Below are positions 1 to 52,348 of a stretch of 52,348 nt of DNA, piece by piece; position 1 is the stretch's first letter, and the number at the start of each line of letters is the position of its first letter. This DNA is from an uncultured Selenomonadales bacterium. Its GTDB lineage: Bacteria; Bacillota; Negativicutes; Acidaminococcales; Acidaminococcaceae. The position numbers and the translations under genes are program-made. The notes under the pieces were generated by a model that made no database searches, was not told the origin of the DNA, and saw only the letters and a program-made list of their open reading frames with translations. Where the stretch lies: positions 1 through 52,348 of the forward strand of contig ONAV01000022.1 in the NCBI GenBank assembly GCA_900315925.1, read 5' to 3'.

Positions 1-395
1 TCCCGGCGGCGTGTAATCACCGTCATCGTTTCCCGGATACGCTGCAACGCCTTATATACATCAGCTTTTGCACAGGTCATGGTCGTAGGTAAAAAAGCCG
101 TAACACCGGTCTGCACCAGAAAACGGCTCATGACTGCCAGCGTATCTTCCGTTGCATCCATCGTGTCCGCCCCGGCACAGCCATGGATATGCAGATTGAT
201 AAAGCCCGGCGAAACATAGGCGCCCCGCGCATCTGTCAGCGTCAGCGGCTTACCCTGCCAGCATTTTCCTTTTTCCCATGCAGAATCCAACGTTTCACGT
301 GAAACAATTCCTATAATTTTCCGATCAAACAACAGGGCGCAGCCGTCTAAAATTTTGTCGTTCAACACAATACGCCCGTTACGAATTGCATGCAT
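1..395 (-). CDS. nagA: N-acetylglucosamine-6-phosphate deacetylase, N-terminal part
   Basis: Amidohydrolase that deacetylates GlcNAc-6-phosphate to glucosamine-6-phosphate in cytoplasmic aminosugar use and cell-wall recycling. The 131 visible residues give the N-terminal beta-sandwich strand (NGRIVLNDKILDG near residues 6-18) followed by SPGFINLHIHGCAGADTMD at 62-80, which carries the HxH metal ligands and the G-x-D pattern typical of NagA. The gene runs off the left edge, so the C-terminal two thirds are not seen. ATG 395 is chosen because TTGGAG lies 9 nt upstream; an in-frame ATG at 413 is possible but has no ribosome site. A sigma-70-type promoter lies at 520-548 on the same strand. Confidence 0.9.
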   Translation of the reverse strand, partial: MHAIRNGRIVLNDKILDGCALLFDRKIIGIVSRETLDSAWEKGKCWQGKPLTLTDARGAYVSPGFINLHIHGCAGADTMDATEDTLAVMSRFLVQTGVTAFLPTTMTCAKADVYKALQRIRETMTVITRRR

Positions 396-519
396 GCTGT
401 TACGCTCCAACATCCCAAAAATTTGAAAATACAGATTGTATGGATTTACAATTTTTTAGCAAATCCCTGACCATAAACCATCGCGTCATTAACACGTTAT
501 TATAATGCTCTGATAATTT

Positions 520-548
520 ATTATATCATAAATACTGCAGCCTGTTAA
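520..548 (-). promoter_or_regulatory. promoter for nagA
   Basis: On the minus strand TTAACA (543-548), a 17-nt spacer and a perfect TATAAT (520-525). The transcript would have a leader of about 120 nt before the nagA start. Confidence 0.6.
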
Positions 549-655
549 AGCAACTCCTTTGTCAAAATGCAAGAGCGACGATCCCCGCGCAGAGGAATTC
601 AATACGATTCACTTACTACGTTACCTGCGGCAATGTAAACTGACTGAATTTTCCA

Positions 656-684
656 TTTACAACTAAAAATTAAAGATTTATAAT
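656..684 (+). promoter_or_regulatory. promoter for the GGDEF sensor gene
   Basis: TTTACA (656-661), a 17-nt spacer and a perfect TATAAT (679-684), about 65 nt before the start codon at 754. Confidence 0.6.
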
Positions 685-753
685 GTAATAGAATAAATGT
701 GATATAAAATTGAGTAATTTCAAACGTTACCAACCTGTCAAGGGGCAAATGAA

Positions 754-2487
754 ATGCATTCCATCCGTATGAAAATTACCGCAATGACCATCGCGGCAAT
801 TCTGACCAGTCTGCTAACTTTTATCGTCATCGGCTTTTTCACCCTCGGAAAAGAAAACGACCAGAACTCGGTAGAAAAAATGAATCTGCTGAGCCAGAAC
901 GCAGCGCAAACAGCCGACGCACGTCTCCACAGCCTTAAAACAGCAGTAGATATTACCGCTCATATTGCCGAACATTCGCTGGATACCGTTAATCTGAAAA
1001 ACTACGGCGTATCACTGGCGTCTCTTGATATAACCTGGCGTACGCCGGAGCAGAGAAAACAGCTGGATACTTTTATGCAAAAACACTTGCGGGAAGTGCA
1101 GCAGGCTTTCGGCAATGTCGCCGATTATACCAGCGGTATCGTCAGCTATTATTACTATATCAACCCGGAGATCGGCACATCGGAACAGGGTTTTTTCTAT
1201 TCAAAGATCGGCAAGCCGTCTTTTGTAAAAAACGATTCGATGATTTCCGCCCGGCCTGACCCCGCCGACAAGGAAAACAGCGCCTGGTATTTCGAACCGG
1301 TAACAAAAGGCAGAGCCTGCTGGGTCGGTCCCTATAAGGCCCATCTTTTGGGAAAACTGCCCACGGTCTCCTATGTGATGCCGATTTATAATTACGGCGT
1401 GTTGATCGGTGTACTGGGCATGGATACCCTGTTTTACAGCATAACCTCCCCGGTACAGGCCATGCGGGTCTATGACACCGGTTTTGCCTTCCTGCTGAAC
1501 GACAAAGGACAGATTATTTTCCATCCCTCCATCTCGGCAGGCAAGGCGCCGGAAGAAATCAGCACCGGCCTCAGCGCCAACATGTTTCAGGAACCAACCA
1601 ACGGAAATCATCTGATCCGTTATAAGATGAATGGGGAGGAGCGGCAGCTTTCTTTTTCCACCCTGTCCAACGGAATGAAACTGGTGGTGACGGCGCCGGT
1701 GGCTGAAATCTTTTCTACCTGGCGGCAGACGGCCCGCTTCATCCTGCTGGCAGCCATTGCGATTCTTGCCGTGTTTATCGTGGCCACCCTGTTCATTGCC
1801 GGCGCTTTAACCAAACCGTTGCTGCAGCTTGCCCAGGCATCCCAGAAACTGGCCTCCGGCAATTTCAACGCGAAACTGGATTATGACGGCGAAGATGAAC
1901 TGGGTATCCTAACCAGATCCTTCCGGCAGATGCGGGACCATCTGCAGATGTATATCAGCGACCTGAACAGCCGGGCCTATTCTGACGCCCTGACCGGAAT
2001 CAAGAACAAGGGAGCCTTTGATATTTATGCCGGTCGCCTGAACAACAGCATAAAACTGAGTGCGGAACAGGACGGCCCGGAATTTGCCGTTGTCATGTTC
2101 GACTGCAATTGGCTGAAAGAAATCAACGATGCCTACGGACACGAACGGGGCGATATCTACCTTCGGGCAGCCAGCCATGCAATCTGCGAGACTTTCACCC
2201 ACAGCCCTGTGTTCCGGCTTGGCGGCGATGAATTTGCGACCCTGCTCCAGGGAAGCGATTATAAACACCGTGACGAACTGCTGCAGGCCTTTGACAAAAA
2301 GACGGAAGAAGTCGCCGCGACCGTTTCCCATCCCTGGGAAAAAGTGGATGTGGCCAGGGGGATCGCCGTGTTCCGACCGGGAGAGGATGCCGGTGTGGAA
2401 CAGGTCCTGCGCCGCGCGGACGAGCAAATGTACGAAAACAAAAGGCAGCTTAAACTTGTGGAAACACCGACTCAACCTGCGTATTAG
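754..2487 (+). CDS. Cache-HAMP-GGDEF diguanylate cyclase
   Basis: 577-residue membrane sensor predicted to make cyclic di-GMP. A first membrane segment at about residues 9-30 and a second at about 327-350 enclose an extracytoplasmic dCache-like ligand-binding region (about 40-320, with YYYYINPEIGT and LIGVLGMDTLF). A HAMP linker (about 350-400, LTKPLLQLAQASQKLASGNF) leads to a GGDEF domain. The active loop RLGGDEF (G490-F494) is intact and so is the DALTGIKNKGAF start, so the enzyme should be active; no RxxD inhibitory site was obvious. Ribosome site AAGGGG 9 nt before ATG. Monocistronic, with its own promoter and a hairpin terminator after it. The ligand cannot be told from sequence. Confidence 0.9.
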   Translation: MHSIRMKITAMTIAAILTSLLTFIVIGFFTLGKENDQNSVEKMNLLSQNAAQTADARLHSLKTAVDITAHIAEHSLDTVNLKNYGVSLASLDITWRTPEQRKQLDTFMQKHLREVQQAFGNVADYTSGIVSYYYYINPEIGTSEQGFFYSKIGKPSFVKNDSMISARPDPADKENSAWYFEPVTKGRACWVGPYKAHLLGKLPTVSYVMPIYNYGVLIGVLGMDTLFYSITSPVQAMRVYDTGFAFLLNDKGQIIFHPSISAGKAPEEISTGLSANMFQEPTNGNHLIRYKMNGEERQLSFSTLSNGMKLVVTAPVAEIFSTWRQTARFILLAAIAILAVFIVATLFIAGALTKPLLQLAQASQKLASGNFNAKLDYDGEDELGILTRSFRQMRDHLQMYISDLNSRAYSDALTGIKNKGAFDIYAGRLNNSIKLSAEQDGPEFAVVMFDCNWLKEINDAYGHERGDIYLRAASHAICETFTHSPVFRLGGDEFATLLQGSDYKHRDELLQAFDKKTEEVAATVSHPWEKVDVARGIAVFRPGEDAGVEQVLRRADEQMYENKRQLKLVETPTQPAY

Positions 2488-2526
2488 CCTTTTCCTGTTT
2501 CTCCGGTATACACAAACTGAATCAGC

Positions 2527-2569
2527 AAAGAGCCGAAGCATATCCAACAGGATACGCCCCGGCTCTTTT
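2527..2569 (+). terminator. rho-independent terminator after GGDEF gene
   Basis: Arms AAAGAGCCG and CGGCTCTTTT enclose an inner TATCC/GGATA stem; the right arm ends in a T run. It lies between convergent genes. Confidence 0.75.
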
Positions 2570-2600
2570 CATTTGCTATATGTGATTGTATTCATCCTTT

Positions 2601-3575
2601 TTATTTTGCTTTCTTCAGCATATACAGCGGATCGATATTCTCCCCGTCCACGAACACTTCGAAATGCAGATGAGGACCGGTACTGTATCCGGTGCTTCCC
2701 ACAAAACCGATGATTTCACCTTTGCGTACCTGCTGGCCCGCGGAAACGGCAATGCCGCTCATATGCCCGTAAGCACTTTCATACCCGTTACCGTGACGGA
2801 TCTTTACAAACTGCCCGTAACCGCCGTTCCAGCCTGCCATATCCACTGTTCCCATGGCCGCGGCATACACCGGCGTACCGATGTCCACCGCAATATCCAG
2901 ACCGGGATGCCAGTCGAAGCCGCCGTTGATAGGACCCGTCCGGCCTCCGTAATAGGAACTGATGACACCGCCGTCCGTAGGCCAAAGGTCCGGTAACGTG
3001 GACAGACGGTTGTTCCGCCCTTCAATGACTGTCAGCAGTTCATGCATGTTTTTTTTCTGCTGGTCAATCTGGGCCGTCAGGTTCTTATTCTGGGCCGCCG
3101 CCACATCCAGCATGCTGATGTCCGCGCCGGGACCACCCTTGCCGCTGTAAGACGGATCTGTCGATTTAACGCCCTGCGCCGCCCCAATCGAATCAAGGCT
3201 GCTGGAAAATTCCCGGTCGCCGCTGTTCTGGATCACCGCGCGGCGCAACTTGGTTTCCAGCGTATGGATCTCGCTCATGTCCCGCAGCATTTTTTCATTA
3301 TCTTCCAGCAACGACTGGAGTTTTGCTTCCTGCTCCGACTTGTGGTCAAGATATTCCCGGTACGCCGTCTTATCAATTTGGGTGTGATGATACTGCCAGC
3401 CGTAAAACCCGGCCGCCCCTGCCAGACATACAAACACAACAGCCAAAACCCCTGCCAGCGTCATCACTTTTTTCCGGGTTACGGAAAAAATTTTATCCTG
3501 CCCGTTGTCCCGGGGAATGATCAGTTGAACCACTGGTTCCGTATTCATTTCTTCTAATTTGTTATTCTCTTCCAT
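2601..3575 (-). CDS. membrane-anchored M23 (LytM-type) peptidoglycan endopeptidase
   Basis: 324 residues. A short cytoplasmic N-terminus is followed by one membrane segment (about 36-61), a coiled-coil stalk rich in Q, K and E (about 65-115) and a C-terminal M23 domain. The zinc ligands are visible: H223 and D227 in WHPGLD, and HxH at 302-304 in HLHFEV. The architecture resembles periplasmic M23 proteins of the NlpD/MepM type, so the likely role is cutting peptide cross-bridges during growth or activating amidases. Start taken at ATG 3575, where GGTGAG lies just upstream; an in-frame ATG at 3614 has no clear ribosome site. The flippase gene 3670-5268 lies upstream on the same strand. Confidence 0.85.
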   Translation of the reverse strand: MEENNKLEEMNTEPVVQLIIPRDNGQDKIFSVTRKKVMTLAGVLAVVFVCLAGAAGFYGWQYHHTQIDKTAYREYLDHKSEQEAKLQSLLEDNEKMLRDMSEIHTLETKLRRAVIQNSGDREFSSSLDSIGAAQGVKSTDPSYSGKGGPGADISMLDVAAAQNKNLTAQIDQQKKNMHELLTVIEGRNNRLSTLPDLWPTDGGVISSYYGGRTGPINGGFDWHPGLDIAVDIGTPVYAAAMGTVDMAGWNGGYGQFVKIRHGNGYESAYGHMSGIAVSAGQQVRKGEIIGFVGSTGYSTGPHLHFEVFVDGENIDPLYMLKKAK

Positions 3576-3669
3576 GCTCTCACCAGTATGATTAAAGTTA
3601 TGCAGCGTTTCCATCCACTTTCAGCAAAACCAGTATACGCGAAACCTTTGACGATTTTATGTCAGACAT

Positions 3670-5268
3670 TCACTCTTTAAATGCGCCCAGCCGCTGCCCG
3701 ATACGCAGGATACGGCTGCCAAGATATGGCAGGCTCTCCAGGTCTTCTTTCGTGAGGCCGCCGATGAACGTTAAGACTACGCCGTAAACAATGGCCGCAA
3801 CCGGGATGCACAGCAGAAGAACCCAGCCTCCCAGTCCGGACGCCGCGCACAGGACGCCCAGTATGGCAGCGCCCATGACGCCGGCCGCGACCAGCGGTTT
3901 CAGGAAAACAGGCAACGACATTTTATAGCCTGTCAGCTTATAAATAAAGTACATATTAATCAGCGCCGCCACGCCGAAATCCGCCACGGTAGCCATAGCG
4001 GAACCGCGAATACCCAGCCAGGGAATAGCGGTCAGCGTCCAGTTCAGCAGGACCTTTACCACGCAGGCAGCGACCATATTGAGAACCGGAATACTGGTAC
4101 GCCCCATGCCCTGCAGCACCGCCGTGCTGACCTGATGCATACCCAGCAGCACGATGCCGATGCTCATGGCCTGGATGGCCGATGCGGCGCCGGGCGCATT
4201 GTAAATCAGCCCCGCCACCTTTTCCGCCAGGAAGAACAGCCCCATAAAACAGGGAAAGGTCACGATCATGGCAACCCGGAACGCCACGCCGGTCTTGTGG
4301 CGGATGCTTTCCTGCAGGCCCAGGGCGCGTGCTTCCGAAATGGCAGGCACCAGACTGATGGCCAACGCCGCCGTAAAAATCGTAGACAAGTTCACCAACG
4401 GTACAGCCATGCCGGTCAGGTAACCGAACAATTCTGTGGCGTGGCGCACATCAAAGCCGGCCACTTCCAGCCGCTGGGGCACAATAAGCAGATCCAGGTT
4501 GGCCACGATGGGCAGCATCAGGCTGGTAAGGGAAACCGGCAGCGCCAGCTTCAGGAGACGTGAAATAATGGACGAAGACGTTTCCGGAACCGCATCCATA
4601 TTTTGCAGGCTCTGCTTTGCTTTCAGGTCTTTTTTCAGCCGCTGGTAGAAAAACATCAGCACCAGCAACGCGCAGAACGCGCCGGCGCCCGCCCCCATAC
4701 TGGCCCCGCCTGCCGCTGCAGCCAACCCCTTGGGCAGGAAATAGGAAGCAAAAAACAGCATGGTGACAACCCGTACCAGCTGTTCCGTAATTTCGGAACA
4801 GGCGGTAGGCGTCATAATCTGCCAGCCCTGCAGATACCCGCGGAAGCTGGCCAAAAATGTTACGAAAAATACCGCCGGCGCCAGGGCAATGATCGAGTAA
4901 TAGGCCCGGGCGTCCCGTATAAACTGCCAGTCGATCAGTTTCTGCGCGCCGAAGAACAGCGCCAGCGAAAAGACCAGTCCGGTTACAAACAGCAGACGCA
5001 GGGTAACGTGGAAAACCCGTTCCGCGCCTTTGAAATCATTTTTGGCTACCTTTTCCGCCGTCACGATGGAAATCGCCACCGGTATGCCCGCCGAGGAAAC
5101 CGTAATCGCCATCAGGTAAATAGGAAAGCCCATCTGGTACAGACCGATGCCTTCCCCGCCCAGCACACGGCTCAACAATATCCAGTTCAGCGCGCCGATG
5201 ACCTTCACCACGATACTGGATACGGTGAGGATCAGCGTGCCTTTCAGAAAACTGTTATCGCTTTTCAT
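3670..5268 (-). CDS. SpoVB/MurJ-like polysaccharide flippase (MOP superfamily)
   Basis: 532-residue polytopic membrane protein with about 14 hydrophobic segments. The N-terminus (FLKGTLILTVSSIVVKVIGA, then GEGIGLYQMGFPIY) is typical of the SpoVB branch of the MOP exporters, which move lipid-linked glycans such as lipid II or polysaccharide units across the inner membrane. It could be the lipid II flippase or a capsule or sporulation-derived paralogue; the sequence does not decide this. AAGGAG lies 6 nt before ATG 5268, and a good promoter is at 5302-5330. The M23 endopeptidase lies 94 nt downstream, which fits a cell-wall theme. Confidence 0.85.
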   Translation of the reverse strand: MKSDNSFLKGTLILTVSSIVVKVIGALNWILLSRVLGGEGIGLYQMGFPIYLMAITVSSAGIPVAISIVTAEKVAKNDFKGAERVFHVTLRLLFVTGLVFSLALFFGAQKLIDWQFIRDARAYYSIIALAPAVFFVTFLASFRGYLQGWQIMTPTACSEITEQLVRVVTMLFFASYFLPKGLAAAAGGASMGAGAGAFCALLVLMFFYQRLKKDLKAKQSLQNMDAVPETSSSIISRLLKLALPVSLTSLMLPIVANLDLLIVPQRLEVAGFDVRHATELFGYLTGMAVPLVNLSTIFTAALAISLVPAISEARALGLQESIRHKTGVAFRVAMIVTFPCFMGLFFLAEKVAGLIYNAPGAASAIQAMSIGIVLLGMHQVSTAVLQGMGRTSIPVLNMVAACVVKVLLNWTLTAIPWLGIRGSAMATVADFGVAALINMYFIYKLTGYKMSLPVFLKPLVAAGVMGAAILGVLCAASGLGGWVLLLCIPVAAIVYGVVLTFIGGLTKEDLESLPYLGSRILRIGQRLGAFKE

Positions 5269-5301
5269 CAGCTTCTCCTTAAAAATGCAAGATACATGAT
5301 A

Positions 5302-5330
5302 ATATTATCCTTTTTATCCGCATTTGACAA
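5302..5330 (-). promoter_or_regulatory. promoter for the SpoVB-like flippase
   Basis: Minus strand TTGTCA (5325-5330), 17-nt spacer, TAATAT (5302-5307), 34 nt before the start codon. It sits in a 327-bp divergent intergenic region that also carries the rubrerythrin promoter. Confidence 0.65.
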
Positions 5331-5493
5331 GCATTTCATGGGGTTTTTTATAATTCGTTACCAAATTTGCCTGCGATACCGATGAAAAAACCGTGTCCTT
5401 CTTTCGATGTACCGGGAACGATCCCCCTCTTTCTTTGGCGTAATCCATCTGTAAAATACTATTTTGGTACAGATTAATTCACAAATTGTTTCG

Positions 5494-5522
5494 TTGACAG
5501 GGGTTCCCCGCAATGCTATACT
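5494..5522 (+). promoter_or_regulatory. promoter for rubrerythrin
   Basis: Perfect TTGACA (5494-5499), 17-nt spacer and TATACT (5517-5522). The spacer begins with a GGGG-TT-CCCC inverted repeat, a possible repressor site. Leader of about 67 nt. Confidence 0.75.
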
Positions 5523-5595
5523 TTTTTTACGAGGAACGGTAGTATCCGTACCATAGAGATATTTAATGTATTAAAAAGATACGGAGGTAATCATC

Positions 5596-6138
5596 ATGAA
5601 AAAATTCGTTTGTTCTGTTTGCGGCTATGTGTATGAAGGAGCCGAACCCCCGGCAAAATGCCCCCAGTGCGGCGCTCCTGCTTCCAAATTTGTAGAGCAG
5701 GCCGGCGATATGACCTGGGCTGCCGAACATGTTGTAGGCGTAGCCGCTGATGTTCCCGAAGATATTAAAGCCGACCTGCGCGCCAACTTCAACGGCGAAT
5801 GCACCGAAGTAGGCATGTACCTGGCCATGGCCCGCGTCGCATTCCGGGAAGGCTATCCGGAAATCGGCCTGTACTGGGAAAAAGCTGCGTACGAAGAAGC
5901 AGAACATGCCGCTAAGTTTGCGGAACTGCTGGGCGAAGTTATTACTGACAGCACCAAAAAGAATCTGGAAATGCGCGTAGAAGCTGAAAACGGCGCAACC
6001 GCCGGCAAGACCGACCTGGCAAAACGCGCCAAAGCGCTGAACCTGGACGCAATTCATGACACCGTTCATGAAATGGCGCGGGACGAAGCCCGTCACGGCA
6101 AAGCATTCAAAGGCCTGCTGGAAAGATATTTTAAATAA
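5596..6138 (+). CDS. rubrerythrin with N-terminal rubredoxin domain (reverse rubrerythrin, NADH peroxidase type)
   Basis: 180 residues. The rubredoxin FeS4 site comes first (C6, C9, C22 and C25 in CSVCG and CPQCG), followed by a ferritin-like diiron four-helix domain with the [10 protein letters not shown] and EEAEHAAKF helices and a later [13 protein letters not shown] helix. This domain order is that of reverse rubrerythrins, which reduce hydrogen peroxide with electrons from NADH-linked rubredoxin reductase in strict anaerobes. Strong ribosome site ACGGAGGT 8 nt before ATG. Single gene between its own promoter and terminator. Confidence 0.92.
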
Positions 6139-6169
6139 TCCGTAAGAGAATTCAATTACATTAGAGCAC

Positions 6170-6204
6170 AAAACCGGCTTTCTTTTTATAGGAAGCCGGT
6201 TTCT
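6170..6204 (+). terminator. terminator after rubrerythrin
   Basis: Arms AAACCGGCTT and AAGCCGGTTT around a short T-rich loop, followed by TCTTCC. Confidence 0.75.
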
Positions 6205-6209
6205 TCCGC

Positions 6210-6239
6210 TTGACAACAGTGTTGCAACTCATATATAAT
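6210..6239 (+). promoter_or_regulatory. promoter for tRNA-Pro
   Basis: Perfect TTGACA (6210-6215), 18-nt spacer and perfect TATAAT (6234-6239), about 55 nt before the tRNA. Confidence 0.75.
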
Positions 6240-6300
6240 AGCAGTGCTGTAAAGCTATACGGAACGCTTCAGCAATGTTGGAAACAGTTCCGGATCACGT

Positions 6301-6377
6301 CGGGGCATAGCGCAGGTTGGTAGCGCACCTGCCTTGGGAGCAGGGGGTCGCAGGTTCAAATCCTGCTGCTCCGACCA
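6301..6377 (+). tRNA. tRNA-Pro(TGG)
   Basis: Complete cloverleaf: acceptor CGGGGCA pairs with TGCTCCG (one G-T), anticodon loop CTTGGGA with anticodon TGG, T arm GCAGG-TTCAAAT-CCTGC, CCA encoded. Its last 48 bases form the left attachment site of the island, so the tRNA stays functional after integration. Confidence 0.95.
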
Positions 6378-6378
6378 T
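6330..6378. repeat. attL: 49-bp core repeat within tRNA-Pro
   Basis: Identical to 16710-16758 at all 49 positions. It covers the anticodon stem-loop, T arm, acceptor 3' side and CCA. Bases just outside differ at both ends, which sets the repeat limits. Confidence 0.93.
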
Positions 6379-6384
6379 AAAAAA

Positions 6385-6427
6385 TAAGCCCGGAGGCCAG
6401 TAGAATCAAGGCTTCCGGGCTTTCTTA
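6385..6427 (+). terminator. terminator just inside attL
   Basis: AAGCCCGGAGGCC and GGCTTCCGGGCTT form a strong stem followed by TCTTATT. It lies on the island side of attL, so the island supplies the terminator for the tRNA-Pro transcript. Confidence 0.75.
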
Positions 6428-6474
6428 TTGGCAGCGAATAACTTTATCTTGTGAAAGTGAAAGAGCCGGAAACG

Positions 6475-6516
6475 TACCCAAAATCACCCCAAACATACCC
6501 AAAAATGTACCCAAAA
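6475..6516. promoter_or_regulatory. candidate integrase arm-type sites, left end
   Basis: Three TACCCAAAA boxes (6475-6483, 6496-6504, 6508-6516) and a degenerate one (CACCCCAAA, 6486-6494). The last two boxes form a 21-bp block (6495-6515) that recurs in the same orientation at 16641-16661, inside the right end of the island. Confidence 0.55.
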
Positions 6517-6684
6517 AATCATGCGCTTTTAGCAAGATTTTTAAAACCATTGTTACCCTGCCAAACTTCCACAGAAGCCCCGGAAGGCCCGATTCTATTT
6601 CGGCGCGATAGTTTGTATGCGTCGCCCGTCAAAAACGCGCCTACGGGCATTCTGTGCGGTCGGCATTTTTAGACCGGCAATAAA

Positions 6685-6718
6685 AAAAGACTGCCAGCCG
6701 AAGCCAGCAGTCCATTTC
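6685..6718 (-). terminator. terminator of the leftward cargo operon
   Basis: On the minus strand GACTGC and GCAGTC arms, with an inner TGGCTTCGGCTG loop, are followed by seven T. Confidence 0.7.
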
Positions 6719-6720
6719 TT

Positions 6721-7041
6721 TTACCGCTTCATCATCCGCCGTGCAGTTTCTCTTATCTCCTTTGCTCGGTATATTCGTTCTTTATATAACGCTGGATAGC
6801 GTTTCGCTCTTTCTGCCGCTTCGCCTGAATTCTTGAATATGTCCTTCATATCCTCCGCCTTTTCCAGCATGTAACCAATTACGTAATCAACATTGCTATA
6901 GTCTATGCTGTGCGTGAGCATTTCAGTTATTGTCCCTCCCAAGGCAACAAAAATACAAACCATTTCATCCCGGCGCGCTTCGTCCCGCATCTTCTTATAT
7001 TGCTCTATCGATAATACCTTGCAGTCTACTAAAGTTTCCAT
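6721..7041 (-). CDS. hypothetical island protein
   Basis: 106 residues, not recognised. Soluble, rich in charged helix-forming residues, with a highly basic C-terminal half (ERAKRYPALYKERIYRAKEI) and no signal peptide. It is the last gene of a leftward cluster of small genes, 3 nt after the preceding stop, with AAGGA about 10 nt upstream of its ATG. Being in the cargo position next to attL it may serve immunity or helper interference, but nothing in the sequence shows this. Confidence 0.6.
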   Translation of the reverse strand: METLVDCKVLSIEQYKKMRDEARRDEMVCIFVALGGTITEMLTHSIDYSNVDYVIGYMLEKAEDMKDIFKNSGEAAERAKRYPALYKERIYRAKEIRETARRMMKR

Positions 7042-7044
7042 AGC

Positions 7045-7449
7045 TCAAGCGTCCTTCACTTTCAACACTTGCCGGAAGGCGTGGGCTTCAGCAGGGAATT
7101 TTTCCTGTATAAACTTTAAGGTTTCCTGCTTCCCTTCATCAGACAGAGATTCAAAGGCTTCTAATAATCGTTTGAACCGTTTAAATGATGCCAACAGTTC
7201 CGGATCAGCTTCAAGCATTGATTTAATTGCCCTGAGCTCGTACACGTCGGCTTCCTCTTCGGTAATTACTGCGCGGTTTACCAGTTCTTTCAGCCCATCG
7301 GATAGACCAGTAAAGCCGGTAAAGATAACCTGAATTTCCTTAATGCTACGGCCTTGTCCTTTTGCAAACAGGAAACGGATTTCGTTGTCTTCCATGCTCT
7401 GCAAAAAGTTAATCTTTCTTCCGTTGCTTTCCACAGACGACACATACAT
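7045..7449 (-). CDS. hypothetical island protein
   Basis: 134 residues, not recognised. Predicted largely helical, with a hydrophilic N-terminus and a repeated charged-helix pattern in the second half (LLASFKRFKRLLEAFESLSD). Its ATG overlaps the stop of the upstream gene (TAATG), a sign of translational coupling. AGGAGG lies 8 nt before the start. The fold cannot be named from sequence alone. Confidence 0.65.
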   Translation of the reverse strand: MYVSSVESNGRKINFLQSMEDNEIRFLFAKGQGRSIKEIQVIFTGFTGLSDGLKELVNRAVITEEEADVYELRAIKSMLEADPELLASFKRFKRLLEAFESLSDEGKQETLKFIQEKFPAEAHAFRQVLKVKDA

Positions 7450-7778
7450 TATTTTCCCTCCTCTGCCGTATTATCGCATTGATTCAACAAGTCCTCCAAG
7501 TCTGATATACCGCACCGAAAACCTAAATTAAAAGCGTCCTCGTACATGCCGCAAAGCAAAGCATAGAAATCTTCATCTCCCGCAAACTTTTCGAATTCAT
7601 CCGGGAAGTGAAACCAGTACAGCTTATCATTCGCCGCATGGTGGCGCGCCTCATTTCTTGCTTTAAAAAATCCTTCAATAGCTTCAACGCACTTCGCCTG
7701 ATCATAGTCAGGGTGTTTGGCCATTAAGGAATCCGTTACCGCTTTTACAGTTCTGAAAGAAACAATATCTGTAATCAT
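7449..7778 (-). CDS. hypothetical island protein
   Basis: 109 residues, acidic and helical. The C-terminal YEDAFNLGFRCGISDLEDLL recalls small phage proteins that end in an AF-x-LGFR-x-G helix, but I cannot assign a family. Start at 7778 supported by AGGAG 8 nt upstream. No own promoter was seen on this strand, so it probably depends on read-through from the ribbon-helix-helix gene. A predicted opposite-strand promoter overlaps the region just before its ribosome site. Confidence 0.65.
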   Translation of the reverse strand: MITDIVSFRTVKAVTDSLMAKHPDYDQAKCVEAIEGFFKARNEARHHAANDKLYWFHFPDEFEKFAGDEDFYALLCGMYEDAFNLGFRCGISDLEDLLNQCDNTAEEGK

Positions 7779-7795
7779 TTTCTTCTACTCCTATC

Positions 7796-7824
7796 TTGAT
7801 AATTGGCACGCATTCGGTTAAAAT
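7796..7824 (+). promoter_or_regulatory. promoter of a candidate small RNA
   Basis: TTGATA (7796-7801), exactly 17 nt, TAAAAT (7819-7824). It points rightward, against all neighbouring genes. Confidence 0.55.
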
Positions 7825-7830
7825 AGAAAT

Positions 7831-7908
7831 GTGCCATCAAAGTGATTGACCGTCCTATGGTAGCACATCCGGGCCGCTTGTTATTGCCAGTAACAGGCGG
7901 CTTTTTTG
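7831..7908 (+). ncRNA. candidate antisense small RNA of the island
   Basis: About 78 nt between a good promoter and a strong terminator. Hairpin 1 pairs ATGTGC-CAT (7829-7837) with ATG-GCACAT (7857-7868, bulged). Hairpin 2 pairs GCCGCTTGTTA (7873-7883) with TAACAGGCGGC (7891-7901) around a 7-nt loop and runs into TTTTTT (7902-7907). No open reading frame lies on this strand. It is complementary to the transcript linking the ribbon-helix-helix gene to the gene at 7449-7778. Alternative: hairpin 1 is a leftward terminator and hairpin 2 a stray rightward one. Confidence 0.45.
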
Positions 7909-7910
7909 GT

Positions 7911-8120
7911 TCATTTGCGTAAAGCTTGCATCTTGCGGAATGCTTCGAGCAAGTCTTTCCGGCGCTCCATATCCTCTTTTACCAGCGTGACGAGCAGGGT
8001 TGTTTTGTCCAGCCCTCTTGCGTCTGCCAGCGTATCGATCATTTCCTTTTCTTCTTCAGAAATTCTGATATTTACGGAAACATTACGAGCTTTGCCGGAT
8101 TCCTTTAATGGACGTATCAA
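7911..8120 (-). CDS. ribbon-helix-helix DNA-binding protein (Arc/CopG-like)
   Basis: 69 residues. The segment NVSVNIRISEEEKEMIDTLA is a ribbon-helix-helix N-terminus: an alternating beta strand, then helix A, with a second helix in DKTTLLVTLVKEDMERR. Such proteins are small dimeric repressors. The TTG at 8120 is preferred over the upstream ATG at 8138 because AAGGAGGT lies between the two, 6 nt before the TTG. The upstream region holds a promoter (8256-8284) and a perfect 10-bp inverted repeat (8214-8223/8247-8256), which suggests autoregulation and control of the cargo genes downstream. Confidence 0.75.
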   Translation of the reverse strand: MIRPLKESGKARNVSVNIRISEEEKEMIDTLADARGLDKTTLLVTLVKEDMERRKDLLEAFRKMQALRK

Positions 8121-8213
8121 AAAAACACCTCCTTTCATTCTATTTTTTTGCGGAATAAAAACGCATGAATACTGACTTCCAACACTATAATAATTTACGT
8201 CCGATAATACACA

Positions 8214-8256
8214 TTATGTAAAGCCTTTCATTTTTCTCTTTAATATCTTTACATAA
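8214..8256. promoter_or_regulatory. inverted repeat, candidate operator of the ribbon-helix-helix protein
   Basis: TTATGTAAAG (8214-8223) and CTTTACATAA (8247-8256) are perfect 10-bp arms 23 bp apart. One arm touches the -10 box, the other lies in the leader. Confidence 0.5.
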
Positions 8257-8284
8257 CAATATCACAATACCATAATAAAGTCAA
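8256..8284 (-). promoter_or_regulatory. promoter for the ribbon-helix-helix gene and cargo
   Basis: Minus strand TTGACT (8279-8284), 17-nt spacer, TATTGT (8256-8261). Confidence 0.6.
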
Positions 8285-8291
8285 GCTAAAA

Positions 8292-8328
8292 AGTGACCGG
8301 CCCCCTTTTGAGGGCCGGCCTTTTTTTA
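8292..8328. terminator. bidirectional terminator ending the main island operon
   Basis: A GC-rich stem (ACCGGCCCCC/GAGGGCCGGCC, loop TTTT) is flanked by a T run on the right and by ACTTTTT on the minus-strand side. It closes the leftward operon whose last stop is at 8326. Confidence 0.75.
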
Positions 8329-8481
8329 GTCTTTTACCGGGATTTCGGTTCGGTACAGCTTGCCGTCTTGTACGGTAATGCCGGGCACGGTCTTTGCGCT
8401 ATCCTTGCCGCCCTGTTCGGGCTTTGAGTCCGGCTTCCACGTGATCGTTTCGGTAATCCTATCAGGCGTTCCTTTGTTCAT
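8326..8481 (-). CDS. small hypothetical island protein
   Basis: 51 residues, hydrophilic, with no recognised family. ATG 8481 is chosen because GGGGGTGA lies about 8 nt upstream. The frame stays open further upstream, but that part overlaps the preceding gene. It is the last gene of the long leftward operon, separated by 7 nt from the terS-like gene before it. Its C-terminus (VQDGKLYRTEIPVKD) looks like a short beta hairpin. Confidence 0.5.
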   Translation of the reverse strand: MNKGTPDRITETITWKPDSKPEQGGKDSAKTVPGITVQDGKLYRTEIPVKD

Positions 8482-8488
8482 GGCTTTT

Positions 8489-8875
8489 TCACCCCCTTTC
8501 TTGCCCACTCTTCTTTTGGAGTGCTTCAATAGCCTGGCGCAGTTCGTCATCAGAGAAACTTGCAAACCGTTCCGACGGATTACTTACGCTGCCGGACAGT
8601 TCAATCTTTAGTGCCGAATCTTCGCCAAACATTTTAAGCAACCGGTCTATGGCTCCCAGATTGCCGTGCTTTGCCATGCGCACAAGCACCTTTGCAATCT
8701 CCTGCCGGTCTTCGTTCGTGCATTGCTCTTTCACAGTGTCACATAACGACTTGAAAGCGGCCTTTACTTCATTGCCTTTTTTCCCGGCTTTCACCGCGTT
8801 TTCACCGCGAAACTGTGTCTTATTTCTGTTTTCTGCCAGTGCTTTCCTACTATTCGGATTCATCCCCCGCGGCAT
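8489..8875 (-). CDS. terminase-small-subunit-like protein, third copy
   Basis: 128 residues. The N-terminal part NKTQFRGENAVKAGKKGNE is the phage TQF-x-GE-x-A-x-x-x-G-x-x-G motif seen in one class of small terminase and packaging proteins. The C-terminal part ends in NPSERFASFSDDELRQAIEA, a variant of the F-T/S-x-x-EL tail of the two genes upstream. ATG 8875 is favoured because AGGAG lies upstream; it overlaps the preceding gene by 26 nt. Function as a packaging-specificity factor is inferred from motif and position. Confidence 0.6.
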   Translation of the reverse strand: MPRGMNPNSRKALAENRNKTQFRGENAVKAGKKGNEVKAAFKSLCDTVKEQCTNEDRQEIAKVLVRMAKHGNLGAIDRLLKMFGEDSALKIELSGSVSNPSERFASFSDDELRQAIEALQKKSGQERG

Positions 8876-9329
8876 TTCTATAATTCTCTCCTTTCTCTCC
8901 AGTTCCTTTCTTTCTTCCAGTAAGTCCGACAATCTGCATCAGTTCCTCTTTCGTAAAATCCTTTAAAGGCGATTCGCACGAATTGTTGTTTACTATCACG
9001 CTGGTCTGTTCCGGTTCCGTGATTCCCATGGCCTTGCAGAACGATTCAAACATCCCTGCGCTGGTTCCAGCCCGCTGTCTGGTATCAAAAATCAGCTGAC
9101 CTAAATAGGTAGGTGGCAAGCCGGCCTTTTTCAGCAGCGTCCTTTTGCGCGGTTCCGGCACCTTCGCCATAAGATGGTCATAACCTGCAGCGCGGAACGC
9201 GGCCTTGATATTGCGCGAGACGCCGCTTTGTGTTCCGCCGGCTCTGCCATTTTTCGCCGCTTCCTCACCGCTTCGGAATTGCGTCGCTTTTCCTTTTTTA
9301 AGATTTTCCAGCTGCTTTTCCGTTACCAT
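8850..9329 (-). CDS. terminase-small-subunit-like protein, second copy
   Basis: 159 residues. It shares its N-terminus (TQFRSGEEAAKNGRAGG, then AAF) with the downstream gene, and its C-terminal module (KAMGI-x-EP-x-QT-x-V, then NNN and DFTKEELMQI) with the upstream terS. It therefore looks like a link between the two types. ATG 9329 abuts the stop of the upstream gene, and AGGAGG lies 5 nt before it. Helical throughout; no catalytic motif. Expected to be a DNA-recognition component of packaging, but a regulatory role is possible. Confidence 0.6.
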   Translation of the reverse strand: MVTEKQLENLKKGKATQFRSGEEAAKNGRAGGTQSGVSRNIKAAFRAAGYDHLMAKVPEPRKRTLLKKAGLPPTYLGQLIFDTRQRAGTSAGMFESFCKAMGITEPEQTSVIVNNNSCESPLKDFTKEELMQIVGLTGRKKGTGEKGENYRNAAGDESE

Positions 9330-9857
9330 TTACCCCTCCTGACTATCATCAGCCATTGCCGCAATCCTCTCCAGTTCTTCATCCGTAAACTTCTGGTACG
9401 GATTGTTAGTGATCGTCACGTTGGTCTGCTGCGGTTTCAGTACGCCGAGCGCCTTACCCATGAGATCCATCGCCTTGATGCGGTCAGCTAATGACGGTTC
9501 AAGACCAAACTGGTCTTTGACCTCACCTCTGCAAATAGCAGTGCAAAGCGTCATCCATTCGATAGCATCCATGATACGCTGGCCGGTTTCGTCATCCTCC
9601 AGCCCAGCAAAATGCTCCTGCAACGCTTTATAATATTGTTGCATGTGGTGTTTTGTAGTGCCTCGCTTTGCTTCATCGTTTATCAGGTGATATGCCTGAT
9701 GCCTCGCATACTTCCTGTTTTTGGTTCCGTATGCCTGACAGTATGCCTCGGTAACGTTACGATTTGGCAGCGAAAAGCACAGTTCAATAAAGGCTCGCTG
9801 ATGCTCTTTCAGTTTCAGTTCATCGGCCAGCTTTTTTAAATCATCAGGAACGTTCAT
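9330..9857 (-). CDS. terS: phage terminase small subunit (TerS)
   Basis: 175 residues. The N-terminal segment KLKEHQRAFIELCFSLPNRN followed by VTEAYCQAYG is the terminase small-subunit helix-turn-helix start (family pattern: Q-x-x-F, then N-x-T-x-A-x-x-x-AG/YG). The C-terminal LKPQQTNVTITNN and KFTDEELERI would be the region that contacts a large subunit. No large terminase gene exists in the island, so this protein would have to work with a helper phage's TerL, as in PICIs. GAGGTGAT lies before ATG 9857. Confidence 0.75.
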   Translation of the reverse strand: MNVPDDLKKLADELKLKEHQRAFIELCFSLPNRNVTEAYCQAYGTKNRKYARHQAYHLINDEAKRGTTKHHMQQYYKALQEHFAGLEDDETGQRIMDAIEWMTLCTAICRGEVKDQFGLEPSLADRIKAMDLMGKALGVLKPQQTNVTITNNPYQKFTDEELERIAAMADDSQEG

Positions 9858-9880
9858 TTGATCACCTCGCTTTCTATTCC

Positions 9881-10417
9881 TTAACGCAACATACTTTCCA
9901 CTGTAGCCGCACCATAAGCCGCGGCATATAGCTCCCCGGCACGAATCACTTCCGCTTTCATGATGAAATACTTGCCCCGACCAATCGCCAGCTCCTTACA
10001 TGTCGTCGCCCATGGCTCGTTATCTACATACCGCCGGATAAAGAAATCGCGTATGGCATTTCCTTCAGAAAGATAGTATTTCTTTAACGCTACCGTTATC
10101 CGCAACCATTTTCCCGGATAGCGTAAGCGGAATGTTTCCTGCCAGCGATGATCTGCCGCATACAATTTTGTTTTTTCATTGTATTTTGGCGCCGGCCCGT
10201 ATAACTGTCCGTACGGCACATCTAAATAGTTAAGGGCGTCAATACGCCGTAATGCCTGCAAGGACGTCGGATCAGATACTTTCGTCCGGCTGCCGCCGCT
10301 CCCCGCAAGTGTACTGCCGAATGATATGCCATGAAGAGGATTTGCCGTCTGCGCTTCCAGTGCCAGCTTTATATCCTGTTCATGCCACAGGCAAAATTCA
10401 ATCGTTTCGGGTACCAT
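9881..10417 (-). CDS. RinA/ArpU-like phage late transcription activator (probable)
   Basis: 178 residues. SGGSRTKVSDPTSLQALRR is the signature-like centre of sigma-like phage late activators (DUF1492/ArpU/RinA group: G-x-x-S-x-x-SDPT-x-x-A). The C-terminus (AIRDFFIRRYVDNEPWATTC followed by KELAIGRGKYFIMKAEV) can form a sigma-region-4-type helix-turn-helix. It lies directly before terS, the usual place of rinA-type genes. ATG 10417 is preferred over ATG 10426 because AGGAAG lies 9 nt before it. The assignment rests on pattern and position. Confidence 0.55.
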   Translation of the reverse strand: MVPETIEFCLWHEQDIKLALEAQTANPLHGISFGSTLAGSGGSRTKVSDPTSLQALRRIDALNYLDVPYGQLYGPAPKYNEKTKLYAADHRWQETFRLRYPGKWLRITVALKKYYLSEGNAIRDFFIRRYVDNEPWATTCKELAIGRGKYFIMKAEVIRAGELYAAAYGAATVESMLR

Positions 10418-10594
10418 ACATATCATCTTCCTGTAAAAACATATAACTTTTCGGCCGCGTTATCAGCCGTGAACCGGGTTTCTATATCTCTTTTTGAAAT
10501 AAGGCCGTCCTTGCCGCCCGGTTTTGCCCATGGCGCATTTTCTTATGCAAGGGCATGTACTCATACAGGCCTCAGGTTTAAACGCGCCCACCGG
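10418..10594 (-). other. gap with a possible micro-ORF
   Basis: 177 bp between two operon genes. A minus-strand frame of 33 codons begins MSTCPCIRKCAMGK and ends YRNPVHG; its Cys-x-Cys-x3-Cys pattern hints at a small metal-binding phage protein, but no clear ribosome site supports it. Otherwise nothing recognised. Confidence 0.25.
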
Positions 10595-10894
10595 TTAAAA
10601 TAGCGCCTTGAAATTCAATAGCGAGCTTACATCCTGAACGCTGCGCGCCAAAATGTACTTTACCCCATGGCTTTCACAATCTCTTTGGAATTGTATCTGT
10701 TCCGGAGACTGTCTTCCGGTTGCCGTTTTGATTTCGATATAAACCACTCGCCCGTCTTTCATGGCCGTCAGGTCCGCCAGTCCACGGTGCTGCCCAAAGC
10801 CCATTTGCATGTTGTAATACACGAACCACCCTGCCAAACGCAGGGCGTCCACTACTGCTTTTCTGATAAAGGTTTCCGGTTGTGTTTTTGCCAT
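10595..10894 (-). CDS. VRR-NUC domain nuclease
   Basis: 99 residues that make up a stand-alone VRR-NUC domain of the restriction-endonuclease-like fold. The catalytic pattern is visible: E in PETFIRKAVVDALRLAGW, D in HRGLADLTAMKDG, E-x-K in VVYIEIKTATG, then the S-x-EQ-x-x-F helix. These nucleases are common in phage replication modules, next to helicases and primases, where they process DNA structures. GGGGTGGGG lies just before ATG 10894. Confidence 0.85.
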   Translation of the reverse strand: MAKTQPETFIRKAVVDALRLAGWFVYYNMQMGFGQHRGLADLTAMKDGRVVYIEIKTATGRQSPEQIQFQRDCESHGVKYILARSVQDVSSLLNFKALF

Positions 10895-10914
10895 TTACCC
10901 CACCCCCATAATAG

Positions 10915-11277
10915 TTAACAATGTTCCGCCGCCAATGCCCCCCACGGCAGGTTGTCGGCCCGTTCTTTGTCTTCCGTATCCATTTCATTATAGGCAGCTT
11001 TCTTTCCTGCGTACCATGCCGCAAAAGCCCATTGCCTGGCAGTGTCCGTGTCCATAGTTTGGGTAGCATCTGCAACCTTTCGATATTTCAGGAAAAAGTT
11101 CAGCGCCTCTATCTTCTTCCAGTCATCTTCAGTTAGGAGTGCTGTTTCCTCTGCCGCATGGCGGATCCAATCGTGACCAAACACAAATAACTTCTGCATA
11201 AAATCCGGATTCATTCCGGACTGTTCAATAATCCGCTGTGGGATATACCTTTCCATAGCATCACCCAGGCTTTCCAT
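10915..11277 (-). CDS. hypothetical protein of the island replication module
   Basis: 120 residues, not recognised. Helical and acidic, with no membrane segment. The ATG overlaps the stop of the primase-helicase gene (TAATG), so its translation is coupled to it, and it sits between that gene and the nuclease. A role accessory to replication is only a guess from position. Confidence 0.65.
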   Translation of the reverse strand: MESLGDAMERYIPQRIIEQSGMNPDFMQKLFVFGHDWIRHAAEETALLTEDDWKKIEALNFFLKYRKVADATQTMDTDTARQWAFAAWYAGKKAAYNEMDTEDKERADNLPWGALAAEHC

Positions 11278-13343
11278 TAGCTAAAATCCTCTTTTAAAAA
11301 ATCGTTTTCCGGCATGAGCGGGATCTGTTGTTTGAACATGGTTTCCCATCCAAAGTGCAGGTTCTGTTCCGTGGACGGCAGTAGGCGTTTAGTTTCCGGT
11401 TCATACCATAACGGAATGAAAAAATCCTGCGTCCCGTTTTCTCTGTCCTTACAAATTTCCAATACGTTTGTGCAATCTTCCGGGATATAGTGCGACTTCT
11501 TCTTACCAAAGAATTCAGCAGTCGCCTTGCTAAAATCTTCGTTGTTCCGGTGGATGATAAAGGCCGCGTCTACAATGTTGCCAATGTTCCCGCTGCCGCT
11601 GATATCATTCAGCCGTAAGAATCCGGTAGTTTTTCGCGGATGGGCTACAAATATAACGTGCGTGTTTGTCATTTTGGCAATGTTTTTCAATGCCCATACA
11701 AAATTAGTCTGCGCGTCGTACTTGTCCACGTTGTTGCCTAAATCAACGGCCATCAGGTTATCCAATACAATGCAGTCTGCATGTACTGTTTCGGCCTGAT
11801 CTTTTAACATGTTGGCCAGTTTCGCAAACTTATTGCCGTAGGCGTTATTGAAAAGGTAGAAATGCCCCATCATCCATTGGGCAATCTCTTTTTCCGTTTC
11901 GTCAGAATCCAGCGTGTAAAAGTTCCGGTAACGCTGTGAAGGTACGGTGTGCCTTTTCCCTGCCGCCTGCAGGAACATCCATTTCATGAAATTCTTTGCT
12001 GACAGTTCCCCGCTGTATGCTACGACGGTCTGATTATTATTGATCATCATCAACATCAGCTGACTTAACAGGGTACTTTTGGCAGATGCCCGCAGCCCGG
12101 AAAGGCAGCTTACGGATCCTTTGGCCAGCCCTTTCATGTTAAAATCAATCCCAGGTATCCCGGTCTGCAGATACTCTGCTTCCGGTTCATGCCTGCTGAT
12201 AATATCCTGTGCCGTCAGGAACACTGGTTCATCCGCTTTAGGTTTGGCTATGTTCAGCTTCACCGGTTCCCGGTTTGCGTTCGTGCAACGCGTCCAGCCC
12301 GTTTCTATCTGCCAGTCTGCCCGCTCTGTTTTCGTGTATGCGTCGGGTTCATACAGCAGCCGAACGTCCCGCCACGTTTTATCTGCACAGCTATTATGGA
12401 AGCACTTGAAACCGATTGCGCCGTTACCCTGTTTGAAAATACTTGCGTCCGGCGCTTTGTGTTCGCTATTAAAGGGGCAAACATCCAGCACATATTTAGT
12501 GCCGTCGCGCCAAGGTACTTGCTTATAGCCTATGCCGTGCGCCCTCATCCAGTTTTCAAGGTCAAACTGGCCTGGACCTTGTGCATACGTTTTGGGCTGC
12601 CTGGGTTCTTCGGCTTTTGGCAGCTGCGCTGCCAGCCATTCCAGTTTTGCCCTATCCACCACCTGCAGATTATCAGGCAAATACACAATCCGGCTCATGC
12701 GGTGTGGCCTGTCCTGTGTGTTTGCGCCCTTCTGCGCCAGTGTTCCGTATAGCTTGATGGTATGGGAAGGCGTTGCCATAGTAACATCAACTTCCACGTC
12801 CTCATTTGAAAACATCAGGTCAAGGGCTTTCAAGCAGTTTTGAAGCAGCTGTTTATTTTCGTCATTATTGGCCAGTGCTATCTTATATAGCAGGTGCACA
12901 CCGTTGCCACTGATTGCTATTACCGGTTCTGGATAATTGTGTTCACGAAAGAAGATATAAATCTTCTCTTTTGCCATCTGAATCGCCTTTTCCAGTTCTT
13001 CCTTACTGCTGGATATGCCTGATTTCCGTTTTGGATCCAAATCAATAGGCATCCATGAATAATAGTCAATATCATCATCCTTTGTCGCGGATGCACCTTT
13101 CAGGAATTTTCCGGCCTGTTCCATTGCCGCGCATGATTCATTGACCGTGTTCAAGGTTACGTAAACATTGGCATTATTAAGGTCCTGCCTTGCTAACTCT
13201 TTCAGTAAATCGTCAGCGTTTTTGAAATACCCACTAAATGCAGTTGGCGGTCTTTTCCGTATTATCCTTACTTCAAATACGCTGCCGGGAATAACCAACA
13301 CTGAAATAGCTTGCCTGACTTTAGCTTCATCAAAATATTTCAT
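11277..13343 (-). CDS. primase-polymerase/DnaB-type helicase fusion (Pri-Rep)
   Basis: 688 residues. The N-terminal region carries archaeo-eukaryotic primase-like motifs: DLD (101-103), SGNGVH (145-150) and KLYGT (197-201). A Cys/His-containing stretch follows (CPFNSEH near 289, CFHNSC near 314-319), perhaps zinc binding. The C-terminal half is a RecA/DnaB-like helicase with SGLRASAKSTLLSQL (Walker A at 416-424), CIVLDNL (Walker B) and HVIFVAHPRK. The last glycine of Walker A is alanine (A421). Probably the replication initiator-helicase of the island. ATGA overlap with the gene upstream, and AAGGAG before the start. Confidence 0.8.
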   Translation of the reverse strand: MKYFDEAKVRQAISVLVIPGSVFEVRIIRKRPPTAFSGYFKNADDLLKELARQDLNNANVYVTLNTVNESCAAMEQAGKFLKGASATKDDDIDYYSWMPIDLDPKRKSGISSSKEELEKAIQMAKEKIYIFFREHNYPEPVIAISGNGVHLLYKIALANNDENKQLLQNCLKALDLMFSNEDVEVDVTMATPSHTIKLYGTLAQKGANTQDRPHRMSRIVYLPDNLQVVDRAKLEWLAAQLPKAEEPRQPKTYAQGPGQFDLENWMRAHGIGYKQVPWRDGTKYVLDVCPFNSEHKAPDASIFKQGNGAIGFKCFHNSCADKTWRDVRLLYEPDAYTKTERADWQIETGWTRCTNANREPVKLNIAKPKADEPVFLTAQDIISRHEPEAEYLQTGIPGIDFNMKGLAKGSVSCLSGLRASAKSTLLSQLMLMMINNNQTVVAYSGELSAKNFMKWMFLQAAGKRHTVPSQRYRNFYTLDSDETEKEIAQWMMGHFYLFNNAYGNKFAKLANMLKDQAETVHADCIVLDNLMAVDLGNNVDKYDAQTNFVWALKNIAKMTNTHVIFVAHPRKTTGFLRLNDISGSGNIGNIVDAAFIIHRNNEDFSKATAEFFGKKKSHYIPEDCTNVLEICKDRENGTQDFFIPLWYEPETKRLLPSTEQNLHFGWETMFKQQIPLMPENDFLKEDFS

Positions 13344-13810
13344 TCGATTTGTACTCCTTCTGCTGTGACTTTTGGGCGGGCTTCCCTTTTTTCATTCTTT
13401 ACCATTATTGTTTGTGGTCCATCTGCTGGTCCGTCCGCTGGTTCGTCAGTTGGTTCGTCTGCGAATTGGATATCGTTGTAAATGCCGTAATTTACTATGT
13501 TTATGATAGTTCCAGCGTTGGTTCGCTTGGTGGTACACATTGAGTTCGCTTCGAGGGTCGCTAAAAAACGCTTCACCCTGTTCCTGCTCCAATGCCATTT
13601 TTCGGCAAGGTGTAAGATGGATGTGCACTTCTCTCCCCGGCGGACCGTAACAGGCCGGCCATCAGCACTAAAAGTTTTATCGCGGTGATTGGCTTCCAGT
13701 AACAGATCAACCCAGGCATGAAACCTGTCAAACGGCTTACCATCATTCAATATCGGATTTTGGTCTATACATCGCCATAATGGAATATAGCCTCTCTTTT
13801 TGTTTGCCAT
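13340..13810 (-). CDS. replisome organizer / initiator-like winged-helix protein
   Basis: 156 residues. The pattern YIPLWRCIDQNPIL, then FDRFHAWVDLLLEANHRDK, RRGEKCTSILHLAEKWHWSR and VNYGIYN is that of phage replication-organiser proteins with an N-terminal winged helix. The C-terminal third is a low-complexity DEPADGPADGP stretch encoded by four 12-bp direct repeats (13416-13463). Phage initiators of this class often bind iterons inside their own gene, so the repeats may be the origin. ATGA overlap with the primase-helicase gene downstream. Confidence 0.75.
   Translation of the reverse strand: MANKKRGYIPLWRCIDQNPILNDGKPFDRFHAWVDLLLEANHRDKTFSADGRPVTVRRGEKCTSILHLAEKWHWSRNRVKRFLATLEANSMCTTKRTNAGTIINIVNYGIYNDIQFADEPTDEPADGPADGPQTIMVKNEKREARPKVTAEGVQIE
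13416..13463. repeat. four 12-bp tandem repeats inside the initiator gene, candidate origin iterons
   Basis: Units begin at 13416, 13428, 13440 and 13452 with consensus GGTYCRTCHGYT on the plus strand. They keep the reading frame and encode repeated DEPA/DGPA. Confidence 0.45.
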
Positions 13811-13926
13811 TTCCTCTGCTCCGTGGTAAAATCGTGGCAGGAATATGAAGATGCCATCTTTCTGTTCCTGCCTTTGCGCCCTGCCAGTGCCCGCTGGTTG
13901 GGCGTTTTTGTTTTTTTAGTCATCAT
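13765..13926 (-). CDS. small basic hypothetical protein (possible)
   Basis: 53 residues starting MMTKKTKTPNQRALAGRKGR, strongly basic at the N-terminus. Its double ATG overlaps the stop of the excisionase-like gene, and AGGAG lies 12 nt upstream. Its 3' end overlaps the initiator gene by 46 nt, which is more than usual and lowers confidence. No family recognised. Confidence 0.35.
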   Translation of the reverse strand: MMTKKTKTPNQRALAGRKGRNRKMASSYSCHDFTTEQRKWQTKREAIFHYGDV

Positions 13927-14227
13927 TGCCCGCCCTTTCTCCTGCTCTGCTTCTTCTTTTCGCAATCAGAGCCTTGAGCCTTGCCGTCCGGCTGGTGTAT
14001 TGCTGCGGCAGCTTATTCACGTTCCGGCAGCTTGTCCGTTGCTGCGGTTGCGGTTCATAGATAGGTTGTGCCTTGAGCATCTGCATTTTCGCCAGTGCTT
14101 TATCCCTGTCCAGCAGATACACTTTGCCAGATAGCCAATGCTCCAATATACCAGTCCTGCATAAACGCCGGATAAGTTTGACTGGGAACCCTGTCTCGTG
14201 TGCGAATTCCTTTGCAGAAACAACCAT
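13916..14227 (-). CDS. excisionase/AlpA-like DNA-binding protein
   Basis: 103 residues. The N-terminal half VSAKEFAHETGFPVKLIRRL, with a later YLLDRDKALAKM, follows the excisionase/MerR-like winged-helix pattern. The C-terminal half is basic and Q/R-rich, and could bend DNA at the att arms. It is the second gene after the switch region, the place of xis or alpA in satellites, and would pair with the integrase for excision. AGGAGGTG 7 nt before ATG 14227. Confidence 0.6.
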   Translation of the reverse strand: MVVSAKEFAHETGFPVKLIRRLCRTGILEHWLSGKVYLLDRDKALAKMQMLKAQPIYEPQPQQRTSCRNVNKLPQQYTSRTARLKALIAKRRSRAGERAGNDD

Positions 14228-14230
14228 GTA

Positions 14231-14431
14231 TCACACCTCCTTCAATAATTCTTTTGGCGAAATGTTCAGAGCCGCCGCCAACTTTCCGATAGTAACCAAC
14301 GTTGGCGTGCGTTTTGCGTGCAGAATCTTTACAAGCGTGTTATAATCTACCTCTGCCCTGGCCGCTAACGTCTTAATGGCAATCTTTTGTTCTGCCATTA
14401 TGCTTTTTAACGCAATCAGATTAAACATCAT
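14231..14431 (-). CDS. Cro-like helix-turn-helix regulator
   Basis: 66 residues, a single XRE-type domain: IAIKTLAARAEVDYNTLVKI is the helix-turn-helix, then RTPTLVTIGKLAAALNISPKELL. First gene of the leftward lytic-type operon, opposite the larger repressor at 14553. GGGAGG 5 nt before ATG 14431 (a second ATG follows at once). Likely role: the Cro side of the switch. Confidence 0.75.
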   Translation of the reverse strand: MMFNLIALKSIMAEQKIAIKTLAARAEVDYNTLVKILHAKRTPTLVTIGKLAAALNISPKELLKEV

Positions 14432-14468
14432 TTTACCTCCCGTCTATGCTTTAATGTGCCAAAATCTC

Positions 14469-14497
14469 TTGACAAGACTATTTTAACACGTTACTAT
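14469..14497 (+). promoter_or_regulatory. rightward switch promoter (repressor and integrase)
   Basis: TTGACA (14469-14474), 17-nt spacer, TACTAT (14492-14497). Its -10 box lies inside the spacer of the leftward promoter, and the two promoters face each other. Confidence 0.65.
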
Positions 14498-14507
14498 ATT
14501 GTTGCAA
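14480..14507 (-). promoter_or_regulatory. leftward switch promoter (Cro-like operon)
   Basis: Minus strand TTGCAA (14502-14507), 16-nt spacer, TAAAAT (14480-14485). A TAAC-AC-GTTA inverted repeat (14484-14493) lies between the two -10 boxes and could be the shared operator. Confidence 0.5.
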
Positions 14508-14552
14508 GCCCATGAGAAAATAGCCCATTAAAAAATACAAGGGAGGCGCAAA

Positions 14553-15428
14553 ATGAAGTTACGGAAATCAAAATTATATGCCGAATATGCTGTTACTATT
14601 GCAGCAAGATTAAAGGAAATCAGAAATCGTCATCATTATTCACAGGCACAAGTCGCAAAAATGCTAAATATGGGAGGCTTTGAGCCCGATTCTGGCAAAA
14701 AGGCTTACGCTGCTTATGAGCAAGGCAGAAATATTCCACCATTGGATAAACTTTTGAGATTGTGCGAGATATATAATATGTCACCAAATACCATTTTAGG
14801 TTATGAGGACACAGCAAGATTAAATGTTCTTTGTGATAGATACAATATTACATATGAAACTATTGACAATTATAATGTAAAATTGGCCATTTCCGACAAC
14901 GAACATACTATTCCAAAGCATATTTTCTTTGAAATAATGTTTAAGGCTGAAAGAATGGTTAACTCTGTTGATACAGACTATTTACAAAAGTTAAGAGAAT
15001 CCGAAAAAGTATTATTTAACACCTTTTTTAATAGTGAAATTACAAATTTTAATGCTCCAAAATACACTTTGGAAATGGCTTTACATGATTTAGAAAATAT
15101 TGAAACAGAAGAAAATGACGCCATCATAGAAATTGACGGTAAAAAGATATCGATTGATGCAGATGTGACAGCTAAAAGATACAGAGAGGAAATAACAAAA
15201 GTTATTGAAAGAAAAAAACTTTTTTTAAACGATCCAAACTGCGAAGTTGAAGATAAAGAAAAAATCAAGGAGCAAATTGCAGATTTAATCAACCAAACTA
15301 ACTTAACCGATGAAGACACATATAAGGAAATTTTTAAAAATTTAAACCTAACAGAAGAGCAGATAGATCAGCTCATAAAAGTGTACATGGAAAAGCTGGA
15401 ATCAAAGAAGGGAGGCAAGAATCAATGA
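14553..15428 (+). CDS. CI-like helix-turn-helix repressor with long acidic C-terminus
   Basis: 291 residues. An N-terminal XRE domain (about 15-85; LKEIRNRHHYSQAQVAKMLN, then GRNIPPLDKLLRLCEIY) is joined to a long charged helical region. No RecA-responsive S24 peptidase domain is present, so it would be released from DNA by a partner protein rather than by self-cleavage, as with SaPI Stl proteins. Visibly more AT-rich than its neighbours. GGGAGG precedes ATG 14553. Its stop overlaps the integrase start (ATGA). Confidence 0.75.
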   Translation: MKLRKSKLYAEYAVTIAARLKEIRNRHHYSQAQVAKMLNMGGFEPDSGKKAYAAYEQGRNIPPLDKLLRLCEIYNMSPNTILGYEDTARLNVLCDRYNITYETIDNYNVKLAISDNEHTIPKHIFFEIMFKAERMVNSVDTDYLQKLRESEKVLFNTFFNSEITNFNAPKYTLEMALHDLENIETEENDAIIEIDGKKISIDADVTAKRYREEITKVIERKKLFLNDPNCEVEDKEKIKEQIADLINQTNLTDEDTYKEIFKNLNLTEEQIDQLIKVYMEKLESKKGGKNQ

Positions 15429-16606
15429 AAAAGACGGTAAAAAATTCTACGTATGGACAAGGTGCAATCGGTTATGAAAAAGTCGGTAAATATGAGTATT
15501 GGACATTGCAGTATTATGATAATTCCGGGAAGAAATTAAAAAAGCGTTTTCCATACACCAAACAAGGTGAGGAAAACGCTAAAAAGTTTCAGAAGGAAGT
15601 CAGCCGGAAGAAATCAGACGGCGTGCTGGTTTCTTGCAAGCACACAGTAGCATCATGGTGTGAAGAATACATACAGACCTATAAAATCAATTCGCTGCGT
15701 GACAGCTCCCTGGCCATCCTGCTATCCACCTTCAACAAAATTGAAGTAAGCCCTATCGCAGATATACCGCTGGACAAGGTGAACGGAGCCATGGTGCAGA
15801 ATTTTTATAACATGCTCTCCGAAACCTGGACTGACAAAAACGGCAAGGCCCATGAGCCGATTGCATCCAGCAGCATCGGCAAAGTGCATAAGCTGCTGGC
15901 GGCAGCGTTCAAAAAAGCACTGCAACTGCGAATGATAGCCTTTAATCCCATGGACGTGGTGGAGCCTCCGAAAGTGAAGTATGCAGAAAAAGGAATATTC
16001 ACAGAAGAGGAAATTCAGAAGATTTTTGAGGCTGTAGACATGATTGCAGCCAAAAAATGCAACACCCGGCAGACGCATGATTACAGTCTGTTGTTCACCA
16101 TGCTGCTGCAGTGCGGAATGCGTGTAGGTGAATTGCTGGCCCTCCAATGGCAGGATATTGATTTTGGTAAGCGTGAGATCCATATCCACAGTACGAAGGT
16201 ACGCTGCAGGCAGGAGTTCAACGATACCAAGACCAAAGCCGGCAACCGGTACATCCCTATTATCAGTGACAATCTGCTGGCCAGCCTGAAAGAATACCGG
16301 ATCAGGAAGAACATCATCCGGACGACCGGATACATCTTTGAGGACTCCCACGGCGGCGCCATGGAATACCGTAACATAACCAGGTATTGGACCAACATCC
16401 GCAAACTGACAGGCATTGAAAAGAACGTTCACTGCTTCCGGCACACCTGCGCCACACTTTGGCTTGAAAAAGGAATACCGGTTGCGGAAGTTTCCCGGAT
16501 CTTGGGACACAGCGATCCGACCATCACGTATTCCATGTATACCCACAGCATCCCGGGTTATAACCAGCGAATTATTGAAATGTTCCGGCGGACAAAACAG
16601 GCCTAA
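15425..16606 (+). CDS. int: tyrosine recombinase (site-specific integrase)
   Basis: 393 residues. An N-terminal arm-binding region (YEYWTLQYYDNSGKKLKKRF) is followed by a SAM-like core-binding domain and a catalytic domain with the full set: R233 in CGMRVGELLAL, H336-x-x-R339 in HCFRHT, GH in LGHSDPT, and nucleophile Y372 in MYTH. It is translationally coupled to the repressor and lies about 100 bp from attR, so it is the recombinase that placed the island in tRNA-Pro. Confidence 0.95.
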   Translation: MKKTVKNSTYGQGAIGYEKVGKYEYWTLQYYDNSGKKLKKRFPYTKQGEENAKKFQKEVSRKKSDGVLVSCKHTVASWCEEYIQTYKINSLRDSSLAILLSTFNKIEVSPIADIPLDKVNGAMVQNFYNMLSETWTDKNGKAHEPIASSSIGKVHKLLAAAFKKALQLRMIAFNPMDVVEPPKVKYAEKGIFTEEEIQKIFEAVDMIAAKKCNTRQTHDYSLLFTMLLQCGMRVGELLALQWQDIDFGKREIHIHSTKVRCRQEFNDTKTKAGNRYIPIISDNLLASLKEYRIRKNIIRTTGYIFEDSHGGAMEYRNITRYWTNIRKLTGIEKNVHCFRHTCATLWLEKGIPVAEVSRILGHSDPTITYSMYTHSIPGYNQRIIEMFRRTKQA

Positions 16607-16641
16607 TCCGCTGCCAAAAACCGGCCCAAAAAAGCAAGATA

Positions 16642-16661
16642 TACCCAAAAATGTACCCAAA
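16642..16661. promoter_or_regulatory. candidate integrase arm-type sites, right end
   Basis: Two TACCCAAA boxes (16642-16650 and 16654-16661) inside a 21-bp block identical to 6495-6515. Confidence 0.5.
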
Positions 16662-16709
16662 TAAATACAGAAATGTGTCAACCGTGCGGTTTATAAACAC
16701 TTTTATCAA

Positions 16710-16758
16710 TGCCTTGGGAGCAGGGGGTCGCAGGTTCAAATCCTGCTGCTCCGACCAT
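16710..16758. repeat. attR: 49-bp core repeat
   Basis: Copy of the tRNA-Pro 3' end without the 5' half, so it is not a tRNA gene. It marks the right end of the island. Confidence 0.93.
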
Positions 16759-16824
16759 TTTATTTGTAAGAAAAATCTGATTGCAGAAAAATTGGTTCTG
16801 CACAACCGCACAATGAAACAGCAA

Positions 16825-16862
16825 CAGCCGGATACGTTTTTGTACCCGGCTGCTTTGTTTTA
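16825..16862 (+). terminator. terminator beyond attR
   Basis: CAGCCGG-TAC and GTA-CCGGCTG arms followed by a T-rich run. Probably the original terminator of tRNA-Pro, displaced by the island. Confidence 0.65.
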
Positions 16863-16916
16863 TAGCACAGCTATTCTTTTCCGACATCCTCTCCGCACAG
16901 CGGCATGACAATCAAC

Positions 16917-17327
16917 TTACGCTTTCAGGTCCAGCACTTCTTCCGCAATGCGGGCCGCATTCATGATGCAGTCCGGACAGGGCGTTAATACCTTCCCTGT
17001 ATCCAGGCCTTTCAGTTCTTTGCAAACCAGGGAATGGCACTGCTCCTGGAATTTATTCACGATTTCTTCCGCCAGCTTGTAGGTTTCCAGCTTGCTGTCC
17101 GGTGCTTCCAAATTACCCGTGCTGCGTTTCATGCCAGCCAGTACGCAGGCCCCGCTTAATGCGCCGCAGGTCGCCAGCGTGCCGCCCATGCCTTTCCCCA
17201 GGCCTTCCGTCACTTTAAACATGGTAGCTTCATCCAGACCTACCAGGTCGGCATAGGTGCAGGCCACAGACTGGGCGCAGTTGTACCCTTTGTCGTGGCG
17301 TGCGATGGTCTCTTTTACTCTTGTCAT
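16917..17327 (-). CDS. C_GCAxxG_C_C family protein
   Basis: 136 residues. The family signature is clear: NCAQSV near the N-terminus, ATCGALSGACVLAG in the middle and CPDCI near the C-terminus. The conserved cysteines suggest a redox or metal-linked role, and the N-terminal DKGYNCAQ motif is shared with split-soret/redox-associated proteins of anaerobes. The biochemical function is not established. ATG 17327 has AGGAGGGG upstream; an in-frame ATG at 17342 lies upstream of that site. It stands alone between attR and tRNA-Gly. Confidence 0.85.
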   Translation of the reverse strand: MTRVKETIARHDKGYNCAQSVACTYADLVGLDEATMFKVTEGLGKGMGGTLATCGALSGACVLAGMKRSTGNLEAPDSKLETYKLAEEIVNKFQEQCHSLVCKELKGLDTGKVLTPCPDCIMNAARIAEEVLDLKA

Positions 17328-17404
17328 GATACCCCTCCTCAAATACTTTAATACTATAATTTTGTCCCCTTTTTTGTCCCATAATCAGATTTAGCGCAAA
17401 AAAT

Positions 17405-17433
17405 TTGACAAATCATCATATATCAATTATAAT
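17405..17433 (+). promoter_or_regulatory. promoter for tRNA-Gly
   Basis: Perfect TTGACA (17405-17410), 17-nt spacer, perfect TATAAT (17428-17433). Confidence 0.75.
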
Positions 17434-17523
17434 GTTTTTGTCGCAAAAAAGGACTATTTACAGTCCTGAAGCACTGCGACCGCAAGGTTATGCGATAACT
17501 GAACACAGGTCAAACGTTAAAAC

Positions 17524-17597
17524 GCGGGTGTAGTTTAGTGGTAAAACTCCAGCCTTCCAAGCTGATGTTGTGGGTTCGATTCCCATCGCCCGCTCCA
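17524..17597 (+). tRNA. tRNA-Gly(TCC)
   Basis: Acceptor GCGGGTG pairs with CGCCCGC (one G-T-type position), anticodon loop CTTCCAA with anticodon TCC, T loop TTCGATT, CCA encoded. The outer pair of the anticodon stem is C-A, a small irregularity. Confidence 0.95.
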
Positions 17598-17608
17598 TTT
17601 TTTTGTCT

Positions 17609-17669
17609 AAAAAGACTTTCTGTAACGCAGGATGTAAATCTGGCGATTCCGACGCAGAAGGTCTTTTTT
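17609..17669. terminator. terminator after tRNA-Gly
   Basis: AAAAGAC-TTTCTG (17609-17622) and CAGAA-GGTCTTTTTT (17655-17667) are complementary arms with a T run. The A run on the other side also makes it usable by the leftward glycosyltransferase operon. Confidence 0.6.
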
Positions 17670-17724
17670 ATTTTGCATACAGGCGTTTTCCTTTTAAAAA
17701 TGGGACGGTCCTCTGCCTTCCTTC

Positions 17725-18708
17725 TTATTGTTTCAGAACGCCGCTGTTCTTCTGATTTGCGTCTATAAACTCCTGCACCAAATACCGGGGGCGGCGCTTC
17801 ACTTCCAGATAAATCTTCCCCACATATTCGCCGATGATGCCGATAGCCAGCAGGATCAGTCCGCCCAGCAGCCACAGGGAAATAATCAGACTGGTCCAGC
17901 CCGCGATGGTCTGGCCGGTAAAATGCCGGAACAGCGACCAGAGCAATACCAGCCCGCTGATCACCGAGATACCAAGTCCCAAATTCACAATAAATTTAAT
18001 CGGCTTGGACGACAGAGAGGTAATGCCCTGCCAGGCAAAGGCAAACATTTTTTTCAGGGGATATTTGCTCTCCCCTGCCAGTCGTTCTTTACGCTTATAG
18101 TACACACAGTCATGTTTCAGCCCGATCATGGGAACGATGCCGCGGAGGAACAGGTTGACTTCCTGATATTCCCCGAAAGCCGCCAGCGCCTTTTTGTCCA
18201 TGAGGCGGAAATCCGCATGGTTAAAAATCACTTCGGCCCCCATGTTCTTCATAAAACGGTAGAAACCTTCCGCCGTAAAACGCTTAAACCACGTATCCGA
18301 TTCCCGGTTATCCCGGACGCCGTACACGATATTACAGCCTTCGTCATATTTGTCCACCATGGCGTCTATGGCATCAATGTCGTCCTGCAAATCCGCATCG
18401 ATGCTGATGGCCGCGTCGCAGTAGGGCTGCACCGTCATAAGGCCGGCCAGCACCGCATTCTGATGCCCTTCGTTGTGAGCCAGGCAAATGCCGGAATATA
18501 CCGGATCCTTTTGACAAAGCTCCTGAATCATTTCCCAGGTACGGTCCCGGCTTCCGTCATTCACAAAACAGATTTTACTGTTTTTGCCGATCTTTTTCCG
18601 CGCAATTAAATCTGAAATTTTTCTCTTTAGTTTTTCCGCCGAATCCGGCAACACTTCCTGTTCATTGTAACAGGGGATCACCATATACAGCACAGTTTCT
18701 GAAGACAT
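17725..18708 (-). CDS. family 2 glycosyltransferase, polyprenyl-phosphate sugar transferase type
   Basis: 327 residues. An N-terminal GT-A domain with VIPCYNEQEVLP, FVNDGSRDRTWE and the metal-binding SIDADLQDD is followed by two C-terminal membrane helices (about 230-255 and 268-295). This is the layout of dolichyl/undecaprenyl-phosphate mannose or glucose synthases (DPM1, GtrB, ArnC), which load a sugar onto polyprenyl phosphate at the inner membrane. It follows the GT39 gene by 24 nt on the same strand and probably makes that enzyme's donor. ATG 18708 chosen; a GTG at 18726 is an alternative. Confidence 0.88.
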   Translation of the reverse strand: MSSETVLYMVIPCYNEQEVLPDSAEKLKRKISDLIARKKIGKNSKICFVNDGSRDRTWEMIQELCQKDPVYSGICLAHNEGHQNAVLAGLMTVQPYCDAAISIDADLQDDIDAIDAMVDKYDEGCNIVYGVRDNRESDTWFKRFTAEGFYRFMKNMGAEVIFNHADFRLMDKKALAAFGEYQEVNLFLRGIVPMIGLKHDCVYYKRKERLAGESKYPLKKMFAFAWQGITSLSSKPIKFIVNLGLGISVISGLVLLWSLFRHFTGQTIAGWTSLIISLWLLGGLILLAIGIIGEYVGKIYLEVKRRPRYLVQEFIDANQKNSGVLKQ

Positions 18709-18732
18709 ACTCCGACCTGACCTCACCGTAAA

Positions 18733-20295
18733 CTATCTGCTTCTGTAAATACAGATTCCCGACTTATTTTCCAGCAGCTCCCAGTTTTCGCCGCCCATCT
18801 TCTCTTTCATTTTCTCATACATGTGCTCGCGCATGACGATGTATTTCTGACGCGGATCCTGCTTCACCGCATCCAGGGATTTTTCACTGTTGACGTCCGC
18901 TTCAATGCCCGGGATATCTGTGTAAAGCATAAAGCCCGGGCGCAGGAATCTGTCCACATACAGCACGCGCGACGCATCTTTTTCCGCAGCCATATAGGTC
19001 GCGGCAATGGTCTTCACACTGAAGCGGTCCTGGATCTGCGGCATCAGCACGCCGAACGCCATAACCATCGTCACCAGCCCGGTTACCACATGGAGCCAGG
19101 CAGCGCTTTCCACATTGCAGTATTTTTTCAGCGCCAAAAGATTCAGCGCGCCCAGCACAAGAGTGGCAACTCCCAGAATCATGCCTCCCATGGCAAGTTC
19201 CGGCATCTGGCGTCCGCCGACGATCCAGCCCACGCCCATCAGCAAATACATGACGAAGGTGCCTATCACCCAGCCCGTCTGGCATTTCCCGTTTTCGCAG
19301 GTCATCCGCTCAATGTTCCAGCCGATGATCATGGACAGGGCCGGCAGCAGTACCAGCATGTAGGAAACCTGTTTCGTTTTGGCAATGGAAAAGAAAATGA
19401 ATACAAAAATCCACCAGATCTGCAGGAACAGCAGCCGGGTACTTTCCCTGCCCACGCTTTTCGTAACAGCGTCTTTAATGGATTTCAGCAACACGCCGGT
19501 CCAAGGGAACAGGCCCAGGATAATGACAGGGAGATAAAACCACCAGTGTACCCTGTTGGGATGCAGCGGCGCGGAAAAACGGCTTATGTTATGGAAGCCA
19601 ATGAACTCATAGATAAAATCCATGCCATGATTTTGGTACATAAACACATACCAGGGCATTCCCACTGCCGCCACCAGAATCAGACCGGGAATCACATGCA
19701 TACGAAGCATCCGGCCCAGATCGCGGGTTACCAGCAGATACAGGAACACGATGGCGCCGGGAAAGACAACTCCGATGGGGCCTTTCGTCATCACCGCAAA
19801 GCCGCAGAACAGGTACATCAGCCAGTATTTTTCATGCATAAAGCAAAGCAGCGCGCCTGTCATAAAAAACAGCAGCGTCGTGTCCGTCACCGAAGCCTTG
19901 CCCATATACATGATCATAACCGTGGTGCCCATGACCAGACCGGACCAGAACCCTGCCCTGGCGCTAAACTGCCGGGCAGCGGAAACCGTTGTCATCAGAA
20001 CCGCGCCGATAGCCATCAGGGACGCCGGCAGACGGGCGGCCAGTTCGGAAAAACCGTCGAACAGTTTCAGCGAGCCTACCAGCAGCCAGTAAAAAATCGG
20101 CGGCTTGTCATACCAGTATTCATTGTAAATACGGGGGGAAAGATATTCATTAAAACGGATCATTTCCTTGGCCGTTTCCGCGTATACCGGTTCGTCCGGA
20201 TCCAACAGCGCCACCCCGTCGATACCAAACAAAATATTAAAGCCTACAATAACCAGCAACAGAACGATTGCTTTGACAGGTAATTGATTCATCAT
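18733..20295 (-). CDS. ArnT/PMT-type membrane glycosyltransferase (GT39 family)
   Basis: 520 residues with about 12 membrane helices. The first periplasmic loop has DPDEPVYAETAKEM with the catalytic acidic residue, and YNEYWYDKPPIFYWLL follows, as in ArnT/PMT enzymes that move a sugar from polyprenyl phosphate to lipid A, protein or another acceptor. The acceptor is unknown. The donor-making GT2 is the next gene, so the two form a lipid-linked sugar modification unit. GGAG lies before ATG 20295. Confidence 0.88.
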   Translation of the reverse strand: MMNQLPVKAIVLLLVIVGFNILFGIDGVALLDPDEPVYAETAKEMIRFNEYLSPRIYNEYWYDKPPIFYWLLVGSLKLFDGFSELAARLPASLMAIGAVLMTTVSAARQFSARAGFWSGLVMGTTVMIMYMGKASVTDTTLLFFMTGALLCFMHEKYWLMYLFCGFAVMTKGPIGVVFPGAIVFLYLLVTRDLGRMLRMHVIPGLILVAAVGMPWYVFMYQNHGMDFIYEFIGFHNISRFSAPLHPNRVHWWFYLPVIILGLFPWTGVLLKSIKDAVTKSVGRESTRLLFLQIWWIFVFIFFSIAKTKQVSYMLVLLPALSMIIGWNIERMTCENGKCQTGWVIGTFVMYLLMGVGWIVGGRQMPELAMGGMILGVATLVLGALNLLALKKYCNVESAAWLHVVTGLVTMVMAFGVLMPQIQDRFSVKTIAATYMAAEKDASRVLYVDRFLRPGFMLYTDIPGIEADVNSEKSLDAVKQDPRQKYIVMREHMYEKMKEKMGGENWELLENKSGICIYRSR

Positions 20296-20369
20296 CGCAT
20301 CTCCAACTATTTCCGAACATTATTATAATACGTCAGCATATTTGATTTATTATAACACATAAGGGCGTA

Positions 20370-20397
20370 GAAAACACAGGTTTTCCTATGTTTTCCC
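20370..20397. terminator. hairpin between zinc-ribbon gene and GT39 operon
   Basis: GAAAACA-AGG and CCT-TGTTTTC form an 11-bp stem with one mismatch around TTTT. Probable terminator of the zinc-ribbon gene. A TATAAT on the minus strand (20349-20354) may serve the GT39 operon. Confidence 0.5.
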
Positions 20398-20414
20398 TCC
20401 ATGCATCCGCCTTC

Positions 20415-21218
20415 TTATTTTTTATAGGTGTAAATCATCTTCAGCGCTTCCACTGCATCTGCGCACTTCAGGTAAGGCGGGTACGTTTTCTGCTCACCGG
20501 AAGAACTGCGCAGAGAGTTGTTATAATAATAGTAACCGGCTTTATCTTTTGCCTGCGTTTCTTCTGCAGAAAGGCTGTAATATGTTCCGTATTTAAATAG
20601 AAGGGCATGACTGACAATATGCTCCGGGTCGGAATAGACCGCCAGCCGGAACGCATTTTTCTTTGCTATATCGAATTCAATTTCAACGGTTTCTGCATTT
20701 ACATCCTGCTTACCCAGCGTAATGTCCATGGTTTTGGCTATTTTATAATAGTTGATGTTGGCGGTATCGGAGTTCACTGCTTTATCTATCCGGAAAAAGT
20801 GCAATTTGTGCTTTTGCGCTAACGCTTCTACGTTTTGCGGTGTCATGTCAGGATGCAGTTCTGTAAAAAACCGATGCAAATCTGTTTTCGGTACGATGTC
20901 CCGGGATGGTTCTTTATCGAAAAAGAAAATTAAGGCCAGCCCTATAACAAGGAACAGGGCTACAATCAAAAAGTCACGGGAACCGGATTTCTTTTGTCGT
21001 TCCGAATCACCGGCGGTGCTGACTTCTTCGGATGTACGCTCCGGCAACACAGTCGGAGTTTTCTTGCCGTCCTCTTGATTATCAAGGCCGGCAGACGTTT
21101 CCGTTTCGTCGGAAATATGAAATTCGTTGCCGCAGTATTCACAACGGGCATGATGGTTTTTTACATCGGTTGTCAGCGTAGCGCCGCAGTTTGGGCATTT
21201 AAAATTATATAGTTTCAA
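20415..21218 (-). CDS. zinc-ribbon single-pass membrane protein
   Basis: 267 residues. The N-terminus has a CxxC...CxxC ribbon (C8, C11, C26, C29), followed by a disordered acidic/T-rich linker, one membrane helix (about 85-105, FLIVALFLVIGLALIFFF) and an extracytoplasmic domain of about 160 residues without recognised family. Such zinc-ribbon anchored proteins are common and mostly uncharacterised in Firmicutes. Single gene. A ribosome site (AAGGAGCATCCC) precedes ATG 21218. Confidence 0.75.
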   Translation of the reverse strand: MKLYNFKCPNCGATLTTDVKNHHARCEYCGNEFHISDETETSAGLDNQEDGKKTPTVLPERTSEEVSTAGDSERQKKSGSRDFLIVALFLVIGLALIFFFDKEPSRDIVPKTDLHRFFTELHPDMTPQNVEALAQKHKLHFFRIDKAVNSDTANINYYKIAKTMDITLGKQDVNAETVEIEFDIAKKNAFRLAVYSDPEHIVSHALLFKYGTYYSLSAEETQAKDKAGYYYYNNSLRSSSGEQKTYPPYLKCADAVEALKMIYTYKK

Positions 21219-21346
21219 GGGATGCTCCTTTGTCTTATGTCAATATCAGAATCGAAAAAATAACTATATCTTGTTTTCGCTTTCGATGAAAATATTATAC
21301 CAAAAAAATCAGACCTGGCACAATCGCTGTCTTTTCTTTTTAGGTA

Positions 21347-21375
21347 TTGCAAGTGATATTTTGTTGTGGTATAAT
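21347..21375 (+). promoter_or_regulatory. promoter for tRNA-Arg
   Basis: TTGCAA (21347-21352), 17-nt spacer, perfect TATAAT (21370-21375), about 120 nt before the tRNA. Confidence 0.5.
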
Positions 21376-21495
21376 ACATTGTCAGTTTGAGAAGGATTGC
21401 CACTGGTTTTAATTACTGTAAGCAGTGTCCATGCAGAATAAAATGGTACAGTAACCACCCCGGTAAACGACTGTCACCCTTCGCAAACCCTATAT

Positions 21496-21572
<77 letters not shown>

Positions 21573-21580
21573 GTATTCAT

Positions 21581-21613
21581 GCAGGTTCCCAATTTGGGAA
21601 CCTGCTTTTTTTG
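21581..21613 (+). terminator. terminator after tRNA-Arg
   Basis: GCAGGTTCCC and GGGAACCTGC arms with an AATTT loop, followed by seven T. Confidence 0.9.
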
Positions 21614-21899
21614 TTTGTCTGACACCTTACTGGCACCTTACGTGTATTTCCGATGATTGGTTTCCGCTCTTCAAGATCCACTCATATTCTTTAGTTAAAC
21701 GGGAGCAGCATCTGTCCCAACTTGCTGAATCGAATGTAAGATGATGAAGGGCAGCTAACACATTTATCTTCGGGCGTGGTGTCCCAATTGGAAATTACGT
21801 TAGCCAATCACCTTCATCTAAAAGCCTCTACTCATATATTAAGAATTGGAATTTACTTCACTCAGGATCGCCATATCCACCGCTATTGAAATTTTTTGG
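21614..21899. other. non-coding region with nested inverted repeat
   Basis: No credible gene. Nested arms GATGAAGG/CCTTCATC (21743-21750/21811-21818) and GCTAAC/GTTAGC (21754-21759/21799-21804) could fold as one stem. Being just 3' of a tRNA, it may be scar tissue of an old integration. Confidence 0.35.
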
Positions 21900-23234
21900 T
21901 TAATACTGATACTTTCTACGCAGGCGAACCATGAACAGGCTCCCGGCAACTGCCGCCATCAAATCGCCAATAACAACGGAACACCATATGCCTTCCACGC
22001 CAAACAACACCGGCAGTAAAAGCACAGCCCCAAGTTCAAAGACAAAGGTCCGTAAAAAAGATATCAATGCCGATACCTTTCCGTCGTTCAGAGCTGTAAA
22101 AAAGGCTGAGCTGAAAATAGCCATTCCTGAAAAGAAGTATGAAAAAGAGATGATCCTGAATGCGTGTACGGAAATTGGCACCAGTTGCATGGCATCCTGC
22201 AGAAATAAGATGGAAAACGGATAAGCAAGCGCTTCCGAAAGACAAAACATCGCAACGGATGTAATTCCGATAACCACAAGGCTCCTTTTTCGCAGGTTCT
22301 TAAGTTCACCATGATTCTGTGCGCCGTAATGATAGCTGAACACCGGCCCGACCCCATTAGAATACCCCACAAAAATGGCTGAAAAAATCAGGCTGACATA
22401 CATCAGTTGGCCATAGATTACGACTCCGTCTTCACCCGCATACTTAAGCAGCTGCATATTATAGATAAGCCCTACCATAGACGCAGCGGCTTCCGCCATG
22501 AATTCCGAGGATCCGTTCGTACAGGATTTAATGATCGACCTTGCATCCCATACGGGCTTCACCAGCTTAAGGAGGCTGGTATTCTTCCGGCTGAAATAAA
22601 TAAGCGGGAACACGCCTCCCACTATCTGGGCCAACGCCGAGGCTGCCGCAGCGCCTGCGATCCCCCACTGAAAGCCGATAATAAAAAGCGCATCCAATAT
22701 CATATTACACACTCCTGAGAATACCGTGACCAAAAGCCCCAACCGCGGTTTTTCAGCAGTGACAAAGAAAAGCTGGAACGCATACGACAATATCCATGCA
22801 GGCAGAGCCAGAATAAAGATCCGTCCGTACAGCACGCTGTTTTCAAGAAGACTTCCTTCTGCGCCAAGCCAGGACGTAATCTGGGGCATAAAGATAAATC
22901 CCGGCGCCATCATCAAAAAGCCCAAGCCGGAAGATACCAGTACAATCAGTGAAAACAGTCTGTTTGCCCGTTCCTGATTTTTTTCCCCCATCGTCTTTGC
23001 GATCAATGCGCTTCCGCCCACACCGAACATATAGCCGATCTCTCCCATGATATTAAGTACGGGCAGGATCAGGTTGACAGCCGCAAATTCCGTCTTTCCC
23101 ACAAAATTAGCGACAAAAAATCCATCCACGACAATGTACAGGGAGAGAAATATATGCATCACAATGGATGGCAGTGTAAACCGCAGCAATTTCCCGTATG
23201 TAAAATTGTCTGAAATACGAATCTTTGATTTCAT
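21900..23234 (-). CDS. MATE family multidrug/cation antiporter
   Basis: 444 residues with 12 hydrophobic helices. The N-terminus GKLLRFTLPSIVMHIFLSLY followed by FVANFVG is typical of the MepA/DinF branch of MATE transporters, which export drugs or metabolites in exchange for Na+ or H+. It lies 44 nt after the amidohydrolase gene on the same strand, so the two may be co-transcribed. ATG 23234 has only a distant ribosome site (GGTAGG), which hints at coupling or weak expression. Confidence 0.9.
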   Translation of the reverse strand: MKSKIRISDNFTYGKLLRFTLPSIVMHIFLSLYIVVDGFFVANFVGKTEFAAVNLILPVLNIMGEIGYMFGVGGSALIAKTMGEKNQERANRLFSLIVLVSSGLGFLMMAPGFIFMPQITSWLGAEGSLLENSVLYGRIFILALPAWILSYAFQLFFVTAEKPRLGLLVTVFSGVCNMILDALFIIGFQWGIAGAAAASALAQIVGGVFPLIYFSRKNTSLLKLVKPVWDARSIIKSCTNGSSEFMAEAAASMVGLIYNMQLLKYAGEDGVVIYGQLMYVSLIFSAIFVGYSNGVGPVFSYHYGAQNHGELKNLRKRSLVVIGITSVAMFCLSEALAYPFSILFLQDAMQLVPISVHAFRIISFSYFFSGMAIFSSAFFTALNDGKVSALISFLRTFVFELGAVLLLPVLFGVEGIWCSVVIGDLMAAVAGSLFMVRLRRKYQY

Positions 23235-23278
23235 GTTTTTATTGAAATAATGGATGCCTACCGGACATAATCAAAGAA

Positions 23279-24934
23279 TCAGTTTACTTTCTTTCCGGCA
23301 AAATACACCTCTTTCGGCATGTTTTGGCTGAATCCTTCATGCTCTGCGGTAAGCAGATCATTGTCGAATACCAGATAGTCGGCGTCCTTGCCGGCCGTAA
23401 TAGAACCCTTTTTATCCTCGATGCCAAGCTGCTTTGCTCCGTTGATCGTGTATCCCAGCAGCATCTCTTCTATGTTCATCCTTTCCTCTGCAGGAGGTAA
23501 TACCGCCTTGCTTTTGGCCCATTCGGGAAGCCTGGTCTTTTCGGTAGCTATGCGGGTCATCCCGATCTCCATGCCAAGGTACGGGCTCCAAGGTACGAGA
23601 TCCCCGAAGACGATGTTATCACTGGACCATGTCACAAGAGCGCCGGAGTCCCAGATGGTTTTGCAGCGGAACTGTTTTGCGGCGCGTTCCGCCCCAAGCC
23701 AGGAACTCGATTCCTTCGTGTCTCCCGCATGCCACCACGGTGTAAAGTTTGCGATGACGCCAAGCTTTGCAAACCGGTCCAAATCCGCATCGTCCTGAAT
23801 CTCCAGATGAGCGCAGGTGACACGCACATGGAAGCCGTCTCCCAACTCTTTTTTTGCCAGCTCCACACCGTCCAGCACAACACGGGACGCACGCTCGCCG
23901 ACAGTGTGACAGTGCAGATCCAGACCCGCCTCATTGAGCTGTTTTAAAAGATCCGCAAGTTCCTCTGCAGAGAAGGCAGTAGATCCCAGTGTGTTGACAT
24001 CTACATAAGGCGTAACCATAGCCGCGGTATGGATCCTCTGGGTCCCGTCCATCATAATCTTCATGGTATGAACCTTAACATGCTCTGTGTTGTACTCACT
24101 CCGGAAACGCTTCAGCTCCTTAAGGGCTTTCTCCGCATCGCGAGCCGACATGGCCACATAGCTGCCGTCAATATAAACAGGCAGTTTTCCCTGCTCATCC
24201 AGTTCGCACAGACGCTTGTATATCTTCTCATGGAACACGGGATCTCCCGGCAGCCCGGCATCAAATACGCAGCTTACGCCGGCATTTACCGAAAACTCGA
24301 TCCAGCGGTTAAGAGAAGCGTCAACCTGCCCGTCGGTCAGTTTCATCATGCTGTCCAGAATGATGGGAACTTCCGTCGAGGCCTCAATCATATTTCCGGT
24401 CACATGACCATCCTTCCTGACATAATAAGTAAGTCCAGGCACAGGATCCGGCGTGTCGTCAGTAATACCGTGTTTAGCAAGGATCCTGGAGTTTACCCAG
24501 ATGCTGTGTCCTTCCGCTTCCTGAATTAAAATCTCGGCATCCGGACAGATTGCATCAAGGTCCTCCTTTACGATATCGTCTCCATGGAGGAACCTTTTCT
24601 CCAAAACAAATCTGTAACGCTCCTCACCGGGATTCTTCTTAATATAGTCTGACATAATGTCCAGCGCTTCCTGTTTGCCGTTGCACTCAAGGCGCATCCC
24701 CATATCCGCGTACTCGAAACCGACCGGCATGGTGACATGGACATGGGTGTCAAGGATGCCTGGCATGATGAATTTTCCGCCCAGGTCTGTGACCTCGCCC
24801 TCATACTCCGAAAGACCGGCCTCGTCGCCCACATAAACGAATTTGCCTTCCTTCACCGCAAGAGCGGTTGCCAGCGGGTTGTCCTTGTCAGCTGTGAAGA
24901 TTTTTGCATTTTTAATAATCCTGTCGACTTTCAT
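23279..24934 (-). CDS. YtcJ-like metal-dependent amidohydrolase (Amidohydro_3)
   Basis: 551 residues. An N-terminal beta-sandwich (IIKNAKIFTADKDNPLATAL) is followed by a TIM barrel with the metal-binding HVHVT, HCHTVGER, CAHLEIQ and WSSDNIVFG stations and a C-terminal return to the sandwich (GKDADYLVFDND). The YtcJ group hydrolyses amides, ureas or formyl amino compounds; the substrate here is unknown. ATG 24934 is chosen because AGGAG lies 6 nt upstream. A MATE pump follows, so the pair may handle one xenobiotic. Confidence 0.88.
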   Translation of the reverse strand: MKVDRIIKNAKIFTADKDNPLATALAVKEGKFVYVGDEAGLSEYEGEVTDLGGKFIMPGILDTHVHVTMPVGFEYADMGMRLECNGKQEALDIMSDYIKKNPGEERYRFVLEKRFLHGDDIVKEDLDAICPDAEILIQEAEGHSIWVNSRILAKHGITDDTPDPVPGLTYYVRKDGHVTGNMIEASTEVPIILDSMMKLTDGQVDASLNRWIEFSVNAGVSCVFDAGLPGDPVFHEKIYKRLCELDEQGKLPVYIDGSYVAMSARDAEKALKELKRFRSEYNTEHVKVHTMKIMMDGTQRIHTAAMVTPYVDVNTLGSTAFSAEELADLLKQLNEAGLDLHCHTVGERASRVVLDGVELAKKELGDGFHVRVTCAHLEIQDDADLDRFAKLGVIANFTPWWHAGDTKESSSWLGAERAAKQFRCKTIWDSGALVTWSSDNIVFGDLVPWSPYLGMEIGMTRIATEKTRLPEWAKSKAVLPPAEERMNIEEMLLGYTINGAKQLGIEDKKGSITAGKDADYLVFDNDLLTAEHEGFSQNMPKEVYFAGKKVN

Positions 24935-25395
24935 TTTGTTCTCCTTTCGTTCGTCTTCCCGAATAATTTTTAAATCCATTTCCCATGTCACGTATCTCTA
25001 CTTTTATTCTTTATTATAACGTAATTTACAGGTGCTATCACATCTATAATTCATTATAACATATTGGCCGCAGAAAATCTTCGCCTGTTGAAGTAAATTT
25101 GAATTTGTCAATCCAGAACTCCTCTTATCGAATCCTCATAGTTTTCTGTGATCAGAGTCATCTTTTCTCCATAAGATTTATAACCATCTCCTGATTAACT
25201 TTTTTCCACAAAAAACAGAGCGAAATACTGACTATCGCTATCAGCAAAGACAATGCCAGTCCTGTCACGCCAGGGAAGTTTAAAATTTTATTTTATCATA
25301 CATTCCCCCGGTTGGAAAAATTTTTCTCGCTTTCCTTCATGACAAGGCGTATCTGGAAAAACGCAGCTAATGTCGGGCATTGGATAAAGAACCTC

Positions 25396-25440
25396 GACCA
25401 TACTGCCTCGATTGATGCAGTACGGTCGGAGGGCCTTTTT
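25396..25440 (+). terminator. terminator-like hairpin
   Basis: GACC-TACTGC and GCAGTA-GGTC arms around a 10-nt loop, then GGAGGGCC and a T run. Confidence 0.55.
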
Positions 25441-25461
25441 GTCGTATGCTATAGGTTTTTC

Positions 25462-25489
25462 ATACTTATCTCAGACCTAAATTTTAAAT
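25462..25489. repeat. 28-bp direct repeat, left copy
   Basis: Starts ATACTTATCTCAGACC. It matches 27460-27487 at 27 of 28 positions in the same orientation and brackets the esterase remnant and the hydrolase gene. Confidence 0.75.
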
Positions 25490-25596
25490 TTTTATGCAGG
25501 GAAGGAAAATCGAAGCTTTGCGGCGAATAGTATCTTGACAAAATGATTTTGAAGCAGCAGAGTAAACCGGAAATGAATCGGGAGGCGAATCCGTAA

Positions 25597-26010
25597 ATGC
25601 GCAAAGTATTTGAATCGATGGGAAAGAGGAAAGCAAGGGCCGGCGGCAAATCCTACACCTATTATTTCACGGTTGAATCCTCCGTGCCGCTGATGAGAAG
25701 CGGACATGCGATAGAGCTTTCGACGGTATTCAATCATCCGGAGGATACCCTCGTCACGGGGAGACAATTTGACGAGACATTCTCAAAGACCATGCGAAAA
25801 ATGTGGGTTCAGTTCGCCAAGACCGGCAACCCGTCACTGAGCGCGGCAGATTCCCCCGACGGCAAAGCGCACGAGTGGCCGCTTTATGACTTGGAGAACA
25901 AGGAAATAATGGTCTTTGACGAGTTCAACATTCACCCGGAGAAGGAATCCCAGAGAAAGATTCTGGATTGGGAGAGAACCTATTTCCTGACTAAGTATTT
26001 TTGCATGTGA
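25597..26010 (+). pseudogene. carboxylesterase type B, C-terminal remnant
   Basis: 137 codons matching only the last quarter of a type B carboxylesterase (para-nitrobenzyl esterase group, normally about 500 residues). Visible are YYFTVESSVPLMRSGHAIEL, with the catalytic His in GHAIEL, then TFSKTMRKMWVQFAKTGNPS and the closing WERTYFL. The nucleophile elbow (GESAG) and acidic residue are absent, and the frame is closed by a stop just before 25597. So the fragment cannot be an active esterase. It lies within the 25462-27487 islet. Confidence 0.75.
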
Positions 26011-26065
26011 TCGTTTTCAACTTTGCAAGCACAAGAGCGAACCGAAAATTATCGCATGGGAATCT

Positions 26066-26147
26066 CTAAAAACTCGCATTTTGGGTTGTTTTGCCTTTGG
26101 AATCCCCGCCCCTGCAGGGCGGGGGATTCCAAAACAATAGTTTTTAG
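26066..26147. repeat. three-tier nested inverted repeat
   Basis: Outer arms CTAAAAACT/AGTTTTTAG (26066-26074/26139-26147), middle arms TTGTTTTG/CAAAACAA (26086-26093/26130-26137) and an inner 13-bp GC-rich stem with one bulge (26099-26111/26117-26130, loop CTGCA). It ends 30 bp before the hydrolase start and may be a terminator, leader or cruciform-forming element. Confidence 0.7.
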
Positions 26148-26176
26148 AAGTTATCGTATAGGAGGATATAGTTATC

Positions 26177-27358
26177 ATGATGCAGCACAAATCAAACTAT
26201 CCGCCCTACGTTCGCGTCTTTATGGGAGCATTGCTTTTCATCCTCATGCTTTCCGCCACGGCACAAGCGGCTCCCTTCACGGCCCCGAAAAAGCTGGCCG
26301 ATTACCTGTACTACATGGAATACGCCGACTACGTGCCTGACCTCACGACGGGCGAACAGGTCAAAACGGGCTTCGCTTGCTCCTCTGTGAGGAACGGAAA
26401 TTTCTACGGCCGCAATTTGGATCTCGATTATTCCGACGTCCCGGAATTCGTCATCAAGGTTGCCGCAAAAGAGGGACGTTACGCAAGCATAGGAATGGCC
26501 GCAGATCTAACGCTGAAATCCAATGGCGTTGACCGGATTTCGGAAGCAGAGCTGCTCGCATTGCCAAACATGACGTTTGACGGCATCAATGAAAACGGCG
26601 TGGCCATGAACAGCAACGTCGTTCCCGCCCCTGATCTGGACTTCGCCACCCTGCTCTCCACCAATTACGGCAAACCGCGCATTCATTCTTTGGCAGTCGT
26701 CCGCTACGTTCTTGATCACGCGAAATCCGCCGCTCATGGCGTGGAGCTGCTGAAGAACATGGACATTTACGGCGGTTATGGCACATGGGGGCTTCACTGG
26801 ATGCTCGCGGACGAGAAGGAGACCTATATCATCGAGTGCATTGACGGCGAGCTTGTCGCCAGAAACGACACGGACAACATCATGACAAATTTCTATGTCA
26901 ACTACGCGCCGAATACTCTTTACGCCAAGCATATAGCGAAGACAGGGCAGACAGTCGCGGGAAAAACCTATGAGGGCTTCCCGATCCTTACGCCCCATGC
27001 CTGCGGCGTTGAGCGTTACGCCGTGCTGAAGGAGCACTACGCCGAGGGCGGAAAATCCGCCGCGGGAATGGCCCGCTTGATGGAGCGCGTGAAATATACC
27101 CAGACGTATGAAGCGGCTACAGAGCCGTTTTGGTACACGGAGTATACGGAAGGAAACCTGACAATCGCAAACGCGCCTATGGATTTCAAGGCGGTTGTTC
27201 AGTCCAGCATTGACACCTACAAGTTGCACGACAGGAACATCCAGCCCGATAACTTTTGGCAGACATGGCACACGGCGGTTTACGACCTGGCGAACCGGAC
27301 GCTCCGTTTGAACATCCAGGAGGATTATTCCAAGCACTACGACTTCAAGTTAGACTGA
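26177..27358 (+). CDS. exported choloylglycine-hydrolase-like linear-amide hydrolase (Ntn fold)
   Basis: 393 residues. A signal peptide or anchor (about 14-32, ending AQA) precedes an Ntn-hydrolase domain. The nucleophile is probably C68 in GFACSSV, followed by FYGRNLDLDY, GINENGVAMNSNV and YGTWGLHWMLAD, as in the CBAH/linear amide C-N hydrolase family (bile salt hydrolase, penicillin V acylase, acid ceramidase relatives). Because the cysteine is internal, activity would need removal of the first 67 residues. Substrate unknown: bile salt, acyl-homoserine lactone or penicillin V are all possible. AGGAGG 11 nt before ATG. Encased between two strong hairpins in a repeat-bounded islet. Confidence 0.8.
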   Translation: MMQHKSNYPPYVRVFMGALLFILMLSATAQAAPFTAPKKLADYLYYMEYADYVPDLTTGEQVKTGFACSSVRNGNFYGRNLDLDYSDVPEFVIKVAAKEGRYASIGMAADLTLKSNGVDRISEAELLALPNMTFDGINENGVAMNSNVVPAPDLDFATLLSTNYGKPRIHSLAVVRYVLDHAKSAAHGVELLKNMDIYGGYGTWGLHWMLADEKETYIIECIDGELVARNDTDNIMTNFYVNYAPNTLYAKHIAKTGQTVAGKTYEGFPILTPHACGVERYAVLKEHYAEGGKSAAGMARLMERVKYTQTYEAATEPFWYTEYTEGNLTIANAPMDFKAVVQSSIDTYKLHDRNIQPDNFWQTWHTAVYDLANRTLRLNIQEDYSKHYDFKLD

Positions 27359-27402
27359 TGAATGTCGTTATGTCTCCTTTGAAGACGGCATAGACGAATC
27401 GA

Positions 27403-27436
27403 GCAGAGAGGGAGGGGCGTGCCCCTCCCGCTCTGC
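27403..27436. terminator. GC-rich hairpin after the hydrolase gene
   Basis: GCAGAG-GGGAGGGGC and GCCCCTCCC-CTCTGC, a 16-bp stem with one mismatch and a GT loop. There is no T run, so termination is only probable. Confidence 0.55.
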
Positions 27437-27459
27437 ACTATCGGACGTGTGGTTACCTA

Positions 27460-27487
27460 ATACTTATCTCAGACCAAAATTTTAAAT
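27460..27487. repeat. 28-bp direct repeat, right copy
   Basis: Partner of 25462-25489, with one mismatch. Confidence 0.75.
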
Positions 27488-27502
27488 GGCGAATTGTCAA
27501 GC

Positions 27503-27518
27503 TTAATGGAACCATTAA
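27503..27518. promoter_or_regulatory. short inverted repeat before the STAS gene
   Basis: TTAATGG-AA-CCATTAA, a perfect 7-bp dyad, 40 nt before the STAS start. Candidate operator. Confidence 0.35.
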
Positions 27519-27558
27519 AGTAGAAAGATGTTCCCTTTTGTGCGGAGGCATACAGGTT

Positions 27559-27858
27559 ATGGAAATCAGAAAAGAAAAAAACGGAAACGCGCTCATCCTT
27601 CATTTGTCCGGAAAGCTGGCAATAAAGGAAGCCCAGGCGCTTGATCAGGTGGTACGTACAGAACTGTCCGGCATTACGGATCTGACCTTGGACATGACGG
27701 AAGTGCCCTATATTTCTTCGGCCGGACTGCGTGTGCTGATCATTGCCCAGAATATGATGGACGAAGTCGGCGGTACCCTGACGATTACCCATGTGAGCGA
27801 AATGGTGGGCAGCGTCCTGGAATTGACGGGGTTCAGCGATTTCATGAAGATTGAGTAA
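27559..27858 (+). CDS. STAS-domain anti-sigma factor antagonist
   Basis: 99 residues, a single STAS domain. NALILHLSGKLAIKEAQALD gives the first strand and helix, and MTEVPYISSAGLRVLIIAQN contains the phospho-acceptor serine (SSAGLR) that a partner kinase would modify and the downstream phosphatase would restore. Start at ATG 27559 with GGAGG 10 nt upstream. It lies 69 nt before a PP2C/RsbU-type phosphatase, the usual partner in partner-switching systems. Confidence 0.9.
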   Translation: MEIRKEKNGNALILHLSGKLAIKEAQALDQVVRTELSGITDLTLDMTEVPYISSAGLRVLIIAQNMMDEVGGTLTITHVSEMVGSVLELTGFSDFMKIE

Positions 27859-27927
27859 AATGACAGTTTCGGGTCTTAACAGAACGGCGATTCCTGTTTA
27901 GTTAGAGCTTTTGGGGAGCGTGACAGT

Positions 27928-30144
27928 ATGAAATTCGGGAATTTTAAGATGAACCTGCAAAAGAAGATTTTTGTGCTGATGTTGTCGGTCGGCGTGGCAG
28001 CTTTCATTTTTATGGGAATCGTGGCCATAACCGGCATGTACATGGTCAACAATAAAATCAATAACGCCGGTCAGCAGATGTCTGAAAACACCTCGGGATT
28101 TACCGAGCAGTTTGCAGAAAACCAGATCAAGACGAGCCTTTCTATACAGGCAATGGAAAAGGCGGAGCTGGTACAGCAAAAACTGGAAAACGCCATGGAA
28201 GACGTGGTGTACATGGCCGACGTCATGATGCGGATCATGAAACATCCCGGGAATTACCAGCCCCGCAGCCTGCCTAATCCCCACGAAGACGTAATTAAAT
28301 CGGGGCAGGCTTACCTGAATTTCAGTACGGATATGGCGCAACGTTACGGATATGGCGCATCGGCCCGGGAAAGAGGCCTGGCCTCCAATATTGCCGATAC
28401 GCTGGAACCTCTGGCAAACTTATACCCTGCTTTGTTTTTCGGTTCAAAAAACGGGTATCTGATTGCGGCTGACGTAACAAAGAACGGGGAAGTCAAACAA
28501 TTCAGCCAACAATTTCTGGAGCACTATGATCCCCGGGAGATGGGCTGGTACAAACTGGCCGCGGAAAAACGGGAACCGGCTTTCACCAGTTTTTATGTTG
28601 ATTCCAATGGAAACGGCTGCGTGACCTGCGTGGCGCCCTGCTATGACGATGGCGAACTGGTGGGCGTAATCGGGCTGGACTGTAATCCGGAAGCCATTTT
28701 CCAGTTAGCGGACCGCCGCGGTGTCAAAACGCAGGAGCGCAGTAAACTGTACCGGCGCAGCTTTATTATGGAGCAAGCTACAGGAAAAGTGCTGTTCTCG
28801 TCGTATGACGAAAACAGTATACTGGCTGTAAAGAAAGAAGCCACCGATCTGCGCAACTGTACGGAACCAAGCATAGCCAGAGCCGCTAAGGAAATGGCGG
28901 AAGGCAAGGAAAGCGTGATGCCGGTAACGGTGGACGGGACCGACTGCTATCTGGCCTTTGCGCCCATTTCCAAAGTTGGCTGGAGTTACGGTATTTTGAG
29001 CAAAAAATCAGAAACCGTCTATCCGGCCCTTTATGCAAAAGAAAATGTTCTGAGGCAAATGAAGGATTTTTCCGAATCCATTCACGATTCCTTTTTCTCC
29101 ATCCTGAAAGGGATGGTTCTGCTCCTCCTCCTGCTACTGGGCGCCCTTTTCTTAATCAGCAGCAAGGTAGCCCGGCGGTTTGTGGAACCGATCCTGGAAG
29201 TCGTGAGCGGCGTACGGGAAATTGCCCAGGGCAACCTGGATAAGAAAATCGAAATGAAGCGGGATGATGAAATTGCGATCCTGGTCGACAGTATCAACGA
29301 TATGACCGCCAAGATGAAGGACTACATAAACAACCTCTCCACGGTTACGGCAGAGAAGGAACGTATTTCCACCGAGCTGGATCTGGCGAAAAACATTCAG
29401 GAAGGCATGCTTCCCTCCATCTTCCCGACCTTTTCCAGCTGGAAGGAATTTGATCTGTACGCCACGATGGATACGGCTAAGGAAGTAGGCGGCGATTACT
29501 ACGACTTCTATAAGTTAGACGAGAATCACATTGCTATCACGATCGCCGATGTTTCCGGAAAAGGAATTCCGGCAGCTCTCTTCATGGTAATTGCCAAGAC
29601 CGTTCTCAAAAATATTGCCATAGGCGCTGCTTCCGCTTATGCAAACGGCAGTGAACCGGATTTTGCCGCCGTAGTTGCACAGGCGAACCGGCAGCTTTGC
29701 GAAAACAACAAAGAAACCATGTTCGTCACGCAGTTCTTCGGTGTGCTGGACATTCGCACAGGGGTCTTCTGCTATGTGAACGGCGGTCATAACACGCCTC
29801 TTGTGGGGCGTAAATCTGCGGACGGGATTACCTGGGACTATATGCAGATTGCGCATCGTGGTGTTATCGTGGGCGTGCGGAAGAACGCAACGTTTGTCAT
29901 GGAAAGCCTCACACTGGCGCCCGGCGACTTGCTGTATCTCTACACCGACGGTGTGACAGAAGCTATGGATGAGGAAGGAAACCTCTACGGTGAGGAACGG
30001 TTGAAGGACACGCTGAACCGGTTAGGGAACAAGGAAACGATAAAGGAAATCCTGTCCGGTGTAAAGGAAGATGTGACAACGCATGTGGGCACGGCGGAAC
30101 AGTCCGACGACATTACCATGCTGGGATTGCGTTACCTGGGATGA
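27928..30144 (+). CDS. RsbU/SpoIIE-type PP2C serine phosphatase with Cache and HAMP sensor
   Basis: 738 residues. Membrane helices at about 15-38 and 390-410 enclose an extracytoplasmic dCache region (about 40-385, with WYKLAAEKREPAFTSFYVDS and GVIGLDCNPEAIF). HAMP (about 410-465) and a short coiled coil lead to a SpoIIE/RsbU phosphatase domain with VGGDYYDF (near 520), ADVSGKGIPAALFM and LYTDGVTEAMD. It should dephosphorylate the STAS protein upstream in answer to an extracellular ligand. No RsbW-type kinase or sigma factor is nearby. Followed by a strong terminator. Confidence 0.92.
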   Translation: MKFGNFKMNLQKKIFVLMLSVGVAAFIFMGIVAITGMYMVNNKINNAGQQMSENTSGFTEQFAENQIKTSLSIQAMEKAELVQQKLENAMEDVVYMADVMMRIMKHPGNYQPRSLPNPHEDVIKSGQAYLNFSTDMAQRYGYGASARERGLASNIADTLEPLANLYPALFFGSKNGYLIAADVTKNGEVKQFSQQFLEHYDPREMGWYKLAAEKREPAFTSFYVDSNGNGCVTCVAPCYDDGELVGVIGLDCNPEAIFQLADRRGVKTQERSKLYRRSFIMEQATGKVLFSSYDENSILAVKKEATDLRNCTEPSIARAAKEMAEGKESVMPVTVDGTDCYLAFAPISKVGWSYGILSKKSETVYPALYAKENVLRQMKDFSESIHDSFFSILKGMVLLLLLLLGALFLISSKVARRFVEPILEVVSGVREIAQGNLDKKIEMKRDDEIAILVDSINDMTAKMKDYINNLSTVTAEKERISTELDLAKNIQEGMLPSIFPTFSSWKEFDLYATMDTAKEVGGDYYDFYKLDENHIAITIADVSGKGIPAALFMVIAKTVLKNIAIGAASAYANGSEPDFAAVVAQANRQLCENNKETMFVTQFFGVLDIRTGVFCYVNGGHNTPLVGRKSADGITWDYMQIAHRGVIVGVRKNATFVMESLTLAPGDLLYLYTDGVTEAMDEEGNLYGEERLKDTLNRLGNKETIKEILSGVKEDVTTHVGTAEQSDDITMLGLRYLG

Positions 30145-30204
30145 ATCACTTCCTAAACTGCCTCACAAGGCCACAAACGATATTCGTAATGATTGTGTAA
30201 AAAA

Positions 30205-30250
30205 ACAGTCCCCATGTGGTTTTAATCGCCACATGGGGACTGCGTTTTTA
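30205..30250. terminator. strong bidirectional terminator
   Basis: A 14-bp perfect stem (CAGTCCCCATGTGG and CCACATGGGGACTG) with T run CGTTTTTA on the right and a run of A on the left. It serves the phosphatase gene and the convergent SH3 gene. Confidence 0.9.
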
Positions 30251-30265
30251 TTTTTGGAAATCGGT

Positions 30266-31114
30266 TCAGAACCGTTTCCCTTCTCTGATGTAATTGCCGT
30301 TGACCCAGCCCTGGATCCAGCCATACTGTTTATTGTAATATTTTACTTCGTACCATGAATCGCCGTCGGCCGCCGTAATTTTATTTAACAACGTTACATA
30401 ATCGTCTTTGAAAAACACGCCGAGGCTTTCGTAAGTTTCGCCGGGACCGGTACGGATATTCACTTCGTTGGCCGTGATGTAGCCGGGCGCATTAGCCGGC
30501 CATTCCGGCGTCATTTTCCCGACGAATCCGCCTTTTTGTACAAAAGGCAGGACTTCCTTCACGAAAAGTGCAGCCAGATCGATGTTTTTCTGTTCCGTGA
30601 TATTTCCGTGATAATGACCGGGTGCGGCGCCTTCACCACTGAAGAGCCGGTCCGCGGGAACCATGTTCCCGTTTGCGTCGTAATCCACAAGGATGTACAT
30701 GGGAATCAGATGATGGCTGCCGCGCCATTCGCCAAACTGATGGTCTTTATCATAGCTGTCGTTATGGATCAGGAACTGTGTGATGAACAGCCCTTTCTTT
30801 TTACTGTTTTCCTTGTCCAGGTCTTTAAAAACCGCCTCCGGGTTCTCGATGCTGGCAATGCGGTTGTTTTTGAGGTCAAGGATATACACCTTCCCGTTTA
30901 CGTTCGCCATAAATCCGTTAGGATTGTTTCCGTAGGTTGAACAGGCAACATTACCCCGGACGCCGAAACGTTGCAAGGCAGCGTCCGCGTTTTGGGCAGA
31001 TGCTGCGCCGGCAGTACTGCTCAGGGCAAAAACGGCGAATACGGCAGTCATGCAAACCGTCATGGCCCATGCGGAAAGCCGGTGTAACCGGTTGGCTTTG
31101 TTTTTCTGTGTCAT
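30266..31114 (-). CDS. exported SH3-domain protein
   Basis: 282 residues. A signal peptide (about 10-37, ending AGAASA) is followed by a mid region of unknown family with a VYILDLKNNRIASIENPEAV stretch, and a C-terminal bacterial SH3 domain (about 212-280: ITANEVNIRTGPGETYESLG, then YGWIQGWVNGNYI). SH3b domains usually bind cell-wall peptides. A periplasmic or envelope role is likely, enzymatic activity not evident. ATG 31114 with AGGGGAGG 8 nt upstream. Single gene. Confidence 0.75.
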   Translation of the reverse strand: MTQKNKANRLHRLSAWAMTVCMTAVFAVFALSSTAGAASAQNADAALQRFGVRGNVACSTYGNNPNGFMANVNGKVYILDLKNNRIASIENPEAVFKDLDKENSKKKGLFITQFLIHNDSYDKDHQFGEWRGSHHLIPMYILVDYDANGNMVPADRLFSGEGAAPGHYHGNITEQKNIDLAALFVKEVLPFVQKGGFVGKMTPEWPANAPGYITANEVNIRTGPGETYESLGVFFKDDYVTLLNKITAADGDSWYEVKYYNKQYGWIQGWVNGNYIREGKRF

Positions 31115-31217
31115 TGTCAGAACCTCCCCTGTTGCGTTTTTAGAAATAGTTTTACTTTTGTCAGTGTAATTATACCACAAAAGCGTACAGGTTATGCAGA
31201 TTTATTATGATACAAAA

Positions 31218-31257
31218 ACACGGCATTGTCTGCCCGAAGGTAAACAATGCCGTGTTA
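31218..31257 (-). terminator. terminator after alr
   Basis: AACACGGCATTGT and ACAATGCCGTGTT arms; on the minus strand followed by TTTTTGT. Confidence 0.75.
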
Positions 31258-31310
31258 AATAATTCTATAAGAGTCCTCATCCCGCAGCGCACACCCAGGC
31301 ACCACGCATG

Positions 31311-32432
31311 TTAGTCCCGCACATAGATCCGGGGAATACGGGGATGCAGCACACAGAACATTTCATAGGAAATCGTGCCGGCAGTGGCCGCCACTTCTTC
31401 GGCAGGCAGTTCCGGCCCGCCGTAAACGATTACGTCATCCCCCACAGCCACGTCCGGGATATCCGTAACATCCAGCATGATCTGGTCCATGCAGACGCGG
31501 CCCACAATGGGAGCCCGTTTGCCCCGGACCACCATGCAGCCTTTATTGGACAGATGCCGGCTGACGCCGTCCGCATACCCTATGGGAACCGTAGCGATGC
31601 GGCTTTCTCTTTCCGTGGTAAAAGTTCTGCCGTAGCCGATATCCCGCCCGGCAGGCAGTGTTTTCACAAAGGCCACCTGGGTCTTCAAGGTCATAACCGG
31701 ACGGTAGTCCTTGTACGGTTCTGTAATATCTGCCGGCCGCGAACCGTACAGGGTGATGCCCAGGCGCACCATGTCCAGCTGATACTGGGGCAGTTCCGCA
31801 ATGGCCGCGCTGTTGGCGATATGCTTGATAGGAATCTGCAGTCCCGCAGCTTCCAGAGCCTGCACGCCCTTCATGAATTGCCCGTACTGATAATCCGCAT
31901 AGCTTTTATCTTCCACATCCGCCGCGGAAAAATGAGAGAAAGCGCCCACCACTTCAATCCCCTGCATGGCTTTCACTTTTTCCGCAAAGGCGGCCGCTTC
32001 GTCAATCTTTATGCCAATCCGGTGCATGCCTGTGTCCAGGGCGATATGGATTTTGGCTTTTTTACCGCGCCGCAGCCCGGCTTCATTCAGCAGGGTCAGG
32101 CGCTCTTCATCAAACACAGCGTGAGCGATGTTAAACCGTACGCAAAGGTCTGCCATAGACGGACGGACAGGCATAGCCCCCAGTACGAGGATTGGTTTGG
32201 TGATACCCGCTTCCCGCAGCTCCACCGCTTCCTGCACCAGCGCCACCGCAAAATAGTCCACGCCGGCTTCTATGCAGGCGATGGCCACCGGAATCGCGCC
32301 GTGTCCGTAGGCGTTGGCTTTTACCACCGCGCAGAGTTTTGTGCCCACGTTCAGATTTCTCTTGGCCACTTTAATATTATTCACGATAGCGTCCAAATTC
32401 ACTACTGCCCTTGTTCCCCGGTCAGGTTGCAT
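31311..32432 (-). CDS. alr: alanine racemase
   Basis: 373 residues, a PLP enzyme making D-alanine for peptidoglycan. K38 in VVKANAYGHGA is the Schiff-base lysine; the opposite catalytic Tyr is in DIGYGRTFTTE, and the C-terminal beta domain carries GRVCMDQIMLDV. ATG 32432 is fixed by AGGAGG 9 nt upstream; the open frame extends further, but without family similarity. An extended -10 promoter lies at 32576-32584 on the same strand, giving a leader of about 140 nt. Confidence 0.95.
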   Translation of the reverse strand: MQPDRGTRAVVNLDAIVNNIKVAKRNLNVGTKLCAVVKANAYGHGAIPVAIACIEAGVDYFAVALVQEAVELREAGITKPILVLGAMPVRPSMADLCVRFNIAHAVFDEERLTLLNEAGLRRGKKAKIHIALDTGMHRIGIKIDEAAAFAEKVKAMQGIEVVGAFSHFSAADVEDKSYADYQYGQFMKGVQALEAAGLQIPIKHIANSAAIAELPQYQLDMVRLGITLYGSRPADITEPYKDYRPVMTLKTQVAFVKTLPAGRDIGYGRTFTTERESRIATVPIGYADGVSRHLSNKGCMVVRGKRAPIVGRVCMDQIMLDVTDIPDVAVGDDVIVYGGPELPAEEVAATAGTISYEMFCVLHPRIPRIYVRD

Positions 32433-32575
32433 GAGTTTCTCCTCCTGAATTGAAAAAGTCTGTGCCGTTACGACCGCCGGTTGCGTTTTAGCAAAACCAC
32501 GGACGGACAGCCATTCTTCCCTGTAATTTTTACCGATTGTTCTCCCCAAGGGGTAAAACAACAAACAACAGTAGT

Positions 32576-32584
32576 ATTATAGCA
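32576..32584 (-). promoter_or_regulatory. extended -10 element upstream of alr
   Basis: Minus strand TGCTATAAT: a perfect TATAAT preceded by TGN. The -35 region is weak. Confidence 0.4.
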
Positions 32585-32672
32585 TACTTTTTACCGTTGT
32601 ATGTAACATTTTTTTATAAAAACAAAATTTTTTAATTATTTTTTGCTTCTTTTCCGATAAAGAGCGGATGTG

Positions 32673-32779
32673 TGGTATAATGAATCGTGCCTCACGGTTA
32701 CGATTGACTATGTAACATAACATTCCTATATAACGTTATTATATAACATTACCATATTAAATTACATTACTATGTAATG
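32673..32779 (+). promoter_or_regulatory. tandem promoters and dyads upstream of ttcA
   Basis: Two rightward promoters: extended TGG-TATAAT (32673-32681), and TTGACT (32704-32709) with 17-nt spacer and TATATA (32727-32732). The dyad ATAACGTTAT (32730-32739) overlaps the second start region, and CATTAC-TAT-GTAATG (32765-32779) lies 25 nt before the start codon. The surrounding 372-bp gap has no gene and is very AT-rich. Confidence 0.45.
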
Positions 32780-32804
32780 CAGAACCCTAAAGAAGGACAA
32801 CAAC

Positions 32805-33755
32805 ATGTGCAACACCGATACCAAAGAGCAACGGCAGGAAGGCGCGGTCACGGATTCGAATTACGCAGACCGCAACCGCCTGAAACACATTGAAGCTTCC
32901 CTGCGGACAAAATACAAACATAAAATTTTTAATAAATTCGTCCAGGCGATCTGCGACTTTGATTTGGTGCGCCCCGATGACAAAATCGCCGTCTGCATTT
33001 CCGGCGGCAAAGATTCCATGCTCATGGCAAAACTGTTCCAGGAACTGAAACGAAGAAACAAAATTCCCTTTGAAGTGAAGTTCCTCAGCATGGATCCGGG
33101 CTATGCGGAACGAAACCGGCAGCAAATCGAACATAACGCCGCGCTGCTGAACATTCCCATCACGTTTTTTAACACCAAAGTGTTCGATGCGGTGTTTCAC
33201 GTGGAACAAAATCCCTGCTATCTGTGCGCCAAAATGCGCCGGGGTTTTCTGTACCGGTACGCACAGGAGGCGGACTGCAATAAAATTGCGCTGGGGCATC
33301 ACTTCAACGACATCATTGAAACGAATCTCATGAGCATGATCTACGGAGGCGAGATACGCACTATGATGCCCAAGGTGAAAAGCGCCAACTGGGCCGGGAT
33401 GGAGCTGATCCGTCCCATGTACTACGTGCGGGAAGCCGATATCAAAAACTGGCGGGACGAAAACCGTCTGGAATTTTTGCAGTGCGCCTGCCACTTCACC
33501 GAACGGATCGCCGCCGCCAATCCGGACGATCCCACCCCATCCAAACGGCAGGAGATCAAAAACCTGATTGCCCGATTATCGGCGGAAAACCCGCAGGTGC
33601 CCGACAACATCTTTCATGCCATGGAAAATGTAAATCTTTCCGTCGTATTAAAATATAAATTAAACGGCACTCTTCATAATGTATTAGACGCATATGATAA
33701 TGAAGAACAGGAAAAGCAGGAGCAAAACATCAGGAGTGTTTGCGATATTCCATGA
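32805..33755 (+). CDS. ttcA: TtcA-type tRNA 2-thiocytidine synthetase
   Basis: 316 residues. The PP-loop ATPase motif SGGKDS (66-71), the C138-x-x-C141 pair in PCYLCAKMRRGFLY and the GHHFNDIIETNLMSMIYGGE helix are those of TtcA, the Fe-S enzyme that thiolates cytidine 32 of tRNAs. Ribosome site AAGAAGGA 7 nt before ATG 32805. The last ten codons and the stop lie inside a repeated fold-back element (33706-33992), so the native C-terminus was probably replaced by repeat-encoded residues QNIRSVCDIP. Confidence 0.88.
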   Translation: MCNTDTKEQRQEGAVTDSNYADRNRLKHIEASLRTKYKHKIFNKFVQAICDFDLVRPDDKIAVCISGGKDSMLMAKLFQELKRRNKIPFEVKFLSMDPGYAERNRQQIEHNAALLNIPITFFNTKVFDAVFHVEQNPCYLCAKMRRGFLYRYAQEADCNKIALGHHFNDIIETNLMSMIYGGEIRTMMPKVKSANWAGMELIRPMYYVREADIKNWRDENRLEFLQCACHFTERIAAANPDDPTPSKRQEIKNLIARLSAENPQVPDNIFHAMENVNLSVVLKYKLNGTLHNVLDAYDNEEQEKQEQNIRSVCDIP

Positions 33756-33992
33756 GGTGAAATGCGTCGTAGTGGCGAGACTGTTACGATAAAAGTCCAA
33801 GAAGCAAACCCGAAGGGTGAAGCTGATTGGAAACTTTTATCTACTTGCAGTGCGCCGCAGAGCGCAAGCCGAAGGCGTAGCGTAATGCGTTGCGCACGAG
33901 CCATTGAGGGGCGAAGCCCCGAGTTTCGAAGCTACCGACGCATGAGTCCATGGAATAGCAAACAGAAGCGGTTTTGCGACGTCTTTCCTGTT
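33706..33992. repeat. fold-back repeat element, copy A
   Basis: 287 bp. Outer arms AACAGGAAA/TTTCCTGTT (33706-33714/33984-33992) enclose GCAAAAC/GTTTTGC, then GTTTGC..TATTCCAT/ATGGAATA.GCAAAC, ATGCGTCG-TAG/CTAC-CGACGCAT, CGAGACT/AGTTTCG and a GGGGC-GAA-GCCCC tip. It matches copy B (35028-35210) in inverted orientation apart from a 119-bp insert at 33786-33904. Starts inside the 3' end of ttcA. Confidence 0.8.
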
Positions 33993-34040
33993 GCAATAGT
34001 AACCATTCTATTCCATTTAAATTAAAGGACGTTCCCTAAC

Positions 34041-34916
34041 ATGAAAAACTCTGCGGCACTTTCCATAGCAGGCGCCGGAACCCTTTGGGGCCTGATCGGC
34101 CTCTTTGTCAACCTACTGGCGGCCAAAGGCTTTGCCCCGTTGCAGATCACCACCCTGCGCGTGACCACTGCCCTGCTGCTTACCGCCCTGATCATCTGGC
34201 GTACAGACATACGCCAGTTTTTTATCCGCCCCAAAGACTGGTGGATGTTTTTCGGCAACGGCGTAATCGGACTGGTCTTTTTCAACTGGTGTTACTTCAA
34301 TGCCATCGCAGGCGGCAGCCTGGCTATCGCGGCCCTGCTGCTTTATACGGCGCCGGTGTTTGTGACGCTGATGTCCGTGATCCTGTTCCACGAAAAACTC
34401 ACAAAAGAAAAAATCGTGGCCCTGATCCTCACCTTTGTCGGCTGCGGCTTCATCACCGGAGCCTTTGCCGGCAATCTGTCCGTCAGCAGGGAAACCTTTC
34501 TGTACGGTTTGGCCAGCGGTTTCGGCTATGCGCTGTACAGCATTTTCGGCAAGCCTGCCACCAAACAATATTCCGCCCTCACGGTCAGCCTCTGGTGTTT
34601 TCTCTTTGCCGCTGCCTTTACCCTGCCCCTTTCCGGCCTGGCCGGTAAAGCGGCTTTGTTCAGCGACAGGATGGTTTGGGGCGGTATCCTTGGTATCGGA
34701 CTGATCAGCTGTGTATTTCCCAACATATTATATATGCGGGGTCTGCAACAACTGGAAGCCGGCCACGCCGCCATCCTGGCAACCATCGAGCCGGTAGTGG
34801 CCGCCATCGTCAGCTATCTCTTTTTAGGGGAAGCCTTTACGTGGCAAAAGGTACTCGGCATCGTGTTATTTTTGTCCGCGGTACCGATACTGAACCGGAA
34901 CGCCGGAAAATCGTAG
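34041..34916 (+). CDS. EamA/DMT-family transporter
   Basis: 291 residues with ten hydrophobic helices in two EamA repeats (AGAGTLWGLIGLFVNLLA at the first; FLYGLASGFGYALYSIFG at the second). Drug/metabolite transporters of this group export amino acids, nucleosides or other small metabolites; the substrate is not evident. AAGGA lies about 11 nt before ATG 34041. The gene is bracketed by two inverted copies of the fold-back element, the only gene between them. Confidence 0.88.
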   Translation: MKNSAALSIAGAGTLWGLIGLFVNLLAAKGFAPLQITTLRVTTALLLTALIIWRTDIRQFFIRPKDWWMFFGNGVIGLVFFNWCYFNAIAGGSLAIAALLLYTAPVFVTLMSVILFHEKLTKEKIVALILTFVGCGFITGAFAGNLSVSRETFLYGLASGFGYALYSIFGKPATKQYSALTVSLWCFLFAAAFTLPLSGLAGKAALFSDRMVWGGILGIGLISCVFPNILYMRGLQQLEAGHAAILATIEPVVAAIVSYLFLGEAFTWQKVLGIVLFLSAVPILNRNAGKS

Positions 34917-35027
34917 ATTACGTGCAGCAGTTTAAATGCATATTACTATTTGAATAAAACAGAACGAATTAAGGAGACGCTGATTACTTTTTATATAAAG
35001 TTGAAGAAATTAATTGTATAAGGAACA

Positions 35028-35210
35028 AAAAAGCAAGCGTGCAAGGTTTCGCAAAACCGATCCTGTTTGCTATTCCATGGACTCATGCGCCTGTGGCTTC
35101 GAAACTCGGGGCTTCGCCCCTCAAACAGTCTCGCCACGACGGCACATTTCGTCTCATGGAGTGTCGCAAACACTCCCGATGTTTTGCTTAACCTTGCACG
35201 CTTGCTTTTT
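35028..35210. repeat. fold-back repeat element, copy B
   Basis: 183 bp with perfect 21-bp terminal arms (35028-35048 and 35190-35210), then after two mismatches GCAAAAC/GTTTTGC, and the same inner stems as copy A in reverse orientation, including the GGGGC-TTC-GCCCC tip. T runs on both strands at its ends make it a likely bidirectional terminator between the convergent EamA and DUF6765 genes. Confidence 0.8.
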
Positions 35211-35236
35211 ATTTTTGATTTTAATTTATTATTTCA

Positions 35237-36247
35237 TCAATACCCTTTGTACTTTTTCCCCAACCGGTCAATGCCGTTTTCTTCCAGCTTCTGTTTCACC
35301 CAGAAGAAGTGGTCGTTGATCTCGTCATAGAACTGCTTACGCCAGTTCATGTCATCTAAAATCAGGCCGATACTGTATTCCACATTTTTATCGCCGTCAT
35401 CAAAATCCTTAAAATCAAAGAAATTTTCCCGGATGCGGTCGATCCAGAACCCGTAGCGCCGGTCGATATCATCTGTCTGGAAGCCCTTGAAGCATTCGGA
35501 CAGCTTATCCCGCTGCTCCATGGTCAGCCCCGTTTCCGGTACGCCGCTGACATGCTGCAGGATTGCGTACAACTCTTCCGAAGCGTCCATGAACTCGTCC
35601 CAGTTCTTGCGCCCGCCGGTAAAGCGTTCCCCGCTTTTCCACCACAGATACGGCATATCCGGACAGTGCACCGCCGCCGCATGCCCCAACGGCATCACCA
35701 GATCCAGCACCTTACTGAGGAACGTGGAATCCAGCATTTCGTCCAGCATCTTTTCCACCATACTGCCCTGGGTGGAAAACAGCAGATCCTTCACCTGGTT
35801 CACCGCGTTGTTGATGCCCGCAAACTCCTGATGGGCCCAGGTATCGGCCAGCACATGCATGCCCACGCCTAAACGGAACACATAATTGGAATTATCCAGT
35901 GTGGTATCATACAGCCTGTATTTTAGCCGTTTGGCCATGACGCTGTGCTTTTTGCAGACCAGCTTCTCGGCCTCGGTCTCCCCCTGCAGCCCCGGCAGAA
36001 AATGGAACGGGATCCAGATATCCTCGTTGCCCTTACCGGAAATGTTCCCCCACACGTTCTGACAGGAATACCGCACCTGTATGCCCCGGGCAATATTTTT
36101 TTCCTCTTCGGCGTCAGAAAACGGCGTCGAGTCAAAATTATCGTCCACCAGCTGGGACGCGGCGGCAATCGTCCGCGCATTGAAGCTGCCAAAATCAGCC
36201 CAGCGGGAAAGAACATACACTGTACCGAAATGATAATCCAAATCCAT
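35237..36247 (-). CDS. DUF6765 family protein
   Basis: 336 residues, cytoplasmic. The N-terminus MDLDYHFGTVYVLSRWADFG followed by LVDDNFDSTPF fits the DUF6765 family of anaerobic bacteria; function is unknown. The sequence LGVGMHVLADTWAHQEFAGI carries H-x-x-AD-x-x-AHQ, which looks like a metal-binding helix of an HD/phospholipase-C-like fold; this is inference. ATG 36247 is chosen for the AGAGGT site and family start. Single gene between copy B and a divergent gap with ddh. Confidence 0.7.
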   Translation of the reverse strand: MDLDYHFGTVYVLSRWADFGSFNARTIAAASQLVDDNFDSTPFSDAEEEKNIARGIQVRYSCQNVWGNISGKGNEDIWIPFHFLPGLQGETEAEKLVCKKHSVMAKRLKYRLYDTTLDNSNYVFRLGVGMHVLADTWAHQEFAGINNAVNQVKDLLFSTQGSMVEKMLDEMLDSTFLSKVLDLVMPLGHAAAVHCPDMPYLWWKSGERFTGGRKNWDEFMDASEELYAILQHVSGVPETGLTMEQRDKLSECFKGFQTDDIDRRYGFWIDRIRENFFDFKDFDDGDKNVEYSIGLILDDMNWRKQFYDEINDHFFWVKQKLEENGIDRLGKKYKGY

Positions 36248-36567
36248 GATCGTACCTCTTATGCAATCCGCATTGCAAATGTTTTTATAATCAAAATAGG
36301 AAAAAAGAATCCGGACGTCCGCCCGGTTGCTGTAACATGTAAAATACCGTGGAATTATTATATCACAGTCATACTTTTTTGGTAAATTTTTTATAAAAAT
36401 GTTCACAAAATCGCCCAAATTTGATACATTAGTAAAGGGAATAACTGCTTTGCCCGTCCGGAACACAAAAAACCGTTTTCAGTATTCCCTTGTATTAGAT
36501 TATGAAAGAAACCTGCGGGCAACAGACAATGCATCTGAATATTTACACAGAGGGGAGTTTTACAACT
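36248..36567. other. divergent intergenic region with leader stem before ddh
   Basis: 320 bp without a gene. A rightward promoter-like TTCACA, 17 nt, TACATT lies near 36400-36430. The inverted repeat AAGGGAATA/TATTCCCTT (36435-36443/36483-36491, with an inner CTG/CAG) would fold in the ddh leader. It resembles no riboswitch I know. Confidence 0.4.
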
Positions 36568-37548
36568 ATGGAAAAAAAGATTCGCATCGGCATCTGCGGT
36601 TACGGTAACCTGGGCCACGGCGTGGAACTGGCGGTAAACCGGGCGGAAGACATGGAACTGGTGGGCGTGTTCTCCCGCCGCGATCTTCCCGGCACGGCCA
36701 GCGGGGTTCCCGCCATCAACTTAAAGCACGTGCTGGAATATAAAGACAAAATCGACGTCATGATCCTGTGCGGCGGTTCCGCTACGGACCTGATCGACCA
36801 GGGACCGGAGCTGGCGCAGCATTTTGTCACAGTAGACAGCTTCGACACCCATCCCCGCATTCCGGAACATTTCGCCAACATGGAAGCGGTCACCAAAGCG
36901 AACAACACCGCCGCCATCATTTCCGTCGGCTGGGATCCGGGCCTGTTCTCCCTGCTGCGGGTACTGGGCGACAGCGTGCTGCCGGAAGGAAAATCCTACA
37001 CCTTCTGGGGCAAGGGCGTAAGCCAGGGCCACTCCGATGCCATCCGCCGCATCCCCGGCGTGAAGAACGGCAAACAGTACACCATTCCCAAGGAAGAATA
37101 TCTGGAAGCCGTCCGCAGCGGCAAGGGCACCAACGCCCCCGGCAACGAGATGCACCTGCGGGAATGCTTTGTGGTGCCGGAAGAAGGCGCGGACCTCAAG
37201 GCCATTGAAACGGCCATCAAGACCATGCCCAACTACTTTGTGGGGTATGAAACCACAGTTCATTTTATCTCGGAAGAAGAGTTCGCGAAAAACCACAGCG
37301 GCATCCCCCACGGCGGCTTTGTGTTCCGCAACGGGAAAACAGACGATACCACCGGCCATGTGATGGAATTCTCCCTGAAGCTGGACAGCAACCCGCAGTT
37401 CACCTCCAGCGTGCTGACCGCCTTTGCCCGGGCCATGTACCGCCTGCATTTCGAGCAAGGAAAATGCGGCGCTTTCACCGTGCTGGACATCCCGTTTGCG
37501 ATGCTTTCCCCCAAATCCCCCGCCGATTTGCGGAAATCTATGCTGTAA
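36568..37548 (+). CDS. ddh: meso-diaminopimelate dehydrogenase
   Basis: 326 residues. An NADPH-binding Rossmann start (IRIGICGYGNLGHGVELAVN), then GWDPGLFSLLRVLGDSVLPE, FWGKGVSQGHSDAIRRIPGV and the C-terminal HFISEEEFAKNHSGIPHGGF are diagnostic for Ddh. The enzyme makes meso-DAP from tetrahydrodipicolinate in one step, for lysine and peptidoglycan. ATG 36568 with AGGGGAG 11 nt upstream; a possible regulatory stem lies in the leader (36435-36491). Confidence 0.94.
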   Translation: MEKKIRIGICGYGNLGHGVELAVNRAEDMELVGVFSRRDLPGTASGVPAINLKHVLEYKDKIDVMILCGGSATDLIDQGPELAQHFVTVDSFDTHPRIPEHFANMEAVTKANNTAAIISVGWDPGLFSLLRVLGDSVLPEGKSYTFWGKGVSQGHSDAIRRIPGVKNGKQYTIPKEEYLEAVRSGKGTNAPGNEMHLRECFVVPEEGADLKAIETAIKTMPNYFVGYETTVHFISEEEFAKNHSGIPHGGFVFRNGKTDDTTGHVMEFSLKLDSNPQFTSSVLTAFARAMYRLHFEQGKCGAFTVLDIPFAMLSPKSPADLRKSML

Positions 37549-37593
37549 TTCACTGCAACTCTTGTTAAATTCTAATTTCCTTACAGATTTTTC

Positions 37594-37622
37594 TTGAAAT
37601 TTAACGTAAATCGTGGTATCTT
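37594..37622 (+). promoter_or_regulatory. promoter for the DUF1508 gene
   Basis: TTGAAA (37594-37599), 17-nt spacer, TATCTT (37617-37622). Confidence 0.55.
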
Positions 37623-37662
37623 GAGCATAGGGACTATATATTTTGTAAGGGAGGCAATTCAA

Positions 37663-38031
37663 ATGGGAAAATTTTTGGTAAAAGAGTCCAAAGCCGGCTT
37701 GCGCTTCAATCTCGTAGCCAATAACGGCGAAGTAATCGCAGCATCTCAGGTTTACAAATCTGCTTCCGGCTGCAAAAACGGCATTGCCAGCGTAGCAAAG
37801 AATGCGCCGGTTGCCGCCATCGAAGACCAGACCGTAGAAGGCTTCAAAGTGGAAAAAAATCCGAAATTTGAAGTGTATGCGGACAAGGCCGGCGAATTCC
37901 GTTTCCGCCTGAAAGCAACCAACGGCCAGATCATCGCCGTAAGCGAAGGCTACAAAGCCATGAAGAGCTGCCTGAACGGCATTGCTTCCGTAAAAAAGAA
38001 TGCAGCGGATGCAAAAATCGTAAAAGAATAA
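37663..38031 (+). CDS. YegP-like protein with two DUF1508 repeats
   Basis: 122 residues made of two tandem DUF1508 units: FLVKESKAGLRFNLVANNGE, then SVYKSASGCKNGIASV-type in the first half, and FEVYADKAGEFRFRLKATNG with KAMKSCLNGIASVKKNA in the second. Family members are small, abundant, stress-related proteins without known activity. AAGGGAGG 9 nt before ATG, own promoter and terminator. Confidence 0.88.
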   Translation: MGKFLVKESKAGLRFNLVANNGEVIAASQVYKSASGCKNGIASVAKNAPVAAIEDQTVEGFKVEKNPKFEVYADKAGEFRFRLKATNGQIIAVSEGYKAMKSCLNGIASVKKNAADAKIVKE

Positions 38032-38062
38032 GCTAAATATCGATAATCTACTCTTATTTTTT

Positions 38063-38093
38063 GGCGGACGCCTTCATCGGCGCCCGTCTTTTT
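38063..38093 (+). terminator. terminator after DUF1508 gene
   Basis: A GGACGCC/GGCGCCCGTC stem around TTCATC, followed by TTTTT. Confidence 0.7.
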
Positions 38094-38220
38094 CGTATAA
38101 GATTTCAGATACGGATAAGCGCAGGCCCCACTAATACTTTTCATTTTTCCTGCAAACTTTTCGGTAGAATTGCCAAAAAAGACTTCCATATCATTATCAT
38201 TCAAAATTGAGGAGAAACGT

Positions 38221-38721
38221 ATGAGACTGTTTATCGCCATTCCATTATCTGATGCCATGAAAGACGCACTCACTGCCGTACAGGACGAGATGTACGACAA
38301 CGGCGTCCGCGGTAATTTTACGTCCAGGGAAAATATGCACCTTACCCTGGCCTTTATCGGGGAATACCCGGATAAAGACCAAGTAATGGACGCTCTTTCG
38401 ACCGTGTCCTTTTCCTCTTTTGCCCTTTCACTTTCGGGCATGGGCTGTTTTCGGAACCTGTGGTGGGCCGGTATGGAAGAATCGGCGCCCTTGCACGCCG
38501 TGGTCCGCCGCATCCGCCATGCGCTGGCCGAAAACAATATTCCTTTTGACCGGAAACGTTTTTCGCCCCACATCACGCTGATCCGCAAAGCCACAGGAAC
38601 AATGCCCGGAATTCAAATCGAAAAAGTTTCTATGCCGGTGGAACGTATCTTGCTCATGCGGTCTGACCGTGGCAAACACGGCATGATTTATACTGAAGTG
38701 GGGGTAATTGGGAAAAAGTAA
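38221..38721 (+). CDS. thpR: RNA 2',3'-cyclic phosphodiesterase (LigT/ThpR)
   Basis: 166 residues of the 2H phosphoesterase family. Both H-x-T motifs are present, HLTL (H40) and HITL (H117), in the usual spacing, after the RLFIAIPLSD start. The enzyme opens 2',3'-cyclic phosphates of RNA ends. GAGGAG 7 nt before ATG 38221. Confidence 0.92.
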   Translation: MRLFIAIPLSDAMKDALTAVQDEMYDNGVRGNFTSRENMHLTLAFIGEYPDKDQVMDALSTVSFSSFALSLSGMGCFRNLWWAGMEESAPLHAVVRRIRHALAENNIPFDRKRFSPHITLIRKATGTMPGIQIEKVSMPVERILLMRSDRGKHGMIYTEVGVIGKK

Positions 38722-38757
38722 ACGGCCCCTGTATAAAAAACAGAAGCCGTTTCTTTT
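38722..38757 (+). terminator. terminator after thpR
   Basis: AACGGC and GCCGTT arms with an inner TGT/ACA pair, followed by TCTTTT. Confidence 0.65.
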
Positions 38758-38797
38758 ACCATTCTGTCCATTGTTTGCAGATCGCGTATCCAACAAA

Positions 38798-39910
38798 TTA
38801 TAACGACTTAAGCAACACCGCCGCAATGTCCTTGCTGTACTGATAAATCTCCTCAGGCGCAGCCGGATGGATGGCCAGCAGCGGCACTTCCTGTTCGTAC
38901 AGGGAACCGTGGGTGCGACTTGCGTCCGTCACCAGTGTGGCAGTTCCCCCCAGTTCGCCGAACGCACAGTCCGGTGCCGTGAAAATCACATAATCCCCGA
39001 TTTCATGCAGCGGCAGATGCAGTTTCTCTGCCGCTTCTTTATTTGTCATCACGGCTTCAATCTCCGGCCTGGACTGAATCAGAGCCAAAAGCGCGTCTTT
39101 CTCTTCCGGTTTTTTCAGGAACAGATACAAAATTCCGCCTTCCTGATACACATGGTTTTCCTTGTACCGGTCTTTCAACGGAGCCAGGCAAAAAATGTGC
39201 AATCCCGCTTCGTCTGCCAGCTGCTGAAAATCCAGCAGGTAATGTTTCTGGTTCATGCCGTGGTCAGCAGTAATATAAATCTGCCGTTCTTTGTCCGCTT
39301 CGTGGATGGCTGCCACTGCCTCATCAATTTGCCGGATCTGCAGCTGCGCTTCAGTCACTTCCGGCCCGAAATGATGGAATCCGTAATCATTGGTGGTACA
39401 ATACACCAGCGCCGGGTCTTCTTTTTTAATCACAGCCAGCGCAGAGTTCACGATCCACCCGGAACTTTCCAGGCTGCTGACCGCCGGCGGCGCGGGCAAC
39501 CCATATTCTTTCAGCAGCGCAGCATCCGGCGTCTGCACACTGATACCGATATCCGCCGCATGACCATACACGCCCAGCAGTTTTCCCTTTACCGTCAGAA
39601 AAGCAGTCTTCAGACTCCGCTTCCGGTAGGCCTGCAGCAGCGTCTCCGCTTTCATGAAACCTTTTTCTTCAATATAGCCTTCTTCGCCCGTGACCGGATT
39701 GTAATAATAATTTCCCACCATACCGGTTTCCGAAGGAAATTTACCCGACAGAATCGATGCATGGTTCACGTTGGTAACGGTAGGTACCACAGCCTTCACT
39801 GTTTTGACAAAACCGTACTGCTTTGCCAACCTGTGAATATTCGGCGCAAACTCCGGCGTAATGTATTCCGGCGCGCATCCATCAATGACAAGAATTAAGA
39901 CTTTGTTCAT
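38798..39910 (-). CDS. alkaline-phosphatase-superfamily hydrolase, phosphonoacetate hydrolase/NPP-like
   Basis: 370 residues. The metal-site D in LILVIDGCAPEY, the Thr nucleophile in VVPTVTNVNHASILSGKFPS and the ADHGMNQKH metal ligands place it in the type I phosphodiesterase/nucleotide pyrophosphatase group. The PT-x-TN-x-NHASI variant and GETGMVG-like segment resemble phosphonoacetate hydrolase (PhnA), but without other phosphonate genes the substrate stays open. No signal peptide, so cytoplasmic. ATG 39910 with AGGAG 10 nt upstream; promoter at 39971-40000. Confidence 0.8.
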   Translation of the reverse strand: MNKVLILVIDGCAPEYITPEFAPNIHRLAKQYGFVKTVKAVVPTVTNVNHASILSGKFPSETGMVGNYYYNPVTGEEGYIEEKGFMKAETLLQAYRKRSLKTAFLTVKGKLLGVYGHAADIGISVQTPDAALLKEYGLPAPPAVSSLESSGWIVNSALAVIKKEDPALVYCTTNDYGFHHFGPEVTEAQLQIRQIDEAVAAIHEADKERQIYITADHGMNQKHYLLDFQQLADEAGLHIFCLAPLKDRYKENHVYQEGGILYLFLKKPEEKDALLALIQSRPEIEAVMTNKEAAEKLHLPLHEIGDYVIFTAPDCAFGELGGTATLVTDASRTHGSLYEQEVPLLAIHPAAPEEIYQYSKDIAAVLLKSL

Positions 39911-40335
39911 GATAAACGGACTCCTTCGTTGCATTACCCGCCTCCTGTTTCTTATCGTTCTTTCATAAACAGCATATATCATGTTATATATCATCGTCAA
40001 GAATTATTATATTGCATTCCATGTTACAAAAGATCCAAACACCCGCAAACAAGTCTGGGAAGATTTTGCTTCGCGACCTGTGGCGGGGATATGTGGATAG
40101 AACTTTACACGAAACATACTCCATGTTATTTATGCTACATTCAATCAATGCATGAAATGATTGAGGCTTCCTTTCTTCATAATTCTTCAAAACCATTATA
40201 GCAGAAAAAACAAGCTGTATTTCAAGTTTTGGCGAATAGATTTGCGTCATTTCGCCGAATACTTTTGCGGTTTTTTGATGAATACTTTTGTGGTGATTGC
40301 ATTTTAATTTTAAATTTATCTTTTACAAAGCATTT
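39911..40335. other. intergenic region between the hydrolase and the accessory block
   Basis: 425 bp without a credible gene. Apart from the hydrolase promoter it is AT-rich with short repeats (GAATACTTTTGYGG twice near 40256-40294). Probably the left edge of the accessory block. Confidence 0.45.
39971..40000 (-). promoter_or_regulatory. promoter for the phosphodiesterase-like gene
   Basis: Minus strand TTGACG (39995-40000), 18-nt spacer, TATGCT (39971-39976). Confidence 0.5.
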
Positions 40336-41709
40336 TTACATTTTGCTTTTTAACTTAGCCCGTTCCACAGGAAGCCACTGAATATTTTTGAACCATGCAT
40401 CCTCTTCTTTGTACACATGCATAAAATCAAGAATGCAACCATACTCCTCCGGGAACATGGACTCACAATAATTAGGAATTACATCATGCGGGACAATACC
40501 GATCCAGTCTTCGCCACGGAACCGAGCCAAAATTTCATCCGCGTCCTCCAAAACAACCGGGAAGCCGACATCATGGATAGCGACATAAAAATTAACAGCT
40601 TCAGCAGCACGACTCCAGGCTTTGCCGGCGACCGAAAAGTAATAACCACCTGTCTCGCGCGCCTTTTTCGCTTTTTCTTCCGTCATGCGTCCCATAGCCA
40701 GCGCGAAAGATATGTCCCTGCTGTCATGTACGAACAGGTCCACATGAGTACTGTTTCCACCGCGGCAAACTTCCCACGGATGCCCGCCCCAATGTTCCCG
40801 TTTGTGATACCATTTGTCCCACTCTTCAGGCGAGTCAAAATCAATGGAACCATATTCCCTATGCAACCCGGAACCACGTCCGGTCAGGCCTTCGTCGCGC
40901 CCGTCTGCGTGCATAAGATATTGATCTGCCAGCGGCTTATCTGTACCTTTATAATTGCAAGCCTTGTATCCCAGGGAACAGGCACAGAAAAAAACATTGG
41001 CCGTCATGGTCTTCATTGGCCGCAACAACGATACATCATTTTGTCCTGTTGTAACCAGTTCGCAGAAACGTTCATACACGCTCTGGGAAAGTCCTTCGAA
41101 CAGGCTGTCTTTCATTTCCGGTTCAACCGCCATCACATCAGTACGTTTAACAACACCCTTCCGAAACCAATACGGCAGCCCTTCATCAATAACACGGCCA
41201 TATGTACCATTTCGCAGCAAATCCATGGAAACCGCTGCCGCTTCAGCCAGCAAACTGCACAAACAGATAATGGATTCATCTTCCCACCGTGCACTACAGG
41301 TGTCTCCCTCAAAAGAAGCGCTCACAATGGTATTACGTCCAACGCTGACACCCCTGTATCGCAAGGAGCCGTCTTTATTAAAGGACTCCACAAGAAACAG
41401 CTGGTACCACTTGTACTCATCCGGATACTCCTCATGCCAGAGTTCCTCAAACTCTTCCCTGGATTTGACTTCGCCATCATCCAGTATCTGCTGAAAATCG
41501 CCAAAATCTTCTAACGTGCCGCGAGGGATTTTCAGCCATATCATTTTCACCTCATCGTTTTTAGGCAACGGAGCAAGATCGGCCATTATGGAAAACAACG
41601 GTTCCATAGCGTCCATCACATCCTTGCTGTACGGCCGGGCGTTAACAAATCCAGTATCAAATTGAAACAAAAGCCTGTCTATAACAGGTGCAGTCATTGT
41701 ATTACGCAT
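40336..41709 (-). CDS. unrecognised 457-residue protein
   Basis: Not recognised. Soluble, no signal peptide, no obvious nucleotide or metal motif. Notable features: aromatic-rich WDKWYHKREHWGGHPWEVCR and a segment FALAMGRMTEEKAKKARETG typical of a compact globular protein. ATG 41709 is chosen because GGGAG lies 9 nt upstream; it starts 1 nt after the stop of the 124-residue gene, so the two are co-translated. It lies in an accessory block behind a broken rhuM and beside a toxin-antitoxin pair, so an effector or defence role is possible but unproven. Confidence 0.65.
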   Translation of the reverse strand: MRNTMTAPVIDRLLFQFDTGFVNARPYSKDVMDAMEPLFSIMADLAPLPKNDEVKMIWLKIPRGTLEDFGDFQQILDDGEVKSREEFEELWHEEYPDEYKWYQLFLVESFNKDGSLRYRGVSVGRNTIVSASFEGDTCSARWEDESIICLCSLLAEAAAVSMDLLRNGTYGRVIDEGLPYWFRKGVVKRTDVMAVEPEMKDSLFEGLSQSVYERFCELVTTGQNDVSLLRPMKTMTANVFFCACSLGYKACNYKGTDKPLADQYLMHADGRDEGLTGRGSGLHREYGSIDFDSPEEWDKWYHKREHWGGHPWEVCRGGNSTHVDLFVHDSRDISFALAMGRMTEEKAKKARETGGYYFSVAGKAWSRAAEAVNFYVAIHDVGFPVVLEDADEILARFRGEDWIGIVPHDVIPNYCESMFPEEYGCILDFMHVYKEEDAWFKNIQWLPVERAKLKSKM

Positions 41710-41710
41710 T

Positions 41711-42085
41711 TTAAAACAACTCCCACCAGTAATCAACATACCTGCGATATGCAGCACCATTCGATACTGCATCCAAGGAGCGGTTCATCCGCCGGCGGAA
41801 ACGCCGGTTACAAGACTGACGCAGAGATTTCGAATTACCGTAATATCTACGGATCCGGTTATTTCTATCGTCATACCAGGCGCCCGTACCAAACCAATTT
41901 TTCGTAGCGTTATACAATTTTAGAAGTCTTCGCCGACCTATAATCCTGCGAGTACGTTTATTTCGCCAATTTATAAAGCTTACATCGCGCTCTGAATCAT
42001 CAAATGATTCTATTTCCGAAGCTTCTTCAAGAATTTCAGGCTCGTCGAATACTGCACCCTTAATCTCGTTAATCTTTAAATTCAT
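41711..42085 (-). CDS. unrecognised small arginine-rich protein
   Basis: 124 residues. An acidic N-terminal third (EPEILEEASEIESFDDSERD) is followed by a very basic arginine-rich region (NKRTRRIIGRRRLLK, later NRRFRRRMNRSLD) with several Trp/Tyr at the end. Might bind nucleic acid or the acidic partner encoded next. Its ATG overlaps the stop of the rhuM remnant (ATGA), an unusual junction that suggests the operon was fused to the rhuM promoter. No family recognised. Confidence 0.55.
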   Translation of the reverse strand: MNLKINEIKGAVFDEPEILEEASEIESFDDSERDVSFINWRNKRTRRIIGRRRLLKLYNATKNWFGTGAWYDDRNNRIRRYYGNSKSLRQSCNRRFRRRMNRSLDAVSNGAAYRRYVDYWWELF

Positions 42086-42341
42086 TTTAAACTATTCCCT
42101 TCAATTTGAACTGTTCGGAAATTCCGAACAGTTGCCATTTCTTCCAATTCCCCTTCAGCATAAATAATTTTAATATGCTCACTTACATTAGCTTTACTAC
42201 TTTGAAATAACTCTACCAGTTGTTGTTGAGTCAGCCAAACCGTTTCATCAATAAACCGAACGTCAATTTTGTTTTTCCATCTTCAGTCTGATAGATAACG
42301 ATTTCTCCCTGATCCGTTTATAAAGAATTATCTTGAGGCAT
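42082..42341 (-). pseudogene. rhuM: virulence RhuM family protein, truncated and frameshifted
   Basis: The N-terminal part of a RhuM-type DNA-binding protein. After ATG 42341 (GGAGG upstream) the frame reads MPQDNSL, then a stop in place of a Tyr codon, TDQGEIVIYQTEDGKTK, a one-base deletion, and DVRFIDETVWLTQQQLVELF with ELEEMATVRNFRTVQIEG. RhuM proteins are usually over 300 residues; this one ends after about 85. Two inactivating lesions plus truncation make it a relic, yet its promoter region with a 10-bp dyad is intact. Confidence 0.8.
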
Positions 42342-42358
42342 ACGTATTCCTCCGAATT

Positions 42359-42399
42359 ATATATACAACCATAATGCGAGAACTTATGTTTGTATATAT
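42359..42399. promoter_or_regulatory. inverted repeat upstream of rhuM relic
   Basis: ATATATACAA (42359-42368) and TTGTATATAT (42390-42399), perfect arms. On the minus strand they overlap -10-like TATAAT sequences. Confidence 0.4.
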
Positions 42400-42424
42400 T
42401 ATAACACATGCATTAGAAAAATTG

Positions 42425-42460
42425 AAGTAAAAATAATCCCAAAGACACGTTCTCTGGGAT
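42425..42460 (-). terminator. terminator after the toxin gene
   Basis: Minus strand ATCCCA-AGA and TCT-TGGGAT arms followed by TATTTTTAC. Confidence 0.7.
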
Positions 42461-42504
42461 CGAAAAGGTTTTCTTTAAATTTTAGTCAATCATACATGAC
42501 CAAA

Positions 42505-42837
42505 CTATTTTGAATCCATCTGTGCCAAAACCTTAAGTTGGTCTCGTTTACTGTAAACAACGTTAAGAATAAAAACCGTTTTCGCGTTTTCATCAATGCG
42601 GTAGTACACATAAAAGTTCTTTACGATTAAAAACCGAATCCCACGGGAATGCCATGGTTCTTCATGAACGGGAGCTATCCTCGCCGGAAACTGTTTTAAC
42701 TTCGCGATTTCCGTACGGATCAGGCGAATATGTCTGAGCGCAGCATCCGGCGCCATCAGAATGTTTGCAATGTAATAACGCAGTTCGGTCAAATTTGCAG
42801 CAGCATCCGGTGTTACGATAATTTTGTATAACTCCAT
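42505..42837 (-). CDS. RelE/ParE-type toxin
   Basis: 110 residues. The family pattern is clear: YKIIVTPDAAANLTELRYYI at the N-terminus, AKLKQFPARIAPV in the middle, and GIRFLIVKNFYVYYRIDENA followed by VFILNVVYSKRDQ at the end. ParE members poison gyrase; RelE members cut ribosome-bound mRNA; this one is nearer the ParE/YoeB-like plain beta-core, so the target is open. TGATG overlap with the antitoxin. Confidence 0.88.
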   Translation of the reverse strand: MELYKIIVTPDAAANLTELRYYIANILMAPDAALRHIRLIRTEIAKLKQFPARIAPVHEEPWHSRGIRFLIVKNFYVYYRIDENAKTVFILNVVYSKRDQLKVLAQMDSK

Positions 42838-43136
42838 CAGGCCAGCCCTCTTTCCAACTCATCAAAGACTTCTTCGAAAGGGCGGCCTTTTCCGGCAAGT
42901 GATTGCTCGTAACTGTGTTGCAACATCGAGTCCAGTTCACCGCGTGACATAGAATCGAGAGTTCTTGGTTCTGTTGGAATGGTTAAGGAAAAAGGGATTC
43001 CTTTTGTAAATATAATCTGACGGTAAAGGGAATTAATAACCACAGAAACCGGAATACCGAGTTTCTGTAAAATATCTTCTGCTTCCTGTTTAATATCGGT
43101 TTCAACGCGTGCGCTGACCGTAGAATCTTTTAACAT
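42837..43136 (-). CDS. RelB/DinJ-type antitoxin
   Basis: 99 residues. An N-terminal ribbon-helix-helix (STVSARVETDIKQEAEDILQ, then LGIPVSVVINSLYRQI) binds the operator, and the flexible C-terminus neutralises the toxin. ATG 43136 is taken because GGAGG lies 10 nt upstream; the GTG at 43148 overlaps that site. Promoter at 43160-43188. Confidence 0.88.
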   Translation of the reverse strand: MLKDSTVSARVETDIKQEAEDILQKLGIPVSVVINSLYRQIIFTKGIPFSLTIPTEPRTLDSMSRGELDSMLQHSYEQSLAGKGRPFEEVFDELERGLA

Positions 43137-43159
43137 GGCAAACGTCACCTCCTAAATTT

Positions 43160-43188
43160 ATTGTACTTCATTGTCTTGCAATTTGCAA
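43160..43188 (-). promoter_or_regulatory. promoter of the toxin-antitoxin operon
   Basis: Minus strand TTGCAA (43183-43188), 17-nt spacer, TACAAT (43160-43165). Confidence 0.6.
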
Positions 43189-43273
43189 TACACCTGCACT
43201 AAAAATATCCGTATGCCGAAATTACCTTTTATAAGGGGTTACGTCTCGTTTTACAAGCGATGTTGCAGATTAG

Positions 43274-44620
43274 TTATCCAGTCCTCAGCCTGTCTGCCAG
43301 TCTGGAATACTTATCCGGAATCGGGATATGCATCTCCAGGGCCCGGTGGATCGTCCAGCAGAACTTATATTTTTTAGCCTTGCGGAACCGGTCCAACTCT
43401 TCAAAGGTCCTGCATTTTTTGTAATCGTAATAAGGCAGAGAGGATATTTCCTGCAGCATCACTCCTTCAATTACCTCCGGGGTTTTTCGTTCTTCCTTAA
43501 ACCTGTATCCGCAATTCGGGCAGACCGGCTCTCCGGCAGGCACTACAGCGAAACAGTTCGGACAGGTCTTTACTTTAGATTTGCATCTCATTTTCTGTTT
43601 TTTCGGCTCTAACGTCCATTCCCGCTCATCATCCGGCAGGCCGTGCCGGGTATAATTTCCCACATGGTCCAGGATGATCGCCGTTTTCCCCTCTTTGTAC
43701 CGCATGCTGCGCATAGACTGCTGAATGTGTAATGCCAGAGACCGGGTCGGCCTCAATAACACCACCGCCTCACAGTCCGGCACGTCAAATCCTTCCCCGA
43801 ACAGATCCACGTTGCACAGTACTTTGATTTTTCCGCTGCGAAAATCCGCCACGGTCCGGTCCCTTTCTGCTTTACCGGTTGTGCCGTCCAGATGCGCTGC
43901 TGTTATTCCGGCTTCCTGAAAAGCCTGGGCCGTCTCCTTGCTGGTATTGATACTGCTGCAATACACAATGGTCTGCCTGCCGTCTGCAAACTTCCTCCAA
44001 TTCTCCACGGTACTTCCGTATATCACGCTCCGGGCCATCAGATGTTCAACTTCGTCCGGAATGAACTCACCGTTCTTTGTATGCAGGTTTCGGGTGTCCG
44101 CCAGGTCCACGCCGTAATATTTATACGGGGCCAGATAGTGGTTTTCTATCAGCCATTTCGTGCTGACAGATTCTATGAGGCTTTCGAACACATCCCCCAG
44201 CCCGCCTTCATTCATACGCACCGGCGTGGCAGTGAAGCCTACCACAACGGCATTGGGAAAACTGTCTATAATCTTCCGGTAACTGTTGCTTAAAATGTGG
44301 TGGCACTCGTCCACCAGGATCAGTTTCGGTTCCTTTAACTTAGTAACCCGTCTGCACAGTGTCTGAACCATGCCTACCGTGCAGTAATCGAAATCCACGC
44401 CGCACTTGCGGAAGGTGTTTTCAATCTGCCGACACAGTTCCTTCCGGTGCACGATAAACAACACTTCGTTCTTTTTTTGTGTGGCAGACTGGGCGATCTT
44501 CCCCTGGATGACAGACTTGCCTCCGCCGCAGCCCAGCACGGCGCATATGGTTCTCTTTTCTTTTATGATTTCGTTGCGGATATTATTGATCAAATCATTC
44601 TGATACTCACGTAATTCCAT
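43274..44620 (-). CDS. phage-type DEAD/DEAH-box helicase with zinc ribbon
   Basis: 448 residues of superfamily 2. RecA-like domain 1 has the Q-like start LREYQNDLINNI, Walker A GCGGGKS, DECHH and GFTATPVR. Domain 2 has IVYCSSINTS, VLCNVDLFGEGFDVP and Q-SMRSMRYKEGK. A CxxC...CxxC zinc ribbon (CPNCFAVVPAGEPVCPNCG) follows. Helicases of this shape are found in phage replication modules. ATG 44620 with GGGAGG 5 nt upstream. The 262-bp gap before it, full of GTCTTACA-type repeats, may be the origin. Confidence 0.85.
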   Translation of the reverse strand: MELREYQNDLINNIRNEIIKEKRTICAVLGCGGGKSVIQGKIAQSATQKKNEVLFIVHRKELCRQIENTFRKCGVDFDYCTVGMVQTLCRRVTKLKEPKLILVDECHHILSNSYRKIIDSFPNAVVVGFTATPVRMNEGGLGDVFESLIESVSTKWLIENHYLAPYKYYGVDLADTRNLHTKNGEFIPDEVEHLMARSVIYGSTVENWRKFADGRQTIVYCSSINTSKETAQAFQEAGITAAHLDGTTGKAERDRTVADFRSGKIKVLCNVDLFGEGFDVPDCEAVVLLRPTRSLALHIQQSMRSMRYKEGKTAIILDHVGNYTRHGLPDDEREWTLEPKKQKMRCKSKVKTCPNCFAVVPAGEPVCPNCGYRFKEERKTPEVIEGVMLQEISSLPYYDYKKCRTFEELDRFRKAKKYKFCWTIHRALEMHIPIPDKYSRLADRLRTG

Positions 44621-44643
44621 TCTTCCTCCCCTATTTCCGTTTA

Positions 44644-44870
44644 TGTAAGACGCTTGAATCCCAGGACTAACGTTGATTCTACAAAAGAGTCTCACAGTCT
44701 TACATTTTTCTGACAGACATAGATAGTTAAATTTATTTCATATAACAGATACGCACTGGGTGCATGCTTATTTATCTTCTTTCTGTAAAAATGTAAGACT
44801 GTAAGACTTTGGGAATAAAACCGCACGGTTGTCAATTTTTTAAGTCTTACATTGCTCTTACAATCTTACA
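44644..44870. repeat. iteron-like octamer cluster, candidate replication origin
   Basis: Five perfect TGTAAGAC/GTCTTACA octamers (44644-44651, 44697-44704, 44792-44799, 44800-44807, 44844-44851) and three single-mismatch copies (44689-44696, 44855-44862, 44863-44870). Two groups form a 21-bp inverted repeat with one mismatch (44689-44709/44787-44807) around an AT-rich centre. Confidence 0.6.
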
Positions 44871-44882
44871 AACTGTCATTTT

Positions 44883-47423
44883 TCAGGCAGCAGGGTCGTA
44901 CTTCAGGCAGACATAATAGCCTTTTTCGCCATCAACCTTTGTACAATTTGCATATCTGCCGCAAGCATTTTTCAGCAGATACCCCTGCTTCGCCCACTGC
45001 TTTTTCACAGCGTCAAAGTTGAAGCCGATGTTCTGCAGCTCGCGCACCAGCACCGTCTTGTTAATCTCCACACACGAGGATCCCATCCGGCCCCACCGTG
45101 CTGTGTTCACATCCGGCTTAAAGTTCACTTCGTGTTCCAGGATGACACCCATGATCTCCCGGTAAGCCCGTTCCGCCGCATCGATATCGGTCCGCACCTT
45201 CAGGAACGGTTTGATGTCTTCCACCGTAAGCGCCGCTTCGCTGGGATAGAACGTCAGCCCGGCAAGCGTATCCGCTGTCATGATCAGTGCCATGGCCATC
45301 GCCTGCTTTTCGGAGGTCCCGGTTGCGTCCAGGATGTTTTTCATCTTCCTCTCAAACAGTTCCTGAACCGGGTACCCCAGCAGCAGCCGGATGTATTCCG
45401 GCCCGGCCAGCCCATAATTATGATTGATGAAATTCACCACGCCGTTGCCGTTCTCCACCACGTTATCCGTGCATTCAATCTCAATGACACGGTTCTTTAC
45501 GCCGCCACCGGACATGTTCTGTGTACAGGGTTCCTCTCCGGTAAACACGAAGGCGTTCTCCCAGGTCATCTGCTGCTGCAATGCCGTATCGGTCATGCGG
45601 CCCCGGTTGATGCCTTCCGTTACCTGCATAATCAGTTTGTCATAGTTTTCAAACCGGCTTTTGATGGTCTGCAGCTCATCGCCGAAAAACGGCAGGTTCC
45701 GCAACACGGAAGCCATCTGCATCATGCTGTTGGCGGTCATGTTCATGGTCCGCATCAGCCTGCCGGGGCGCGGATCTCCCCAGATACTGGCCGCCGCCAT
45801 GACCCCCGCCGTCTTGCCGGTACCGGTGCCGCCCCACAGGTGGAACACAAAAGGCAGCGCGTTCACTTTGGCTATCAGCGGACTAGCAAAGGATGCACCC
45901 ATGAGAAGCCGCAGCACTTTGTTCTTACGCAGTTCCCTGGTGTACTTTATCCAGGCTTGCAGGTCACCCCTGTTGCTGATGGAAGCGATCAGGTCTTTGT
46001 ACTGGCTCTCACTGTCCAGCTTAATCGCATCCGTATAAGGAAGGAACGCTTCCCCTGCCCAACCCATATGACGGCAGGACTTTACCACCGGTATCGCGTC
46101 CATGTTCAAGGCGGTTACGTCTGCCAGATATTTCACAAGCAGTTTGGCGTTTTCGCTGGTCACGTCCAGCCCCATATCCGCCAGTTCCACGATCTTCACG
46201 TTGCTGGCAACGGCGGAACGGGGAACCAGAATGTTGTTCCACTTACCGTATTTATAAAAGCCGATCCGGATCTTTTCCGTACCCTCGTCGGTATTCTGTA
46301 AAATCTCCAACGGCAGCATCGGCAGGTGGGAGGCGTACTCCGCTTTCATATTTCCGTTTCGGTCCTGTACCATCCGTTTCACGCCGTCTTCATTTGCAAT
46401 CCAGTCCCCGGCGTTTAACGTAAGGGGCTGTTCCGGGAAGTTCGTCCGGTTCACAACCACAGCTCCCGCTTTTGCCTTGCTGCGCAGAAAGGTCTGCCAG
46501 CCTTTGCTGAACTGCCGGGAAATATTCAGTTCCTGTGCCCGTTGCTCTGCCATGGATACGGCGTACTGCCTGCGGTTTTCGTTCTTTATGGCATAGAGGG
46601 ATTCAAAGAATCGCATGCCGATGAGCTCTTTCCTTGTTACATTGCTGTAGTCAACAAATACGGACAGTTTCTCCGGGTCTCCGCCCCGGGCAAAATAATC
46701 CGCCACATCTCCTTTTTCGGGACACTCGGGCCAGATTTCCGCCAGCTGCAGCACCTCCACCGGTACCGGCCAGGCCTTTGCATAGTCCGCGCCGCTGCCA
46801 TCGTGATCCGGAATTAGCACGATGTCGCTGAACTTTTCCAGGTAGCGCAGGTCGGTTTTGGAAAGCTTTACTTTCTTTTGTGCCCCGGTGTTGCTGGTGG
46901 TAGCCAACAGTCCGTGACGTACCATGGCGTCGGCGCACTTTTCGCCTTCCACAATATAAAGGCAGTCGTCCGCGTCGGCCCGCTCCAGCAGGTCCAGGTT
47001 GTACAGGTTGTTGCAGTTGGCCGGTTTTTTAAAAATGGTTTTGCCTCTTTCGTCTACATAACGGAACCGGAAGTCCTTACTGCCGTCTGCATACTTAACA
47101 CGGTGTTTCCAGTAAGCTACCGTGCCGTCCGGGTTTTTGTACACATGGTCGTATTCTTCCGCTACTTCCGGCATTTCTTCTTTGATAATTTCCGGTTTGA
47201 TGCCTAACGCTTTGATAATCTCCGGAAGCTTTGCGTTGCACTTCTGACAGTACGCCAGAAGCTTCCCGCCAGACTCCCTTATATACAGATGGTGCCCGTT
47301 ACTGTCCCCCGCCTCGCAGACCGGGCAGGCGGCCACCGTTTCCTCCCCGCGCTGTTTTATATTTTGCAAGTACGGGATCATATCACGCAATGTTGTCGGT
47401 TTATAACTCGTCTTGAATCCCAT
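44883..47423 (-). CDS. phage/plasmid primase-helicase (TOPRIM plus DUF927)
   Basis: 846 residues. A CHC2-like zinc finger (C33, C36, C59, C62) is followed by a TOPRIM domain (VEGEK at about 158-162, D-H-D at 206-208 in VLIPDHDGSG) and a DUF927 ATPase domain with HLWGGTGTGKTAGVMAAASI (Walker A near 531-538), then FFGDELQ and AFVFTGEEP. This is the primase-helicase of many siphophages. The TOPRIM catalytic residues are intact. AAGAGGGGGAAACG before ATG 47423. Operon with the helicase downstream. Confidence 0.9.
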   Translation of the reverse strand: MGFKTSYKPTTLRDMIPYLQNIKQRGEETVAACPVCEAGDSNGHHLYIRESGGKLLAYCQKCNAKLPEIIKALGIKPEIIKEEMPEVAEEYDHVYKNPDGTVAYWKHRVKYADGSKDFRFRYVDERGKTIFKKPANCNNLYNLDLLERADADDCLYIVEGEKCADAMVRHGLLATTSNTGAQKKVKLSKTDLRYLEKFSDIVLIPDHDGSGADYAKAWPVPVEVLQLAEIWPECPEKGDVADYFARGGDPEKLSVFVDYSNVTRKELIGMRFFESLYAIKNENRRQYAVSMAEQRAQELNISRQFSKGWQTFLRSKAKAGAVVVNRTNFPEQPLTLNAGDWIANEDGVKRMVQDRNGNMKAEYASHLPMLPLEILQNTDEGTEKIRIGFYKYGKWNNILVPRSAVASNVKIVELADMGLDVTSENAKLLVKYLADVTALNMDAIPVVKSCRHMGWAGEAFLPYTDAIKLDSESQYKDLIASISNRGDLQAWIKYTRELRKNKVLRLLMGASFASPLIAKVNALPFVFHLWGGTGTGKTAGVMAAASIWGDPRPGRLMRTMNMTANSMMQMASVLRNLPFFGDELQTIKSRFENYDKLIMQVTEGINRGRMTDTALQQQMTWENAFVFTGEEPCTQNMSGGGVKNRVIEIECTDNVVENGNGVVNFINHNYGLAGPEYIRLLLGYPVQELFERKMKNILDATGTSEKQAMAMALIMTADTLAGLTFYPSEAALTVEDIKPFLKVRTDIDAAERAYREIMGVILEHEVNFKPDVNTARWGRMGSSCVEINKTVLVRELQNIGFNFDAVKKQWAKQGYLLKNACGRYANCTKVDGEKGYYVCLKYDPAA

Positions 47424-47667
47424 CGTTTCCCCCTCTTCTTGTTATAGGCAATTTTATGATTATTAATCATTCTAAAGCGCAAAAAAATAGCACCAGCCTG
47501 CTTTCTGGCATTTATGATGTCTTACTCCATCGCTTATATGATTTTAAGTCACTTTGCGAGTGTATCATAAAATTGATTTAAAGTCAAGTATTTTTTCAAA
47601 AAATATTTTTATTGATTTTAAATAACAAACGTGATATGATAACCTTACAGGAAGGGAGGCTTTCACA
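47424..47667. promoter_or_regulatory. divergent control region of the relic replication module
   Basis: 244 bp. Three direct repeats of TGATTTTAAGTCA type lie at 47539-47551, 47574-47586 and 47613-47625 (12/13 between the first two; the third is weaker). The rightward repressor promoter TTGATT (47612-47617), 17 nt, TATGAT (47635-47640) overlaps the third repeat. Candidate operators of the XRE protein. Confidence 0.55.
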
Positions 47668-48084
47668 TTGTTGGAGTTATATGAGAATATCAGGGCAAGA
47701 CGTATCGCGTTACACATGACGCAGCAGGAACTGGCGAAAAAACTTGGCTACAAATCCACCTCTACCATTGCCAAAATAGAATCCGGCGAAAACGATATCC
47801 CCCAGGCAAAGATTGCCGCTTTTGCCGCTGCATTAGATACCACGCCGGCTGAACTGATGGGATTAAAGGTCATCAGCATAGGTCCTGACGAGCCGGATGA
47901 TACGATAACCGTCACCATCGGCAAAGACAAACCGCAGCTGGAAGAACTTATCAAACGGCTGGACGGCCTTAGTGAAAAGAGACTGAAGAACATCCTTGGT
48001 ATCGTCAATTCAGTGATTGACAGTTACGAATCCGGCAAGGACTTACATTTGATGATTAATATCGAGTCGCATCCAGTGGAGTAA
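47668..48084 (+). CDS. XRE-family phage repressor
   Basis: 138 residues. An N-terminal helix-turn-helix (IRARRIALHMTQQELAKKLG, then TIAKIESGENDIPQAKIAAF) and a C-terminal region with LEELIKRLDGLSEKRLKNIL that may dimerise. No S24 peptidase. TTG 47668 is the start, 9 nt after GGGAGG. It is divergent from the primase-helicase operon and probably controls it through the repeats at 47539-47625. Confidence 0.82.
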   Translation: MLELYENIRARRIALHMTQQELAKKLGYKSTSTIAKIESGENDIPQAKIAAFAAALDTTPAELMGLKVISIGPDEPDDTITVTIGKDKPQLEELIKRLDGLSEKRLKNILGIVNSVIDSYESGKDLHLMINIESHPVE

Positions 48085-48106
48085 AAACTACTGATTGAGA
48101 CAGGAA

Positions 48107-48146
48107 TTAAAAAAACGGCCTGCAGTTCATCTGCAAGCCGTTCTTT
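48107..48146 (-). terminator. terminator of the arg operon
   Basis: Minus strand AACGGC-TGCAG and CTGCA-GCCGTT arms followed by seven T. Confidence 0.9.
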
Positions 48147-48155
48147 ATTTTCACC

Positions 48156-49356
48156 TTATTCCGCACAGGCCTCTTTAATGATATTCACTGCCTTCACCAG
48201 AACTTCTTCCGGCATATTCAGCGCCGGCAGCAGCCGGACCTTGTCCTTGGCCGTCAGGCACAGCACACCTTTTTCAATACATTTTTTCACCACATCCGCG
48301 GCAGGCTTTACCGGTTTCACACCGCACATCATGCCCAGGCCGGTTACCATTTCGATACCGGGGGCTCCTTCCAGCGCGCTGAAAAGGATTTTTCCTTTCC
48401 GCTGTACTTCCGCTAAAAACGCATCGTCCAGCCGGTTGATAATGCTCACCGCCCCCGCGCAGGCCACCGGGTTGCCCCCGAACGTAGAGCCGTGGTCCCC
48501 GTGTCCCAGCACGTGTTCCACTTTTTCGCCCATCAGGCAGGCGCCCAGGGGCAGGCCGCCGCCGATGCCTTTGGCCGTTGTCACCACGTCCGGGTTCGAT
48601 GCCTTTGGCCGTTGTCACCACGTCCGGGTTCACGCCGAAATTCATATACGAATACAGTTTGCCCGTGCGGCCGTTTCCGGTCTGCACTTCGTCCACCATG
48701 AACACGATATCCTTTTCGTGACAGATAGCGTCCACGCCCTGAATGAATTCTGCCGTCAGCGGGTTCACGCCGCCTTCGCCCTGGATGCACTCAATCAGGA
48801 TGCCCGCCACTTTGTGAGCTTCTACCAGTTTTTGCACGCTCACCAGATCGTTGGCCGTGGCATGGACAAAACCGGGCGTCAGGGGCTGGAACAGTTCGTG
48901 GTAATGGTCCTGCCCGGTTGCGGCCAGGGTGGTAAGGGTACGCCCGTGGAAGCTGTTCCACAGGGTGAGGATAGTGTAATACTCCGGCCCTTTTTTCTCC
49001 GCCGCGTATTTCCGTGCTACTTTAATGGCACATTCGTTAGCTTCCCCGCCGGAATTACTGAAGAACACTTTCTTCATGCCCGTCTTCTCGCAGAGCAGCT
49101 CCGCCAGTTTCACGCAGGGCTCCGTGTAATACAGGTTGGACATGTGCTGCACCTTGCCCAGCTGGTCGATGACCGCCTGTTTCCAGATGTCGTCGGCGAT
49201 GCCGAAGCTGGTCACCCCGATGCCGGAGCCCATGTCGATGTATTCTTTACCGTCTGTATCTTTGGCAATGCTTCCCTTGCCGCTGACGATTTCCACCGGA
49301 AACCGCGCGTAGGTATTGGCTACGTATTTGTTGTCCAGTTCCTGCAGCTTGCTCAT
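48156..49356 (-). pseudogene. argD: acetylornithine aminotransferase, frameshifted by a 34-bp tandem duplication
   Basis: PLP enzyme of arginine synthesis (N-acetylglutamate semialdehyde to N-acetylornithine). The N-terminal frame from ATG 49356 (GGAGTGAG upstream) is normal through FFSNSGGEANECAIKVARKY, WNSFHGRTLTTLAATGQ and VDEVQTGNGRTGKL to NPDVVTTAKGI. There a 34-bp unit is present twice (48564-48597 and 48598-48631), which shifts the frame. The other frame resumes VVTTAKGIGGGLPLGACLMG and continues to a normal end at 48156. The duplicated unit covers the catalytic lysine segment (TTAKGI). Removing one copy gives an intact gene of about 390 codons. Real mutation, reversible slippage or assembly artefact cannot be told apart here. 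Confidence 0.9.
48564..48631. repeat. perfect 34-bp tandem duplication inside argD
   Basis: Two identical adjacent 34-bp units; 34 is not a multiple of 3, so the reading frame shifts. Confidence 0.95.
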
Positions 49357-49360
49357 GTTC

Positions 49361-50224
49361 TCACTCCCCTGTCACCATGGTGCCTGCGCCTTCATCCGTC
49401 AGCAGTTCCATCAGGATGGAATGGGGCACGCGCCCGTCCATAATAATTACATTATTTACGCCTTTTTCAATGGCGTCTTCGCAGCATTTTACCTTGGGCA
49501 GCATGCCGCCGGCAATAATGCCTTCTTCTTTCAGCTGTTTCGTTTCCGCAACGGTGACCGCCGGAATCAGCGTTTTGTCATCGTCCTTGTCCCGCAGAAT
49601 GCCCGGCACGTCCGTCATGAGAATAAAGGTTTCGGCTTTCAGGGCCCCCGCGATGCAGGCTGCCGCCGTATCGCCGTTGATGTTGTAGGCATTTCCCTGA
49701 TCGTCGCAGCCTACGGTGGAAACTACCGGGATATACCCTTTTTCCAGCAAATCCAGCACGGGTTTTTCGTTGACTTCGGTCACTTCCCCCACAAAACCCA
49801 GGCGCGGGTCTTTGATTTTGCACTTGATCAGGTGCCCGTCCGCACCGGAAAGTCCCAGGGCGTTTCCGCCCTGCATCTGCAGCAGGTTCACCAGGGTGTT
49901 GTTCACTTTCCCTGCCAGCACCATCTGCACGATGTCGATGGTCTCTTTGTCGGTGACCCGCAGGCCGTCCACAAATTCCGCTTTCTTGCCAAGACGTTTC
50001 ATCAGGTCGTTGATTTCCGGCCCACCCCCGTGCACCAACACGATTTTTACGCCTACGTGCCATAGCAGCACGATATCTTCCATGACCTGCTGTTTCAGGG
50101 TTTCGTTGATCATGGCGTTGCCGCCGTATTTGATGACCACGATCTTGCCGCTGTGCTTTTTTATGTATGGCAGCGCTTCCACCAGAATCTGGGCGCGTTC
50201 TGCATTGGAATAGGAATATGGCAT
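49361..50224 (-). CDS. argB: acetylglutamate kinase
   Basis: 287 residues of the amino acid kinase family, second step of arginine synthesis. IVVIKYGGNAMIN binds phosphate, VLVHGGGPEINDLMKRLG binds N-acetylglutamate, and VPGILRDKDD with MLPKVKCCEDAIEKGVNNV ends the ATP site. The N-terminus (AERAQILVEALPYIKKHSGK) is the long type often seen in arginine-inhibited enzymes. AGAGGTG lies before ATG 50224; the stop is 4 nt before argD. Confidence 0.95.
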   Translation of the reverse strand: MPYSYSNAERAQILVEALPYIKKHSGKIVVIKYGGNAMINETLKQQVMEDIVLLWHVGVKIVLVHGGGPEINDLMKRLGKKAEFVDGLRVTDKETIDIVQMVLAGKVNNTLVNLLQMQGGNALGLSGADGHLIKCKIKDPRLGFVGEVTEVNEKPVLDLLEKGYIPVVSTVGCDDQGNAYNINGDTAAACIAGALKAETFILMTDVPGILRDKDDDKTLIPAVTVAETKQLKEEGIIAGGMLPKVKCCEDAIEKGVNNVIIMDGRVPHSILMELLTDEGAGTMVTGE

Positions 50225-50254
50225 GTTATGACACCTCTGCTAACATATTTGTTT

Positions 50255-50355
50255 GCTTGCGCGGAGATTTTTGCGAAGGGCAAGGAAATGGCCCGCAGGC
50301 GTAGCGGTACTACGCCGAGGATTTACGCCGCCATTCACAAAAAGTTGCCGCAAGC
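50255..50355. repeat. palindromic intergenic element between argJ and argB
   Basis: Outer arms GCTTGCG/CGCAAGC (50255-50261/50349-50355), then TTTTTG-GAA/TTC-CAAAAA, GGGC/GCCC and a GGCGTAG-CGGTA-CTACGCC hairpin. The 133-bp gap interrupts an otherwise tight operon. Confidence 0.65.
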
Positions 50356-50357
50356 AC

Positions 50358-51575
50358 TTATGATCTGTAATCGCCGTTGATTTTTACATAATCATAGGTC
50401 AGGTCGCAGCCCCAGGCCGTAGCGCCGGCACTGCCGCTGTTCAGTTCCACCAGAATCGTGATTTCTTTTTCCAGCAGGACTTCTTTGGCAAACTCTTCGG
50501 AAAAATCGACCCCCGCCCCATTTTTGCAGACAGGAAGAATTCCTTTTGCCGATTTAAACGCCACGTCCACTTTGTTCACGTCCAGATCCGCGCCGCTGTA
50601 CCCAATGGCGCAGAGCACGCGGCCCCAGTTGGCGTCGGCGCCGAACATGGCGGCTTTCAGCAGGCTGCTGGTGATTACGCTCTTGGCTACCACGGCCGCC
50701 GTTTTTTCATCGGCGGCGCCGGTCACGTCGCATTCCAGCAGTTTGGTGGCCCCTTCCCCGTCCCCGGCAATGGAACGGCACAGCGCAATAGTGATGGTGT
50801 TCAGCGCTTTCATAAAGGTATCAAAGGCAGGTCCTTCTTCCGTAATTTCTCCATTGCCCGCCAGCCCGTTGGCCAGGATCGCCACCATGTCGTTGGTGGA
50901 TGTATCCCCGTCCACGCTGAGCATGTTGAAGGTCTTCTGCACGTCGTGGCTCAGGGCTTTTTGCAGCATGGCTGCGGAAATGGCCGCGTCCGTGGTAAGG
51001 AACACCAGCATGGTAGCCATGTTGGGATGGATCATGCCACTGCCTTTGGCAATGCCGCCCATACGGCAGGTCTTGCCGTCAATTTCAAATTCCACCGCTA
51101 CTTTTTTCATGACCGTATCCGTGGTCATGATAGCTTTGGCCGCTTCGTCTTCCCCGGTTTCCGATAACAGGCTTACCAGTTTGTCCATGCCGTTGGCGAT
51201 GGGCGTAATGTTCAGCTTCTGGCCGATGACGCCGGTGGAGGCGATCACCATGTCATCTTTACTGATGCCCAGCTTTTCCGCAGCCAGGCTGCTCATCTTC
51301 TCCGCGATTTCGATGCCGTCGCTGTTGCAGGTATTGGCATTGCCGCTGTTGCAGAGCACTGCCTGGGCGATGCCGTCGGCAATATGGTTTTTGGTTACGG
51401 TTAAGGGCGCGCCTTTTACCAGGTTTGTTGTGTAAACGGCGGCCGCGTGGGCCGGAACCTTACTGAAGATCAAGGCCAGATCGTTTTTATTGTTCTTCTT
51501 CCGGATGCCGCAGTACATACCGCTGGCGGTAAATCCTTTTGCAGCGCAGACGCCGCCTTCTATCTGTTTTATCAT
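50358..51575 (-). CDS. argJ: bifunctional glutamate N-acetyltransferase/amino-acid acetyltransferase
   Basis: 405 residues. The self-cleavage and nucleophile site KGSGMIHPNMATMLVFLTTD (Thr of MATML) is intact, with CNSGNANTCN near residue 90 and VLCAIGYSGADLD late. ArgJ recycles the acetyl group from acetylornithine to glutamate, and in the bifunctional form also makes the first acetylglutamate. ATG 51575 with GGAGG 5 nt upstream; the frame stays open upstream but the ribosome site decides. Lies between argC and argB. Confidence 0.95.
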   Translation of the reverse strand: MIKQIEGGVCAAKGFTASGMYCGIRKKNNKNDLALIFSKVPAHAAAVYTTNLVKGAPLTVTKNHIADGIAQAVLCNSGNANTCNSDGIEIAEKMSSLAAEKLGISKDDMVIASTGVIGQKLNITPIANGMDKLVSLLSETGEDEAAKAIMTTDTVMKKVAVEFEIDGKTCRMGGIAKGSGMIHPNMATMLVFLTTDAAISAAMLQKALSHDVQKTFNMLSVDGDTSTNDMVAILANGLAGNGEITEEGPAFDTFMKALNTITIALCRSIAGDGEGATKLLECDVTGAADEKTAAVVAKSVITSSLLKAAMFGADANWGRVLCAIGYSGADLDVNKVDVAFKSAKGILPVCKNGAGVDFSEEFAKEVLLEKEITILVELNSGSAGATAWGCDLTYDYVKINGDYRS

Positions 51576-51603
51576 TTGTTCCTCCGATATTGTTTTTCCT
51601 TGT

Positions 51604-51665
51604 GGAAACACTGTTTAAATTTATTTGTGCGCCGCAAGTGGGAAGGCGCATGCAGAAGTGTTTCC
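51604..51665. repeat. nested inverted repeat between argC and argJ
   Basis: Outer arms GGAAACACT/AGTGTTTCC (51604-51612/51657-51665) and inner arms TGCGCC/GGCGCA. It begins right after the argC stop. Possible attenuator or mRNA-processing stem. Confidence 0.5.
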
Positions 51666-52348
51666 TTACACTTCCAGTCCTGTCGTTTCCGGCAGTCCCA
51701 GCACAATGTTCATATTCTGGATGGCCGCGCCGGACGCCCCTTTGCCCAGATTGTCGAAACGGGACACCAGCAGGATCCGGTCTTCGTTGCCTGTCACGGT
51801 GATCTCCATGTCGTCCCGTCCGGTAAAGGCCGCTGCTGACAGGAACCCGTTTTCGTCCGCCGTTTCTTTAAAATGAATCAGGGGGCCCGTGTAATAGGAT
51901 GCGTAAGTTCGTCGGACATCTGCCAGGGAACCCTGCAGATCTTTTTTAAACAGGGACACCGTCACTTCCATGCCGCTGTAAAAATCCGCCACGATGGGAC
52001 AGAACACCGGGGCGTTTTCCAACCCGCAGATGGCGTTCATCTCTTTCAGGTGTTTATGCCGGATCTTCGTACTCGGCGATCATGTTTTTTCCGCCGCCGG
52101 AATACCCGGTAAGGGAGAAGCAGGTCAGAAGCGTATCCCTGGCCAGCAGGCCTTTTTCCACCAGCGGCGCCACCAGGGCGATAAAACCGCTGGCGTGGCA
52201 GCCGGGGTTGGCGATCCGTTTCGCTTTTGCAATTTTTTCTTTGTATCCGGTCAGTTCCGGCATGCCGTAAGTCCAGCCTGCCGCCGTCCGGTGGGCCGTG
52301 GACGTATCGATGACGACGGCCCCGCTGTCCGCTGCCAGTTCCACCGCT
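51666..52348 (-). pseudogene. argC: N-acetyl-gamma-glutamyl-phosphate reductase, frameshifted; 5' end outside window
   Basis: Third step of arginine synthesis. From the right edge the frame reads VIDTSTAHRTAAGWTYGMPE, the catalytic ANPGCHASG and FSLTGYSGGGKNMIAEYEDP, then meets a stop at about 52054. A second frame continues with HKHLKEMNAICGLENAPVFC and PIVADFYSGMEVTV to the normal C-terminus. In intact type 2 ArgC proteins roughly 10-20 residues (ending in a Y-x-L-x-x-x-HKHL stretch) separate the two parts, so a small deletion that also shifts frame is likely. The enzyme would lack its C-terminal substrate and dimer region. Confidence 0.85.

Follow-up and report, generated by a model that had tools for sequence, protein, structure and literature searches.

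A putative phage satellite at tRNA-Pro in an Acidaminococcaceae genome and its relatives with tape-measure genes

Within the window, the whole 52,348-nucleotide stretch of DNA analysed here, a phage-satellite-like island of 10.4 kb (6330-16758) is integrated at tRNA-Pro of an Acidaminococcaceae host (Negativicutes), and it quite probably works in the manner of a phage-inducible chromosomal island (PICI). The best reading of the sequence would place it in a lineage of PICI-like satellites that take over packaging and, in certain members, tails as well, while strict PICI membership is unproven. A satellite-type element in such a host had been predicted, and this is upheld in that the island recurs in a sister species, is missing from 9 of the 14 genomes of the genus, is coding-intact and yielded no virion gene besides TerS in the 18 ORFs scanned. 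The literature library searched gave no paper on PICI-type satellites in Negativicutes.

Gene content and integration site

The features of the island are listed below, with G045 denoting a sister species that carries a related island.

6301-6377, forward strand: tRNA-Pro (TGG), the integration target, whose 3' end is the att core
6330-6378, forward: attL core, 49 bp, identical to 16710-16758 at 49 of 49 positions
6721-7041, reverse: accessory ORF, 106 aa, no family above cut-off; 102/106 identical in G045, dN/dS 0.34
7045-7449, reverse: accessory ORF, 134 aa, no family above curated cut-off; 117/134 identical in G045, dN/dS 0.48
7449-7778, reverse: accessory ORF, 109 aa, with no DNA match in the G045 island
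7911-8138, reverse: ribbon-helix-helix protein, 75 aa; best Pfam match NikA-like (20.6 bits, cut-off 27)
8489-8932, reverse: weakly KGG-like ORF, 147 aa (128 aa from the ATG at 8875), in the slot of the G045 tape-measure gene
8850-9329, reverse: second TerS-type protein, KGG/DUF5681 class, 159 aa (phrog_2412, E 4e-7)
9330-9857, reverse: TerS, Terminase_2/phrog_51 class, 175 aa (phrog_51, E 1e-13)
9881-10426, reverse: putative ArpU/RinA-like late regulator, 181 aa, from distant relatives
10595-10894, reverse: VRR-NUC/Holliday-junction-resolvase-like nuclease, 99 aa (phrog_93, 4e-13; phrog_5702, 1e-11)
10915-11277, reverse: ORF, 120 aa, no family assigned; 115/120 identical in G045
11277-13343, reverse: primase-helicase, 688 aa; DnaB-like C-terminal part (phrog_19, phrog_239), N-terminal part primase-like by eye
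13340-13810, reverse: DnaD-like helicase loader or initiator, 156 aa (phrog_2514, E 3e-24)
13916-14227, reverse: Xis-like protein, 103 aa (phrog_66, E 0.02, weak), common to related elements
14231-14431, reverse: Cro-like repressor (HTH_26)
14436-14546, no strand: CI/Cro intergenic region, candidate operator, with a 36-nt imperfect inverted repeat
14553-15428, forward: CI-like master repressor (HTH_3, phrog_8)
15425-16606, forward: tyrosine integrase, 393 aa (phrog_1, E 3e-68; Pfam Phage_integrase)
16710-16758, forward: attR core, 49 bp, paired with 6330-6378

The 49-bp att repeats that had been predicted at tRNA-Pro were thus recovered in full, and the core is present once at the empty tRNA-Pro sites of sister species. 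The original prediction had also proposed looking for such empty sites in relatives, and among the 14 genus genomes the site was readable in 12, with 9 empty, 3 holding satellite-type elements and none holding a prophage (the remaining two were one contig break and one site not located). The window's genome and both others with an element at this site, G045 and a third species (G055), are draft assemblies.

The family matches listed above bear out the integrase, the CI-like repressor, the divergent Cro-like gene, the initiator (here a DnaD-like loader) and the Pri-Rep protein (here a DnaB-like helicase/primase), all of which had been named beforehand. For the Xis-like protein the gene itself stands, with its identity as an excisionase being weak, and a protein that resembles it by eye (L111) matches phrog_575 at 7e-5. 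The arms of the inverted repeat between CI and Cro (14436-14471 and 14511-14546) are 72% complementary; inspection by eye revealed no convincing iterons in the island, and a PADLOC scan of 10 ORFs gave nothing but weak matches, on CI. The replication module, a DnaD-like loader with a DnaB-like primase-helicase, is phage-like. The nearest relative of the primase-helicase outside the genus and within the class (G120, 49%) lies in a region (L083) that looks prophage-like by eye and is cut by a contig end, and viral-contig scans with the helicase and Xis returned no match. As the primase-helicase is of a phage or plasmid type, the island likely descends from a prophage, even if it is now a satellite.

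TerS-type genes and the exchange slot

The assignment of a RinA/ArpU-like activator was sustained in part, since the protein has no direct HMM match (NCBIfam included) and reaches at best E 0.74 in alignments against solved structures, but a distant relative (27% over 72 residues; L084:8714-9169) matches the regulator families phrog_36 and phrog_248. Another relative (L085:8003-8410) sits just upstream of a terS, and the island's own ArpU-like gene is likewise directly upstream of terS, as in the G132 prophage. That the next gene is a terS, as predicted, is confirmed by its phrog_51 match, with Terminase_2 (E 9e-5, 23.6 bits) falling below the cut-off of 26.1; the protein also matches the SF6 TerS among solved structures (3zqp, E 0.011), and its prophage relatives adjoin TerL-sized genes.

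Adjoining terS is the gene for the KGG/DUF5681 protein, which, together with the ORF at 8489-8932, was absent from the original prediction. Phage relatives of the KGG protein abut TerL or are fused to it (in L053, for example, a putative TerL follows the KGG gene), and this genomic link suggests a function for phrog_2412/DUF5681 proteins, which PHROGs lists as unknown. The N-terminal parts of the two TerS proteins are unrelated, and their C-terminal tails share 42% identity across 38 residues (blastp against a small local database, E about 2.5e-4). By profile the likeness of the tails is weak, with hhalign of the two alignments giving a probability of 2.7% (E 0.017), though over the same region. 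Because the N-termini are unrelated while some 38 C-terminal residues are similar, we propose that each protein may read DNA with a head of its own while both dock on one TerL family through a common tail. Among the titles listed by literature searches, none dealt with a pair of terS genes in a single satellite. NCBIfam gave no match for TerS, the KGG protein, the third ORF or the ArpU-like protein. Viral-contig scans yielded nothing for TerS, and tblastn against phages returned one 44-residue match for it and none for the KGG protein or the third ORF.

The third ORF (8489-8932) weakly resembles the KGG family (hhalign probability 54%, P 1.3e-4; HMM E 0.02) and is possibly a third TerS-type protein; hhalign with TerS itself gave a probability of 1%, its predicted structure (pLDDT 55) held nothing confident, and a viral-contig scan found no match. 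Three class-wide matches outside the window's genome were rejected as not real, two of them (L088 and L089) overlying a longer ORF that looks housekeeping-like by eye and one (L087) lying in a frame antisense to a longer ORF.

Against the G045 island, DNA breakpoints at 8493 and 8905 delimit the slot after the KGG gene, which, judged from this comparison, is an exchange cassette with a weakly KGG-like ORF here and a 517-aa tape-measure gene in G045 (G045:C74). The G045 island also contains a 103-aa ORF with a weak endolysin-family match (phrog_25820, E 0.005). In the same genus, G051 carries a satellite at tRNA-Trp (G051:C17) with terS, a tail chaperone gene and, directly downstream of the chaperone, a gene for a 1057-aa tape measure. 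No TerL, portal or capsid gene was seen in the G051 satellite, and beyond the tape measure (plus the chaperone in G051) neither satellite showed a head or tail gene. The G051 chaperone had no match among solved structures, and viral-contig scans gave none for the G051 TerS and, for the tape measure, one weak 25% match. By eye, a protein of the same satellite resembles the island's ribbon-helix-helix protein. One tentative possibility is that a modular virion-takeover block follows the ArpU-like gene, with stacked TerS proteins of unrelated classes sharing a TerL-docking tail and then a slot for a TerS-type reader or a tape measure, the cousin version being terS, chaperone and tape measure.

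Related islands, the proposed mechanism and its alternatives

The related island of G045 (Acidaminococcaceae bacterium UBA2453, DDQB01000038.1), a sister species placed in the window's genus, lies at the same tRNA-Pro and measures 11.9 kb, with the same reduced gene set and the cassettes alone exchanged. BLAST segments of the two islands are 79-99% identical (CI and Cro lower) compared with 82-88% for the nearest flanking genes, a pattern that a mobile, recombining element would be expected to give. A different and smaller element of 6.1 kb occupies the same site in G055, and its primase and that of a further G045 element (G045:C76) fall in phage primase families, which we take to be of the D5/P4 type. 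The reading frames of the island are intact, and pairwise dN/dS spans 0.02-0.48 in the 11 genes kept out of 14 comparisons (0.10 each for TerS and integrase, 0.22 for the helicase). Of 16 genes, two had no counterpart, and three were left out, namely cro (no dS), the ribbon-helix-helix gene (dS 0) and CI, whose value of 0.25 was dropped as the G045 frame used begins without a start codon.

In the mechanism that we favor, a helper phage would lift CI repression, the island would then excise and replicate, and the ArpU-like protein would turn on the terS block. The island-coded TerS proteins would bind island DNA and deliver it to the helper's large terminase, such that helper-made heads are filled with island DNA. 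Satellites with a tape measure, with or without the chaperone, would probably also substitute part of the helper's tail. No helper phage was found by the order-wide TerS search or with the TerL Pfam models in the host genome. The proposed search of TerS against relatives did return a match, with both islands the only hits across the order (2 of 63) and no prophage partner among them; the TerS proteins of genus prophages belong to different families (phrog_83 and phrog_606). Two Pfam models found no TerL in the 88%-complete host genome, and megablast of the island against phages gave no match.

The tape-measure/KGG cassette might act as an anti-phage decoy that poisons virion assembly of a helper or competitor and not as a redirected particle part, which we consider unlikely. 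Tail-assembly blockers occur in PICI and PLE islands (Tai and Rta, described in parts of PMC11364771 and PMC12987554, respectively) and the cassette slot is variable, yet the tape measures are long open frames (517 and 1057 aa), and in G051 the gene comes with a chaperone directly upstream, a pairing with which PLEs build tails.

Decay of a temperate phage that lost its late genes after terS, leaving terS and the G045 tape measure as functionless remnants, is quite improbable. It would account for the phage-like early genes, for the tail gene and weak endolysin-like match retained in the G045 island and for the lack of a hit in the helper search. However, intact frames and purifying selection in two species argue against decay, as does the reduced gene set that both share at this tRNA-Pro, and G045 and G051 each keep terS and a tape measure (G051 the chaperone too) with no head gene or other tail gene seen. 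Capsid, portal or TerL genes of the same element in related genomes had been named in advance as evidence against a satellite, and the tail genes of the G045 and G051 elements, being virion genes, touch on this; we rejected the G045 tape measure as proof of a decayed prophage given the intact frames, the purifying selection and the two separate elements with terS and a tape measure. The tail genes of G045 and G051 appear to fit satellite-encoded tail genes, as described in part of PMC12987554, better than decay.

Highly improbable is an integrated replicon or integrative element that is self-sufficient, moving with no phage involved and carrying terS-like genes as passengers or regulators: the similar primase-helicase of a 7.5-kb gut record that also has a ParA-like gene (ParA by eye), the island's own replication module and the sub-threshold NikA-like mobilisation match of the ribbon-helix-helix protein speak for it, but no relaxase or conjugation family rose above cut-off in the 18 ORFs, TerS is under strong purifying selection, and the ArpU-like gene lies before terS as in a prophage.

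Comparison with known satellites

P4-like satellites and minimal islands carry a D5-type primase. The island differs from P4-like satellites in its DnaB-like helicase and its terS.

Gram-positive PICIs and SaPIs, as outlined in part of PMC6092414, have the integrase and repressor on one side and divergent xis, replication genes and then terS, and the island has this order with its xis assignment being weak. The original prediction took the order to define PICIs, which was not supported in that form, given the phage-like replication module and the tail genes of sister and cousin islands. As in Gram-positive PICIs, TerS is the sole virion gene found in the 18 ORFs (unlike the G045 island with its tape measure), with the predicted absence of large terminase, portal, capsid, tail and lysis genes holding in Pfam and PHROGs. 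Within this scope the island lacks the genes expected of a full prophage (TerL, portal, major capsid, tail, lysis). The tRNA att site without a prophage, across the 12 of 14 genus genomes readable, is a further likeness. Such PICIs measure about 12-15 kb, next to which the two islands, at 10.4 and 11.9 kb, are slightly small. Relative to PICIs and SaPIs, the island differs in replicating with a DnaD-like loader and a DnaB-like primase-helicase, in an ArpU-like gene directly before terS, in two tandem TerS classes, in relatives that carry tape-measure genes and in its Negativicutes host. With regard to PICI-exclusive genes, the TerS, the ArpU-like protein and the primase-helicase have few relatives beyond the genus, and these look as if carried by prophages or plasmids.

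Capsid-forming cf-PICIs, some with putative tmp genes according to part of PMC12987554, likewise carry some virion genes, and the island differs from them in that no capsid, portal or head gene matched in its 18 ORFs. The PLE satellites of Vibrio cholerae, which exploit phage ICP1, encode their own TMP and TAC and, in PLE11, a baseplate hub, and the chaperone and tape-measure pair builds chimeric tails there, a remodelling that was presented as hitherto unknown when PLEs were found to do it in 2026 (PMC12987554). The likeness to G045 (tape measure) and G051 (chaperone and tape measure) is one of gene content, with the rest of the tail absent; here terS is paired with tail genes, and the island in the window is without a tape measure. 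Manipulation of heads and packaging by satellites is well documented, and here a tape measure accompanies terS in two small satellites that yielded no head gene. It may be asked whether two TerS classes that share a docking tail can serve a single satellite and whether the combination of terS, chaperone and tape measure is a general minimal takeover kit for tailed phages. If so, packaging specificity could change by adding heads and not by evolving one, and satellites would redirect tail building along with DNA packaging.

Island anatomy and occupancy of tRNA-Pro

The 49-bp att repeats originally predicted for the island (window 6330-16758) were borne out, with the copy that ends the tRNA-Pro gene recurring at 16710-16758 (49/49 identical). 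The repeats enclose 16 candidate genes, which account for 87% of the sequence between them, and GC content is 45% within the island vs 49-51% outside. Integrase and CI are read rightward and the remaining 14 genes leftward, and by eye most start codons follow a purine-rich, Shine-Dalgarno-like stretch. The host draft genome comprises 2.56 Mb in 100 contigs and is 88% complete.

6301-6377: tRNA-Pro gene, its 3' end being the 49-bp att sequence
8850-9329, leftward: KGG gene, directly after the TerS gene; phrog_2412, listed as unknown in PHROGs

Family scans recovered the integrase, CI, Cro and TerS (terminase small subunit) named in the original prediction and a weak Xis match; the xis-like gene and the RinA/ArpU-like activator are both assigned from distant matches. 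The scans also revealed a DnaD-like helicase loader, a primase/DnaB-like helicase, a VRR-NUC-like nuclease and a ribbon-helix-helix protein. In agreement with the original claim, families of large terminase (TerL), portal, capsid, tail and lysis proteins gave no match to any of the 18 island ORFs scanned. In the CI-Cro intergenic region (14436-14546), a 36-nt imperfect inverted repeat spans the gap and is a candidate operator.

Among 59 genomes of the Acidaminococcaceae (class Negativicutes), the primase-helicase occurs in two, the window's own and G045 (DDQB01000038.1, Acidaminococcaceae bacterium UBA2453), whose contigs align over host genes on both sides and over the island, with the same tRNA-Pro and both att copies. 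A 7.5-kb human-gut 'phage' record (MT838871.1) carries a primase-helicase 32.5% like the island's and, by eye, a ParA-like gene, and looks more plasmid- than phage-like. Across the 14 genomes of the genus, the site is occupied in three (own, G045, G055), and the empty sites sought in relatives were present in nine (G044 and G047 through G054); the count also includes G056, whose site is split between contigs that end at the repeat, and G046, where the site was not located. Empty-site spacing in G047 is ~0.7 kb greater than in the other empty genomes, and the right neighbour is tRNA-Gly in G050, G052 and G053. The 6.1-kb G055 element differs from the window island and encodes an integrase related at 73%, Xis-like, Cro and CI proteins, a phage-type primase and a VRR-NUC-like protein, as well as a 126-aa protein that matches no family.

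Divergence, TerS and a proposed second TerS class

Pairwise comparison of the window and G045 islands gave dN/dS of 0.02-0.48 in 11 of 14 genes (TerS 0.10, integrase 0.10, ArpU-like 0.07, KGG 0.33, helicase 0.22), leaving out cro (no dS), the ribbon-helix-helix gene (dS zero) and CI (start unsure). By BLAST, island segments are 79-99% identical; the closest flanking genes reach 82-88%, and flanking identity falls to 76% farther out. This pattern points to recombination and movement. The most diverged proteins are CI (126/262 identical) and Cro (33/64), as would be expected if immunity types differ.

The TerS at 9330-9857 belongs to the Terminase_2/phrog_51 class, and a structure search with its profile reached 3zqp (E 0.011), the TerS of phage SF6. 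This profile matches nine of 380 genomes of the class, both islands included; in six of the seven non-island genomes the downstream neighbour is a 414-484-aa ORF judged by eye to be TerL; the exception is G207, with an integrase in that position. On that 8.7-kb contig (G207:C88) the phrog_51 TerS adjoins the integrase-like gene with no TerL among the ORFs by eye, and it is possibly a further satellite in another Negativicutes family.

Relatives of the KGG gene occur in 10 viral contigs, adjoining or fused to TerL (Pfam or PHROGs) in eight; in L053 the next gene matches TerL models, but below curated cut-offs, and in L047 the neighbour is not TerL. Besides the two island genomes, 4 of the 59 family genomes hold strong matches, fused to TerL (G002), directly adjoining it (G009), adjoining a gene whose start resembles the G009 TerL by eye (G005), or with TerL farther downstream (G040); a fifth, weak match lies inside a 3,283-aa open frame in G051. 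Natural fusions are seen at L049:666-2258 (viral contig) and L071:6740-8317 (G002 prophage-like region). Because the domain is fused to TerL, there is a hint that the phrog_2412/KGG family is itself a TerS. TerS and the KGG protein share a C-terminal stretch (42% identity over 38 residues, E ~2.5e-4; blastp, small local database, filter off), TerS and the L053 protein share 50% over 30 residues (blastp), and profile comparison of TerS with KGG aligns the same region at a probability of just 2.7%; on this thin evidence from sequence, the common tail might be a TerL-docking part.

Tape measures, other satellite-type elements and known systems

The DNA alignment of the two islands breaks at about 8494-8904, and window 7465-7792 likewise lacks a counterpart in G045. 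In the break the window holds a 147-aa ORF weakly resembling the KGG family (hhalign probability 54%, P 1.3e-4; HMM E 0.02), with no confident fold in structure prediction, and its being a TerS-type protein is a guess. G045 instead holds a 517-aa tail tape-measure protein (phrog_2276, E 4e-22) that starts 5 bases after the KGG gene behind a good ribosome-binding site (by eye); its sole other family match, 28% identical, lies in a G013 prophage of contractile-tail type, as judged by eye. Near its far end, the G045 island has a 103-aa ORF with a weak endolysin-family match (E 0.005).

Integrase relatives (E < 1e-40) occur in 9 of the 59 family genomes, two of them in satellite-type elements at tRNA-Trp. 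The one at G045:C76 has a 51-bp att repeat and a phage-type primase, with no TerS among the ORFs read (four of these scanned). The one at G051:C17 (L111:6012-16812, 10.8 kb, 49-bp att repeat) carries CI, Cro, Xis-like and DnaD-like loader genes, a ribbon-helix-helix gene, a TerS of a class other than the island's (phrog_57, E 2e-29), a tail assembly chaperone matching phrog_3140 (E 9e-16) and a 1057-aa tape measure matching phrog_28 (E 4e-106), with TerL, portal and capsid not seen among its ORFs (ten scanned). A 123-aa ORF there weakly matches a regulator family and a spanin family (E 0.02-0.06). A blastp comparison of the tape measure (E up to 0.01) with the loci examined, among them the tail region of the G044 prophage, gave no further match.

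Two further elements were observed. The window's own genome has a second integrase-bearing element at tRNA-Arg (L116:5027-12716, G000:C61), flanked by 46-bp repeats and holding two large ORFs of unknown function. In G051:C22 (L036:2638-15073), tRNA-Gly and a sequence that partly matches it enclose ~12 kb with, by eye, integrase-like and resolvase-like ORFs and biotin-synthesis-like genes.

No helper phage was found for the island. Prophage TerS families in the genus are phrog_83 (G044) and phrog_606 (G048, G049), and the G051 prophage TerS resembles the phrog_83 type by eye. A survey of titles and abstract openings, with preprint servers and most subscription papers outside its coverage, revealed no report of small satellites that combine terS with a tape measure and lack head genes. 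In PMC12987554, the PLE tape measure is found in chimeric tails, and an extended-data legend lists putative tmp genes for PLE-like elements and cf-PICIs; PMC11364771 describes Tai systems of PICIs that block tails. Measured against PICI criteria taken from PMC6092414, strict membership of this lineage is doubtful because its relatives carry tape measures, which would not put a PICI-like mode of working in doubt.
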